NCBI RefSeq assembly: GCF_018614775.1
Contig: NZ_JAGGOF010000019.1
Coordinates: 1-64,000 of the forward strand
Direction: 5' to 3'
Source: Pseudomonas fluorescens
GTDB taxonomy: Bacteria; Pseudomonadota; Gammaproteobacteria; Pseudomonadales; Pseudomonadaceae
Length of the DNA: 64,000 nucleotides
The number at the start of each line of letters is the position of its first letter. Position 1 is the stretch's first letter. Below the pieces are notes generated by a model. It made no database searches. It saw nothing but the letters and a program-made list of their open reading frames with translations, and was not told the DNA's origin. Position numbers and translations under genes: made by a program. Below, one piece after another: positions 1 to 64,000 of the stretch.

Positions 1-82
1 GCTCGCTCCCACAGGGGGGTGTGTTTTCAGTTGGATGCGTGGCGGTTGTTAGGGCGCTTTCGCGAGCAAGCCCGCTCCCACA
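1..82. repeat. REP-type repeat arms
   Basis: Positions 1-13 and 60-82 carry the same arm, which reads roughly GCGAGCA-GC-CGCTCCCACA, in the same orientation. It matches one arm of the inverted repeats at 36263-36351 and 46178-46267. The first copy is cut by the window edge. Such intergenic palindromic elements are typical of P. fluorescens-group genomes and have no coding capacity. Confidence 0.75.
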
Positions 83-130
83 AAGGGGAGCGGCGTGCTT
101 GAGGGGTTTGGTTGCCCGTAAGAAGCTGGC

Positions 131-1018
131 TCAGTACCACCGCGCCTCGCCCGGCGGGCGTTTCTTGAAGCGTTTCATGCTCCACATGTATTGGCTCGGG
201 TAGGCGCGCACGTAGCGTTCGACCACTTTGCTCATGGCGGCGCAGGCGGTTTCGGTGTCGGTGCTGTACATGGCGTCGGGGGCGGCTTCGAGGATGACTT
301 TGTAGCCGGAGCCGTCCGGCAGGCGCAGGGCGTGGAGGAAGACGCCGACGGCTTTGCCGCCGGCGAGCATGTTCGGCACGAACTTGCTGGTCAGGGCCTG
401 GGTGGCAAAAAAGGGCACGAAGATGCCGGCGGATTCGGCCGGTTCCGGGTCGGCGGGGATGCCCACCTGGCCGCCCTTGCGCACTTCCTTGATGACGCTG
501 AGGATGCCTTCCTTGGTCGATGCGGCGACTTTGTTGCCCAGTTGCACGCGCTGTTTGCGCAGCAGTTCATCCACCGCCTTGAGCTTGGGCGGGCGGTAGA
601 AAATGATCGGTTTGCACTGGCTGCAATAAAAATGGTTGAGCACTTCCCAGTTGCCCAGGTGGCTGGTGATGCCCACCACGCCTTTGCCGGACGCCAGGGC
701 CTCTTTCAGTACATCCAGGCCTTCGACTTCGCGCACCAGGTCGATGGAGCGCTGGGCCGGCCAGATCCAGGCGCAGGCACTTTCGGTCAGGGATTTGCCG
801 ATGTCCTTGAGGCTCTGGCCCACCAGGCGTTCGCGCTCGGCCGGGTCCATCTCGGGGAAGCACTTGGCGAGGTTGATCCGCACCACGTCGCGGGAGCGGT
901 TGGGCAGTTTCCACATCAGCCAGCCAATGGCCGCCCCCACCGCTTGTACCGCTCGCCAGGGCAGCAGCGCAAACAACCGCAGAGCGCCGACCAGCAAGGC
1001 GCCTTTCAACTTATCCAC
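131..1018 (-). CDS. Lipid A-type lysophospholipid acyltransferase (LpxL/HtrB family)
   Basis: This 295-residue protein belongs to the LpxL/LpxM/HtrB acyltransferase family, which adds secondary acyl chains to lipid A at the inner membrane. An N-terminal hydrophobic stretch (about residues 6-36) could anchor it. The HX4E catalytic motif is present as HLGNWE at residues 120-125. Length agrees with the family (about 290-310). The start is GTG, and it lies inside an exact DnaA box at 1011-1019. The gene sits next to tag and glyQ, the same neighbourhood as the lipid A secondary acyltransferase gene close to the P. aeruginosa origin. Family assignment is firm; which acyl chain and position it uses cannot be told from sequence. 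Confidence 0.88.
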   Translation of the reverse strand: MDKLKGALLVGALRLFALLPWRAVQAVGAAIGWLMWKLPNRSRDVVRINLAKCFPEMDPAERERLVGQSLKDIGKSLTESACAWIWPAQRSIDLVREVEGLDVLKEALASGKGVVGITSHLGNWEVLNHFYCSQCKPIIFYRPPKLKAVDELLRKQRVQLGNKVAASTKEGILSVIKEVRKGGQVGIPADPEPAESAGIFVPFFATQALTSKFVPNMLAGGKAVGVFLHALRLPDGSGYKVILEAAPDAMYSTDTETACAAMSKVVERYVRAYPSQYMWSMKRFKKRPPGEARWY

Positions 1019-1061
1019 AGGTCACTCCTGAATGTATGGGCCGTGTTGCGAGCCGGCTATT

Positions 1062-1619
1062 CTAACCACCGTTTGCCAGCTCGGCGTAACGGTCGCAGTC
1101 CTGGGTGTGGTCCATGACCATCCCCGAGGCCTGCATCAGTGCGTAGCAAATGGTCGGGCCGACGAAGGTGAAGCCGGCCTTTTTCAGGCCTTTGCTCATC
1201 GCGAGGGCCTCGGGCGTGATGGCCGGCACTTCGGTGCGGTCCTTGAAATGGTTGATGATCGGCTTGTCGCCGACGAACGACCAGAGGAACGCCACCGGGT
1301 CTTCCAACGCCAGCCAGGCCTGGGCGTTGCGGCGGGCGGCCTTGAGTTTGAGGCGGTTGCGGATGATGCCGGGGTCTTGCATCAGGTCCTCGATTTCGGC
1401 GTCGCTCATCTGCGCCACCCGCTGTACGTCGAAGTTGTACAGCACCTCGCGGTAGTGCGCGCGCTTGCGCAGCACGGTGATCCAGGACAGTCCGGCCTGG
1501 AACCCTTCGAGCAAAAGCAACTCGAACAAACCCTGCGCATCGCGCAGCGGCGTCCCCCACTCCTGATCGTGATAGGCCATGTACAGCGGATCTTCGGAAC
1601 ACCAAAAGCAGCGTGGCAT
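1062..1619 (-). CDS. tag: DNA-3-methyladenine glycosylase I
   Basis: This 185-residue enzyme removes 3-methyladenine from alkylated DNA in base excision repair. The zinc-binding set typical of Tag is visible: Cys4, His17, His171 and Cys175. The active-site segment [10 protein letters not shown] (residues 37-46) with Glu38 is also there. The reading frame stays open far upstream, to 2042, but that part overlaps glyQ. The ATG at 1617-1619 gives the conserved N-terminus MPRCFWC and the usual length. It is divergent from glyQ, whose start is about 80 bp away. Confidence 0.93.
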
Positions 1620-1700
1620 AAGGCTCCAGGGGGCGTGCGCAGGAACGAATCGGGTATACTCCCGCTCTTTAAATCGCAGCCCAAGAAACAGGTGAATTTC

Positions 1701-2654
1701 GTGAGCCAGCCTACGCCAGCCGTGCGTACCTTCCAAGACTTGATCCTCGCCCTCCAGCAATACTGGGCCGAGCAAGGTTGCGTGGTACTTCAGCCCTACG
1801 ATATGGAAGTAGGCGCCGGCACTTTCCACACTGCCACGTTTCTGCGTGCCATCGGCCCGGAAACCTGGAACGCCGCCTACGTGCAGCCCAGCCGCCGCCC
1901 GACTGACGGCCGCTACGGCGAGAACCCGAACCGTCTGCAGCATTACTACCAGTTCCAGGTCGTCCTGAAGCCGAACCCGGAAAACTTCCAGGAACTGTAC
2001 TTGGGCTCCCTCAAGCACGTGGGCCTCGACCCGCTGGTGCACGACATCCGTTTCGTCGAAGACAACTGGGAATCACCGACCCTCGGCGCCTGGGGCCTGG
2101 GCTGGGAAGTCTGGCTCAACGGCATGGAAGTGACTCAGTTCACCTACTTCCAGCAGGCGGGCGGCATCGAGTGTTACCCGGTGACCGGCGAAATCACCTA
2201 TGGCCTTGAGCGCCTGGCCATGTACCTGCAAGGCGTGGATTCGGTCTACGACCTGGTGTGGGCCGACGGCCCGTTCGGCAAGGTGACCTATGGCGACGTG
2301 TTCCACCAGAACGAAGTGGAGCAATCGACCTACAACTTCGAACACGCCAACGTCGACAAGCTGTTCGAGCTGTTCGATTTCTATGAAAGCGAAGCCAAGC
2401 GCCTGATCGAGCTGGACCAGCCGCTGCCGTTGCCGAGCTATGAAATGGTGTTGAAGGCCTCCCATACCTTCAACCTGCTGGACGCACGCCGGGCGATTTC
2501 CGTGACCGCGCGCCAGCAATACATCCTGCGTGTGCGCACCCTGGCGCGTTCCGTTGCGCAAGCCTACCTGCTGGCCCGCGCCAAGCTGGGCTTCCCGATG
2601 GCGACCCCGGACCTGCGTGATGAAGTGTTGGCTAAGCTGGAGGCTGCACAATGA
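1701..2654 (+). CDS. glyQ: Glycine-tRNA ligase alpha subunit
   Basis: GlyQ is the catalytic alpha chain of the bacterial alpha2-beta2 glycyl-tRNA synthetase, which charges tRNA-Gly. The 317-residue product begins with the conserved segment [18 protein letters not shown] and carries class II motif regions such as the stretch containing [20 protein letters not shown]. The GTG at 1701 is the chosen start, because the open frame further upstream overlaps tag on the other strand. A sigma70-like -10 hexamer TATACT lies at 1655-1660, with no convincing -35. The stop overlaps the glyS start by 4 bp, which suggests translational coupling and balanced subunits. Confidence 0.95.
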
Positions 2655-4705
2655 GTGCGCAAGATTTCCTGGTTGAACTGGGCACCGAAGAACTGCCACC
2701 CAAAGCCCTGAACACCCTGGCCGACGCGTTCCTGGCCGGTATCGACAAAGGCCTGCAAGCCGCTGGCCTGAGCTACGAAGCCAAACAGGTCTACGCCGCG
2801 CCGCGTCGCCTGGCCGTGCTGATCACGGCGCTGGCGACCCAACAGCCGGACCGCAGCATCAACCTCGATGGCCCGCCACGCCAGGCCGCCTTCGATGCCG
2901 ACGGAAATCCGACCCAGGCCGCCCTGGGCTTCGCCAAGAAGTGCGGCGTAGAGCTGAGCGAAATCGACCAGAGCGGCCCGAAGCTGCGCTATAGCCAGAG
3001 CATCAAGGGCAAGCCGACCGCCAGCCTGTTGCCGACCATCGTCGAAGACTCCCTCAATGACTTGCCGATTCCCAAGCGCATGCGCTGGGCCGCGCGCAAG
3101 GAAGAGTTCGTGCGCCCGACCCAATGGCTGGTGATGCTGCTCGGTGACCAGGTCATCGATTGCACAATCCTGGCCCAGAAGGCCGGTCGCGATTCACGCG
3201 GTCATCGCTTCCATCATCCAGAAAGCGTGCGCATCACCTCGCCGGCCAACTACCTGGCCGACCTGCGTGCCGCCTACGTGCTGGCCGATGCCAACGAGCG
3301 TCGCGAACTGATCAGCAAGCGCACTGAAGAGCTGGCCACCCGCCAGGAAGGCACCGCCATCGTGCCGCCAAACCTGCTGGACGAAGTGACCGCCCTGGTG
3401 GAATGGCCGGTGCCGCTGGTGTGCTCGTTCGAGGAACGTTTCCTTGAAGTGCCCCAGGAAGCGCTGATCACCACCATGCAGGACAACCAGAAGTACTTCT
3501 GCCTGCTGGACGCCGAAGGCAAGTTGCTGCCGCGCTTCATCACGGTCGCCAACATCGAGAGCAAGGACCCGCAGCAGATCATCGCCGGTAACGAAAAAGT
3601 CGTTCGCCCGCGCCTGACCGACGCCGAGTTCTTCTTCAAGCAAGACAAGAAACAGCCGCTGGAAAGCTTCAACGAGCGCCTGAAGAACGTGGTGTTCCAG
3701 GAAAAACTCGGCAGCGTCTACGACAAGGCCGAACGCGTGTCCAAGCTGGCGGCGTACATTGCCCCACGCATCGGCGGCGACGCCCAGCGCGCGGCCCGTG
3801 CCGGCCTGCTGTCCAAGTGCGACCTGTCCACCGAGATGGTCGGTGAGTTCCCGGAGATGCAAGGCGTCGCCGGTTACTACTACGCCCTCAACGACGGCGA
3901 GCCGCAAGACGTGGCCCTGGCGCTGAACGAGCAGTACATGCCGCGCGGTGCCGGTGCGGAACTGCCGACCACCCTGACCGGTGCGGCCGTGGCGATCGCC
4001 GACAAGCTCGACACCCTGGTTGGCATCTTCGGCATCGGCATGTTGCCCACCGGCAGCAAAGACCCGTATGCCCTGCGTCGCGCGGCGCTGGGTGTGTTGC
4101 GGATCCTGATCGACAAGCAGCTGGACCTGGACCTGAACGATGCGGTGGCCTTCGCCGTCAACGCATTCGGCAGCAAGGTCAAGGCACCAGACCTGGCCGA
4201 CGCGGTGCTGGAATTCATCTTCGACCGCCTGCGTGCGCGTTATGAAGACGAAGGTGTCGACGTCGCGACCTACCTGTCGGTGCGTGCCCTGAAGCCAGGT
4301 TCTGCCCTGGACTTCGACCAGCGCGTGCAAGCGGTGCAGGCGTTCCGCAAGTTGCCGGAAGCGGCGGCACTGGCTGCTGTGAACAAGCGTGTGTCGAACC
4401 TGTTGAGCAAGGCCGAAGGCAACATCGCGACCACCGTCGAAGCCAAGTATTTCGACAACGCCAACGAGTTCTCCCTGTATTCGGCGATCCAGCAGGCGGA
4501 CCAGGCGGTCCAGCCGATGGCGGTAGCGCGTCAGTACAGCGCAACCCTGGCGCGCCTGGCGGCACTGCGCGAACCGGTGGATGCGTTTTTCGAGGCGGTG
4601 ATGGTCAATGCCGAAGACGCCAATGTGCGGGCCAATCGTTACGCGCTGCTGGCGCGTCTACGTGGCCTGTTCCTCGGCGTCGCCGACATTTCGCTGCTGG
4701 GGTAG
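2651..4705 (+). CDS. glyS: Glycine-tRNA ligase beta subunit
   Basis: This 684-residue beta chain of glycyl-tRNA synthetase is needed for tRNA-Gly recognition and joins GlyQ in the tetramer. Length matches the family (about 680-690). The N-terminus [16 protein letters not shown] and the internal [13 protein letters not shown] and [10 protein letters not shown] segments are characteristic of GlyS. The ATG at 2651 overlaps the glyQ stop (ATGA), so the two form one transcription unit. gmhB starts 3 nt after its stop. Confidence 0.96.
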
Positions 4706-4708
4706 GCC

Positions 4709-5242
4709 TTGAAACTGCTGATTCTCGATCGGGACGGGGTGATCAATCACGACTCCGACGCTTACATCAAATCGGTGGAGGAGTGGTTGCCGCTCCCCGG
4801 TTCGATCGAAGCCATCGCGCAGTTGAGCAAGGCCGGCTGGACGGTGGCAATCGCCACCAACCAGTCGGGCATTGCTCGCGGTTATTACGACCTGGCCACG
4901 CTGGAGGCCATGCATGAGCGCTTGCGCGCCCTGGTGGCGGAGCAGGGTGGTGAAGTCGGGTTGATCGTTTATTGCCCTCATGGGCCGGACGAAGGGTGCG
5001 ATTGCCGCAAGCCCAAGCCGGGCCTGTTGAAAACCATTGCCGCGCATTACGACGTGGCGCTGGCCGGGGTGTGGTTTGTCGGCGACAGTCTCAGTGACCT
5101 GGAGGCCGCCAAGGCCGTCGATTGTCAGCCAGTTTTGGTAAAGACCGGGAAAGGCGAGAAGACTCTGGGCAAGACTCTACCGGTGGGCACCTTGATCTTT
5201 GACGACCTGGCGGCGATTGCCGCTGAACTTATCCACAATTAG
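4709..5242 (+). CDS. gmhB: D-glycero-beta-D-manno-heptose-1,7-bisphosphate 7-phosphatase
   Basis: This 177-residue HAD-superfamily phosphatase removes the C7 phosphate from heptose bisphosphate during synthesis of ADP-heptose for the LPS inner core. The nucleophile motif DRDGV holds Asp7 and Asp9. The zinc loop of the GmhB subfamily is present (Cys89, His91, Cys97, Cys99). The only reasonable start is TTG at 4709, three bases after the glyS stop, giving MKLLILDRDGVIN. An exact DnaA box (5229-5237) lies at its 3' end. Confidence 0.93.
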   Translation: MKLLILDRDGVINHDSDAYIKSVEEWLPLPGSIEAIAQLSKAGWTVAIATNQSGIARGYYDLATLEAMHERLRALVAEQGGEVGLIVYCPHGPDEGCDCRKPKPGLLKTIAAHYDVALAGVWFVGDSLSDLEAAKAVDCQPVLVKTGKGEKTLGKTLPVGTLIFDDLAAIAAELIHN

Positions 5243-5321
5243 AGCTCCCACGACGTCCTGACAAGGAGTGTTCGGGAAGCGCTTGAACAGGCGGGCATTG
5301 CCCGCAACGGTAAACGCCGCT

Positions 5322-6101
5322 ATGTCGATATTGCAGGCCATCAGAACCTTTCTCTTTTACCTGCTGCTGGGCACCAGCTCGTTGCTGTGGTGTTCCCTGA
5401 GTTTCTTTATCGCGCCTTTTCTGCCGTTCAAGGCGCGCTACCGTTTTATCAATGTGTACTGGTGCCGTTGCGCACTGTGGCTGAGCAAGGTGTTCCTGGG
5501 CATTCACTATGAAGTGAAGGGCGCCGAGAACGTGCCGGACCGGCCCTGTGTGATTCAGTCCAACCACCAGAGCACCTGGGAGACGTTCTTCCTGTCGGCC
5601 TACTTCGAGCCGCTGAGCCAGGTGCTCAAGCGTGAATTGCTGTTCGTGCCGTTTTTCGGCTGGGCAATGGCGATGCTGCGACCGATCGCCATCGATCGCG
5701 ACAACCCCAAGTTGGCACTCAAGCAAGTGGCAAAGAAAGGCGACGAGTTACTCAAGGACAACGTCTGGGTGCTGATCTTTCCTGAAGGCACCCGAGTTCC
5801 TTATGGGACGGTCGGCAAGTTTTCCCGCAGCGGTTCGGCATTGGCGGTGAACGCTAACCTGCCTGTGCTGCCGATTGCACACAATGCCGGTAAATTCTGG
5901 CCCAAGGCAGGTTGGTTCCGCACCCCAGGTGTCATCACCGTGGTCATCGGTGAGCCGATGTACGCCGAAGGCACTGGGCCTCGCGCCGTTGCTGAGTTGA
6001 ACGACCGGGTTCAGACCTGGAACGAACAGACGCAAAGGGAAATGGGCTCGCTGCCTCCCACCCCCGCAGCACCGGCGGCTACGGATCAGGTTGCTGTCTG
6101 A
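5322..6101 (+). CDS. plsC: 1-acyl-sn-glycerol-3-phosphate acyltransferase
   Basis: This 259-residue membrane enzyme acylates lysophosphatidic acid to phosphatidic acid in phospholipid synthesis. An N-terminal membrane segment (about residues 8-33) is followed by the catalytic NHX4E motif, NHQSTWE at 81-87, and the substrate motif FPEGTR at 153-158. The ATG at 5322 gives the usual length. A GTG at 5268 would add 18 non-conserved residues. It follows gmhB by about 80 bp on the same strand. The location near gyrB corresponds to one of the several plsC-like genes of Pseudomonas. Confidence 0.92.
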   Translation: MSILQAIRTFLFYLLLGTSSLLWCSLSFFIAPFLPFKARYRFINVYWCRCALWLSKVFLGIHYEVKGAENVPDRPCVIQSNHQSTWETFFLSAYFEPLSQVLKRELLFVPFFGWAMAMLRPIAIDRDNPKLALKQVAKKGDELLKDNVWVLIFPEGTRVPYGTVGKFSRSGSALAVNANLPVLPIAHNAGKFWPKAGWFRTPGVITVVIGEPMYAEGTGPRAVAELNDRVQTWNEQTQREMGSLPPTPAAPAATDQVAV

Positions 6102-6135
6102 CATCTGTGGATAAGCTGTGTACCGTTTTCTGTAA

Positions 6136-6202
6136 TCCGCCGATTTTATGGTTTAAGTCTATGTTTTTAATACATATTTCATAAACACATAAAACCGGCG
6201 GA
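6136..6202. repeat. 15-bp inverted repeat in AT-rich spacer
   Basis: Arms at 6136-6150 and 6188-6202 pair over 15 bp with one mismatch (TCCGCCGATTTTATG against its complement). The AT-rich loop between them is 37 bp. It sits after plsC and after an exact DnaA box at 6106-6114. There is no clear T-tract, so it could be an RNA hairpin at the plsC 3' end or a protein-binding site. Confidence 0.55.
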
Positions 6203-6256
6203 AAGGTGCATAAGTTTTTATAGCGCTCGGAAAAGTCGCAGCCCTCGGCAGCGATT

Positions 6257-6290
6257 TGATCGTTCCCACGCTCCCGCGTGGGAACGATCA
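6257..6290. terminator. Perfect 15-bp hairpin between converging genes
   Basis: TGATCGTTCCCACGC at 6257-6271 pairs perfectly with 6276-6290 across a TCCC loop. It lies between the ends of plsC (plus) and the permease gene (minus), so it can serve both transcripts. GTTCCCACG...CGTGGGAAC palindromes of this kind also occur as dispersed repeats in P. fluorescens-group genomes. It has no T-run, so a transcript-end or mRNA-stabilising role is inferred. Confidence 0.6.
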
Positions 6291-6291
6291 A

Positions 6292-7686
6292 TCAGCCGTG
6301 GGTGTGAACCAGGCTTCCTGCTTTCCCGACCCGACGGCGCTGCACCAGCACCCCGGAAGCCACCACCAGCAAGCTGAGCAGCCCGGTGGCGAGGATTTCC
6401 ACGCGGTGGGCTTCCTGGAACAGCATGATGGTCAGCGAGCCGACGATGAACACGATCACCGCATAGGTCAGGCCAGGGAAGAGCCACATGCTGAAGGCAA
6501 CTTTTTCACCGCGGGCCATGCGCTGTTTGCGCATGCGCAACTGCGAAATCGCGATGACCAGGTACACCAGCAGCGCAATGGCACCCGAACTTGCCAACAG
6601 GAACTCAAAGACAGCCGCCGGCGCCACGTAGTTGGCGAACACCGCCAGGAAGGCCGCCGCAGTGGACAACATCACGGCCCAGTAAGGCGTGCCGCTCTTG
6701 TTGGTACGCTTGGCAACGGCCGGAGCATCACCGCGCTTGCCCAGCGAGAACATCATTCGCGAAGCGGTATACAGCGCCGAGTTCAAGCAACTGGTCACCG
6801 CTACCAGGACGACGATATCGACAATGAGCTTGGCATTCGGGATGCCCATGCGTTCCAGCACCGTCTGGTAAGAACCCACGCTGGCCAATAGCGGATCATT
6901 CCACGGCACCAGCGCAACGACGATGAAGATCGACACCAGGTAGAACAAGCCTATCCGCCAGATCACCGAGTTGGTGGCCTTGGAGATCTGCTGCCCCGGG
7001 TTCTTCGATTCAGCGGCGGCGATGGTGACGATCTCGGTCCCCATGAACGAAAACATGGTGGTGAGGATCGCCCCCAGTACCGCGCCCATGCCGTTGGGCA
7101 GGAAGCCTTGGGTATCGAACAGGTGCGAAACACCGCTGACCTGACTGGTAGGCAACAACCCGAAAATCGCCAGGATGCCCAGGCCGACGAATCCGATGAT
7201 CGCCACGACCTTGACCAAGGCGAACCAGAACTCGAACTCGCCGTAATTCTTCACGCTGAACAGGTTGGTGACCGTCAGCAGCAGGGTGATGACCAGGGTG
7301 AAGGCCCAGATCGCTATGTTCGGGAACCAGGCATGCAGAATGGTCGCCGCGGCGTTGGCCTCCAGTGGGATCACCAGGACCCAGAACCACCAGTAAAGCC
7401 AACCGATGGTGAAGCCGGCCCAATGGCCGATCGCGCGATCAGCGTAAGTCGAGAACGAACCGGTGTCCGGCGATGCGACGGCCATTTCCCCCAGCATACG
7501 CATTACCAACACCACCAAGGCACCGGCAGCAGCGTAGGCCAGCAACACGGCGGGGCCGGCCGCTGCAATAGCATGTCCGGAGCCGACGAATAGACCGGCG
7601 CCAATCACGCCGGCGATGGACAGCATCGTTACATGCCGTGGTTTGAGCCCTTGCTCCAGCGTATCGGAAGTTTGCGTACCGCTCAT
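6292..7686 (-). CDS. gabP: Amino acid permease, GabP-like (APC superfamily)
   Basis: This 464-residue inner-membrane transporter of the amino acid/polyamine/organocation superfamily has about 12 hydrophobic segments. The family signature near the N-terminus reads SIAGVIGAGLFVGSG, and the downstream LGEMAVASPDTGSFSTYADRAIG is very close to GABA permeases. The ATG at 7686 is chosen because AGGTGG sits 5 bp upstream; a GTG three codons earlier is less likely. The overall match fits gamma-aminobutyrate uptake by proton symport, but related amino acids are possible. No gab catabolic genes are nearby, so the substrate is inferred from similarity only. Confidence 0.8.
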   Translation of the reverse strand: MSGTQTSDTLEQGLKPRHVTMLSIAGVIGAGLFVGSGHAIAAAGPAVLLAYAAAGALVVLVMRMLGEMAVASPDTGSFSTYADRAIGHWAGFTIGWLYWWFWVLVIPLEANAAATILHAWFPNIAIWAFTLVITLLLTVTNLFSVKNYGEFEFWFALVKVVAIIGFVGLGILAIFGLLPTSQVSGVSHLFDTQGFLPNGMGAVLGAILTTMFSFMGTEIVTIAAAESKNPGQQISKATNSVIWRIGLFYLVSIFIVVALVPWNDPLLASVGSYQTVLERMGIPNAKLIVDIVVLVAVTSCLNSALYTASRMMFSLGKRGDAPAVAKRTNKSGTPYWAVMLSTAAAFLAVFANYVAPAAVFEFLLASSGAIALLVYLVIAISQLRMRKQRMARGEKVAFSMWLFPGLTYAVIVFIVGSLTIMLFQEAHRVEILATGLLSLLVVASGVLVQRRRVGKAGSLVHTHG

Positions 7687-7913
7687 TGATACCACCTTTT
7701 AGATGTGTTCACCCAATCTCGTACCATCGTTCCTGTAAAAATAAAAAAACGATGTGTAAGTTATTAAAGACGCAAGAATTGCGCCAGCCTCGGTCAAATG
7801 CCCGTATGCCGGGGGCTTGGCCGCTTGCCAAGTCATTGAGTACTAAAGGTTTTGCTTCAAAGTGTTACTGGGTTACCCGACGTTGCCCACTCAGGGCGCT
7901 ACCTTTGCCGCAT

Positions 7914-7943
7914 AAAAAAGCCAACGCATGGCGTTGGCTTTTT
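7914..7943 (-). terminator. Rho-independent terminator of gyrB
   Basis: GCCAACGC and GCGTTGGC arms form a stem with a 3-nt loop, flanked by A5/T5 runs, so the full stem spans 7915-7943. On the minus strand it follows the gyrB stop by about 25 bp and ends in a T-run. The symmetric A/T flanks would let it work in both directions. Confidence 0.85.
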
Positions 7944-7968
7944 ATTTGGAGCGTGTGCTGCGGTTGGA

Positions 7969-11495
<3,527 letters not shown>

Positions 11496-11515
11496 CTAGC
11501 TTCTGCTGGGCATGA

Positions 11516-12619
11516 TTACAGACGCATCGGCATGACAACGTAAGCCGAATCGTCGTTATCGGACTCCTGCACCAGCGCACTGCTGTTGGAGTCGGACAGG
11601 ATCAGACGCACTTGCTCGGTGGTCATCACGCCCAGCACGTCGAGCAGGTAGCTGACGTTGAAGCCGATTTCCAGGGAGCCGCCGTTGTAGTTAACGCCCA
11701 CTTCTTCTTCCGCTTCTTCCTGTTCCGGGTTGTTGGCCTGGATCTTCAGCTGACCATTAGCCAGTTGCAAGCGAATGCCACGGTACTTTTCGTTGGACAG
11801 GATCGCCGTGCGGCTGAAGGCTTCACGCAGCGCCTGGCGATCGCCCAGCACCAGCTTGTCGCCACCTTTAGGCAGCACCCGCTCGTAATCCGGGAACTTG
11901 CCGTCCACCAGCTTCGAGGTGAAGGTGAATTCACCGGTGGTGGCGCGAATGTGATGCTGGCCCAATACGATACTGACGTTGCCGTCCGGCTCGGTCAGCA
12001 AGCGCGCCAGCTCCAGGATACCTTTGCGCGGCACGATCACTTGATGGCGATCCGGCTGACCGATATCGGCCTGCATCGAACACATTGCCAGGCGATGCCC
12101 GTCGGTCGCAACGGCACGAATGACCCCGGCGGACACTTCCAGCAACATGCCGTTGAGGTAATAACGCACGTCCTGCTGGGCCATGGCGAAACTGGTGCGT
12201 TCGATCAGGCGACGCAGCTTGCTCTGATCGAGGCTGCAGGTCAGCGAACCCGGGCCTTCCTCAACCGTCGGGAAATCGTTGGCGGGCAGGGTCGACAAGG
12301 TGAAACGGCTGCGACCGGCCTTGACCACGAGCTTCTGCTCATCGACCTTGATGTCGATCAGCGCGTCGTTGGGCAGGCTTTTGCAGATGTCCATCAGCTT
12401 GCGCGCCGGCACCGTGATGGAACCCGGGTCGGCTGGCTCTTCAAGTTGCACGCGACCAACCAGCTCGACTTCCAGGTCGGTACCGGTCAGCGACAGCTGC
12501 TGGCCTTCGACAACCAACAGCACGTTGGAAAGGACCGGCAAGGTCTGACGGCGTTCGACGACGCCGGCGACCAGTTGCAGGGGTTTCAACAGGGCTTCGC
12601 GTTGAATGGTGAAATGCAT
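11516..12619 (-). CDS. dnaN: DNA polymerase III subunit beta (sliding clamp)
   Basis: This 367-residue clamp dimerises into a ring that tethers DNA polymerase III and other polymerases to DNA. The N-terminus MHFTIQREALLKPLQLVAGVVERRQTLPVL and the C-terminus YVVMPMRL, which forms part of the protein-binding pocket, are characteristic. Length matches the family. It starts 39 bp downstream of dnaA and lies upstream of recF on the same strand, the standard origin operon. Confidence 0.97.
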   Translation of the reverse strand: MHFTIQREALLKPLQLVAGVVERRQTLPVLSNVLLVVEGQQLSLTGTDLEVELVGRVQLEEPADPGSITVPARKLMDICKSLPNDALIDIKVDEQKLVVKAGRSRFTLSTLPANDFPTVEEGPGSLTCSLDQSKLRRLIERTSFAMAQQDVRYYLNGMLLEVSAGVIRAVATDGHRLAMCSMQADIGQPDRHQVIVPRKGILELARLLTEPDGNVSIVLGQHHIRATTGEFTFTSKLVDGKFPDYERVLPKGGDKLVLGDRQALREAFSRTAILSNEKYRGIRLQLANGQLKIQANNPEQEEAEEEVGVNYNGGSLEIGFNVSYLLDVLGVMTTEQVRLILSDSNSSALVQESDNDDSAYVVMPMRL

Positions 12620-12658
12620 GGTCTAGTCCCTTGCCTTAATTAGCTGCGCTGGTGGTCA

Positions 12659-14182
12659 TCAAGTGGTCAGTGTACGCAGCAGGTTCTTGTAGTCCTCGCG
12701 GATGTCCGCGTCGGATTCCTTAAGTTCGTTGATCTTGCGGCAGGCGTGCAGCACGGTGGTGTGGTCACGCCCACCAAACACATCGCCGATTTCCGGCAGG
12801 CTGTGGTTGGTCAGTTCCTTGGACAAGGCCATGGCTACCTGACGCGGGCGCGCGACCGAACGCGAACGGCGCTTGGACAACAGGTCGGAAATCTTGATCT
12901 TGTAGTATTCAGCCACCGTGCGCTGAATGTTATCCACAGAGACCAGCTTGTCCTGGAGCGCCAGCAGGTCTTTCAAGGATTCGCGAATCAGCTCGATGGT
13001 GATGTCGCGGCCCATGAAGTGCGAATGAGCGATCACCCGCTTGAGGGCACCTTCGAGCTCTCGCACGTTCGAGCGAATGCGCTGGGCAATGAAGAACGCG
13101 GCGTCATGAGGCAGCTCGACCTTGGCCTGGTCAGCCTTCTTCATCAAAATCGCGACCCGGGTTTCCAGCTCTGGCGGCTCGACAGCCACCGTCAGGCCCC
13201 AGCCGAAACGGGATTTCAGGCGCTCTTCCAGGCCCTCGATTTCTTTCGGATAACGGTCACTGGTGAGAATGACCTGCTGCCCACCTTCAAGCAACGCGTT
13301 GAAGGTGTGGAAAAACTCTTCCTGGGAACGCTCCTTGCGGGCGAAGAACTGGATGTCGTCGATCAGCAAGGCGTCCACCGAACGGTAGAACCGCTTGAAC
13401 TCGTTGATCGCGTTCAATTGCAACGCCTTGACCATGTCGGCCACGAAACGCTCGGAATGCAGGTAAACGACCTTGGCATTCGGGTTCTTCTTCAACAGAT
13501 GGTTGCCCACCGCGTGCATCAAGTGGGTTTTACCCAGGCCCACGCCACCATAAAGGAACAGCGGGTTATAGCCGTGCTTGGGGTTATCCGCCACTTGCCA
13601 GGCGGCGGCCCTGGCCAACTGGTTGGATTTACCTTCGACGAAGTTTTCGAAGGTAAAGGTCCGGTTCAGGTAGCTGGTGTGCTTGAGCGCACCTTCGACC
13701 TGGACGTTGCGCTGTTCGGCACGCACCGGAGCCTGCTGCGAGCTCGCGCCTGCCATGGGATCGAAACTGTCCCGGGACGGCTCTTCGCTGACTTCCGCCG
13801 TTTTCTGCGTACTGCGTTTGCTCGGGGCAGGTGCGGGAGCAGGGGCGGTGTTAACCGGCGCAGCGGCTGCCTGGGCCTGGGAGGCGGCTGCGGCCAGCGG
13901 CGCATTGGGCGCCGCGCGCGGTGCCGAACTGCGTTTGCTGCCTATTAATAAGGACAGCGCAGGCGCCGTGCCATTGCCATGCTCGTCGAGCAGTTCCAGG
14001 ACGCGACCCAGGTACTTTTCGTTGACCCAGTCGAGAACGAAACGGTTGGGCGCATAGACACGCAACTCGTCGCCTTCGGCTTCGACCTGTAGTGGACGGA
14101 TCCAAGTGTTGAATTGTTGGGCAGGCAGCTCATCGCGCAAAAGCTCCACGCACTGCTGCCAAAGTTCCACTGACACGGACAT
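12659..14182 (-). CDS. dnaA: Chromosomal replication initiator protein DnaA
   Basis: This 507-residue AAA+ initiator binds TTATCCACA boxes and melts oriC. Domain I covers roughly residues 1-75. Domain II is an Ala/Pro-rich linker (about 82-160). Domain III has Walker A GGVGLGKT at 212-219 and Walker [10 protein letters not shown]. Domain IV ends with the DNA-binding signature [15 protein letters not shown]. The ATG at 14182 follows the origin region. The coding sequence contains an exact DnaA box at 12930-12938, and the upstream boxes in oriC suggest autoregulation. Confidence 0.98.
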
Positions 14183-14243
14183 CCCCTAAGTTGAAAGCCG
14201 GTGAGGCAAAAACAAGCGGCCATTGTAGCGACCAGACGCCCAC

Positions 14244-14590
14244 TTATCCACATGCAGGTTGCCGATCGCCCATGATTATCAATGCCTTAACAAAGAGAAA
14301 GGCGACAGACGGTCAGTGGATAAGCTCTGTGGATAACCGGGTCTGAGGTCATTGCATAAGTGGGGGTTGAACCCGGTGGATAACCGGCCTGTGGATAACT
14401 GCCCGTTCCACACACAGCTTATCCGAGGGCGCAGCACAGCCTGAACACCGTTTTCCACTGTAGTTGTCATCCTCTGTACATGACGGATTATAAGGCCTGG
14501 GGGTGGTTATCCACAGAAAAGTGGCTGCCTAGCTTCTATAAGCTTTACAGAAAAGCTTTAAATAATTCCCTTCTTTATTTCTATATCTAG
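14244..14590. other. oriC: Chromosomal replication origin oriC
   Basis: The dnaA-rpmH interval holds four exact DnaA boxes: TTATCCACA at 14244-14252 and 14507-14515 on plus, and the complement at 14328-14336 and 14390-14398. Two further boxes with one mismatch lie at 14315-14323 and 14375-14383. Right after the last box is an AT-rich stretch (about 14530-14590) suited to unwinding. Pseudomonas origins are known to lie between dnaA and rpmH, so the assignment is strong. Exact boundaries are estimated. The interval 14183-14652 holds no gene. Confidence 0.93.
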
Positions 14591-14652
14591 TGCCGTGTGA
14601 TGAATCCGCCAGGAAGGCTGCGCATCTATTTAAAGGAAACGCTGGTTGGAAA

Positions 14653-14681
14653 TTGACCTAGAGGCTTGCTTTCTCTAGAAT
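14653..14681 (+). promoter_or_regulatory. Sigma70 promoter of rpmH-rnpA
   Basis: TTGACC at 14653-14658 and TAGAAT at 14676-14681 are separated by 17 bp. This is a strong housekeeping promoter about 60 bp upstream of rpmH. It sits at the edge of oriC, so transcription from it leads away from the origin. Confidence 0.8.
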
Positions 14682-14741
14682 CCCCGGTCTCTTAAAACGG
14701 GGGCCATTCCGGCCCGTTGTGGACGAACCAGGTAACACGAC

Positions 14742-14876
14742 ATGAAACGTACTTTCCAACCAAGCACTATCAAACGCGCTCGTACCCACGGTTTCCGTGC
14801 TCGCATGGCTACCAAGAACGGTCGTGCCGTCCTGTCGCGTCGTCGCGCCAAAGGTCGTGCGCGTCTGGCAGTTTGA
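14742..14876 (+). CDS. rpmH: 50S ribosomal protein L34
   Basis: This is a 44-residue, very basic large-subunit ribosomal protein. The sequence [20 protein letters not shown] and the Arg/Lys-rich C-terminus [12 protein letters not shown] are diagnostic of L34. It lies between oriC and rnpA, as in nearly all bacteria. The rnpA start is 16 bp beyond its stop, so the two share a transcript. Confidence 0.97.
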
Positions 14877-14892
14877 TAATCCGGCACTGGAG

Positions 14893-15294
14893 GTGAGTCA
14901 GGACTTCAGTCGGGAAAAGCGTCTGCTTACTCCCCGGCATTTCAAGGCAGTCTTTGACTCCCCTACCGGCAAGGTTCCGGGGAAAAATCTCCTGCTCCTT
15001 GCGCGTGGCAACGATCTCGATCACCCCCGACTCGGGCTGGTTATCGGGAAAAAGAGCGTCAAGCTCTCCGTTCAGCGCAATCGCCTCAAACGTCTGATGC
15101 GCGAATCGTTTCGCCTGAACCAGGATTCACTGGTCGGATGGGACATCGTTATCGTCGCGCGCAAAGGTTTGGGTGACGTAGAAAACCCCGAATTGATTCA
15201 GCATTTCGGCAAGCTCTGGAAGCGTCTGGCACGTAACAAGCCGGTACCAGCAGTCAACACCGAAACTGTAGGGGTAGACAGTCCAGATGCGTAA
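14893..15294 (+). CDS. rnpA: Ribonuclease P protein component
   Basis: This 133-residue basic protein assists the RNase P RNA in maturing tRNA 5' ends. The RNR motif region is visible as [16 protein letters not shown], and [11 protein letters not shown] lies just before it. The GTG at 14893 gives [12 protein letters not shown], the usual Pseudomonas start; the frame is open upstream but overlaps rpmH. Its last 8 bp overlap yidD. Confidence 0.95.
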
Positions 15295-15532
15295 ACTGGC
15301 ACTCGTTCCGATCCAGTTTTACCGCTACGCCATTAGTCCCTTGATGGCCAGTCACTGTCGTTTCTACCCCAGTTGTTCCTGCTACGCGTATGAAGCCATA
15401 GAAAATCATGGCCTTCTGCGCGGTGGCTGGCTGACCTTTCGTCGTTTAGGTCGCTGTCATCCGTGGAATCCCGGCGGCTATGACCCGGTTCCGCCTATCC
15501 CTACCTCCCGTTCTTCTTCGATGGCCGAGTAA
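15287..15532 (+). CDS. yidD: Membrane protein insertion efficiency factor YidD
   Basis: This 81-residue protein of the YidD family helps YidC insert inner-membrane proteins. The family core is present: [12 protein letters not shown], then a Cys-rich [15 protein letters not shown] and [17 protein letters not shown]. The conserved cysteines and the HPWNPGG motif are intact. It overlaps rnpA by 8 bp and ends 2 bp before yidC, consistent with a coupled operon. Confidence 0.93.
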
Positions 15533-15534
15533 TC

Positions 15535-17217
15535 ATGGATATCAAACGCACGATCCTGATCGTCGCCCTGGCAATCGTGTCCTACGTCATGGTCCTTAAA
15601 TGGAACCAGGACTATGGCCAGGCTGCCCTGCCGACTCAGAATGTTGCAGCCAGCAATACCGCACCGAGCCTGCCGGATGCCCCTGTTGGCAACACTGCTG
15701 CCAGCAATGACGACATCCCCCGCGCGGCAAGCGATACCAGCGCTCCTGCAGAAGCCCCAGTGGCGGTCAGCAAGGATCTGATTCAGATCAAGACGGACGT
15801 GCTCGAGCTGGCAATCGATCCACAAGGTGGTGACATCGCCCAGCTGAAGCTGCCGCTGTATCCCCGTCGCCAGGATCATCCGGAAATTCCGTTCCAGTTG
15901 TTCGACAACGGCAACGAGCGGACCTACCTGGCCCAGAGTGGCCTGATCGGCACCAACGGCCCGGACGCAAGCCCGGCCGGTCGTCCGACCTACTCTGCCG
16001 AGAAGAAGACTTATCAACTGGCTGATGGTCAGGATCAACTGGTCGTTGACCTGAAGTTCAGCAAGGATGGCGTCAACTACATCAAGCGTTTCACCTTGAA
16101 ACGTGGCCTGTATGACGTGACTGTGTCCTATCTGATCGACAACCAGAGCGCCCAGCCCTGGTCCGGTGCGATGTTCGCGCAATTGAAGCGCGACGCCAGC
16201 TCCGATCCTTCCTCCAGCACCGCCACTGGCACCGCGACTTACCTGGGCGCCGCCCTGTGGACAAGTTCGGAGCCGTACAAGAAAGTGTCCATGAAGGACA
16301 TGGACAAGGCACAGCTCAAGGAAACCGTCCAAGGTGGCTGGGTTGCCTGGCTGCAACACTACTTTGTGACTGCCTGGATCCCGCAGAAAGGCGAAAGCAA
16401 CGTCGTCCAGACACGCAAGGACAGCAAAGGCAACTACATCATCGGTTACACCGGCCCGGCGTTGACCGCTGCGCCCGGTGCAAAAGCCGAAACCAGCGCC
16501 ATTCTGTATGCCGGCCCGAAAAGCCAGGCGGTGCTGAAGCAGTTGTCCCCCGGTCTGGAATTGACCGTCGACTATGGCTTCCTGTGGTTCATCGCCCAGC
16601 CGATCTTCTGGCTGCTGCAACATATCCACAGCATTGTCGGTAACTGGGGCTGGTCGATCATCTTCCTGACCATGCTGATCAAGGGGCTTTTCTTCCCGTT
16701 GTCGGCTGCCAGCTACAAATCCATGGCGCGCATGCGTGCAGTGGCACCGAAACTGGCTGCCCTGAAAGAACAACATGGCGATGATCGGCAGAAAATGTCC
16801 CAGGCCATGATGGAGCTGTACAAGAAGGAGAAGATCAACCCGCTGGGTGGTTGCTTGCCGATTCTTGTGCAGATGCCTGTGTTCCTGTCGCTGTACTGGG
16901 TGTTGCTGGAAAGCGTGGAAATGCGCCAGGCGCCATTCATGCTGTGGATTACCGACCTGTCGATCAAGGACCCGTTCTTCATCCTGCCGATCATCATGGG
17001 TGCGACCATGTTCATCCAGCAGCAGTTGAACCCGACACCGCCGGATCCGATGCAGGCGAAGGTCATGAAAATGATGCCGATCATCTTCACCTTCTTCTTC
17101 CTGTGGTTCCCGGCGGGTCTTGTGCTGTACTGGGTTGTGAACAACGTGTTGTCCATCACTCAGCAGTGGTACATCACACGTAAGATCGAAGCGGCGACGA
17201 AAAAAGCCGAGGCGTAA
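15535..17217 (+). CDS. yidC: Membrane protein insertase YidC
   Basis: This 560-residue Oxa1/YidC-family insertase places inner-membrane proteins with or without Sec. It has an N-terminal signal anchor (about residues 5-20). A large periplasmic beta-sandwich domain follows (about 60-340). The five-helix core region near the C-terminus includes KGLFFPLSAASYKSMARMR and NPLGGCLPILVQMPVFLSLYWVL. Length is normal for gammaproteobacteria. It ends in a terminator at 17240-17264. Confidence 0.97.
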   Translation: MDIKRTILIVALAIVSYVMVLKWNQDYGQAALPTQNVAASNTAPSLPDAPVGNTAASNDDIPRAASDTSAPAEAPVAVSKDLIQIKTDVLELAIDPQGGDIAQLKLPLYPRRQDHPEIPFQLFDNGNERTYLAQSGLIGTNGPDASPAGRPTYSAEKKTYQLADGQDQLVVDLKFSKDGVNYIKRFTLKRGLYDVTVSYLIDNQSAQPWSGAMFAQLKRDASSDPSSSTATGTATYLGAALWTSSEPYKKVSMKDMDKAQLKETVQGGWVAWLQHYFVTAWIPQKGESNVVQTRKDSKGNYIIGYTGPALTAAPGAKAETSAILYAGPKSQAVLKQLSPGLELTVDYGFLWFIAQPIFWLLQHIHSIVGNWGWSIIFLTMLIKGLFFPLSAASYKSMARMRAVAPKLAALKEQHGDDRQKMSQAMMELYKKEKINPLGGCLPILVQMPVFLSLYWVLLESVEMRQAPFMLWITDLSIKDPFFILPIIMGATMFIQQQLNPTPPDPMQAKVMKMMPIIFTFFFLWFPAGLVLYWVVNNVLSITQQWYITRKIEAATKKAEA

Positions 17218-17239
17218 CTTGCTCTGTGGATAACCACAC

Positions 17240-17264
17240 AAAACGCCCCCTAGTGGGGCGTTTT
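17240..17264 (+). terminator. Rho-independent terminator after yidC
   Basis: AAAACGCCCC (17240-17249) pairs with GGGGCGTTTT (17255-17264) over a 5-nt loop and ends in a T-run. It lies 23 bp after the yidC stop and just beyond an exact DnaA box (17225-17233). Confidence 0.88.
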
Positions 17265-17296
17265 GCTATCTGCCACTTTTGTCTGGATACCGGTTT

Positions 17297-18667
17297 ATGA
17301 GCGCACCGCGTGAAACCATCGCCGCCGTTGCCACCGCCCAAGGTCGTGGCGGGGTCGGCATCGTCCGTATCTCGGGGCCGTTGGCCAGCACTGCGGCCAA
17401 AGCTATCAGCGGTCGCGAGCTCAAACCGCGGTTTGCTCACTACGGCCCGTTCTTCAGTGACGATCAGCAAGTGCTGGACGAGGGCCTTGCCCTGTATTTC
17501 CCCGGACCGAATTCGTTTACCGGCGAAGACGTGCTGGAACTGCAAGGCCACGGCGGCCCCGTCGTCCTGGATATGCTGCTCAAGCGTTGCCTGGAACTGG
17601 GTTGCCGCCTGGCCCGGCCGGGAGAGTTCAGCGAGCGCGCGTTCCTCAACGACAAACTCGACCTTGCCCAGGCCGAGGCCATTGCCGATCTGATCGAAGC
17701 CAGCTCGGCCCAGGCCGCGCGCAACGCGTTGCGTTCGTTGCAAGGTGCTTTTTCACAGCGTGTGCATAACCTGACCGAGCAATTGATCGGCCTGCGCATC
17801 TACGTCGAGGCGGCGATCGACTTCCCGGAAGAAGAAATCGATTTCCTTGCCGATGGCCATGTGCTGACCATGCTGGACAAGGTTCGCGATGAGTTATCCA
17901 CAGTACTGCGCGAAGCGGGGCAGGGTGCCTTGCTGCGTGACGGTATGACCGTGGTGATTGCTGGACGGCCAAACGCTGGTAAATCCAGCCTCCTGAACGC
18001 CCTGGCCGGTCGTGAGGCCGCCATTGTCACGGAGATCGCCGGCACCACCCGGGATATCTTGCGTGAACATATCCACATCGACGGAATGCCACTGCACGTG
18101 GTGGACACTGCGGGGCTGCGAGACACCGACGACCAGGTTGAGAAAATCGGCGTTGAGCGGGCACTCAAAGCCATCAGCGAAGCGGACAGGGTGTTGCTGG
18201 TCGTGGACGCCACGTCGCCGGAAGCCGACGACCCATTCGCCTTGTGGCCGGAATTCCTCGAAGTCCGACCGGATCCGGCAAAAGTCACCTTGATTCGCAA
18301 CAAGGCCGACCTCACCGGGGAAGCGATTGCCCTTGAAGTCAGTGACGATGGGCATGTGACCATCAGCCTGAGCGCGAAGTCGGCTGGCGAAGGCCTCGAA
18401 TTGTTGCGCGAGCATCTCAAGGCTTGCATGGGCTATGAGCAGACCTCGGAAAGCAGCTTCAGCGCCCGACGCCGGCATTTGGAGGCGTTGCGTCATGCCA
18501 GTGCCGCTCTGGAACATGGCCGTGCTCAACTGACATTGGCCGGTGCCGGCGAACTGCTCGCCGAAGATCTGCGTCAGGCCCAGCATTCGCTGGGTGAAAT
18601 CACCGGGGCGTTCAGTTCCGATGACTTGCTGGGACGGATCTTCTCCAGCTTCTGCATCGGCAAATGA
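17297..18667 (+). CDS. mnmE: tRNA modification GTPase MnmE
   Basis: This 456-residue GTPase works with MnmG to make 5-carboxymethylaminomethyluridine at the wobble base of certain tRNAs. The N-terminal tetrahydrofolate-binding domain is followed by a G domain with G1 GRPNAGKS at 223-230 and DTAGLRDT. The protein ends in the catalytic CIGK. The ATG at 17297 gives the normal length; a TTG at 17279 is less likely. In many pseudomonads mnmE and mnmG are close neighbours, but here an iron-uptake cassette lies between them. Confidence 0.96.
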
Positions 18668-18671
18668 ACGG

Positions 18672-18707
18672 AGGCTGTGGACAATTTATCCACAGCCTGG
18701 CTTTTTT
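18672..18707 (+). terminator. Terminator of mnmE, overlapping a DnaA box
   Basis: AGGCTGTGGA (18672-18681) pairs with TCCACAGCCT (18689-18698), loop 7 nt, followed by T6 at 18702-18707. It is shared by the converging mnmE and receptor genes. The exact DnaA box TTATCCACA (18686-18694) overlaps the downstream arm. Confidence 0.87.
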
Positions 18708-18709
18708 AG

Positions 18710-21145
18710 TTACCAGTTGTATGAAACCGTGCCGAGCAGCGTACGGTCTTCACCCCAGTAGCAGCGCCCCGCATCGTTGCAACCCGAAACATACTCCTTG
18801 TCGAACAGGTTCTTCGCGTTCAAGTCGACACTCCAATGCGTATCGATCTGGTAGCCGACGGCGGCGTCCACCAGCGTAACATCGCCGGCATCGAGCTTTC
18901 CGTACAGGGTGGGCGCGGTGTAGGCGTATGCGCTGTCGAAATAGCGCACGCCGCCCGCCACGTACAACCCTTTCAAGTTACTTTCCAGAAAGCGATATTT
19001 GGCCCAGAAAGAGGCCTGGTTTCGCGGTACGCCGGTCATCTGGTGGCCTTTTACCAGGGATGTCGGCGCATCCTCGGTCACCCGCGCATCGGTATAAGTG
19101 TAGGAGGCCGTGACATTCAGGGCTGGGGTCAGGTTGCTATTGAGCTCCAGCTCCACGCCCTTGGCACGGCTCTCACCCACCTGACGATAAGTCGACGTGG
19201 TAGCGTCGAAGTAAGTGTCGTCTTTTTTGCGCAAATCGTAGACGGACGCAGTGAAGGCAGTATCCCAGCCAATGGGCTCGTATTTGAGGCCGACTTCATA
19301 CTGGCTGCTGGTGATCGGTTCAAGCGGCGTGCCGGCATTGGAAATCTGCTGCACCGGTACGAAGGCCGTCGAGTAACTGACGTAAGGCGTCATGCCGTTG
19401 TCGAACTGGTACATCAAGCCACCCTGATAGGTGAACTTCTTGTCCTTCGAGCTGATGTTTCCCGCGCTGGCGACCTTGTCGCGGAAATCGCTGTCGACCC
19501 AATCCTGGCGCCCACCAAGTAGAAACAGCCAGCGGTCGTATTTGCTCTGCAACTGGGTATAAACCCCTTTCATCTGTTGTTCGAGCAAGGTGTTTTGCAC
19601 CGCGATCGGCGTCTTCGGATCGCCCAGGTACACCGGGTTGTAGATATCCACAGGCCCGACGACGCCGGCATTCCAATCCTGATTGAACGACGTCCGATCA
19701 TAGCTGGCACCGAACAGCAGGGTATTTTCCAGACCCCCCGTGCTGAACTTACCCTCCAACTGGTTATCCAGGGAGTACACCATCGATTTGTTGAAACGGT
19801 CATAGGCCGTGACGTTCACGCGGCGGCCAAAGCCGCCGTTGTTCAAACTGCCGGGCCAGGTTTCGTGGCGGGTGATGCGTGATTGCAGGTAGCGCGAGTT
19901 CTGCCGGAACTGCCAATCGTCATTGAAGCGGTGGCTGTATTCATAACCGGTGCTCCAGGTTTCCCGCTCGAAGGTGTTCCAGTCCGGATCGCCAAGCATG
20001 GTGTCCTTGGGCAACTGACCGTTCGGGTTGCTGAGCAGCGTACCGGCGGCTGGTAACCCCAACTCCATGTTGGTGTGATCTTTCTGATAGTTGGCCAGCA
20101 GGGTGAGCGTGTTGAAGTCATCGAAATTCAGAGTCAGGGAGGGCGCTATGTAGAGACGGTCATCTGGAACGTGGTCGGTCTGGGTATCCGCGTTACGGCC
20201 CAACATTACGATCCGGCCGAGGATATTGTCGTTCTCGGCGAGCGGTCCGGAGACGTCCACGCCAACCTGACGCCGGTTGTGGGATCCATAGCCCAGCTGG
20301 ACTTCGCCCTGTGGCGTGGCGGTCGGCCGCTTGCTGACAAGATTGACCAGGCCACCCGGCGCATTCTCTCCATAAAGCAGCGAAGACGGCCCGCGGAATA
20401 CCTCGACTCGCTCCAATCCGTATGGCTCCGAGCTGGTGTCGTAGCGGTTGCCCTGGACCCTGAGGCCATCGCGGAGCAAGCCATAGCCATAATCCGTGGC
20501 GTTGAAGCCGCGTATATAGAACAGGTCCCCAGCCAAGCTGTCGCCAGCGGCGAAAGGCGGGGCGAAGATGCCAGGAACATAACCCAGGACATCGGTCAGG
20601 GTCTGTGACTTCTGGTCTTTCATACGCTGGCCGGTAACCACCGACACCGAGCGCGGCGTTTCTGACAACGGCGTGCTGGTTTTCGTACCGATCCGGCTGT
20701 TTTGTGCCCTGTAGCCCACATCGGTGGCGTAATCCAGGTCCATCGGGTTGGCCGCCGTCGCGCTGATACTGGTGGCTGCCAGTTCGATTGTCTGGCCCGT
20801 CGGCAAGGCGTACAGCGTGTAACTGCCGGGCGCCTGCGCCATGGCCTGGAGCCCTGAACCTTGCAACAGCTGGGCGAATCCCTGTTCAACGGAATAGTCA
20901 CCGGTCAACCCGGGGCTCTGCATCTGACCGGTCTGCTGTGGAGAGAACGAGAGGATGACATTGGCTTTCGCGGCGAACTGGTTCAGAACGGTGTCCAGTG
21001 AACCGGCGGCAATAGCGTAGTGCTGCGTGGCGGTATTGGCGAAAGCGCCAGGGGCCACCAGCACGCCGCCTGCGGTGCTGGTTATCAACAGGCCATAAGC
21101 GATGCAGTGCTGAGAAAAACGCTGACGAAACGTGGAGAGGCGCAT
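18710..21145 (-). CDS. TonB-dependent siderophore receptor with STN signalling domain
   Basis: This 811-residue outer-membrane receptor takes up a ferric siderophore using TonB energy. A signal peptide covers about residues 1-35. An STN domain follows (about 40-110, ...GSLDTVLNQFAAKANVILSFSP...), the kind that contacts a FecR-type regulator. Next come the plug, with IRGFNATDYGYGLLRDGL, and a 22-strand barrel ending in aromatic SYNW. A C-terminal cysteine pair (CNDAGRC) resembles ferrichrome-type FhuA/FiuA receptors. The ATG at 21145 is chosen because it starts a signal peptide; the frame upstream overlaps fecR. Together with fecI and fecR it forms a cell-surface signalling system. A hydroxamate substrate is inferred. 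Confidence 0.88.
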   Translation of the reverse strand: MRLSTFRQRFSQHCIAYGLLITSTAGGVLVAPGAFANTATQHYAIAAGSLDTVLNQFAAKANVILSFSPQQTGQMQSPGLTGDYSVEQGFAQLLQGSGLQAMAQAPGSYTLYALPTGQTIELAATSISATAANPMDLDYATDVGYRAQNSRIGTKTSTPLSETPRSVSVVTGQRMKDQKSQTLTDVLGYVPGIFAPPFAAGDSLAGDLFYIRGFNATDYGYGLLRDGLRVQGNRYDTSSEPYGLERVEVFRGPSSLLYGENAPGGLVNLVSKRPTATPQGEVQLGYGSHNRRQVGVDVSGPLAENDNILGRIVMLGRNADTQTDHVPDDRLYIAPSLTLNFDDFNTLTLLANYQKDHTNMELGLPAAGTLLSNPNGQLPKDTMLGDPDWNTFERETWSTGYEYSHRFNDDWQFRQNSRYLQSRITRHETWPGSLNNGGFGRRVNVTAYDRFNKSMVYSLDNQLEGKFSTGGLENTLLFGASYDRTSFNQDWNAGVVGPVDIYNPVYLGDPKTPIAVQNTLLEQQMKGVYTQLQSKYDRWLFLLGGRQDWVDSDFRDKVASAGNISSKDKKFTYQGGLMYQFDNGMTPYVSYSTAFVPVQQISNAGTPLEPITSSQYEVGLKYEPIGWDTAFTASVYDLRKKDDTYFDATTSTYRQVGESRAKGVELELNSNLTPALNVTASYTYTDARVTEDAPTSLVKGHQMTGVPRNQASFWAKYRFLESNLKGLYVAGGVRYFDSAYAYTAPTLYGKLDAGDVTLVDAAVGYQIDTHWSVDLNAKNLFDKEYVSGCNDAGRCYWGEDRTLLGTVSYNW

Positions 21146-21263
21146 GGTGGGTAAGCCCTGGAGGTTGGCAAAGAGCCGCGTTATCGCGATTACCTGAAGG
21201 GCCGTATCAGCACGGAAAAAGATAACCCCCGTCACCCATTTATTTGCGGGTGCCGGGATGTCC

Positions 21264-22211
21264 TCATCCCATTCGCCTGATCGACACCCAGTATTGGCTG
21301 AAATATCGAACCTGAATGGGCAACGACGCCTGCAGGTTAGCCAGCACGGCATCCGTGGAGTCCAGGCGAAACGTACCGGAGACCCGCAAGTGCCGGGCCC
21401 GTTCCTGACATTGCAGGACACCGGGTCGATAACGACCCAGCTCTTCAATGACGTCCCCCAGGGGCGTGTCGAGAACGATCATCTGGCCGTCCACCCACGC
21501 CGCTTGCGCGGAACGATAGGATTGGATGGCCCCCAGGCCCTGACTGTTGAAGTCGGCTTGCTCGCCGGCCTCAAGGGTAGCGGTGTCGTTCGGGCCCCCT
21601 CCCGGCGCAATGCTGACCCGGTCTTGCAGCACGCCCACACGCGTCGAGTCCGACAACCGGCGTACCGTGAATCGCGTCCCCAGCGCCTGAATACGGCCAT
21701 CCTCGGTCTCGACAAAAAAAGGCCGTGTGTCTTTGAGTTTGCCGGTCTGCACCAGGATTTCCCCGCTGAACAACCGAATCAGCCGCTGGTGAGTGTCGAA
21801 CGAAATATCTATGACTGTTTCGGTGTTGAGATGAATACGGCTACCGTCCGCCAGGTCAAGGGCACGACGCTGCCCCACTGCGGTTTTGTAATCGGCCCAG
21901 ACCGAGGCCAGCGTCCTGTGGTCTCGCAGGTTCCACCCGACAGAACCCGTGGCGGCCAACAACAACAGCAGCTTGAGTACCTGGCGCCGGTGTTGTCCGG
22001 TATTCAATGCACGCCGTGAAACGTCCTGGGGCAACGCACCGAGATGGCGCTGCAGTTGCTCGATCTGGTGCCACGCATCTTGGTGGGCTGGATCGCTGTC
22101 GAGCCAGCCCTGCCAAGCCAGGCGTTCGGTGTGCGAAGGGGGACTGTCCTGAAACTGCACGTACCAACTGGCGGCCGCTTCGAAGATCTTGCGATCCGGC
22201 AGGGCAGGCAT
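21264..22211 (-). CDS. FecR-type anti-sigma/transmembrane regulator
   Basis: This 315-residue regulator has an N-terminal cytoplasmic domain with the FecR-type start (ASWYVQFQDSPPS...RLAWQGWLDSDPAHQDAWHQIE) that binds the sigma factor. A single membrane helix lies near residues 78-93. The periplasmic FecR domain holds DLADGSRIHLNTETVI and would sense the STN domain of the receptor. The ATG at 22211 overlaps the fecI stop by one base (TGATG). The gene lies between the sigma factor and the receptor, the usual order. Confidence 0.9.
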   Translation of the reverse strand: MPALPDRKIFEAAASWYVQFQDSPPSHTERLAWQGWLDSDPAHQDAWHQIEQLQRHLGALPQDVSRRALNTGQHRRQVLKLLLLLAATGSVGWNLRDHRTLASVWADYKTAVGQRRALDLADGSRIHLNTETVIDISFDTHQRLIRLFSGEILVQTGKLKDTRPFFVETEDGRIQALGTRFTVRRLSDSTRVGVLQDRVSIAPGGGPNDTATLEAGEQADFNSQGLGAIQSYRSAQAAWVDGQMIVLDTPLGDVIEELGRYRPGVLQCQERARHLRVSGTFRLDSTDAVLANLQASLPIQVRYFSQYWVSIRRMG

Positions 22212-22717
22212 CAGCGTTCGGCCATGATCAATGCGCACTCGGTGAGTGCGCGCACCATGTGCTTTTTCACGGTGGTCAGGGAAACCTTCAATTGCCCGGC
22301 AATCTGTTGATAAGTCAGCCCGCCGATTTGCGACAGCATGAAGATGCGCCGGGTACGGGTTCCCAACCCCGCCAAGGCTTTATCCACAGAGACCAGCGTC
22401 TCGATGATCAATGCCTTGTCTTCTTCACTGATCGCGGTGGGCTCGGGTCGCGCTGAAAGAGACTCCAGATAGGCGGCTTCAATAGCCTGCCTTCTATAAC
22501 GATCAATGACCAGGCCTCTTGCGACCGTGGCGAGGTAATCCCGTGGCTCGCGAATCTGCATGGCATTGCGTGCCCCAAGAATCCGCACAAACGTGTCATG
22601 GGCAACGTCCGCAGCATCGCAAGCGTTCTGCAACTTGCCCCTGAGCCACCCGTACAGCCACGAATGGTGTTGCTCATAAATTCGCTCGATCGCAGCAGTA
22701 TGAGAAGACAAAGGCAT
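22211..22717 (-). CDS. ECF sigma factor, FecI type
   Basis: This 168-residue extracytoplasmic-function sigma factor of the iron-starvation group would direct transcription of the adjacent TonB receptor gene when its siderophore is present. Region 2 holds the AADVAHDTFVRIL stretch. Region 4 is a C-terminal helix-turn-helix (GLTYQQIAGQLKVSLTTVKKHMVRAL). The start ATG at 22717 is about 12 bp from a Fur-like box, which fits repression by Fur when iron is plentiful. An exact DnaA box lies inside the gene at 22380-22388. Confidence 0.92.
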   Translation of the reverse strand: MPLSSHTAAIERIYEQHHSWLYGWLRGKLQNACDAADVAHDTFVRILGARNAMQIREPRDYLATVARGLVIDRYRRQAIEAAYLESLSARPEPTAISEEDKALIIETLVSVDKALAGLGTRTRRIFMLSQIGGLTYQQIAGQLKVSLTTVKKHMVRALTECALIMAER

Positions 22718-22728
22718 AGTCCGGGCGC

Positions 22729-22753
22729 GCTAATGATAATAGCTATTATTAGC
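22729..22753. promoter_or_regulatory. Fur box upstream of fecI-type gene
   Basis: GC-TAATGATAATAGCTATTATTA-GC is a nearly perfect 25-bp palindrome built from the repeats that Fur recognises (GATAAT / ATTATC type). It lies immediately upstream of the sigma-factor start and probably overlaps its promoter. Confidence 0.85.
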
Positions 22754-22857
22754 TTCTGTTACGTCTTCTCACAATAGCCCCGGGGCTCCCATCAACAAGC
22801 TTTTCAGTTTTAGCTTGACGCAACGTGCTTGAGGGGCGCGCAAGCACGATTAAGCCC

Positions 22858-23120
22858 TGTGAATAACTGCCCCTGAGCCAGGTTGATAAGCCCCCTCAAA
22901 AACTGAAGATAACCGTCTCTGTGGATAACACGCCTATTCATCCACAGGCTTACACCGCTTATCCAAGCCCCTCATTGCCACATGACCACAGGGTTTTGAA
23001 ACGCTGTACATAGCGTAAATGAAGGCCTGTATGGTTTTATCCACAGATAATCAGCTCAGTAAGAATAAACATAAAAACAAAGGTTTTATAAATTTCTTTC
23101 TTTTTTATTTCTTTAACCGC
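22858..23120. other. Second DnaA-box cluster with AT-rich tract
   Basis: The 548-bp spacer upstream of mnmG has no gene. It holds two exact DnaA boxes (22920-22928, 23038-23046), two with one mismatch (22858-22866, 22938-22946) and a weaker one (22959-22967). A strongly AT-rich tract follows at about 23055-23120. This repeats the layout of oriC, where the last box also precedes the AT-rich part. Second origin-like regions near gidA have been discussed for pseudomonads; whether this one initiates replication is unknown. A TATACT -10-like element at 23180-23185 may serve mnmG. Confidence 0.7.
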
Positions 23121-23265
23121 GAGTTCTCCACAGCTGGTTAAATTTTGTGCAAAGGGTTCTTTAGGAAGGGCGAAGTCCCTATACTTGCCGACCTGGCTCA
23201 AAACGCCCGATGGCCAGAGTCAAAACCTATTTCCGAATTACCTGAATTAAGCAGGCACGAGGTGC

Positions 23266-25161
23266 GTGGTGGATTTCCCTTCCCGTTTTGAAGTGATCGT
23301 CATCGGCGGCGGTCATGCCGGTACCGAGGCAGCACTTGCATCAGCACGCATGGAAGCCAAAACCCTGTTGCTGACGCATAACGTGGAAACCCTCGGCGCC
23401 ATGAGCTGCAACCCCGCCATTGGTGGGATCGGTAAAAGCCACCTGGTCAAGGAAATCGACGCCCTTGGCGGCGCCATGGCGATTGCCACGGATAAAGGCG
23501 GTATTCAGTTTCGCGTGTTGAACAGCCGCAAAGGCCCGGCCGTACGCGCCACTCGCGCCCAGGCCGACCGGGTCCTGTACAAGGCCGCTGTCCGCGAAAT
23601 CCTGGAGAACCAGCCGAACCTGTGGATATTTCAACAGGCTGCCGATGACCTGATCGTCGAGCAGGACCAGGTCCGCGGCGTGATTACGCAAATGGGCCTG
23701 CGGTTCTTCGCCGATTCGGTTGTGTTGGCCACCGGGACCTTCCTCGGCGGACTTATCCACATCGGTATGCAGAACTATTCCGGTGGCCGCGCTGGCGATC
23801 CGCCTTCCATTGCGTTGGCCCAGCGCCTGCGTGAGTTACCACTGCGTGTTGGCCGCCTGAAAACCGGTACCCCGCCGCGTATCGATGGCCGGTCGGTGGA
23901 TTTTTCGGTCATGACCGAGCAACCGGGCGACACGCCGATCCCGGTGATGTCGTTCATGGGGTCGAAAGAGCAGCATCCGCAGCAGGTGAGCTGCTGGATC
24001 ACCCACACCAATGCCCGTACTCACGAAATCATTGCTGCCAACCTGGATCGTTCGCCGATGTATTCCGGCGTGATCGAGGGCATCGGCCCGCGTTATTGCC
24101 CGTCGATCGAAGACAAGATTCATCGCTTTGCCGACAAGGAAAGCCATCAGGTCTTCATCGAGCCCGAAGGCCTGACCACGCACGAGCTGTACCCGAACGG
24201 AATCTCCACATCCCTGCCGTTCGATGTGCAACTGCAGATCGTCCAATCGATTCGCGGGATGGAAAACGCCCACATCGTTCGCCCCGGTTACGCCATCGAG
24301 TACGATTACTTCGACCCGCGTGACCTGAAGTACAGCCTGGAAACCAAAGTCATTGGCGGCCTGTTCTTTGCCGGTCAGATCAACGGCACCACCGGTTATG
24401 AAGAGGCTGGTGCCCAAGGTTTGTTGGCCGGTGCAAATGCTGCGCTGCGTGCCCAAGGCAAGGACAGCTGGTGTCCACGTCGCGATGAGGCGTACATCGG
24501 CGTGCTGGTGGACGACCTGATTACCCTGGGTACCCAGGAACCGTACCGGATGTTCACGTCCCGCGCCGAATATCGGCTGATCCTGCGTGAAGACAACGCC
24601 GACCTGCGCCTGACCGAGAAAGGCCGTGAGCTGGGGCTGGTGGATGACGTGCGTTGGGCCGCGTTCTGCAAGAAACGCGAGAGTATCGAACTGGAAGAGC
24701 AGCGCCTGAAAAGCACCTGGGTTCGTCCCGGTACGGAACAGGGCGATGCCATTGCCGCGAAATTCGGTACGCCGCTGACCCACGAATACAATTTGCTCAA
24801 CCTGTTGAGCCGTCCGGAGATCGACTATGCCGGGCTGGTGGAAGTGACCGGCCAAGGCGCAGAAGATCCACAGGTGGCCGAACAGGTCGAGATCAAGACC
24901 AAATACGCCGGGTACATCGATCGCCAGCAGGATGAAATCGCCCGTCTGCGCGCCAGCGAAGACACGAAACTGCCTGTGGATATCGACTACACCGGGATTT
25001 CCGGGTTGTCGAAGGAAATCCAGAGCAAGCTTGGCGCTACGCGTCCGGAGACCCTGGGCCAGGCCTCGCGCATCCCCGGCGTGACGCCTGCGGCCATTTC
25101 CCTGTTGATGATTCATTTGAAAAAACGCGGCGCGGGCCGCCAGTTGGAGCAAAGCGCTTGA
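23266..25161 (+). CDS. mnmG: tRNA uridine-5-carboxymethylaminomethyl modification enzyme MnmG
   Basis: This 631-residue FAD-dependent partner of MnmE modifies wobble uridine 34 of tRNAs. The N-terminal dinucleotide-binding motif is [18 protein letters not shown] (about residues 11-28). The conserved [26 protein letters not shown] and [11 protein letters not shown] follow. Length is standard. GTG at 23266 is the usual Pseudomonas start ([10 protein letters not shown]); a GTG one codon later is equally possible. It contains an exact DnaA box at 23753-23761, and its stop overlaps the rsmG start. Confidence 0.97.
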
Positions 25162-25802
25162 GTTCGATGGTCACCTCGCAACACGCCGAAGAGTTATCCA
25201 CAGGTGCCCGGCAACTTGGCGTCAGCCTGACCGAAGCCCAGCACGCGCAGTTGCTGGGTTACCTGGCGTTGCTGATCAAGTGGAACAAGGCCTACAACCT
25301 GACCGCGGTGCGCGATCCGGATGAAATGGTCTCGCGCCATCTGCTCGACAGCCTCAGCGTCATGTCCTTCATCGAAGACGGTCGCTGGCTGGATGTGGGC
25401 AGCGGTGGCGGCATGCCGGGGATCCCGCTGTCGATCCTGTTTCCCGGCTCGCAAGTGACCTGCCTGGACAGCAACGGCAAGAAGACCCGCTTCCTGACCC
25501 AGGTCAAACTCGAACTCAAACTGGACAACCTGCAAGTTATCCACAGTCGCGTCGAAGCGTTCCAGCCAGCCGAGCCTTTCAACGGGATTATTTCCCGGGC
25601 GTTCAGCAGCATGGAGAATTTCAGCAACTGGACTCGCCACTTGGGCGATGCCAACACGCGCTGGCTGGCAATGAAGGGCGTTCATCCGGCCGATGAGCTG
25701 GTAGCATTGCCAGCAGACTTCCACCTCGATAGCGAACACGCCTTGGCCGTACCTGGTTGCCAAGGCCAACGCCATCTGCTGATACTGCGCCGCACGGCAT
25801 GA
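25158..25802 (+). CDS. rsmG: 16S rRNA (guanine-527-N7)-methyltransferase RsmG
   Basis: This 214-residue SAM-dependent enzyme methylates G527 of 16S rRNA; its loss gives low-level streptomycin resistance in other bacteria. The SAM site [17 protein letters not shown] and the following [11 protein letters not shown] are visible. The likely start is TTG at 25158, overlapping the mnmG stop; an ATG at 25167 would shorten it by three residues. Two exact DnaA boxes lie inside (25194-25202, 25537-25545). Confidence 0.95.
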
Positions 25803-25820
25803 TTGGGAACACAAGCAAGA

Positions 25821-26618
25821 ATGGCTAAGGTATTCGCGATAGCGAACCAGAAGGGTGGTGTGGGCAAGACCACCACCTGCATCAACCTCGCAGCATCCCT
25901 GGTCGCGACCAAGCGCCGGGTGCTGTTGATCGATCTCGATCCACAGGGCAACGCCACCATGGGTAGCGGTGTGGATAAACATGGCCTGGAAAACTCCATC
26001 TACGACGTGCTGATCGGCGAATGCGATCTCGGCCAGGCCATGCACTTTTCCGAACACGGCGGTTACCAACTGCTGCCGGCCAACCGTGACCTGACCGCGG
26101 CCGAAGTGGTCCTGCTGGAAATGCAGATGAAAGAGAGCCGTCTGCGCAGCGCCCTGGCGCCGATCCGGGAGAATTACGACTACATCCTGATCGACTGCCC
26201 GCCGTCGCTGTCGATGCTGACGCTCAATGCCCTGGTGGCCGCCGATGGCGTGATCATCCCGATGCAGTGCGAGTATTTCGCCCTGGAAGGGTTGAGCGAC
26301 CTTGTGGATAACATCAAGCGCATCGCCGAGCTGCTGAACCCGGAGCTGAAGGTCGAAGGCTTGCTGCGGACCATGTACGACCCGCGTCTTAGCCTGATGA
26401 ACGACGTCTCGGCCCAGCTCAAGGAACACTTCGGCGAGCAGCTCTACGACACCGTCATTCCGCGTAACATCCGCCTGGCCGAAGCGCCGAGCTACGGCAT
26501 GCCAGCATTGGCCTACGACAAACAATCCCGTGGTGCGCTGGCCTACCTGGCCCTGGCAGGCGAGATGGTTCGCCGTCAGCGTCGTAACCCCCGCACCGCT
26601 GCTGCCCAGCCAACTTAA
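25821..26618 (+). CDS. parA: Chromosome partitioning ATPase ParA (Soj)
   Basis: This 265-residue deviant-Walker ATPase moves ParB-parS complexes to segregate replicated origins. The motif KGGVGKTT is at 11-18, with the signature lysine, followed by DLDPQGNATMGSG. The ATG at 25821 gives the conserved MAKVFAIANQKGG. It lies 19 bp after rsmG and 10 bp before parB. Two exact DnaA boxes (25970-25978, 26303-26311) fall within the coding sequence. Confidence 0.97.
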   Translation: MAKVFAIANQKGGVGKTTTCINLAASLVATKRRVLLIDLDPQGNATMGSGVDKHGLENSIYDVLIGECDLGQAMHFSEHGGYQLLPANRDLTAAEVVLLEMQMKESRLRSALAPIRENYDYILIDCPPSLSMLTLNALVAADGVIIPMQCEYFALEGLSDLVDNIKRIAELLNPELKVEGLLRTMYDPRLSLMNDVSAQLKEHFGEQLYDTVIPRNIRLAEAPSYGMPALAYDKQSRGALAYLALAGEMVRRQRRNPRTAAAQPT

Positions 26619-26627
26619 GGAAACCCC

Positions 26628-27500
26628 ATGGCCGTCAAGAAACGAGGTCTCGGACGTGGACTGGATGCACTGCTCAGTGGTCCCACGGTCAGTTCGCTGG
26701 AAGAACAGGCCGTACAGGTGGATGAGCGCGAGTTGCAGCACCTGCCGCTGGACCTGATCCAGCGCGGCAAATACCAGCCGCGCCGGGACATGGATCCGCA
26801 AGCGCTGGAAGAGCTGGCCCAATCGATCAAGAGCCAGGGCGTGATGCAGCCCATCGTGGTACGTCCGATCGCCAACGGGCGCTTCGAAATCATTGCGGGT
26901 GAACGCCGTTGGCGCGCCAGTCAGCAGGCCGGCAAGGAAACCATTCCGGCCATGGTCCGCGACGTGCCCGACGAAACCGCCATTGCCATGGCGCTGATCG
27001 AGAATATCCAGCGCGAAGACCTCAACCCGATCGAAGAAGCGGTAGCTCTGCAGCGTCTGCAGCAGGAATTCCAGCTGACCCAGCAACAGGTGGCCGAGGC
27101 GGTGGGCAAGTCCCGCGTGACCGTGGCGAACCTGCTGCGGCTGATTGCGTTGCCGGAAGTGATCAAGACCATGTTGTCCCATGGCGATCTGGAAATGGGT
27201 CATGCCCGGGCGTTGCTCGGTTTACCGGAAAATCAACAGGTTGAAGGGGCGCGACATGTTGTCGCACGCGGTCTCACCGTGCGCCAAACCGAGGCACTGG
27301 TTCGCCAGTGGCTGAGCGGCAAACCGGCCCCTGTCGAAGCCCCCAAACCCGACCCGGACATCGCCCGCCTGGAACAGCGCCTGGCCGAGCGCCTGGGCTC
27401 TGCGGTGCAGATTCGCCATGGCAAGAAGGGCAAGGGCCAACTGGTAATCGGTTACAACTCCCTCGATGAGCTGCAAGGTGTTCTTGCGCACATTCGCTGA
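26628..27500 (+). CDS. parB: Chromosome partitioning protein ParB (Spo0J)
   Basis: This 290-residue CTP-dependent DNA clamp binds parS. The N-terminus MAVKKRGLGRGLDALLSG is the ParA-interacting segment. The CTP-binding box region includes IIAGERRWRAS. A helix-turn-helix for parS (LTQQQVAEAVGKSRVTVANLLRL) follows, then a C-terminal dimerisation domain. Its probable targets are the two parS sites in recF. The start ATG has AAGGA just upstream. Confidence 0.97.
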   Translation: MAVKKRGLGRGLDALLSGPTVSSLEEQAVQVDERELQHLPLDLIQRGKYQPRRDMDPQALEELAQSIKSQGVMQPIVVRPIANGRFEIIAGERRWRASQQAGKETIPAMVRDVPDETAIAMALIENIQREDLNPIEEAVALQRLQQEFQLTQQQVAEAVGKSRVTVANLLRLIALPEVIKTMLSHGDLEMGHARALLGLPENQQVEGARHVVARGLTVRQTEALVRQWLSGKPAPVEAPKPDPDIARLEQRLAERLGSAVQIRHGKKGKGQLVIGYNSLDELQGVLAHIR

Positions 27501-27545
27501 AACAATTGTCTTTGTAGCGCGCAGTCGGAAATCACTACCCGGCAG

Positions 27546-27574
27546 TTGAATAGGGGCAGAACCGCCCCTATACT
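27546..27574 (+). promoter_or_regulatory. Sigma70 promoter of the atp operon
   Basis: TTGAAT (27546-27551) and TATACT (27569-27574) are 17 bp apart, about 75 bp upstream of atpI. The spacer is a 7-bp inverted repeat, TAGGGGC-N6-GCCCCTA (27551-27570), which may be a regulator site or the end of the parB transcript. Confidence 0.7.
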
Positions 27575-27648
27575 CTGCGCGCATTTTGTCGGCACAAATT
27601 ATGCCAAGTTATTGAATGATGGCAGCCGACCCTTGGAGAGCAAAAGCG

Positions 27649-28942
<1,294 letters not shown>

Positions 28943-29059
28943 GGCCAGTCTCGACTAGTCTGATGTCCTTCCCGGTCAAACGGGAGGGAGCCTGAACCGG
29001 GCAGATGAAACGATTTGTTTTACCGCTTTAATCTAAAAAACCTAAACCATACGACGTAA

Positions 29060-29332
<273 letters not shown>

Positions 29333-29333
29333 T

Positions 29334-29352
29334 TACTCGAGGTTTTCGAGTA
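29334..29352 (+). promoter_or_regulatory. Hairpin in the atpE-atpF spacer
   Basis: TACTCGA and TCGAGTA pair over a 5-nt loop, directly after the atpE stop. With no long T-run it is more likely an mRNA-processing or stabilising hairpin protecting the atpE message than a terminator. Confidence 0.5.
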
Positions 29353-29390
29353 GTTTGATGTGATGGACAACGTAACTGCGAGGTGTTGGC

Positions 29391-29861
29391 GTGAACATTA
29401 ATGCGACCCTGATTGGCCAGTCCGTTGCGTTCCTGATTTTTGTAGTGTTCTGCATGAAGTTCGTATGGCCTCCGGTCATTGCGGCATTGCACGAACGTCA
29501 AAAGAAGATCGCTGATGGTCTGGACGCTGCCAGCCGAGCAGCTCGCGACTTGGAGTTGGCCCATGAGAAAGTGGGTCAGCAACTGCGCGAAGCGAAAGCT
29601 CAGGCAGCTGAAATCATCGAGCAAGCCAAGAAACGCGGTACCCAGATTGTCGACGAAGCCCGTGAACAGGCTCGTGTCGAAGCTGACCGTGTGAAGGCCC
29701 AGGCTCAAGCCGAGATCGAACAGGAACTGAACAGTGTCAAAGACGCGCTGCGTGCCCAAGTGGGTAGCCTGGCCGTTGGCGGTGCTTCGAAGATCCTGGG
29801 TGCCACAATCGATCAAAACGCGCACGCAGAGCTGGTTAACCAACTGGCTGCTGAAATCTAA
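29391..29861 (+). CDS. atpF: F0F1 ATP synthase subunit B
   Basis: This 156-residue peripheral-stalk subunit has an N-terminal membrane helix (about residues 5-27, [19 protein letters not shown]). A long charged coiled coil follows (about 35-125). It holds F1 against rotation. The start is GTG ([10 protein letters not shown]) with GAGGTG upstream. It is followed after 12 bp by atpH. Confidence 0.96.
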
Positions 29862-29873
29862 GCGAGGGCGATC

Positions 29874-30410
29874 ATGGCAGAACTGACCACGTTGGCCCGA
29901 CCTTACGCTAAGGCGGCCTTCGAGCACGCTCAGGCCCACCAGCAACTGGCCAATTGGTCAGCCATGCTCGGCCTGGCTGCAGCGGTGTCGCAAGACGACA
30001 CCATGCAGCGCGTGCTCAAGGCCCCGCGACTGACGAGCGCAGAAAAGGCCGCCACGTTCATTGACGTGTGCGGCGACAAGTTCGATGCCAAGGCACAGAA
30101 TTTCATTCACGTCGTTGCCGAAAACGACCGTCTCCCGCTTCTGCCGGAGATCGCCGCTCTTTTCGACCTGTACAAGGCTGAGCAAGAGAAGTCGGTAGAC
30201 GTGGAAGTAACCAGTGCTTTTGCATTGAACCAAGAACAGCAAGACAAACTCGCCAAGGTTCTCAGTGCACGACTCAACCGGGAAGTGCGCCTGCAAGTCG
30301 AGGAAGACAAATCCCTTATTGGGGGTGTTGTCATCCGCGCCGGCGACCTGGTTATCGATGGCTCGATTCGCGGCAAAATCGCGAAACTTGCCGAAGCATT
30401 GAAATCTTGA
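29874..30410 (+). CDS. atpH: F0F1 ATP synthase subunit delta
   Basis: This 178-residue peripheral-stalk subunit connects the b subunits to the top of F1. The typical N-terminus [18 protein letters not shown] and the C-terminal [22 protein letters not shown]-like segment (here ending [13 protein letters not shown]) are present. Normal length and position between atpF and atpA. Confidence 0.96.
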
Positions 30411-30431
30411 GTTTGAAGGGGCAGCAGAGCA

Positions 30432-31976
30432 ATGCAGCAACTCAATCCTTCCGAAATAAGTGAAATTATCAAGGGCCGCATCGACAAGCTCGATGTGACC
30501 TCCCAAGCCCGTAACGAAGGCACTGTCGTCAGCGTATCTGACGGCATCGTGCGGATTCACGGTCTGGCCGACGTCATGTACGGCGAGATGATCGAGTTTC
30601 CGGGCGGCGTCTACGGTATGGCCCTCAACCTTGAGCAAGACTCTGTAGGTGCCGTTGTACTGGGCGCCTACACGACTCTGGCCGAAGGCATGAGCGCCAA
30701 GTGCACCGGCCGCATCCTCGAAGTTCCGGTAGGTAAGGAACTGCTGGGTCGCGTTGTCGACGCACTGGGTAACCCTGTTGACGGCAAAGGTCCGCTGAAC
30801 AACACCGAGACCGACGCGGTCGAGAAAGTTGCTCCAGGCGTGATCTGGCGTAAGTCGGTAGACCAGCCTGTACAGACTGGCTACAAGGCTGTCGATGCCA
30901 TGATCCCGGTCGGCCGTGGCCAGCGTGAGCTGATCATCGGTGACCGTCAGATCGGTAAGACCGCTCTGGCGATCGACGCGATCATCAACCAGAAAAACAG
31001 CGGCATCTTCTGCGTCTACGTGGCAATCGGTCAGAAACAATCGACCATCGCCAACGTGGTTCGCAAGCTGGAAGAGAACGGCGCCCTGGCCAACACCATC
31101 ATCGTGGCGGCCAGTGCTTCGGAATCGGCCGCGCTGCAATTCCTGGCACCGTACTCCGGTTGCACCATGGGCGAATACTTCCGCGACCGCGGTGAAGACG
31201 CGCTGATCGTTTATGACGATCTGTCCAAGCAAGCAGTGGCTTACCGCCAGATCTCCCTGCTGCTGCGCCGTCCACCAGGCCGTGAAGCCTACCCAGGCGA
31301 CGTGTTCTATCTCCACTCCCGTCTGCTGGAGCGCGCATCCCGCGTTTCGGAAGAGTACGTAGAGAAGTTCACCAACGGCGCAGTGACTGGCAAGACCGGT
31401 TCCCTGACCGCGTTGCCGATCATCGAAACCCAGGCTGGCGACGTTTCCGCGTTCGTTCCGACCAACGTGATTTCCATCACCGACGGTCAGATCTTCCTGG
31501 AATCGGCCATGTTCAACTCGGGCATCCGTCCTGCTGTGAACGCCGGTGTTTCGGTATCCCGTGTGGGTGGTGCCGCGCAGACCAAGATCATCAAGAAGCT
31601 GTCCGGTGGTATCCGTACCGCCCTGGCCCAGTACCGTGAACTGGCGGCATTCGCCCAGTTCGCTTCTGATCTGGACGAAGCGACCCGTAAGCAACTTGAG
31701 CATGGTCAGCGCGTTACCGAGCTGATGAAGCAGAAGCAATACGCACCGATGTCGATCGCTGACATGGCGCTGTCGCTGTATGCCGCTGAGCGTGGGTTCC
31801 TGACTGACATTGAAATCGCCAAGATCGGCAGCTTCGAACAAGCGCTGATTGCTTTCTTCAACCGCGATCACGCCGATTTGATGGCCAAGATCAACGTGAA
31901 GGGTGACTTCAATGACGAAATCGACGCTGGCCTCAAGGCCGGTATCGAGAAGTTCAAGGCCACCCAAACCTGGTAA
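30432..31976 (+). CDS. atpA: F0F1 ATP synthase subunit alpha
   Basis: This 514-residue non-catalytic nucleotide-binding subunit of F1 has a Walker A GDRQIGKT near residue 170. The arginine-finger-bearing [21 protein letters not shown] region follows in the C-terminal half. Length is standard. It is followed by a strong 10-bp intercistronic hairpin before atpG. Confidence 0.98.
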
Positions 31977-31981
31977 GCCGC

Positions 31982-32005
31982 AGCGGGAGCCGCAAGGCTC
32001 CCGCT
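31982..32005 (+). promoter_or_regulatory. GCAA-loop hairpin between atpA and atpG
   Basis: AGCGGGAGCC (31982-31991) pairs perfectly with GGCTCCCGCT (31996-32005) across GCAA. No T-run follows, and atpG and atpD must be transcribed through it. A role in mRNA stability or partial attenuation is inferred. Confidence 0.65.
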
Positions 32006-32026
32006 TGCTAACCTGATAGGTGTTAC

Positions 32027-32887
32027 ATGGCAGGCGCAAAAGAGATTCGCAGTAAGATTGCGAGCATCAAAAGCACGCAAAAGATTACCAGCGCCATGGA
32101 AAAAGTGGCGGTCAGCAAAATGCGCAAGGCACAAATGCGCATGGCTGCTAGCCGTCCTTATGCGGAGCGCATCCGCCAGGTGATTGGTCATCTGGCCAAC
32201 GCCAACCCGGAATACCGCCACCCGTTCATGATCGACCGCGCCGTCAAGCGCGTCGGTTACGTTGTGGTGAGCAGTGACCGTGGTCTGTGCGGTGGCTTGA
32301 ACACCAACCTGTTCAAGGCCCTGGTCAAGGACATGGCGGTAAACCGCGAACAAGGCGTCGAGATCGATCTGTGCGTGGTCGGTAGCAAGGGTGCGGCTTT
32401 CTTCCGTAACTTCGGCGGTAACGTCGTCGCCGCTATCAGCCATCTGGGTGAAGAGCCGTCGATCAATGATCTGATCGGCAGCGTCAAGGTGATGCTGGAT
32501 GCTTATCTGGAAGGCCGGATCGACCGCCTGTCCGTGGTATCCAACAAGTTCATCAACACCATGACGCAACAGCCGACCGTGGAGCAGTTGATTCCACTGG
32601 TGGCGACCCCGGAACAGGAACTCAAGCACCACTGGGACTATCTCTACGAACCGGATGCCAAGGAGCTGCTTGACGGCTTGATGGTCCGCTACGTGGAGTC
32701 GCAGGTCTACCAGGCGGTGGTCGAGAACAACGCAGCTGAACAAGCCGCGCGGATGATCGCGATGAAGAACGCTACCGACAACGCCGGTGATTTGATCAGC
32801 GATTTGCAGCTGATCTACAACAAGGCGCGTCAGGCTGCGATCACCCAAGAGATCTCGGAAATCGTCGGCGGCGCTGCCGCGGTTTAA
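32027..32887 (+). CDS. atpG: F0F1 ATP synthase subunit gamma
   Basis: This 286-residue central shaft rotates inside the alpha3-beta3 ring. The N-terminal coiled coil ([35 protein letters not shown]) and the C-terminal helix (...AIQ-type, here [22 protein letters not shown]) are characteristic. Normal length and position. Confidence 0.97.
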
Positions 32888-34291
<1,404 letters not shown>

Positions 34292-34296
34292 TCCCG

Positions 34297-34314
34297 GCGC
34301 CCGGTAACGGGCGC
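34297..34314 (+). promoter_or_regulatory. Hairpin between atpD and atpC
   Basis: GCGCCCG and CGGGCGC pair over a GTAA loop five bases after the atpD stop, followed by only a weak T-stretch. It may reduce atpC expression relative to atpD or protect the upstream message; this is inference. Confidence 0.55.
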
Positions 34315-34336
34315 TAATTTAGGTTGAGGCAATCAG

Positions 34337-34762
34337 ATGGCTATGACAGTCCATTGCGATATCGTCAGTGCGGAAGGGGAAATTTTCTCCGGTCTGGTCG
34401 AGTTTGTGGTTGCGCACGGTGAGCTGGGTGATCTTGGTATCGCCCTGGGTCATGCACCGCTGATCACCAGCTTGAAGCCAGGTCCGATCAGTCTGACCAA
34501 GCAGGGCGGGGAAAAGGAGGTGTTCTACATCTCTGGTGGTTTCCTCGAGGTTCAGCCGAACATGGTCAAGGTCCTTGCCGACACCGTGCAACGTGCTGCC
34601 GACCTGGACGAAGCGTCTGCTCAGGAAGCCGTCAAGGCTGCCGAGAAGGCCCTGCACGAAAAAGGCGCAGACTTCGACTATGGTTCTGCTGCTGCACGTC
34701 TGGCCGAGGCCGCAGCCCAGCTGCGCACCGTCCAGCAGATCCGCAAGAAGTTCGGCGGCTAA
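34337..34762 (+). CDS. atpC: F0F1 ATP synthase subunit epsilon
   Basis: This 141-residue subunit sits at the foot of the central stalk and inhibits ATP hydrolysis. An N-terminal beta-sandwich ([15 protein letters not shown]...[15 protein letters not shown]) is followed by a C-terminal helical hairpin rich in Ala and Glu. It is the last gene of the atp operon, ending at a terminator 30 bp downstream. Confidence 0.96.
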
Positions 34763-34790
34763 GCCGTCCGCTTTCTGTGTGATTGATTAA

Positions 34791-34817
34791 AAAGGGTAGC
34801 CTCGGCTACCCTTTTTT
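34791..34817 (+). terminator. Rho-independent terminator of the atp operon
   Basis: AAAGGGTAGC (34791-34800) pairs with GCTACCCTTT (34805-34814) over a CTCG loop and is followed by T-rich sequence (CTTTTTTCTTTTTT). It lies between atpC and glmU. Confidence 0.93.
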
Positions 34818-34878
34818 CTTTTTTCAGACACTCATCATCTGGTCGCAGCCGCTGACCACCCAGGATTGGTAGCCAGTC

Positions 34879-36246
34879 ATGTCTCTCGAAATCGTTATCC
34901 TCGCGGCCGGTCAAGGCACCCGCATGCGTTCGGCGCTGCCCAAGGTCCTGCACCCGGTCGCCGGCAATTCCATGCTTGGCCATGTTATCCACAGCGCTCG
35001 TCAACTTGATCCACAGCGCATTCACGTGGTGATTGGCCATGGCGCCGACGCCGTGCGCGAGCGCCTGGCGGCCGATGACCTTAACTTCGTCCTGCAGGAC
35101 AAGCAGCTCGGGACAGGGCATGCGGTCGCCCAAGCCGTACCATTCATCACCGCTGACACCGTGCTGATTCTCTACGGCGATGTACCGCTGATCGAAGTCG
35201 ATACCTTGCAGCGCCTGCTTAAGCATGTCGCGCCCCAGCAACTGGGCCTGTTGACCGTCGAACTGAACGACCCCACGGGTTACGGGCGTATCGTGCGCAA
35301 CGCCGACGGCCAGGTTACCGCCATTGTCGAGCAGAAAGACGCCAACGAAGCCCAGCGAGCGATCACCGAAGGCAATACCGGCATCCTTGCGGTACCGGCT
35401 GAGCGCCTGGGCGACTGGATGAGTCGCCTGTCGAACAACAACGCCCAAGGCGAGTATTATCTGACCGACGTGATTGCCATGGCGGTCGCCGACGGGCTGG
35501 TGGTTGCCACCGAACAGCCGCTGGACGCCATGGAAGTGCAGGGCGCCAATGATCGCAAGCAGCTGGCCGAACTGGAGCGCCACTACCAGCTGCGCGCCGC
35601 TGGCCGCCTGATGGCCCAAGGCGTGACCCTGCGTGACCCGGCCCGTTTTGATGTGCGCGGTGAAGTCAGCGTGGGCCGCGACGTGGTCATCGACATCAAC
35701 GTCATCCTTGAAGGCAACGTCGTGATCGAAGACGACGTGGTTATCGGCCCGAACTGCGTGATCAAGGACAGCACCCTGCGCAAAGGCGTGGTGATCAAGG
35801 CCAACAGTCACCTAGATGGCGTGGTCATGGGTGAAGGCAGCGACGCCGGCCCGTTCGCCCGCTTGCGTCCCGGCTCGGTCCTGGATGCCGGCGCCCATGT
35901 GGGTAACTTCGTCGAGCTGAAGAACGCTCATCTGGGCGAAGGTGCCAAAGCCGGCCACTTGACGTATCTGGGTGACGCTGAAGTGGGGGCTCGCACCAAT
36001 GTTGGCGCCGGTACCATCACCTGCAATTACGATGGCGCGAATAAGTGGAAGACCGTGTTGGGTGAAGATGTCTTCATCGGCTCCAATAACTCGCTGGTGG
36101 CGCCTGTGGATATCTCTAACGGTGCAACGACAGCGGCAGGTTCGACCATCACTCAAAATGTGGATAAGTCCCAATTGGCCGTAGGCCGTGCGCGTCAGCG
36201 CAATATCGACAATTGGAAGCGTCCGGAAAAGATCAAGAAGCCCTAA
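34879..36246 (+). CDS. glmU: Bifunctional GlmU (N-acetylglucosamine-1-phosphate uridyltransferase / glucosamine-1-phosphate acetyltransferase)
   Basis: This 455-residue bifunctional enzyme makes UDP-GlcNAc, the precursor of peptidoglycan and lipid A. The N-terminal pyrophosphorylase signature [11 protein letters not shown] is at about 7-17. The C-terminal half is a left-handed beta helix of hexapeptide repeats with [14 protein letters not shown] and [14 protein letters not shown]. glmS follows after one regulator gene, grouping two steps of the same pathway. Exact DnaA boxes lie at 34985-34993 and 36159-36167, and another just after the stop at 36249-36257. Confidence 0.97.
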
Positions 36247-36262
36247 AGTTATCCACACCCTC

Positions 36263-36351
36263 TGTGGGAGCGAGCCTGCTCGCGATGGCGTCATATCAGT
36301 CGACGGCTACTTGACTGACATGCCGCTTTCGCGAGCAGGCTCGCTCCCACA
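36263..36351. repeat. REP inverted repeat, copy 2
   Basis: A perfect pair of 23-bp arms (36263-36285 and 36329-36351) reads TGTGGGAGCGAGCCTGCTCG plus CGA and its complement, with 43 bp between them. The arms are identical to those of the copy at 46178-46267, while the spacer differs. This is a dispersed palindromic element of the P. fluorescens type. It lies between glmU and the DeoR-family gene. Confidence 0.88.
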
Positions 36352-36460
36352 CTGATATTCACAACCGATCCTTCAGAGTTTTCCTCCCTGCGCCTTGACG
36401 ACCGCTACGCAATAGGTTTTGATTGCTTACGTTATCTTTCGAATCGAAACTTATCCCGTT

Positions 36461-37237
36461 ATGTCGAAACGCAACACGCCACAACGCCGCCACAACATTC
36501 TCGCCTTGCTCCAGGAGCAGGGCGAAGTGAGTGTGGATGAGTTGGCCAAACGCTTCGAAACCTCGGAAGTTACGATTCGCAAGGATCTCGCCGCCCTGGA
36601 AACCAACGGCTTGTTACTGCGCCGCTACGGTGGCGCGGTGCCCATGCCGCAGGAGTTGGTGGCCGATAACGGGCAGACCGTCTCCCGTTATAAGCAAGCC
36701 ATTGCCCGGGCCGCCGTGAAGCGGATCCGCGAACATGCGCGAATCATCATCGACAGTGGCAGCACCACGGCGGCCATGATCCCTCAGCTAGGCCTGCAAC
36801 CGGGGTTGGTCGTCATGACCAACTCCCTGCACGTGGCCAGGGCCTTGAACGAGCTGGAGCACGAGCCAGTGCTGTTGATGACCGGTGGCACCTGGGACCC
36901 GCATTCCGAATCGTTCCAGGGCCAGGTCGCCGAGCAGGTCCTGCGCTCCTATGATTTCGACCAGTTGTTCATCGGTGCCGACGGCATCGATCTGGTCCGT
37001 GGTACCACCACCTTCAACGAACTGCTGGGCCTGAGCCGTGTGATGGCTGAGGTTGCCCGCGAAGTGATCGTGATGGTGGAGGCCGACAAGATCGGCCGCA
37101 AGATCCCCAACCTGGAACTGCCGTGGAGCAACATCCATACCCTCATTACCGATGATCGCCTGCCCGTAGAGGCCCGCGATCAGATTCAGGCCCGCGGCAT
37201 CAATGTGATCTGCGCGTCTGTCAGCCAGGAGAAATAG
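36461..37237 (+). CDS. DeoR-family transcriptional regulator upstream of glmS
   Basis: This 258-residue DeoR/GlpR-family protein has an N-terminal winged helix ([39 protein letters not shown]). The C-terminal sugar-phosphate sensing domain has the pocket motif [11 protein letters not shown]. The ATG at 36461 gives [14 protein letters not shown], like other family members; an earlier start would be poorly conserved. Its stop is one base from the glmS ATG, so glmS translation is probably coupled to it. It likely controls amino-sugar synthesis in response to a hexosamine phosphate, by context. Confidence 0.87.
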
Positions 37238-37238
37238 C

Positions 37239-39071
37239 ATGTGTGGAATTGTCGGCGCCGTTGCGGAACGCAACATCACTGCAATCTTGCTCGAAGGCCT
37301 CAAGCGTCTCGAATACCGCGGCTATGACAGCGCCGGTGTGGCGGTGTTTACCAACGACGAGAAGCTCGAGCGGGTGCGTCGTCCGGGCAAGGTCAGCGAG
37401 TTGGGGCTGGCGCTGGAAGCGCAACCCCTGATCGGGCGCCTGGGCATCGCCCACACCCGCTGGGCTACCCATGGCGCGCCTTGCGAACGTAACGCGCACC
37501 CGATGTTCTCCGAAGGCTTGGCGGTGGTGCACAACGGCATCATCGAAAATCACGAGGCCCTGCGTGAGCAACTCAAGGCACTCGGCTACGTGTTCACCTC
37601 GGACACGGACACCGAAGTCATCGCCCACCTGCTCAATCACAAGCTCAAGGACCTGCCGGACCTGAGCGCCGCCCTCAAGGCGACGGTCAAGGAACTGCAC
37701 GGTGCCTATGGCCTGGCGGTCATCAGTGCCAACCAACCCGATCGCCTGGTGGCAGCCCGCAGCGGCAGCCCGCTGGTGATCGGCCTGGGCCTGGGGGAAA
37801 ATTTCCTGGCTTCCGATCAGTTGGCGTTGCGTCAGGTCACCGACCGTTTCATGTACCTGGAGGAAGGCGACATCGCCGAAATCCGCCGCGACAGCGTGCA
37901 GATCTGGGACATTGATGGCAAAGCCGTGGAGCGTGAGACCGTTCAATACCGCGACGGTGCCGAGGCCGCCGACAAGGGCGAGTTCCGTCACTTCATGCTC
38001 AAGGAAATCCACGAACAACCGGCCGTGGTACAACGCACCCTGGAAGGGCGCGTGAGCCAGAGCCAGGTGTTGGTCCAGGCCTTCGGTCCACAGGCGGCCG
38101 AGTTGTTTGCCAAGGTCCGCAACGTGCAGATCGTTGCCTGCGGTACCAGCTACCACGCCGGCATGGTTGCCCGTTACTGGCTGGAAGAACTGGCCGGGAT
38201 TCCGTGCCAGGTCGAAGTGGCCAGCGAGTTCCGCTACCGCAAAGTGGTGGTGCAACCCGATTCGCTGTTCGTGACCATTTCCCAATCCGGCGAAACCGCC
38301 GACACCCTGGCCGCCCTGCGTAATGCCAAGGAGTTGGGCTTCCTCGCCAGCCTGGCAATCTGCAACGTGGGCATCAGCTCGCTGGTGCGCGAATCCGACC
38401 TGACGCTGCTGACTCAAGCCGGCCGGGAGATCGGTGTGGCATCGACCAAGGCCTTCACCACGCAGTTGGTCGGCCTGTTGCTGTTGACCCTGTCGTTGGG
38501 TCAGGTGCGCGGCACCTTGGCCGAGGGCGTCGAAGCGAAACTGGTGGAAGAACTGCGCCGCCTGCCGACCCGTCTGGGCGAGGCCCTGGCGATGGACAGC
38601 ACGGTAGAAAAAATCGCCGAGCTGTTCGCCGAGAAAAACCACACGCTGTTCCTGGGCCGTGGCGCACAATTCCCGGTGGCAATGGAAGGCGCCTTGAAGC
38701 TCAAGGAAATCTCCTACATCCACGCCGAAGCCTACCCGGCCGGAGAGCTCAAGCACGGCCCGCTGGCCCTGGTGGACAACGACATGCCGGTGGTCACCGT
38801 GGCGCCGAACAACGAGCTGCTGGAAAAGCTCAAATCCAACCTGCAGGAAGTGCGCGCCCGTGGCGGTCAACTGATCGTCTTCGCGGATGAGAAGGCCGGC
38901 ATGACCAATGGCGAAGGCACCCACGTCGTGCACATGCCGCACATCCACGACATCCTCTCGCCGATCCTCTACACCATCCCGCTGCAACTGCTGTCGTACT
39001 ACGTGGCCGTGCTCAAGGGCACTGACGTGGACCAGCCGCGGAATCTGGCGAAATCTGTCACGGTGGAGTGA
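37239..39071 (+). CDS. glmS: Glutamine-fructose-6-phosphate aminotransferase (isomerizing)
   Basis: This 610-residue enzyme makes glucosamine-6-phosphate from fructose-6-phosphate and glutamine, the first step of UDP-GlcNAc synthesis. The N-terminal glutaminase uses Cys2 (MCGIVGA). Two SIS isomerase domains follow, and the C-terminus LAKSVTVE is conserved. There is no room for a glmS ribozyme, because the regulator gene ends one base upstream. The end of the gene is the usual recognition target for Tn7 TnsD. Confidence 0.97.
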
Positions 39072-39100
39072 GTTTCGAGCCGGTCGGAGCGCGTAGGGGG
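39036..39100 (+). other. attTn7: Tn7 attachment context (attTn7), unoccupied
   Basis: The last 36 bp of glmS (39036-39071) form the conserved TnsD-binding region, and Tn7-type elements insert about 25 bp beyond the stop in Pseudomonas, that is near 39096. No transposon ends or tns genes are present, so the site is empty here. Confidence 0.6.
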
Positions 39101-39127
39101 AGCGACTATAATCGGTCTATAGTCGCT
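39101..39127 (+). terminator. Possible terminator after glmS
   Basis: AGCGACTATA (39101-39110) pairs with TATAGTCGCT (39118-39127), loop 7 nt, followed by TTATAATT. The T-run is weak, so it could also be a regulator site. It lies between the converging glmS and nrtR genes. Confidence 0.45.
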
Positions 39128-39169
39128 TTATAATTCCCTGTAAATGCGTCTCTGACTCCCTGATACCTG

Positions 39170-39877
39170 TCATTCCAGAAAACTACGATCGAACAGGTAA
39201 ACGCTCCCCGGCTTGAGGTTTTCCACCGTGCGCTGGGGGCGGCCGCCGTCGCCGCTTTTCTTGCGGCCGGTCTCTTGCAGGTAACCCGCCTCGGTCATCT
39301 TCAGCAGACGCTGGCGAATGCTGGTCTTGAGCACCGGACGGTTGAGCACCAGGGAGAAGATATCCACAGCTTGCGGTGCGCTGAACTCAGGGCCCAGGAA
39401 CATCAGCGGCAGGCTGCTGTAGAGTGCTTTGGACAACAACCGCTCCTGCACCGCCGCCACCAGGCTGTTGTGATCGAAAGGCAGTTTTATCGAGGCGTCA
39501 GCGACGTCCTTGAGGGGGAAGAATCCCTGGTGTTCGGCGAGTGGGGCCGCATCGCTGACGATAGCCAGATAGAACGTCGACGATGACCAGCAACGCGGAT
39601 CGCGGAACGCATCGCCGACGGTGCCGACCTGTTCGATCCAGGCCAAAGGCATGCCTACTTTGCTTGAGGTGCGCAGGCGCTCCACGGCGTCGTTCAGCGT
39701 GAGATCTTCGACCCCACCATTGACCACGATCCCGGGCAGCGCCCAATGGCCGGCGAACGGCTCGGCTTCCCTGCGGTTCAGGAGGATTTCCAGCGCCTGG
39801 GCTTCCCGGTTCAAGCGCAGCACACAAAGGTCGATGGTGTGCAGATAATCGCGCGCGGGGGCTGTGCTGTTCGGCAT
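39170..39877 (-). CDS. nrtR: Nudix-related transcriptional regulator NrtR (NAD metabolism)
   Basis: This 235-residue repressor has an N-terminal Nudix-like domain whose catalytic box is degenerate (GIVVNGGVEDLTLNDAVERL replaces the REUXEEXGU glutamates). A C-terminal winged helix follows (SIRQRLLKMTEAGYLQETGRKKSGDGGRPQRT). NrtR proteins sense ADP-ribose and repress NAD genes. It starts one base after nadD2 (ATG at 39877); ATG at 39889 is an alternative. The whole neighbourhood is NAD salvage, which supports the call. Confidence 0.87.
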   Translation of the reverse strand: MPNSTAPARDYLHTIDLCVLRLNREAQALEILLNRREAEPFAGHWALPGIVVNGGVEDLTLNDAVERLRTSSKVGMPLAWIEQVGTVGDAFRDPRCWSSSTFYLAIVSDAAPLAEHQGFFPLKDVADASIKLPFDHNSLVAAVQERLLSKALYSSLPLMFLGPEFSAPQAVDIFSLVLNRPVLKTSIRQRLLKMTEAGYLQETGRKKSGDGGRPQRTVENLKPGSVYLFDRSFLE

Positions 39878-39878
39878 G

Positions 39879-40424
39879 TCAGTTTCCATGGGAAGCGTAA
39901 AGGTCATAGTTTACCGGTTCCATGCCGGGTGCCATCCAGTGGTTGGGCAGCAGCTCGCCCAACGCCAGGCGTTCGCGGACCAGCGTGCTGCGCACGTGGA
40001 TCGTTTCCTCGACGCAAAGGATGGAAAAGCGCTCCAGCAATGCCTGGCCGCGATAGAAGGTCGTTAACCGATCCGCGACGTCCTGACCGACCACCAACGC
40101 GATCTGCTTACCGTCCAGTGCCAGGCTGTCAGCGAGATGGGCGAGCAGGGTGTAGCTGTAGATGGCGCCTTCAACGCCGCGCGCCACGACCTCTTCCACG
40201 CGGCTGGCACGCACTGGCGCGCCGCACCGTGGCTGGACGTGCCCGACGATCGCCTCCAGCCATTTCAGACGAACGTCATAGTCGACCATTTGCTTGCCGT
40301 AGGGATGCCGGAAGCTGGGGGCCACCAGTACGCGCCTGGCCTGGAATGAGGCCTGGATCATCACCTGGGCATGACCGGCGTGAGGGGGATTGAAGGCACC
40401 GCCATAAAGCGCCAGTTCGAACAT
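39879..40424 (-). CDS. nadD2: Nicotinate/nicotinamide mononucleotide adenylyltransferase
   Basis: This 181-residue nucleotidyltransferase would transfer AMP from ATP to nicotinate mononucleotide. The family motifs are GGAFNPPHAGH (residues 8-18) and RSTLVR near the C-terminus (an ISSTxxR equivalent). It is shorter than housekeeping NadD, and a canonical nadD is expected elsewhere in the genome, so this is probably the second, NrtR-controlled enzyme, as in the P. aeruginosa nrtR locus. The start is 17 bp from a GTACA-N5-TGTAC palindrome. Confidence 0.83.
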   Translation of the reverse strand: MFELALYGGAFNPPHAGHAQVMIQASFQARRVLVAPSFRHPYGKQMVDYDVRLKWLEAIVGHVQPRCGAPVRASRVEEVVARGVEGAIYSYTLLAHLADSLALDGKQIALVVGQDVADRLTTFYRGQALLERFSILCVEETIHVRSTLVRERLALGELLPNHWMAPGMEPVNYDLYASHGN

Positions 40425-40440
40425 GGCTTATCCTCAATAA

Positions 40441-40455
40441 GTACACGACGTGTAC
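40441..40455. promoter_or_regulatory. Putative NrtR operator 1
   Basis: GTACACGACGTGTAC is a perfect odd palindrome (7-bp arms around one base), 17 bp upstream of nadD2. It shares the frame GTACA-N5-TGTAC with operator 2 on the other side of the divergent region. Confidence 0.7.
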
Positions 40456-40562
40456 GCTATCATCAAAAACCCCTCCGGTGAAATGCGTTGCTGCACCAAG
40501 CAAATATTTAATTGAATGAAAGGAGCCTGGAAAAATTATTTTCACAGTGGCTTGTCATGAAA

Positions 40563-40577
40563 GTACACGTTATGTAC
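40563..40577. promoter_or_regulatory. Putative NrtR operator 2
   Basis: GTACACGTTATGTAC keeps the GTACA/TGTAC arms of operator 1 and lies 31 bp upstream of the pncA start. The two sites are 122 bp apart, one per divergent promoter. The rest of 40425-40607 shows no gene. Confidence 0.7.
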
Positions 40578-40607
40578 TCTTGCGGCCATGAAGAGGAGAA
40601 TCCCGGC

Positions 40608-41255
40608 ATGAACAGCCTGACCCGCAAAACCGCGTCCTTCGATGTCGATGCGCAAAAGAGCTTTACGCCGCTGTGCCCGGACGAGCTGCCGGTGCCGGGT
40701 GGTGATCAGATTGGCGGTGAGTTGAATTTCATCGCCTCCCTGGCCAGCCTGCGCATCGGCAGCAAGGACGCCCATTCGCCTCAATCGCCCTGGGTGGTCG
40801 CCGATCATTCTCAGATGCTGATGCCGACCGGGCTCGAGCACGCCGACATCACGTGGGTCAGCCACTGTGTGCCCGGCACTGAAGGTTTTGCCCTGCTGGA
40901 CGAATTGCCGACCCCCTACGACTACGACTATTTCGTCTGGAAGGGCGTCGAGCCGGACTTGCACCCGTACGGCGCTTGCTACCACGACCTGCACGGCAAG
41001 TTGTCCACCGGGGTGATCGAGTATTTGAAGGGCCAAGGCGTCGAGCAGGTCATTGTTGGCGGGCTGGCGCTGGATTTCTGCGTCAAGACCACCGCCCTGC
41101 AACTGGCAGCCGCCGGTCTCAAGGTGATCATTCACCTCCCGGCTTGCCGGGCCATCAGTGAGGCCGGTGCCGTTCAAGCCCTTCAGGACATGCGGCAAGC
41201 GGGAGTCGCGGTTGCCGCGACCCGCGAAGAAACCATCCGCCTGGCAAGCGTATAA
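40608..41255 (+). CDS. pncA: Nicotinamidase
   Basis: This 215-residue isochorismatase-fold enzyme hydrolyses nicotinamide to nicotinate. The catalytic triad is visible: Asp14 (DAQ), Lys112 (VWKG) and Cys158 (ALDFCVKTT). The ATG at 40608 has AGGAGA 9 bp upstream, and the frame upstream is spurious. First gene of pncA-pncB-nadE-nudK, opposite nadD2-nrtR. Confidence 0.93.
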   Translation: MNSLTRKTASFDVDAQKSFTPLCPDELPVPGGDQIGGELNFIASLASLRIGSKDAHSPQSPWVVADHSQMLMPTGLEHADITWVSHCVPGTEGFALLDELPTPYDYDYFVWKGVEPDLHPYGACYHDLHGKLSTGVIEYLKGQGVEQVIVGGLALDFCVKTTALQLAAAGLKVIIHLPACRAISEAGAVQALQDMRQAGVAVAATREETIRLASV

Positions 41256-41267
41256 GGAAGAACAATC

Positions 41268-42497
41268 ATGGACAGCGCATTCGATTCGAGCAACGGCACC
41301 ATCCAGAGTCTTCTGGATACCGACTACTACACCTTCACCATGATGCAGGCGGTCTTGCACCAGCATCCCAACGTCGAGGTGGAATACCAATTCATCGTGC
41401 GTTCCAAGGAACGGCTCGGTCACCTGATCCCGGACATTCGGGTCGAGCTGGAAAAGCTGGCCGGGTTGCAGTTGCGCGAAGGAGAGCAGCGGTTCCTGTT
41501 CAACAAGCGTTTCCGTGAGTACCTGACGCCGGACTTCGAACAGTTCCTCGGGTTGTTCCGCTTCAATCTGCGCTACATCCATGTGTCCGAAGTCGACGGC
41601 CAACTGAACATCCGCGTCCGTGGCCCGATGTTGCACTGCATCATGTTCGAGCAACCCGTCCTGGCGATGGTCAGCGAACTGCGCAACCGCGAGAAATACC
41701 CGGAGGTCGAGCTGGCCGACGTTACCCGCCAGCTGTACCGGAAGTTCGAATGGCTGGAGAAAAATGCCAGCCGTGAGGAACTCGCCGAGTTTCGTGTTTC
41801 AGACTTCTCCACCCGTCGCCGGCTGTCGTTCAGGGCCCAACGGGAAGTGGTGAATGTCATGCGCAGCGATTTCCCCGGGGTCTTTGTCGGCACCAGCAAT
41901 GCGCGCCTGGCCTACGAGTTCGATCTGCCGCTGATTGGCACGATGGCCCATCAGTGGTTGATGGTGCACCAGCAACTGGGGCGGTTGCGTGAGAGCCAGA
42001 ACGCGGCGTTGGAAAACTGGGTGCACGAGTACCGCGGCCGGCTCGGCATCGCGCTGACGGACTGCATCAGCACCGACTTCTTCCTCAAGGATTTCGATCT
42101 GTACTTTGCCAAGCTCTATGACGGCCTGCGCCAGGATTCCGGTGACCCTATCGTCTGGGCTGACAAGGTGCTGAGGCGTTACAACGAGTTGGGCATCGAT
42201 CCACGTACCAAGGACCTGATGTTCTCCGATGGCCTCAATTTCGAAAAATGCCTGCCGATCCTGCGGCACGTTCGTGGCAAGGCCCGGTTCGGGTTTGGCA
42301 TGGGCACCAGCCTGGCCTGCGATGTCGAAGGCGTCGAACCGCTGAGCATCGTCATGAAGCTGGTGCGGGTCCACGGCGAGCCGGTCGTGAAGTTCTCGGA
42401 CGATCCGGTCAAGAACGTCTGCGAAGACGCCTCGTTCCTGCGCTACGCCGCCCAGGTGTTCAACGTCGGCCTTATCAATCCACAGCTGGGAGCCTGA
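41268..42497 (+). CDS. pncB: Nicotinate phosphoribosyltransferase
   Basis: This 409-residue enzyme makes nicotinate mononucleotide from nicotinate and PRPP. Family segments include LLDTDYYTFTMMQAVLHQHPNVEVEYQF at the start and the phosphate-binding FGMGTSLACDVEG region. Length fits PncB (about 400). It receives nicotinate from pncA and supplies nadD2. Confidence 0.95.
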   Translation: MDSAFDSSNGTIQSLLDTDYYTFTMMQAVLHQHPNVEVEYQFIVRSKERLGHLIPDIRVELEKLAGLQLREGEQRFLFNKRFREYLTPDFEQFLGLFRFNLRYIHVSEVDGQLNIRVRGPMLHCIMFEQPVLAMVSELRNREKYPEVELADVTRQLYRKFEWLEKNASREELAEFRVSDFSTRRRLSFRAQREVVNVMRSDFPGVFVGTSNARLAYEFDLPLIGTMAHQWLMVHQQLGRLRESQNAALENWVHEYRGRLGIALTDCISTDFFLKDFDLYFAKLYDGLRQDSGDPIVWADKVLRRYNELGIDPRTKDLMFSDGLNFEKCLPILRHVRGKARFGFGMGTSLACDVEGVEPLSIVMKLVRVHGEPVVKFSDDPVKNVCEDASFLRYAAQVFNVGLINPQLGA

Positions 42498-42498
42498 T

Positions 42499-43338
42499 AT
42501 GACTTCATGGGTGCAAGAACGCATTGCCCGGGAACTGGGCATCGACCGCCAACTCAAAAAAGGCGGTGAACCCACCGAGATTGCCCGCCGCGTCGGGTTT
42601 ATAAAGCAGGTTTTGCGTGAGTCGGGTTGCAAGTCCCTGGTATTGGGTATCAGCGGCGGCGTCGATTCGCTCACTGCTGGCCGCCTGTGCCAGTTGGCGG
42701 TGGAGCAACTGCGAGGAGAGGATTACGAGGCGCGTTTCATTGCGGTCCGGTTGCCTTACAAGACCCAGGCGGATGAGCGAGATGCCCAGGCGTCTCTGGA
42801 TTTCATCCGGCCGGATGTGATCACCACCAGCAACATCGCCGCCTGTGTTGACGGGTTGATGGCCAATATCTCGATCGACGGTGTACAACCTTCGGCCGAA
42901 CTGACCGACTTTGCCAAGGGCAACGTCAAGGCCCGGGCACGAATGCTCGCGCAATACGCCATTGCCAATTTCTGCAATGGGTTGGTGGTCGGCACCGATC
43001 ATGGTGCAGAGGCGGTGATGGGCTTTTTCACCAAGTTTGGCGACGGTGCCTGCGACCTGGCACCGCTGTCCGGGCTGACGAAGACCCAAGTGCGTTTATT
43101 GGCTGACGCCATGGGCGCTCCCGCGCACCTGGTGCACAAGGCGCCGACCGCTGACCTGGAAGAGCTGGCACCCGGTAAGCTGGATGAAGTGGCGTATGGA
43201 TGCAGTTATGCCCAAATCGACGCGTACCTGATGGGCGAAACCGTGCCGCCTCAGGCGCAACAGATCATTGAGCGTGCCTACAGCAAAACGGCGCATAAAC
43301 GCGCGTTACCGCGCGTTCCGAATGGAGTGGATGAATGA
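42499..43338 (+). CDS. nadE: NH3-dependent NAD(+) synthetase
   Basis: This 279-residue ATP-pyrophosphatase converts deamido-NAD to NAD with ammonia. The P-loop is SGGVDS at 52-57, and later GTDHGAEAVMGFFTKFGDG is conserved. There is no glutaminase domain, so free ammonia is the donor. It starts one base after the pncB stop and overlaps nudK by 4 bp. Confidence 0.95.
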   Translation: MTSWVQERIARELGIDRQLKKGGEPTEIARRVGFIKQVLRESGCKSLVLGISGGVDSLTAGRLCQLAVEQLRGEDYEARFIAVRLPYKTQADERDAQASLDFIRPDVITTSNIAACVDGLMANISIDGVQPSAELTDFAKGNVKARARMLAQYAIANFCNGLVVGTDHGAEAVMGFFTKFGDGACDLAPLSGLTKTQVRLLADAMGAPAHLVHKAPTADLEELAPGKLDEVAYGCSYAQIDAYLMGETVPPQAQQIIERAYSKTAHKRALPRVPNGVDE

Positions 43339-43921
43339 CCCTGACGACCAGCATCAAGGATCGCGTGCGCATCAAGAACGTCGAGGTGCTCTCGGACAAT
43401 TGGTACGTACTGCGCAAGACTACCTCGGCCGTAATGGCCAGTGGCAAGAGTCGACACGCGAAACCTACGACCGTGGCAACGGCGCCACCATCCTGTTGTA
43501 CAGCAAGGCCAAGCAGACCGTGGTGCTGACCCGGCAATTTCGCTTCCCGGCCTTCGTCAACGGGCACGATGACCTGCTGATAGAAACCTGCGCCGGCCTG
43601 CTGGACAACGATGATCCGCACACTTGCATTCGCAAGGAAACCCAAGAGGAAACCGGCTATGTCATCCAGGACGTGCGCAAGGTCTTCGAAGCGTTCATGA
43701 GCCCGGGCTCGGTGACGGAGCGCCTGCACTTTTTCGTCGGCGAATATTTCGACGAAGACAAGCAGCATGAAGGCGGCGGGCTGGAGGCGGAGGGCGAGGA
43801 GATCGAGGTGCTGGAGATGTCGCTCGACCAGGCCTTGGGCATGATCGAGACGGGGGACATCTGCGATGGCAAGACCATCATGCTGTTGCAGTACGCGAAG
43901 CTGCATCGCTTGCTGGATTAG
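43335..43921 (+). pseudogene. nudK: Frameshifted NudK-like Nudix hydrolase
   Basis: The ATG at 43335 overlaps the nadE stop and reads MTLTTSIKDRVRIKNVEVLSDNWYVLRKT to about 43420. The frame is then wrong and stops at 43529. The rest of the protein continues in another frame from GAC at 43418 (DYLGRNGQWQ...) to the TAG at 43921, with a Nudix-type KETQEETGY and an intact C-terminus. Compared with the family consensus KTTFDYLGRNGQW, about 10 bp are missing at 43419-43421. Restored, it would be about 198 residues, an ADP-sugar or GDP-mannose type pyrophosphatase. It is either a real inactivation or an assembly error. Confidence 0.85.
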
Positions 43922-46128
43922 CCCCGGGCTTCGCGATCGTCCTGCATATCGTCCAGATATTCCGGTTGATCCGGCGGGTCCGGCAGTTCAGTGACGACGC
44001 TGAAGTCGCTGATCTCGATCACGCCCACCCCATGACCGAGCAGATGGAAGGAAAAGGCTTTGCGCTGTTGCGGGTTATCAAAACTGATATTCATCACCAG
44101 CGGCTGTTCGGGTGTCACCGCCACGTTGGTCGGCAGGTCCATGGCGACGTCCTGTTCGAACTCCTTGGCCTTCAGGGAAATATAGGCGGCATGGTCCGCC
44201 TCCACGGCGCGGATGGTCAGGCTGACGCGGGTCTGTGAACCCTTGGGCATCTCCAGGTACTGGGCGCCTATCAGGTTGTCGGTCCAGTCGTTGGACACCT
44301 GAGCCGGCAGCGGGATTTTCTCGGCGCTGCCGAATTGATAACGCTGGTTCAGTGGCGTGGGCAGCAGGGTCTGGCCCAGGGCCGTGGCCCGTGCGTTGAT
44401 CAGTCTGGCGCGCTGGCCGCTGTATTGGCCGCCGTAGCGAGCACGGTCGGCGATGAACCCTTCGCTGGCGTAGTGCCGGCAACGTTGCAGGAAATCGCAT
44501 TCGGTAAACGTGCCATTGCCGTCATGATGGCGCAGTTTGCCGTTGGTGAACGACATGATTTCCCGGCCGGAGGCATAGTCCCTGAACATCGAGCGGCCGG
44601 ACAACGTCGTGGGCACGGCCAAGCCGAAATAATCGAGGATCGAAGCGGTCAGGTCGACATGGCCGTAGACCCCGGCCTTGATCCTGGGTAATGGTTCCGG
44701 AGCCAGGGTCAGGTTGAAACCCCAGGAGGAGGCCAGGCGCACATCGTCGATGCCATGGGATTCGTCCGAGGTGATGACCACCAGGGTGTTTTCCAGGACG
44801 CCCTGGCGTTCCAGGCCGGCCAGGAAACTGTCCAGCGCGTCATCCAGGTAACCGACGGCCGCCTGCTTGGCAGAGTCGTAGCGTTGCAGGTAGTCATCCG
44901 GTGCTGAATATGGCTGGTGCGTGCCCACCGTCAGCAAGGTGAGCATCCAGGGCCGGTCCGCCTGTTGCAGTTGCCCGACATAATCCAGCGCCCCCTCGAA
45001 GAAGGTCTTGTCGTCCTTGCCCCAGGGAAATTCCAGGTACGCGGGTTTTGTGAACCACTCCATGCCCAGCGCCGTGTCGAAGCCGATGTGCGGCATGATC
45101 CGGTCCTTGGCCATGAACCGCAGGCCGGCGGCTTGCAGGAAGTGGGTGGAGAAACCGTTCTGGCGCAACTGAGCCGGCAGGCAGGCCTGATTGCGCTGGG
45201 TCTGGTTCAGCATTTCGACACCCTTGGGCGTGCCGTCGTCGAGTTTGTCGTAGTCGCCACACAGCATCGCGTACAGGCCACGGATGGTCTGGTGGCTATG
45301 CAAGACGTAGTCCGGGGTGTTCATGCCGCGTTCGGCCCAGGCACTGAGGTGCGGCATCAGGTTTTCCTGATAGGGACTGTTCAAGGCCTGACGATTGGCG
45401 CGCACATACGCACCGGGAATGCCTTCCAAAGCGATGACCAGGACGTTGCGCGCCCGACCCGGGGCGGCCAACAGTTTTTGCCCATCAAGGTCCAGCCGGG
45501 TCAGGCCTTCCATCGGCGGGACGGGATCCGGAGCCTTGCCTGCCAACCATTGTTGGGCGCGTTCCTGCCCATTGGCGATCGCTGCGGTGGCCAGTTGGTG
45601 GGGCAGGTTGAACACATTCCACTGGTCCGCTTCACTGGGCCGCCAGGCTTGCACCGCGCCGTGGACCAGCAAGAGCAGCACCGGCAACGCCCAGGTGTGG
45701 TGAGGCAAGCGTGGGGCCGGACGCGCTCGGCGGGGCCATTGGACAAGCAGCCAGAACGCCAGCGCTGCCCATTGGACCGCGGCCAGCCAGGGGTGGGCAA
45801 AGCCGCCGCTGGTGGAGTTCTCAACGAATTGCGGGTCGATCAGGTAATGCACGTCCGAGGCGGTGGGCATCCGCCCGACGGCGCTGACCAGCTCGATGCT
45901 GGCCAGCGTCAACGCGCTCCAGGCCAGCAATACGGGCAGTGCCAGCCACCAGGGACGACGATAGAGCAGCGCGATCAGCAACCCGCCGACACCCAGGTCG
46001 GAGAGATAACCCAACGGATCGGACCATCCCAGTACCAGGCGAAGGCTCATCGGGACCAGGAGCACGCAACTGATCAAGGCGAGAAGGGATGCGTGGGGGT
46101 GGGTTAAACGGGAGTAAAAGATTTTCAC
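43918..46128 (-). CDS. LtaS-type membrane sulfatase-fold hydrolase/phosphotransferase
   Basis: This 736-residue protein has about five N-terminal membrane helices (within residues 12-160) and a periplasmic alkaline-phosphatase-fold domain. Metal and nucleophile elements typical of the LTA synthase / phosphoethanolamine transferase superfamily are visible: Glu235 (VIALEGIPG), Thr281 (SHQTIRGLYAML) and TSDESHGID. The C-terminal 180 residues look like an added beta-rich domain. It may move a glycerol- or ethanolamine-phosphate group onto an envelope glycan; the substrate is unknown. Its end overlaps the end of nudK by 4 bp. Confidence 0.75.
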   Translation of the reverse strand: MKIFYSRLTHPHASLLALISCVLLVPMSLRLVLGWSDPLGYLSDLGVGGLLIALLYRRPWWLALPVLLAWSALTLASIELVSAVGRMPTASDVHYLIDPQFVENSTSGGFAHPWLAAVQWAALAFWLLVQWPRRARPAPRLPHHTWALPVLLLLVHGAVQAWRPSEADQWNVFNLPHQLATAAIANGQERAQQWLAGKAPDPVPPMEGLTRLDLDGQKLLAAPGRARNVLVIALEGIPGAYVRANRQALNSPYQENLMPHLSAWAERGMNTPDYVLHSHQTIRGLYAMLCGDYDKLDDGTPKGVEMLNQTQRNQACLPAQLRQNGFSTHFLQAAGLRFMAKDRIMPHIGFDTALGMEWFTKPAYLEFPWGKDDKTFFEGALDYVGQLQQADRPWMLTLLTVGTHQPYSAPDDYLQRYDSAKQAAVGYLDDALDSFLAGLERQGVLENTLVVITSDESHGIDDVRLASSWGFNLTLAPEPLPRIKAGVYGHVDLTASILDYFGLAVPTTLSGRSMFRDYASGREIMSFTNGKLRHHDGNGTFTECDFLQRCRHYASEGFIADRARYGGQYSGQRARLINARATALGQTLLPTPLNQRYQFGSAEKIPLPAQVSNDWTDNLIGAQYLEMPKGSQTRVSLTIRAVEADHAAYISLKAKEFEQDVAMDLPTNVAVTPEQPLVMNISFDNPQQRKAFSFHLLGHGVGVIEISDFSVVTELPDPPDQPEYLDDMQDDREARG

Positions 46129-46177
46129 AAAACAGGCCTTTCAGTTGAAGCTGATCCATTGAACGGCATACACACCT

Positions 46178-46267
46178 TGTGGGAGCGAGCCTGCTCGCGA
46201 TAGCGGTGTGTCAGCCGACGGGGATGGATGTTGATTCGACGCTATCGCGAGCAGGCTCGCTCCCACA
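46178..46267. repeat. REP inverted repeat, copy 3
   Basis: 23-bp arms (46178-46200 and 46245-46267) identical to those at 36263-36351, with a 44-bp unrelated spacer. It occupies the 330-bp gap between the membrane hydrolase and the LysR gene. The remainder of that gap shows nothing recognisable. Confidence 0.88.
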
Positions 46268-46457
46268 GGGTTTCCTTCAGTCATTAAATGATCACACGCT
46301 GGGATGGTACCAAGCGTGACACTCAGCGACCGGCACAATGTCCCGGTGTCCGGCTGCGCTACGCTGTGGTTCACTGGCTCGGCCCTCTACACTGGCCGCG
46401 TAGCGCGGTTTCGGGGCGTTTGGAAAACTTGTATCAGGATTTCTCACCGGGGGATGG

Positions 46458-47360
46458 ATGGACAGGTTTCAGGAAATGCAGGTGTTTGTCGCCGTGGCGC
46501 TGGAGTCGGGTTTTTCCGCGGCGGCGCGGCGCCTCGGGCTGTCGGCGGCCAGTGTCACGCGTGCGGTGGCGGCGTTGGAGCAGCGCATCGGTACGCCGCT
46601 GTTGGTCCGCACCACCCGCAACGTCTACCTGAGCGAGGCCGGCCAGCGCTTTCTCGAAGACTGCCGGCGGATCCTGGGCGATTTGCAGGAAGCCGAAGAT
46701 TCGGCGGCGGGCAGCCACGTCCAACCCCGTGGGCAATTGACGATGACCGCGCCGGTGCTGTTCGGCCAGTCCTTTGTCACGCCGGTGCTGGTGGATTATC
46801 TGCAACAGTTTCCCGAGGTCAGCATCAACGCCCTGTTGTTGGATCGCATCGTCAACATGGTCGAGGAGGGCATCGACGTTGCCGTGCGCATCGGCGAGCT
46901 GCCGGACAGCAACCAACACGCCGTGCGTGTGGGTGACGTGCGCAGAGTGGTGTGCGGTTCGCCGGATTTCTTCGTCCGTCATGGACGGCCCGGGCACCCG
47001 GGCGAGCTGGAGCAGATGCCGGTGGTGGCGTCGTCGGCCATCAGTCAGAACAAAAGCTGGACCTTCGTCGACGCCGGCCAACCCCTGACCGTCCGGCCTG
47101 TGCCGCGGCTGATGGTGACGGCCAACCAGGCCGCGATCAACGCCGCCTGCCTGGGGCTGGGAATGACGCGGATCCTGTCGTACCAAGTGGCCGACAAAGT
47201 GGCCTGCGGTGAATTGGAGATAGTCCTGGCCGACTTCGAATTGCCACCGCTGCCGATCCATGTGGTCTATCAGGGCGGACGCAATGCACCGGCGCGGGTC
47301 CGCAGTTTTGTCGATTTCGCCGTCAACGCATTGCGCCAACACCCGGCGCTGAGCCGCTGA
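46458..47360 (+). CDS. LysR-family transcriptional regulator
   Basis: This 300-residue LTTR has an N-terminal winged helix (FVAVALESGFSAAARRLGLSAASVTRAVAALEQRIGTPLLVRTTR) and a periplasmic-binding-protein-like effector domain. It resembles the subgroup often found beside glutathione S-transferase or oxidoreductase genes, and here a GST-like gene follows on the same strand 125 bp later. Target and ligand are unknown. Confidence 0.9.
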   Translation: MDRFQEMQVFVAVALESGFSAAARRLGLSAASVTRAVAALEQRIGTPLLVRTTRNVYLSEAGQRFLEDCRRILGDLQEAEDSAAGSHVQPRGQLTMTAPVLFGQSFVTPVLVDYLQQFPEVSINALLLDRIVNMVEEGIDVAVRIGELPDSNQHAVRVGDVRRVVCGSPDFFVRHGRPGHPGELEQMPVVASSAISQNKSWTFVDAGQPLTVRPVPRLMVTANQAAINAACLGLGMTRILSYQVADKVACGELEIVLADFELPPLPIHVVYQGGRNAPARVRSFVDFAVNALRQHPALSR

Positions 47361-47485
47361 CCCATCATTTCCGTGAGTGAAATAATGGATTGCGCTTTCG
47401 GGTGATTCTCTGGTTTTCCAATGCAGCGCAGGATAAAGCCATCGACGCCGTTCTGCTGATGGCGTCAACCTCAGCGGAGTCGACC

Positions 47486-48112
47486 ATGAAACCCATCAAG
47501 CACTACCACTTCCCGCTTTCCGGCCATTCCCATCGCGTTGAATTGATGTTGTCGTTGCTTGAGCTGCCCGTCGAGGTGGTGTTTGTCGATCTGGCCAAGG
47601 GCGCGCATAAACAACCCGGGTTTCTGGCGATCAATGCGTTCGGCCAGGTGCCGGTCATTGACGATGACGGCGTGGTGCTGGCGGATTCCAATGCCATCCT
47701 GGTGTACCTGGCGCAGAAATATGGCAAGGGGCGCTGGCTGCCGACCGACCCGATCGGCGCCGCCCGGGTGCAACGGTGGTTATCGGCGGCCGCGGGGCCG
47801 ATCCATTCAGGACCGGCGACGGCGCGTCTGATTACAGTGTTTGGCGCGGCCCATAACGCCGAGGATGTGATCGCCCGTTCCCACAATCTGTTGAAAGTCG
47901 TGGATCAGGAACTGAGCAGCAGCCCCTATCTGGCGGGGGATGCTCCGACCATCGCCGATATCGCCGGCTACACCTACATTGCCCATGCGCCGGAAGGCAA
48001 TGTGTCGTTGCAGGACTATGCCCATGTGCGTGCGTGGCTGGCACGGATCGAGGCGTTGCCCGGGTTCGTCGGCATGCCGCGTACGGCGGTGGGTCTACAG
48101 AAAACTGTCTGA
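47486..48112 (+). CDS. Glutathione S-transferase family protein
   Basis: This 208-residue protein has an N-terminal thioredoxin-like domain ([25 protein letters not shown]...[25 protein letters not shown]), including the cis-proline VPV and the glutathione-binding DSNAI segment. An all-helical C-terminal domain follows. The ATG at 47486 starts [13 protein letters not shown]; the frame upstream is not conserved. Probably detoxification or redox, possibly controlled by the LysR gene upstream. Confidence 0.88.
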
Positions 48113-48127
48113 GCCCAGTACACAGCC

Positions 48128-48159
48128 CTGTGGCGAGGGGATAAGTCCCCTCGCCACAG
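48128..48159. terminator. Perfect 13-bp hairpin between converging genes
   Basis: CTGTGGCGAGGGG (48128-48140) pairs perfectly with CCCCTCGCCACAG (48147-48159) over a 6-nt loop. It lies between the GST gene and wbpZ. TGTGGCGAGGG palindromes are another dispersed repeat family in this group; the absence of a T-run makes true termination uncertain. Confidence 0.6.
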
Positions 48160-48179
48160 TGGAGCTTGCCAGCCTCGGC

Positions 48180-49310
48180 TCATGCGTAGGAAAGCGCTCT
48201 TTCCTCCAGCAACTCCTCGTACAACTGCACCCACTTGCGGCCCATCTCTTCGGACGTGAACAGCTGCCGGTAACGGGCTTCGGCCTTGGTGCCCATTGCC
48301 TGTGCCTGCGCCGGGTTTTCCCAGAGGCTGCGCATTGCTTCGCGGAACGCCTCGGGATTGCTCGGTGGCACCACCAGGCCGGTTTCGTTGTGAACGTTGA
48401 TGTAGCTGGTGCCGGTGCCGATTTCACTGGAGATCATCGGTTTGCCGAACATCGCGCCTTCGAGCAGCGAGATACCAAAGGCTTCGGAGCGCAGGTGCGA
48501 GGGAAAGACGATGGCGTAGCTCAGTTCGAGCAGCGCGACTTTATCCTCATCCCCCAGGCGTCCGAGAAAGTGCAGGTTGCGCAGGCCCAATGCCGCGGCC
48601 TGGGCATGCAGTTCCTTTTCCAAGGGGCCGGCCCCCATGATGACCACCGGATAATCCACGCCTTTGAGGGCGTTGAGCAGAATGTGCAGGCCCTTGTAGT
48701 AACGCATCACCCCGACGAACAGGAAAAAGCGCTCGCCCAACCGGGCCTTCCACCCCGCCATGCGCGCGGCGTCAGGCTGTGGATAGCTGGTTTTATTGAG
48801 GCCGTAGGTGATGACCCGGGTTTTCTCCGGGTAATCCTTGAGCACATCGCTGGTGTGCACATAGTTCGGCGAAGCCGCAACGATGCGATCGGCGCCGTCC
48901 AGGAAGCGTCGCATCAGCGGTTTATAGAGCTTGAGCAGGTGGCGCTGGCGAACGATGTCGGAATGATAGGTGACGACATAGGGTTTTTTCACCGCGCTGA
49001 AGAAGTGCACCAGGTCCATGAACGGCCACGGGAAGTGGTAGTTGATCACGTCCGCTTCAGCGGCCAGCTCGCGAAACTTCTTGAATACGCTGTAGGAAAA
49101 ACCCGTGGAGGCCAGTTGGAAGTCCATCCGCGCCTGGTGGACGTCATGCTGCCGGATCCTGATGGGTTCGGCGGCGGGCTCTCTGCTCAGGGAAAGCACG
49201 GTGTTATTGATGTTCAACCGGTCGGTGCTGTCGCACAGCTGGAAAATGACCTGTTCGATGCCACCCATGGATTCAGGCAGATAGGTTTTGTAAAAGTGCA
49301 GGACTCGCAT
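48180..49310 (-). CDS. wbpZ: GDP-rhamnose-dependent glycosyltransferase WbpZ
   Basis: This 376-residue GT4-family glycosyltransferase is the last gene of the A-band operon. In P. aeruginosa WbpZ adds the first D-rhamnose to the lipid-linked primer. The fold starts with MRVLHFYKTYLPESMGGIEQV, and the donor-site EX7E region is FPSHLRSEAFGISLLEGAMFGKPMIS. It has no membrane helix and acts at the cytoplasmic face. The start directly abuts the wbpY stop. Function is assigned by family and by the full synteny. Confidence 0.87.
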   Translation of the reverse strand: MRVLHFYKTYLPESMGGIEQVIFQLCDSTDRLNINNTVLSLSREPAAEPIRIRQHDVHQARMDFQLASTGFSYSVFKKFRELAAEADVINYHFPWPFMDLVHFFSAVKKPYVVTYHSDIVRQRHLLKLYKPLMRRFLDGADRIVAASPNYVHTSDVLKDYPEKTRVITYGLNKTSYPQPDAARMAGWKARLGERFFLFVGVMRYYKGLHILLNALKGVDYPVVIMGAGPLEKELHAQAAALGLRNLHFLGRLGDEDKVALLELSYAIVFPSHLRSEAFGISLLEGAMFGKPMISSEIGTGTSYINVHNETGLVVPPSNPEAFREAMRSLWENPAQAQAMGTKAEARYRQLFTSEEMGRKWVQLYEELLEERALSYA

Positions 49311-50441
49311 TCAACCTCCCAGGACCTGGCGATACGCGCCCGCGGTCACTTTTGCACAGCGCTCCCAGGAAAACAGCGCCGCTTGTTGCAATCCCGCTTC
49401 CCGACAGGCTCGCCAGTGCAGCCTGTCTTCCATCAACCGGAGCATCGCCTCGCGCATGCCTTGATCGTCATCGGGTTCGCAATAGTTGCCGGCCGACCCG
49501 GCCACCTCGGGCATCGCCGAGCAACGGGTAGTGATCACCGGCGTGCCGCTGGCCATTGCTTCGAGCACGGGCAAGCCGAAGCCCTCATAAAGAGAGGGAA
49601 AGATCAGCGCGCGGGCGCCCGCCAGTAACTGAGCGACCTGCTCATCAGGCAGGTATCCGGTGAGGCAGACATGCCCGTCAGCCAGGGCTTTTTTCAGCTC
49701 TTCGTTGAGCTGCGTCGGTTGCCATCCGCTCATTCCTACGATGAGTAGAGGAAAGGCCTGACGGGCGGATTCGGGAAGTCCGGCGTGAGCACGAAGTGCC
49801 AGCGACAAATTCTTGCGCGGCTCCAGGGTGCCGACGCAGAGGAAATAACGACCTGCTTCCAGGCCATGAGCCTTGAGCACCCCGTCGATGGCCTCAGGTT
49901 CACGCGGCTGGAATCGCGCAGCCACGCCTAACGGGGCGACCTTCAGGCGTTCGGCTGGGAGGCCGAAATGTTGACGGGCCTGCTCGGCGATGAACTGCGA
50001 GTCGGTCAGAATCAGCTGCGCCTGTTCCACCGCACGGGTAAGCCGCCGCTCGATTTCCTTCAATCTCGCCGCCGGTTGTGTCTCAGGGTAGTACAAGTGA
50101 GTCAGGTCATGCAGGGTCATCACCGTCGGGCCGTCAAAGGACAACGGCCACAGGCTGGGTTCGTGGTACAGGTCGATGGCCTGGGAACGGCCCTGGTCGA
50201 AGCGTTTCTGTTCCAGCCAGCGACGTGCCCGATAGGCGCCCGGCACCTGCCGAAGCAGAGGGCTCAGGCGTGAATAACCTGGCATCGCCGCTTGTGGCAG
50301 TTGTGGGCTCCAGCCCCAGCCGTGGAACAACGACAATTGCACGTCCGGCTCTTGGGCCAGGGCGGTGGCCAGCTCCGCCACGTATTGGCCGATGCCGGTG
50401 CGGGGGGCCTGGAGAATCCGGGCGTTGAAGGCTATCCGCAT
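49311..50441 (-). CDS. wbpY: D-rhamnosyltransferase WbpY
   Basis: This 376-residue GT4 glycosyltransferase (start MRIAFNARILQAPRTGIGQYV at 50441, overlapping wbpX by 10 bp) carries LEPRKNLSLAL and the donor motif FPSLYEGFGLPVLEAMASGTPV. In P. aeruginosa WbpX and WbpY build the alternating linkages of the D-rhamnan trisaccharide repeat. The frame extends upstream but into wbpX. Confidence 0.87.
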   Translation of the reverse strand: MRIAFNARILQAPRTGIGQYVAELATALAQEPDVQLSLFHGWGWSPQLPQAAMPGYSRLSPLLRQVPGAYRARRWLEQKRFDQGRSQAIDLYHEPSLWPLSFDGPTVMTLHDLTHLYYPETQPAARLKEIERRLTRAVEQAQLILTDSQFIAEQARQHFGLPAERLKVAPLGVAARFQPREPEAIDGVLKAHGLEAGRYFLCVGTLEPRKNLSLALRAHAGLPESARQAFPLLIVGMSGWQPTQLNEELKKALADGHVCLTGYLPDEQVAQLLAGARALIFPSLYEGFGLPVLEAMASGTPVITTRCSAMPEVAGSAGNYCEPDDDQGMREAMLRLMEDRLHWRACREAGLQQAALFSWERCAKVTAGAYRQVLGG

Positions 50442-51799
50442 ACGGCTTCCCTGCCAGCGGCCACTTCGCCGATGTGCTGCTCGATGCGCTCTACCAACTG
50501 TTCGCTGGCCTGACGCCAGCTCAGCCATTGCCATTGATCGAGGGCGCGCATGGCTGGGAATGTCCCGCTGTGCTCCATGCCCATGACCTGATCCGCCAGG
50601 CTTTGGGGGTCGTCGAGGTCGAAATAAGCCATGAAATCGCCGCCAATTTCGCGGAACACTTCAATGTCACTGCCCATCGCCGGTAACCCGCGCTGCATGG
50701 CTTCGACCAACGGCAGGCCGAAGCCTTCCACGTAGGATGGGAACACCAGCGCCGTGGCGTGCTGGTAGGCATATTCCAGGCTTTGATCCGAGAGGGTGTT
50801 GAACATGAACAGGCGATTGTTGAGTTGCGAATGGCGCTCGATCCGTTCGATCAGGGCCTCGCATTTCCAACCGATCTTCCCGACGATGCATAGCCGGGCC
50901 TGGGAGCCGGCCGCCCAGGCGCGCTCGAATGCATCAAGCAAATAGGTATGGTTTTTCCGCGGTTCGATGGTGCTGACCATCAGGAATACCGGCTCGGATT
51001 GTTTGAACATCCGTTGCAACGCGCGATCGACGGGACGGCTGGGGTCAGCCAGGTCCAGTTCGCTGCCCAGGTAGAAATAGTCGAACCAGCGCTCGCTGAC
51101 CTGCTGCTCACCGACGCGCCGGACCATTTCCTGCCGAACCTGGTCGCGGATGGTGCTGGAGATGGTGATGTAGCCGTTGGCGGTGCGGGTAATCCAGTCG
51201 AACCAGCGGTTGAACACCTTGACCAGCCCTGCGTCGCAGAACTGCGGATGGGTCAGGGGTATCAGGTCATAGATGACCGACACGATGCCCACGCCGTCGC
51301 GCTTGAGCTGCTCGGCCAGCGGGAAGATGTCCGAATGCCAGGATGAGTCCAGCAACACCAGTTGATCGCCGGCCCGATGCGCCAGCGGCACGCACCGCTG
51401 CGGCAGTTCCTTGCCCTTGAGGGCGCGGTCGAGCAAGCGGATCGGAATGCTCAAGCAAGCCAGGGCAAACACTCTGCAGCCCACATACAGGAGGCGGCGG
51501 GCCCACAGCGATTGGCGGAAGGGCCATTGCCGTGCCAACGTCCGGTGTCCGAACCAGAACCGGTTGGCCATCTGTTCCCAGCGGACTCGCAGGCTGGCCA
51601 GGTCCAGTTTATGGGTAGATAACGGCGCCAGGCTCTTCACCTCGTACAGCTTGCCTTGCACCATGACCACGGGGATGCATTCACGCTCGCCATCGGCAGC
51701 GGGGAGCTCGCGGATGACATTGCGCACCACCCGTTGGATGCCGGAATTGTCTCCCGGGTGTTCGAACACATAAGTGCACTCCACCAGCAGGCGGGTCAT
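50432..51799 (-). CDS. wbpX: D-rhamnosyltransferase WbpX
   Basis: This 455-residue GT4 glycosyltransferase has the donor-binding half STIEPRKNHTYLLDAFERAW and FPSYVEGFGLPLVEAMQRGLPAMGS. The N-terminal acceptor half (GDNSGIQRVVRNVIREL) is longer than in WbpY. It overlaps wzt by 4 bp and wbpY by 10 bp, so all three are translated from one message. Confidence 0.87.
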   Translation of the reverse strand: MTRLLVECTYVFEHPGDNSGIQRVVRNVIRELPAADGERECIPVVMVQGKLYEVKSLAPLSTHKLDLASLRVRWEQMANRFWFGHRTLARQWPFRQSLWARRLLYVGCRVFALACLSIPIRLLDRALKGKELPQRCVPLAHRAGDQLVLLDSSWHSDIFPLAEQLKRDGVGIVSVIYDLIPLTHPQFCDAGLVKVFNRWFDWITRTANGYITISSTIRDQVRQEMVRRVGEQQVSERWFDYFYLGSELDLADPSRPVDRALQRMFKQSEPVFLMVSTIEPRKNHTYLLDAFERAWAAGSQARLCIVGKIGWKCEALIERIERHSQLNNRLFMFNTLSDQSLEYAYQHATALVFPSYVEGFGLPLVEAMQRGLPAMGSDIEVFREIGGDFMAYFDLDDPQSLADQVMGMEHSGTFPAMRALDQWQWLSWRQASEQLVERIEQHIGEVAAGREAVCG

Positions 51800-53061
51800 G
51801 GCAGCTCCTTTTGTGGCAACGCTTCGGCAGCAGGCTGGCTCGTGCGCTGGATGCTGGTCCGCGCCTGGAGCCAGGAACAGCCAACGAAGTCTTCCTGGCG
51901 ATTATTGATCACGTGAAAGACCAGCCCGTAGTCGCGCCATTCGAAATTGCGGTCAAGGTGCGAATCCAGCCGTGACAGGCTCAGCGCAACGGAATAATTA
52001 CCCTTGCCCAGGCGCATGTCGAAACTGAAGCGGAAGGTAATCTGCTCGCCGGCCTTGAGGTCGGTCACCGCTTTGTCCTGGCGGTGGGTGTTGATGCCGT
52101 ACATGGGCTGGCCGAGACGGTCCTTGATCAGGAAACCCAGCACCAGTCGTTCGATGTCCTGGCGGACTTCAACCCGGACCTGCAACACCATCGGCTGGCC
52201 AATCTCGGCCACTTCCACGGGCTGGCCCTGGCTGTCGAGCAACTGCACATCGAGAATGCCAGCCTCGCCCGTGCCGGAAATGGTCCGCACCTGGCCGTTG
52301 GCGAGCATTTCCTGGCGGACCACCTGGCCCTCGCGCTGGGCCAGCATGGCGTTGTAGTAGTCCATCACTTCTTCGGGCTTGCCGTGCATGGCCATGCGCC
52401 CGTGTTCGAGCAGGATGGCGGTGTCGCAGATCGACTGGATCGCCGAGCGGTCATGGGACACGATCAACAGCGTCGTGCCGGCCTTGCGGAAGTTGCGGAT
52501 GCGTTCGAAGCTCTTGTGCTGGAAGTAGGCATCGCCCACCGACAGCGCCTCGTCGACGATCAGGATGTCCGGGCGCCGGGCAGTGGCGACACTGAAGGCC
52601 AGGCGCATCTGCATGCCGCTGGAATAGGTGCGCACCGGTTGGTCGATAGCCTCGCCGATTTCGGCAAACCCTTCGATCTCCGGCATCAATGCCTGGATTT
52701 CCTCCACCTGCATGCCCAGCAATTGACCGGCCATGAATGCGTTCTGGCGGCCGGTGAAGTCCGGGTGAAAGCCCATGCCCAGTTCCAGCAACGCGGCGAC
52801 GCGACCACGCAGTTGGATCTGGCCGCAGGTGGGTTGGGTGGTGCCGGTGATCATCTTCAGCAAGGTGCTTTTGCCGGCGCCGTTGACCCCGACAATACCC
52901 ACGGCTTGCCCAGGCTGGATCTCGAAATCCACCCCTTGCAGGATCCAGTGCAGTTGATGGCGCTGCCGGGAAAAGGGAATCAGCCATTCGAACAGCCGGC
53001 TCCAGCGGTTCGGATACTGCTTGTAGGCCTTGCCCAGGCCACTGACGCGTAAATGTCCCAT
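51796..53061 (-). CDS. wzt: O-polysaccharide ABC transporter ATP-binding protein Wzt
   Basis: This 421-residue protein has an ABC ATPase domain (Walker A GVNGAGKST at 58-66, Walker B ILIVDEALSVGDAYF). A C-terminal domain of about 150 residues (from about 265) is of the carbohydrate-binding beta-sandwich type found in Wzt proteins that read a chain cap. It powers export of undecaprenyl-linked rhamnan with Wzm. It overlaps wzm by one base and wbpX by four. Confidence 0.93.
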   Translation of the reverse strand: MGHLRVSGLGKAYKQYPNRWSRLFEWLIPFSRQRHQLHWILQGVDFEIQPGQAVGIVGVNGAGKSTLLKMITGTTQPTCGQIQLRGRVAALLELGMGFHPDFTGRQNAFMAGQLLGMQVEEIQALMPEIEGFAEIGEAIDQPVRTYSSGMQMRLAFSVATARRPDILIVDEALSVGDAYFQHKSFERIRNFRKAGTTLLIVSHDRSAIQSICDTAILLEHGRMAMHGKPEEVMDYYNAMLAQREGQVVRQEMLANGQVRTISGTGEAGILDVQLLDSQGQPVEVAEIGQPMVLQVRVEVRQDIERLVLGFLIKDRLGQPMYGINTHRQDKAVTDLKAGEQITFRFSFDMRLGKGNYSVALSLSRLDSHLDRNFEWRDYGLVFHVINNRQEDFVGCSWLQARTSIQRTSQPAAEALPQKELP

Positions 53062-53858
53062 CAGAGTTCGTCCACCATTTCACCACCGCGCCGGCGAAAC
53101 ATGCGCAGGCCGGTGACGCACAACAGCAGGCCAACGACCAGCAACGGCAGCAAGGAACTCCACACCGGCCACTGGTTGTAGAGAAACAGGTTCTGGTAGC
53201 TCTGCATTAGCGCGGTCATGGGATTGAACGCCAGCAGTTGCTGGATCGAGGGGGGAAGGATCGTCATCGGGTAAACGATCGGGGTGAGCCAGAACCAGAA
53301 TTGCAGGCAGATGCCGAACAACTGTCCGACATCGCGGAAAAACACGTTGAGAATTCCCAGCAACATGCCCAGCCCGGCGGCAAACATGACCTGCAGGGCC
53401 AGTAGCGGTATCAATGCCAGCAAGCTCATGCCGGGCCAGCGCCCGGTGATCAGCAGAAAACCGAGGAACAAGCCGAGGATGATCGCGAAGTTGATTCCGG
53501 CGTTGAGCAGCACGATCACCGGCAGGCAGACCCTGGGGAAGCTGATTTTCTTCAGCAGGTTGGCGTTCTCCAGGAACATGCCCTGGCTACGGGTGGTGAT
53601 TTCAGCGAACAAACCCCAGGTCAGCAAGCCGGCACAGAGGTAGACGCTGTAGGCCATGCCGTCTTCCACCCCGGGCAGGCGGGCGCGCATGATGTGGGAA
53701 AAAATCACCGTGTAGACCAGGATCATCGACAGCGGATTGAGCACCGTCCACAGCGCGCCGAACAACGAGTTGCGATACCGCGCCTGGAATTCGCGCTTGA
53801 CGCTGCCCAGGACGAAGCCGCGGTAGCTCCACAGGGTGCGTTGCAAGGTCAATAACAT
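53061..53858 (-). CDS. wzm: O-polysaccharide ABC transporter permease Wzm
   Basis: This 265-residue inner-membrane permease of the ABC-2 type has six predicted helices, for example FAIILGLFLGFLLIT and LALQVMFAAGLGMLLGILN. The N-terminal SVKREFQARYRNSLFGALWTVLNPL is typical of polysaccharide exporters. It forms the channel with Wzt. One-base junctions on both sides imply coupling. Confidence 0.93.
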   Translation of the reverse strand: MLLTLQRTLWSYRGFVLGSVKREFQARYRNSLFGALWTVLNPLSMILVYTVIFSHIMRARLPGVEDGMAYSVYLCAGLLTWGLFAEITTRSQGMFLENANLLKKISFPRVCLPVIVLLNAGINFAIILGLFLGFLLITGRWPGMSLLALIPLLALQVMFAAGLGMLLGILNVFFRDVGQLFGICLQFWFWLTPIVYPMTILPPSIQQLLAFNPMTALMQSYQNLFLYNQWPVWSSLLPLLVVGLLLCVTGLRMFRRRGGEMVDEL

Positions 53859-55300
53859 CAGACGGCCCTGCCGTAGTGATCCTCGAAGCGAACGATGTCG
53901 TCTTCGCCCAGGTATTCGCCGCTCTGCACTTCGATGATGACCAGGTCGATGACGCCGGGGTTTTCCAGGCGATGCTTGTGGCCGGCGGGGATGAAGGTCG
54001 ACTCGTTCTTGGCCACCAGGTGCGAACCCGAGCCGTTGTTGGTGACCTTGGCCATGCCTTCGACTACCACCCAGTGTTCGTTGCGGTGATGGTGCATCTG
54101 CAGCGACAGCGACGCGCCGGGCTTGACCACGATGCGCTTGATCTTGAAGCGCGGCCCCTCTTCGAGCACGGTGTAGCTGCCCCAGGGCCGGCTGACCGTG
54201 CGGTGCAGGCGATAGGCTTCGTGTGCCTTGTCCTTGAGTTGCCGGGCGACGCGGCGAACGTCCTGGGCGCGGTCGGCGTGGGCCACCAGCACGGCGTCGG
54301 CGGTGTCGATGATGATCAGGTCTTCCACGCCCAGGGCCGCCACCAATCGCCCGTCGCTCTGGACGAAGTTGCGCTGGCTATCGATGAACAGGGCCTCGCC
54401 CGTGGCGCGGTTGCCCTGCGCATCGGCAGGCACCAGGCCGGCGACGGCGCTCCAGGAACCGATATCGCTCCAGTCGAAGGCGGCCGGGATCACCACGACG
54501 TTGGCGGAGCGCTCCATCAGGGCATAGTCGATGGAAATATCCGGCATGTCGGTGAAATGTTCGGCGGACAACTCCTGCTGCACGCAACCCGAAGTCTCCA
54601 CCGCGGCGCTGGCGGCGATGCAGGCGCGGGCCTGTTCCAGCAGCTCGGGAGCGTGGGTGTGCAACTCCGCCAGCAGGGTCTTGACCGTGAAGCAGAACAT
54701 GCCTGAATTCCACAGAAACCGGCCGCTTTCCAGGTAGTGGGTGGCGGTCTGCAGGTCGGGTTTTTCGATGAAGCGCACGACCTTGGCCGCGCCCTTGGTA
54801 TCCAGGGGCTTGCCCCTTTCGATGTAGCCGAAGCCGGTTTCCGGCGCCGTCGGCAGTACGCCGAAGGTGACCAGATGGCCGCGCTTGGCCAGCTCCACCG
54901 CGTGTTCCACGGAGGCCTTGAAGGCGGCCTCGTCCTGGATCAGGTGATCGGCGGGCATGACCACCAGGATCGTATCGTCGCCGTGCAAGGCTTGCACAGC
55001 GAGGGCGGCGGCGGCGATGGCCGGCGCGGTGTTTCGGCCCGTCGGTTCCAGTACGAAGTGGCCGCGATGACGTTCCAGGTGAGCGCTTTGATAATGGTCG
55101 CGGCTCTGGAAGTAATACTCGCGATTGGTGACGGTGACGATATCGCCCCGACCGTCGAACAACGCTGCGGCACGCCGATAGGTCTTGCCCAGCAACGACT
55201 GGCCGTCGGGCAAGACCATGAAGGGTTTGGGATGGCCTTCGCGGGACACCGGCCACAACCTCGTCCCGGCACCGCCGGAGAGAATCACGGGAATGAGCAT
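53858..55300 (-). CDS. wbpW: Mannose-1-phosphate guanylyltransferase / mannose-6-phosphate isomerase
   Basis: This 480-residue bifunctional enzyme converts fructose-6-phosphate toward GDP-mannose. The N-terminal pyrophosphorylase signature is GGAGTRLWPVSREGHPKPF (about 9-27), with LEPTGRNTAPAI further on. The C-terminal cupin isomerase domain holds PGASLSLQMHHHRNEHWVVVEG and zinc-binding histidines. It supplies GDP-mannose to Gmd and starts 3 bp after the gmd stop. AlgA-type paralogues share the architecture, but the location fixes it as WbpW. Confidence 0.92.
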   Translation of the reverse strand: MLIPVILSGGAGTRLWPVSREGHPKPFMVLPDGQSLLGKTYRRAAALFDGRGDIVTVTNREYYFQSRDHYQSAHLERHRGHFVLEPTGRNTAPAIAAAALAVQALHGDDTILVVMPADHLIQDEAAFKASVEHAVELAKRGHLVTFGVLPTAPETGFGYIERGKPLDTKGAAKVVRFIEKPDLQTATHYLESGRFLWNSGMFCFTVKTLLAELHTHAPELLEQARACIAASAAVETSGCVQQELSAEHFTDMPDISIDYALMERSANVVVIPAAFDWSDIGSWSAVAGLVPADAQGNRATGEALFIDSQRNFVQSDGRLVAALGVEDLIIIDTADAVLVAHADRAQDVRRVARQLKDKAHEAYRLHRTVSRPWGSYTVLEEGPRFKIKRIVVKPGASLSLQMHHHRNEHWVVVEGMAKVTNNGSGSHLVAKNESTFIPAGHKHRLENPGVIDLVIIEVQSGEYLGEDDIVRFEDHYGRAV

Positions 55301-55303
55301 GAC

Positions 55304-57183
<1,880 letters not shown>

Positions 57184-57605
57184 GCATCAACCCCCTTTGA
57201 TGGATACGTCGTTCTCTGGCGAATTAGGTAGGAAATTTCCGTAAGATCGGGGAAATATCATCCAACAATCAGCCAAGAGAAGCGTTTGTTGTAGTTGTTT
57301 GGCTGCCAATCTGTGCCAATTTCGCGGCAATTTCAACAACGCAAACCGTGACCGGTCAGTTCTCATATTTATAGCGGGTTTATTCATGCCGGGCGGTTCA
57401 CGAACCCTTGGCGGATGTGTTTAGAATGCCCCTCGACACCAACCCCCGGTGAGGGTCTCCAGATTGAACCGCAGGGCGAGGGTCACTAAAAACAAGAACG
57501 AGACGGGTAGACAGGGAATCGACGAACGCGGCATGGCCGGTTCGCTCAGTGACCCGACCGTCATGAAAAGAGGTAGCCAGGATGGCGACCTCCCTTTGGG
57601 GTGCC
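57184..57605. promoter_or_regulatory. Divergent control region of the A-band locus
   Basis: The 422 bp between rmd and the plus-strand glycosyltransferase gene hold no credible gene and are AT-richer than the flanks, mostly at 57200-57390. A minus-strand TATAAA-like hexamer (within 57366-57375) and a plus-strand TAGAAT (57423-57428) are candidate -10 elements without good -35 partners. No JUMPstart element was recognised. Confidence 0.45.
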
Positions 57606-59237
57606 ATGAACTTCATTCTTTACTCGGACGTAAACGACCACTCCATCAGTCAGAGCCTCGGCCGCCCGGAGTACAGCTATTACTTCGTGCTCAAGGCCTA
57701 TCGTCCGGTGCTTGAAAGCCTGGGGACGGTGCATGTGGTGGCATCCGTCGCCGAGGTCGATCCGCTGTACCTGACATTGCAACAGGCTGGGCAGGATTGC
57801 CTGTTCCTTTCGTTTTCCCCCCCTCACAAAACGCCCGTCGACCTGCTGTGTCCGATGGTCTGCGTGGTGGCCTGGGAGTTCGATTCGATCCCGGCCGAGC
57901 ATTGGGATGACGATCTTCGGCATGACTGGAGTCGCACGCTGGCGCGCCATGGCCGGGTCATCACCCTGTCCAGCCACACGGCCGAAGCCATTCGGCGGAC
58001 CTTGGGCGAGGATTTTCCGGTGTTGGTCCTGCCGACACCGCTATGGGAGCGTTTCGCAACGGTTCGTGAGCAGTACCCGAGTACTCCGATGAACCCTGGC
58101 ACGACCTTGCAGATCAAGGGCTGCATCATCGACAGCCGCGTCCTCGGGCTGTCGGCCGATGGCTTGATCGCGCCAATCTGCGAAGAAGCGTTGACGTTGT
58201 CCGAGCCGCCCGTGGAAGACGCGCCGCTACCGGACCCTGTGGTCGAACCGCCGCCCCTGACGTGGCGGCGCCGTGCATTCATCTCTCGTCACTACCTGCG
58301 CGAAGTCATCCGCGCTGTCGCCGGCAGGACCGAGCAAGGTCCGGTCTGGCTGCTCAAGCACAACCTGCTTTGTTGGTATCGCGAGGCGGTCCGCGACCTG
58401 ATTCCGGTGCCTGTCCGCGTTTCGGTCAATCGGATACTGAGGGGGCCGCCAGTGCCGACGGCTCCAGCGGTTGTCGAGCCGGTGCCCGAGTCACTGCCGG
58501 AACACCCCCAGGCCGTGCTGCCCGATACCACCCAGACAGTCACGACCGAGGTCAGTGGCGTGGTGTATGTCAGCGTGTTCAACCCCGATGACGGGCGCAA
58601 GAACTGGCATCACCTGGTCACTGCATTCTGTTGGGCCCTGCGGGACGTCGAGGACGCGACGCTGGTGCTGAAGATGACCCAGAACGACCTGTCGACCTAC
58701 TACGTCGAGCTGTTGACGCTGTTGTCCCAGCTCTCGCCGTTCAGTTGCCGCGTGCTGGTGCTGCACGGTTACCTGGAAGACGAACAGTTCGCCAGCTTGT
58801 ATGGCGCGGCCAGTTTCTACGTCAACGCTTCACGCTGCGAAGGCCTGTGCCTGCCATTGATGGAGTTCATGTCCTGCGCCCGGCCGGCGATTGCGCCGGA
58901 CCATACGGCGATGCGCGATTACATCGATACCGAGGTGGCCTTCATCGTCGAATCCAGCCGCGAACCGACGATCTGGCCAGAGGACTCGCGCATCTTGTAT
59001 CGCACCTTGCGGCATCGTCCCGACTGGGGGTCACTGAAGCTCGCGTACCAGCAGAGCTACGCGATGGCGCGGCATCAGCCGCAGGCCTACCAGGCCATGG
59101 CCGCTGCGGCCAACGAGCGCATGCGCCGCTATTGCGGTTTCGCCCCGGTGCAGCAACGGCTGGCGAATTTCCTGGCGGTTGCAGAGGATGATGAAACGCT
59201 GTCGCTGGCGATCCGGGCGGGGAGCGCGTCATGTTGA
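57606..59237 (+). CDS. Glycosyltransferase (GT4-like) with 106-residue insertion, A-band locus
   Basis: This 543-residue protein is paralogous to the next gene. Both begin with an acidic/aromatic segment and SLGRPEYSYYFVLK or its equivalent, and share VFNPxDGRKNW (about 325-334 here) and a donor-site SRCEGLCLPLMEFMSCARPAIAPDHTAM. About 106 extra residues (roughly 200-310) are Pro-rich with a basic stretch WRRRAFISRHYLREVIRA, perhaps binding the membrane. The start ATG at 57606 aligns with the paralogue; ATG at 57582 is possible. The corresponding P. aeruginosa locus also has glycosyltransferases here that affect the common polysaccharide antigen. Confidence 0.8.
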   Translation: MNFILYSDVNDHSISQSLGRPEYSYYFVLKAYRPVLESLGTVHVVASVAEVDPLYLTLQQAGQDCLFLSFSPPHKTPVDLLCPMVCVVAWEFDSIPAEHWDDDLRHDWSRTLARHGRVITLSSHTAEAIRRTLGEDFPVLVLPTPLWERFATVREQYPSTPMNPGTTLQIKGCIIDSRVLGLSADGLIAPICEEALTLSEPPVEDAPLPDPVVEPPPLTWRRRAFISRHYLREVIRAVAGRTEQGPVWLLKHNLLCWYREAVRDLIPVPVRVSVNRILRGPPVPTAPAVVEPVPESLPEHPQAVLPDTTQTVTTEVSGVVYVSVFNPDDGRKNWHHLVTAFCWALRDVEDATLVLKMTQNDLSTYYVELLTLLSQLSPFSCRVLVLHGYLEDEQFASLYGAASFYVNASRCEGLCLPLMEFMSCARPAIAPDHTAMRDYIDTEVAFIVESSREPTIWPEDSRILYRTLRHRPDWGSLKLAYQQSYAMARHQPQAYQAMAAAANERMRRYCGFAPVQQRLANFLAVAEDDETLSLAIRAGSASC

Positions 59238-60523
59238 TCATCATTTATTCGGAAACCAACCAGAGCAACATCCTGGAGAACCTCGGCAAGCCCGAGTACA
59301 GCTATTACTTCGTGCTCAAGGAGTTCCGGCCGGTGCTGGAGCGGCTGGGGCGGGTGATTGAAGTGACCCGGCCGGACGACGAAGTCGACCTGTTGTATGC
59401 CGATTGCCTGCGCCGTGGCGAAGACTGCGTGTTCCTGTCGTTTTCACCGCCCCATCGCACCGCTGCCCACTACGCTTGTCCGACGGTGCCGGTATTCGCC
59501 TGGGAATTCAGCACCCTGCCCACCGAAAGCTGGCAGGGTGAACCCCGGCACGATTGGCGGGTGGTGCTTGGCGCGACGGGCATGGCAATCACCCATTCCA
59601 GCTTCACCGTCAGTACCGTGCGCGAGGCGATGGGCGCGGATTTCCCGGTCGTCGCCATCGCCGCGCCGGTGTGGGACCGTTTTGCCGCACGTGGCGCGGT
59701 ATTGGCCCAGCGACCGACGGTCGAGCACATGCGCCTGCAACTGCGTGGCTTGTTAATCGATAGCCGCACCACCGACCTGCGACCCTATGGCCCGCCGGCC
59801 CATCAGGCCGGAACCCCGCTGGTGCTTGACGGCCCGGCCGAGGACTGCGAGTTGCTGCTGGACGGGGTGATCTACACCTCGGTGTTCAACCCTTATGATG
59901 GGCGCAAGAACTGGAAGGACATGATCAGCGCATTTTGCGCGACGTTCCGCGACGTTCCCGATGCGACGCTGGTGCTCAAGCTGACCCATCACGATGTCAG
60001 CGCTGCGCTCACCGACATGCTGCACCACGTCTACAAGAACCAGTCGTACCGGTGTCGCATCGTGCTGATTCACGGTTACCTGGCGGACGTGGACTATGAG
60101 CGGCTGGTGGAAGCCACCCGATACGTGGTCAACTGCTCCTATGGGGAAGGGCAGTGCCTGCCGCTGATGGAGTTCATGTCCTGTGGCCGCCCCGCGATTG
60201 CCCCGCTGAACACGGCGATGGCCGACTACATCGATCACGACAATGCCTTCATCGTCGACTCCACCGAGGAACTGACCGCCTGGCCCCACGACCCACGCGC
60301 GGCGTATCGGACCCTGCGCTACGTCACCGACTGGGACTCATTGTGTTCAGCCTTTCGCGCCAGCTATGACGTGGCCAGGAACGACCCCGAGCGCTATCGC
60401 CGCCTGTCGGCCCACGCCGTGCGCAGCCTGGAGAGGTTCTGCAGCCAGGCCAATGCCGAGCAGCGCCTGGCGGCGTTTTTCGAACAGACATCGGAGCGTC
60501 GCCGGAACGCGCAGCAGTCATGA
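59231..60523 (+). CDS. Glycosyltransferase (GT4-like), paralogue of the preceding gene
   Basis: This 430-residue protein contains ETNQSNILENLGKPEYSYYFVLKEF at the start, VFNPYDGRKNW at about 219-227, and a donor site SYGEGQCLPLMEFMSCGRPAIAPLNTAMADYID. It is the same fold as its neighbour without the insertion. The start overlaps the previous stop by 7 bp and the end overlaps the methyltransferase gene by 4 bp. It likely adds a sugar to the rhamnan chain end or core junction; the exact acceptor is unknown. Confidence 0.82.
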   Translation: MLIIIYSETNQSNILENLGKPEYSYYFVLKEFRPVLERLGRVIEVTRPDDEVDLLYADCLRRGEDCVFLSFSPPHRTAAHYACPTVPVFAWEFSTLPTESWQGEPRHDWRVVLGATGMAITHSSFTVSTVREAMGADFPVVAIAAPVWDRFAARGAVLAQRPTVEHMRLQLRGLLIDSRTTDLRPYGPPAHQAGTPLVLDGPAEDCELLLDGVIYTSVFNPYDGRKNWKDMISAFCATFRDVPDATLVLKLTHHDVSAALTDMLHHVYKNQSYRCRIVLIHGYLADVDYERLVEATRYVVNCSYGEGQCLPLMEFMSCGRPAIAPLNTAMADYIDHDNAFIVDSTEELTAWPHDPRAAYRTLRYVTDWDSLCSAFRASYDVARNDPERYRRLSAHAVRSLERFCSQANAEQRLAAFFEQTSERRRNAQQS

Positions 60524-61392
60524 TCCAGCGCCTGCTTGCCTGGCTCAGGCCGCCGGTCGACTCCGCGCCGCCACCGACAGGCGCCGTCTCGCCCCGTGAT
60601 GCCGGCCTCTACGACGCGATGCTCGACGGGTGGTTTAGCAATGAAACCGGCGAGTTGCTTAAAGGTTTCGCCGTTGGCGCCAACGATACGCTGTTGGACG
60701 TGGGGTGCGGCGAAGGCGTGGCGACACTGTTCGCGGTGCGCCAGGGCGCGGCGGTGATCTTTACCGACAGCGAACAGGACAAGGTGCGCGACCTTGCGCG
60801 GCAGGTCGAGGCCCAGACAACGGCGCCATTCCTGGGGCTGGTCAGCAACAGCTTGCCGTTGCCCTTGGCCGACGGGTGTGCGAACAAAATCGTCTGCATG
60901 GAAGTACTCGAACATATCGACAAACCGGAGCCGTTCATGGCCGAGTTGGTGCGCATGGGCCAGCCTGGCGCGCAGTACCTGCTCAGCGTCCCGGCGCCAG
61001 TGGGTGAACATCTGCAGCGAGGCATCGCACCGGCGAGCTACTTCCAGGCGCCCAACCATGTGCAGATTTTCAGTGCCGAACGCTTTGCCGCCCTGGTGGA
61101 AGACGCAGGCCTGGTGATCGAGCATCGCCAGGCCAGCGGATTTTTCTGGGTCATGGGCATGATTTTCTTCTGGGCCAGCGAACAAGCGGCCGGGCGCAAT
61201 ATCGAAGGTGCCGTGCGCGACCGTATCCAGGCACCGTATCCCGCGCTGATGGAGCGCTGGGCGGGTGTCTGGCAGGACTTGCTGACGCAACCCGATGGCC
61301 TGGCGATCAAGCAAGTGCTGGACCGGTTCATGCCCAAGAGCCAGGTCATCATCGCCCGCAAGCCTGATGTTCTGTCGGGGAGTACCGCATGA
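60520..61392 (+). CDS. SAM-dependent methyltransferase 1, A-band locus
   Basis: This 290-residue class I methyltransferase has the SAM motif LLDVGCGEG (58-66) and the later motif VCMEVLEHIDKPEPF. It is clearly related to the gene at 62534: both share the GWFxxxTGEL segment with the SAM motif at the same residue number, and the C-terminal KSQVIIARKP. Probably an O-methyltransferase acting on the polysaccharide, for example making the O-methyl-rhamnose known at A-band chain ends. It overlaps both neighbours by 4 bp. Confidence 0.83.
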   Translation: MIQRLLAWLRPPVDSAPPPTGAVSPRDAGLYDAMLDGWFSNETGELLKGFAVGANDTLLDVGCGEGVATLFAVRQGAAVIFTDSEQDKVRDLARQVEAQTTAPFLGLVSNSLPLPLADGCANKIVCMEVLEHIDKPEPFMAELVRMGQPGAQYLLSVPAPVGEHLQRGIAPASYFQAPNHVQIFSAERFAALVEDAGLVIEHRQASGFFWVMGMIFFWASEQAAGRNIEGAVRDRIQAPYPALMERWAGVWQDLLTQPDGLAIKQVLDRFMPKSQVIIARKPDVLSGSTA

Positions 61393-62540
61393 GCAGCAAG
61401 CGAATCATGGACATCGAGTTGCTGAGGGCCGTTGCGGTGGCGGGCGTGTTGTTCCACCACGTACAAGGCATGTTTCCCGGCGGATGGCCGCGCCTGACGG
61501 CCCTGGCCGATAGCTTTCAACTGTGGTGGGGGGTGGATCTGTTTTTTGCCATCTCTGGGTTTGTCATCGGGCGCAGCCTGATTCCGCAACTGCGTCGCTG
61601 CGGCGGCCCGGGGCAGTTCTGGGCGGTCGCCCGCGGGTTCTGGATTCGCCGGGCGTTTCGCCTGCTGCCGTCAGCCTGGCTCTGGCTGCTGCTGGTGCTG
61701 TGCGCGGTGTTCTTTTTCAATCGCTCCGGCGCGTTCGGCAGCGTACAAGCCAACCTGCAAGCCACCCTGGCCGGTTTGCTGCAGTTTGCCAACCTGCGCT
61801 TTGCCGATGCATTCATGCGTTATGAGTACGGCGCCAGTTTCGTGTACTGGACGCTCTCGCTGGAGGAGCAGTTCTACCTGGTCCTGCCGCTGCTGGTGTT
61901 TGTTTCGCGTCGGTACCTGGTCTGGGTATTGCTGGCGGTGGTGCTGGTGCAGTTTTTCACCTGGCGGGCGCTGTGGTTGTCGGTGATCCGCACCGATGCC
62001 CTCGCGCTGGGCGTGTTGTTGTCGATCTGGAGCCTGCAACCGAGCTATTGGCGCTTCGAGCCCAAGGGGTTGCGCTGGCCCGGGTTGGGTGTACTGCTGA
62101 TCGTGGCCCTGGGCGGTGTGATGGCCTGGGTCGCGACCGAGCACTTCAATCTGTCGTTCTATCGCCTCGGGGTCATTGCGTTGTGCAGCGCCGTGCTGGT
62201 CTGGGTGGCCTCTTATGACCGCGATTACCTGTTGCCTCGCAGTCGGCTGAAAACCGCACTGACCTGGGTGGGCAGTCGCTCCTACGGGATCTATCTGATC
62301 CACGTCCCGGTGTTCTTCCTGCTGCGCGAGCTGTGGTTCCGCTTTGCCCCGTTGGGCTCGTCGGACCCGGCCAGCCACCCGTGGCTGGCCCTGGCCTGTG
62401 CCGTGTTGCTGATCGGGCTATTGAGTGAACTCAACTATCGGCTGGTCGAAATGCCCATGCGCAACCGGGGCGCCCGGTTGGTTGAACGCCTGTCCACCGC
62501 CCGCACTGTCCTTCCCGTTACTGGAGCCCCTTCATGCTGA
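61389..62540 (+). CDS. OafA-type membrane O-acyltransferase
   Basis: This 383-residue acyltransferase-3 family membrane protein has about ten helices. The conserved N-terminal Arg and His are Arg13 and His23/24 in LLRAVAVAGVLFHHV, followed by VDLFFAISGFVIGRSL and the family segment YWTLSLEEQFYLVLPLL. Such enzymes O-acetylate surface polysaccharides. It lies between the two methyltransferases, suggesting an O-acetyl group on the same glycan. Confidence 0.87.
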   Translation: MSSKRIMDIELLRAVAVAGVLFHHVQGMFPGGWPRLTALADSFQLWWGVDLFFAISGFVIGRSLIPQLRRCGGPGQFWAVARGFWIRRAFRLLPSAWLWLLLVLCAVFFFNRSGAFGSVQANLQATLAGLLQFANLRFADAFMRYEYGASFVYWTLSLEEQFYLVLPLLVFVSRRYLVWVLLAVVLVQFFTWRALWLSVIRTDALALGVLLSIWSLQPSYWRFEPKGLRWPGLGVLLIVALGGVMAWVATEHFNLSFYRLGVIALCSAVLVWVASYDRDYLLPRSRLKTALTWVGSRSYGIYLIHVPVFFLLRELWFRFAPLGSSDPASHPWLALACAVLLIGLLSELNYRLVEMPMRNRGARLVERLSTARTVLPVTGAPSC

Positions 62541-63358
62541 GCCTTTTGAAGAAACTCACGGCGGGCACGCCTGCGCCCGCGACGCCTGCAGCCGAGAAGG
62601 TCGACCCGTATATGCTCGGGCTGCACGATGCGATGCTCAGTGGCTGGTTCAACCAGCAGACGGGTGAGCTGTTCAGTGGTTTCCCGGTGACCGCGCAAGA
62701 CACGCTGCTGGATGTGGGCTGTGGTGATGGCGGCAACGTGCATTTTTGCGCAATGCGCGGGGCGAAGATCATCATCGCCGACATCGACGCGGCCAAGGTC
62801 GAGGCCACCCGGCAACGCTTGAGCGACACCCCGGCGCGCGGTGTCGAGTGCCATGTGACCGACTGCAACCCGTTGCCCATCGCCGACGCCACGGCCACCC
62901 GCGTGGTCTCCACCGAGGTCATCGAGCACGTCGACGACCCGGCGCAATTTCTCGCCGAACTGGTGCGGGTCGGCCAGCCCGGTGCGCTGTACCTGCTGAG
63001 CGTGCCGCACCCCAGTTCCGAAGAGCTGCAAAAGGACATCGCCGCCCCGGAGTACTTCCAGAAGCCCAATCACATTCGCATCATCAGCGAGGAGCAGTTC
63101 AAGGCGATGGTCAGCGAGGCCGGGCTGGAGGTGTTGAGCCACAGCCAGTACGGTTTCTACTGGTCCATGTGGATGCTGTTGTTCTGGGAAGCCAAGGTTG
63201 ATTTCAGCAATGCCGACCACCCGTTGCTCAACCATTGGGCCGATACCTGGCAAGCCGTGCTGGACTCGCCGCGAGGCGCGCAGATCAAGCAGGCCCTGGA
63301 CGCGGTGGTGGCCAAGAGTCAGGTGATCATTGCGCGTAAGCCTGGGGCGCTTCCATAG
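62534..63358 (+). CDS. SAM-dependent methyltransferase 2, A-band locus
   Basis: This 274-residue class I methyltransferase, paralogous to the gene at 60520, has the SAM motif LLDVGCGDG at 58-66, VVSTEVIEHVDDPAQF, and ends KSQVIIARKPGALP. It overlaps the acyltransferase gene by 7 bp and is the last gene of the five-gene operon. It may methylate a second position or a second residue. Confidence 0.83.
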   Translation: MLSLLKKLTAGTPAPATPAAEKVDPYMLGLHDAMLSGWFNQQTGELFSGFPVTAQDTLLDVGCGDGGNVHFCAMRGAKIIIADIDAAKVEATRQRLSDTPARGVECHVTDCNPLPIADATATRVVSTEVIEHVDDPAQFLAELVRVGQPGALYLLSVPHPSSEELQKDIAAPEYFQKPNHIRIISEEQFKAMVSEAGLEVLSHSQYGFYWSMWMLLFWEAKVDFSNADHPLLNHWADTWQAVLDSPRGAQIKQALDAVVAKSQVIIARKPGALP

Positions 63359-63445
63359 GCTCTTGTGTCGCAAGGGCTTTTGTAGCGTGGCAAGGGAGCC
63401 GGTAGCGTTAATCTATCGGCCTTTTCTTTGGGGTGGTGAGGCTTC

Positions 63446-64000
63446 ATGCGTGTTATTTTCCGGCTGTCGCTGGCCTTTGCCGCGCTGCTTTTGAGCGGCT
63501 GCGAACAACCCCCGGCCCAGCCTCTGGACCAACAACTCTACATCTGGCAACGCCAATGGACGCCGGCCCACGCGTCGGCGTTGCAGCAAAGCCGTGGCGA
63601 TTTCTCCAGCCTGCGGGTGCTGGCGCTGCAAGCCTTTCCCGGAGCGGGTTGGAGCCGTGCGCACATCGACCCGGCACTGCTCAAGGCTGACGGCCGTCCG
63701 TTGATCGCGGTGATTCGGCTGGACGGCCAGCTTAAAACCCTGGATCAGGACGATGTCATTGCGCAGGTCCAGCAGCTCCTCAGTGACTGGCAAGCCCAAG
63801 GCCTGTCCCCGGTGGGGGTGGAGATCGACCACGACGCCGGCAACGCACGGTTGCCGGCCTATGGAGAATTCCTCGGTCGATTGCGACACAGCTTGCCAGC
63901 CAGCTTGCGCTTGAGTATCACGGCGCTGCCAGCCTGGCTCGACAGTCCTGCACTTCCAGGCTTGCTGGAAGTGGTGGACAGCAGCGTGCTGCAGGTTCAC
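63446..64000 (+). CDS. Lipoprotein, DUF3142-like, cut by window end
   Basis: 185 residues are visible without a stop. A signal peptide (residues 1-18) ends in a lipobox LLSGC with Cys19; residue 20 is Glu, compatible with outer-membrane sorting. The mature part (LYIWQRQWTPAHASAL...VGVEIDHDAGNARLPAYGEFLGRLRHSLP) resembles DUF3142 proteins with a TIM-barrel-like fold. It starts 87 bp after the methyltransferase and has GTGAGG upstream. Function unknown. Confidence 0.75.
   Translation, partial: MRVIFRLSLAFAALLLSGCEQPPAQPLDQQLYIWQRQWTPAHASALQQSRGDFSSLRVLALQAFPGAGWSRAHIDPALLKADGRPLIAVIRLDGQLKTLDQDDVIAQVQQLLSDWQAQGLSPVGVEIDHDAGNARLPAYGEFLGRLRHSLPASLRLSITALPAWLDSPALPGLLEVVDSSVLQVH

Follow-up and report, generated by a model that had tools for sequence, protein, structure and literature searches.

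A conserved oriC-like element in front of mnmG in Pseudomonas, a possible second origin of replication

The 64-kb stretch of Pseudomonas fluorescens DNA analysed here (the window) carries, in front of mnmG, three DnaA boxes laid out as in the oriC beside dnaA. The site shares the box register of oriC, resembles it beyond the boxes, has a very unstable AT tract next to its inward-pointing box and is conserved across the genus. Its layout, instability and conservation favour an element whose function is to assemble DnaA in the manner of oriC. On balance we lean towards reading it as a conserved second oriC-type element, which would serve as a subordinate, conditional or back-up origin; a site that titrates or controls DnaA comes next in our order of preference. 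Because the oriC layout is duplicated and kept in nearly all Pseudomonas examined, the element may be a reserve or subordinate start point of replication. If it works as an origin, a whole bacterial group keeps two replication starts, which would bear on why bacteria normally use one origin and on how origins move between lineages.

The features of the two sites are as follows (window coordinates).

12659-14182, - strand: dnaA
14328-14515, + strand: oriC box triple in the register 0/62/179, between dnaA and a gene that we take to be rpmH, with an unstable tract from about 14537
22858-22866, - strand: DnaA box 1 of the mnmG-side element (R4-like position), TTATTCACA, one mismatch
22920-22928, - strand: DnaA box 2 (R2-like position), TTATCCACA, exact
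22938-22946, + strand: one-mismatch DnaA box TCATCCACA, within a conserved stretch of the 61-sequence alignment
23037-23045, + strand: DnaA box 3 (R1-like position), TTATCCACA, exact, pointing into the AT tract
23046-23118, no strand: AT-rich putative DNA-unwinding element with the least stable 50 bp of the window
23124-23132, + strand: fifth box-like site TTCTCCACA, beyond the AT tract and just outside 22858-23120
23139-23194, + strand: stretch between the AT tract and mnmG, conserved in the alignment, a possible mnmG promoter
23266-25161, + strand: mnmG (gidA), Pfam GIDA, E 4e-173

Boxes were scored against TTATCCACA, and counts of perfect boxes were also run with TTATNCACA. Like an origin, the element is an intergenic cluster of DnaA boxes; it is flanked by the starts of a fec-type sigma gene (22717, - strand) and of mnmG (23266). 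The window also holds yidC, mnmE, rsmG, parA and parB, with oriC beside the start of dnaA. An earlier note had described two exact and two one-mismatch boxes beside an AT-rich tract, in the same order as in oriC 8.4 kb away. The boxes are as it described (22920 and 23037 exact, 22858 and 22938 one base off), and the likeness to oriC is stronger than it claimed. The oriC boxes at 14328(-), 14390(-) and 14507(+) and the mnmG-side boxes at 22858(-), 22920(-) and 23037(+) both give 0/62/179 bp, equal to the base, and the two triples stand 8,530 bp apart. This pattern occurs at only two places in the window, oriC and the front of mnmG, and in none of 100 shuffles. Since perfect boxes are common in the region (24 copies of TTATNCACA in the window against 0.61 expected), a few nearby boxes would by themselves mean little; the case for the element rests on the shared geometry and its conservation.

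The likeness extends beyond the boxes. When 14300-14599 and 22830-23129 are compared without gaps, 143 of 300 bases match (30, 29, 24, 33 and 27 per 60), and the flanks give 18 and 14 matches per 60. We also compared the consensus of 61 mnmG-side elements, taken from the window's own genome and 60 of the 98 other listed genomes of the genus, with that of 51 oriCs, a set that excludes nine loci with no dnaA match and locus L091. The two agree at 51.9% of positions in register, and 200 other offsets have a mean of 25.4% (sd 3.0%, maximum 32.6%). Among the columns at least 90% conserved in both sets, 59 hold the same base and 3 a different one. The motif CTGTACA stands in the same register in both consensus sequences and is found somewhere in 51/61 mnmG-side elements and 38/51 oriCs, while AAGGCCTG is present in only 20/61 and 5/51, respectively; we know of no binder for either motif. 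Concerted evolution of the two copies was considered and rejected. Identity between the sites is 0.474 within a genome and 0.468 with other genomes (median rank 17 of 51), an excess too weak for us to claim gene conversion.

The AT tract sets in at about 23050. Ranked by nearest-neighbour energy, no 50-bp segment of the 64 kb is less stable than the one starting at 23060 (rank 0 of 63,951). By computed instability, then, the weakest tract of the window adjoins the inward-pointing box 3, as expected of an origin. When separate places in the window are ranked, the oriC tract at 14537 comes third, behind one at 6143; a perfect DnaA box adjoins this second least stable place (6106-6192). Among the loci fetched from the 61 genomes, the least stable 50 bp belong to the mnmG-side element in 56, to oriC in 4 and to another place in 1, in a survey of loci of 7.6-20 kb, some lacking oriC, that scored 50 oriC tracts, left the window's own oriC unscored and cut the window's locus one base off.

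The triple is kept throughout the genus. In front of mnmG it is found with at most 3 mismatches of 27 in 61/61 genomes, while no other place in these 600 bp has fewer than 10, and with at most 4 in 22/22 named Pseudomonas-like loci (L217-L237 and L239; mostly Pseudomonas, with one Stutzerimonas and one Paucimonas). A search for the 0/62/179 pattern with at most 2 mismatches matched 396 of 398 genus genomes. By our tally by eye from the results table, 363 of them have exactly two matches, 33 have one, 2 have none and 0 have more. The reversed pattern matched 0/398, as did a control in which 2 bp were added to the last spacing; given these controls and the conservation of the triple, we reject the explanation that a few boxes have come together by chance. 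In 51 genomes the distance between the two sites is 4.3-12.9 kb (4.3-5.2 kb in 34 and 8.2-9.4 kb in 13). The region had been called origin-like from its boxes and AT tract, and this description is now well supported by oriC geometry, oriC-like sequence, a strongly unstable tract and genus-wide conservation.

How far does the twin layout reach? An order-wide search with at most 3 mismatches matched 8/145 genomes. All 6 genomes of the window's own family are among them (two matches in 4, one in 2), but only 2/139 genomes of other families, with one match each; these two belong to the same other family, and their matches are more than 200 kb from mnmG in the given coordinates. The exact twin layout therefore looks like a trait of the family and not of the order. 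One genome of the family (G116) has the layout on the dnaA side only, with 9 mismatches on the mnmG side. Among 20 order-level loci, the mnmG side is within 5 mismatches of 0/62/179 in 4 (L197, which belongs to the window's family, L207, L210 and L215), has 7 mismatches in 3 and 8-13 in the remaining 13; the dnaA side of L210 and L215 has 11. The dnaA side is in range in 15 of the 20 (L214 judged from yidC), and 7 of these 15 (L198, L199, L203, L205, L210, L213 and L214) have at least two copies of TTATNCACA at both sites, the density elsewhere being 0.105 per kb.

The two sites differ in the strength of their boxes. At oriC, TTATCCACA stands at box 1 in 51/51 sequences and at box 3 in 45/51. 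On the mnmG side (n = 61), box 1 is TTATTCACA in 28, TTTTCCACA in 19 and perfect TTATCCACA in only 4; box 2 is TTATCCACA in 41; box 3 is CTATCCACA in 37 and TTATCCACA in 20. The scarcity of perfect copies of boxes 1 and 3 is a counterpoint to a second oriC, as it could mean decay or loss of function. The outer boxes, however, are one base off in a few recurrent forms, which to us is more suggestive of tuning than of decay. If the element were a disused relic of an ancestral origin on the mnmG side, this would account for boxes weaker than those of oriC, and the enterobacterial oriC does occupy the same place. We nevertheless regard a relic as very improbable: almost every genome examined retains the spacing and the AT tract, and identity within the set is higher at mnmG (67%) than at oriC (62%). 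In addition, where the exact register has been lost in L091 (outer boxes 182 bp apart) and L229 (shifted to 63/180), the loss is on the dnaA side, and the mnmG side has kept it.

If the element is a second oriC, DnaA would bind its three boxes and assemble there an orisome shaped like that of oriC, which could melt the AT tract and lead to helicase loading. Because the outer boxes are usually one base off consensus, the element would be expected to fill later or less fully than oriC, and it would also take up DnaA within the box-rich origin domain. We thus picture an orisome scaffold with an unwinding tract, probably subordinate to the dnaA-side oriC. A second initiation site, which the earlier note had offered as one possibility, fits the data as a predicted role. 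The fixed register makes such a role testable through changes in spacing and in box strength.

DnaA bound at the element might instead regulate transcription of mnmG and the genes behind it. The element precedes the mnmG start by about 220-410 bp, and next to the conserved stretch between the AT tract and the gene is the fifth box-like site, at 23124. The three main boxes, however, are separated from that stretch by more than 90 bp on its upstream side, and a purely regulatory role would leave the identity of layout with oriC unexplained; we consider this explanation unlikely. A sigma-70 consensus scan for an mnmG promoter found none on the + strand, and a search for RNA families found none in 12-27 kb of the window.

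The surroundings of the element vary. In the window, genes for a TonB receptor, a fecR-like and a fecI-like protein (18710-22717) stand between mnmE and the element. Reversed copies of fec-like genes are found in 11/61 loci, and the element is kept there despite its separation from mnmE. Near the origin, the coding strands show a small GC skew of mixed sign at fourfold sites, and the reversed fec-like genes do likewise; the skew favours neither site as the active one. To the left of dnaA there are two parS-like palindromes, at 10429 and 11059, one exact and one with one mismatch.

A further explanation is that the site titrates or controls DnaA. Copied soon after oriC fires, it would bind DnaA and help prevent early re-initiation, and it would never start chromosomal replication itself. 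This is possible, although we find it distinctly less probable than a second oriC; as a rival or as a second role it is supported because the site sits in an origin-centred excess of perfect boxes. All 24 copies of TTATNCACA in the window are between 1 and 36.3 kb. Genome-wide positions were obtained for the window's own genome and for two others, G010 and G015. The window's genome has 106 copies of TTATCCACA against 11 of the reversed motif. In G010, 36 of 122 copies are within 100 kb of the contig start, where the origin lies, and the positions then jump from 2.10 to 4.23 Mb; G015 has a like gap, from 2.06 to 4.11 Mb. When 400 kb at the G010 origin are compared with 400 kb sampled near the terminus, the counts of TTATCCACA are 37 and 0, and its origin count is the highest of all 9-mers with at most one terminus copy. 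Much of the excess is inside open reading frames, where 24 copies stand at the G010 origin (1.8 expected) and 0 at its terminus (1.0 expected); for the reversed motif the figures are 2 (0.8 expected) and 1 (0.4 expected). In 11 origin-region genes, pooled over up to 61 genomes, there are 387 boxes against 14 expected from synonymous shuffling, a count drawn from related genomes and so not of independent boxes, though two of these genes, dnaN and parB, have none. The following perfect boxes are inside genes of the window.

12930-12938, + strand: inside dnaA, part of the origin-proximal excess
17894-17902, + strand: inside mnmE
23753-23761, + strand: inside mnmG
25194-25202, + strand: inside rsmG, with another at 25537
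25970-25978, - strand: inside parA, with another at 26303

An origin-proximal excess of boxes in E. coli and Salmonella is interpreted as titration in the text available from PMC12371093. In that text the motifs used for the enteric bacteria are degenerate, whereas the Pseudomonas bias is strong, concerns the perfect 9-mer and leaves none in the sampled terminus of one genome. The matches listed in the open-access literature, as excerpted, include no study of the distribution of perfect boxes in Pseudomonas. Neither the fixed register of 62/117 bp nor a tract prone to melting is needed for titration, and of the mnmG-side boxes two out of three are usually imperfect. The DnaA reservoir suggested in the earlier note is thus supported in part, since perfect boxes are enriched throughout the origin region, but the fixed spacing and the tract go beyond what a plain reservoir requires. 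With an origin-centred bias of this strength, a large part of it within genes, Pseudomonas would lend itself clearly to tests of initiator titration.

Groups of perfect boxes also occur away from the two sites. Seven, whose internal spacings are nearly alike in the two genomes, form a conserved distant cluster, at L102:1371-11525 (61-72 kb from the G010 start) and at C41:44514-54436 of the window's genome. Five lie within about 680 bp at C112:117-795 of the window's genome, and ten are spread over 5.6 kb of G010 (5,968,464-5,974,105), a candidate datA/DARS-like site.

For P. aeruginosa, two candidate origins have already been published. They are reportedly the subject of Yee and Smith 1990, Smith et al. 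1991 and Jiang et al. 2006, and the second element of this 1990-2006 literature is said to be at gidA/mnmG. The likeness to the present case lies in a second origin-like element on a pseudomonad chromosome. The available text of PMC4403523 refers to two autonomously replicating elements isolated from this species. Other excerpts place its oriC next to dnaA (PMC3642087) and fit its replication to start events at one oriC (PMC7485682), both of which weigh against a second oriC; for P. putida, 12 DnaA boxes with function left open are given in the dnaA promoter region (PMC8203912, in the part available). The accessible portions of the literature on pseudomonad origins yielded no statement of the shared 0/62/179 register. 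The gammaBOriS excerpt gives TCTATCCACAGAA as the Pseudomonas oriC motif, with its own warning that consensus motifs need not occur exactly (PMC7174414). We find this motif in 36/61 mnmG-side elements and 1/51 dnaA-side oriCs, so gammaBOriS apparently learned the mnmG-side element; this one motif, as quoted there, hints that the mnmG site was in many cases what it took for the Pseudomonas origin.

The mnmG-side element resembles datA and DARS of E. coli in being a DnaA-box site outside oriC. Those sites influence DnaA, combining DnaA boxes with IHF or Fis sites and altering the nucleotide state of DnaA, and are not known to have an adjacent unwinding element. The mnmG-side element is set apart from them by its unstable AT tract, a putative melting tract, and by its oriC geometry. 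Both datA and DARS are named as sites outside oriC in the portion of PMC12371093 available to us.

A close comparison is with oriC of E. coli K-12, which is also located in front of mnmG. In the same orientation its boxes stand at -356(-), -282(-) and -176(+), i.e., 0/74/180; the mnmG-side element has its exact layout, 0/62/179, in common with the oriC of its own chromosome. We take the E. coli boxes to be R4(-), R2(-) and R1(+). The likeness consists in the place in front of mnmG, the box order (-,-,+), an R1-like box pointing to the mnmG side, and outer boxes 180 bp apart against 179 in Pseudomonas. The middle box differs, at 74 against 62, by about one helical turn, and we know of no such twin beside dnaA in E. 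coli. The 0/74/180 layout is matched with 1 mismatch by Salinivibrio (L251) and with 2 by an uncultured Vibrio (L281). In loci of Shewanella, Colwellia, Thalassotalea and Aeromonas two boxes are 73 bp apart, but the full E. coli triple is a poor fit (7-11 mismatches). In 43 of 59 loci (L238-L296), including Burkholderia, Paraburkholderia, Massilia and Janthinobacterium, TTATNCACA is absent within 700 bp of mnmG. A profile built from the dnaA-side oriCs of Pseudomonas matches E. coli oriC at E 3e-4; E. coli oriC is not among the 32 matches listed for the mnmG-side profile, and profiles from other families, used to date the duplication, gave mixed scores. It is tempting to speculate, though we are rather doubtful of it, that the Pseudomonadaceae have two oriCs, in most cases separated by 4.3-9.3 kb, that follow a single orisome ruler; both would be able to fire, and box strength would decide which of them is used. 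They would then be a living intermediate between lineages that start on the dnaA side and those that, like E. coli, start in front of mnmG. Within the second-oriC reading, to which we incline on balance, the mnmG-side site would be the positional and architectural counterpart of the enterobacterial oriC, related in sequence to its own dnaA-side oriC.
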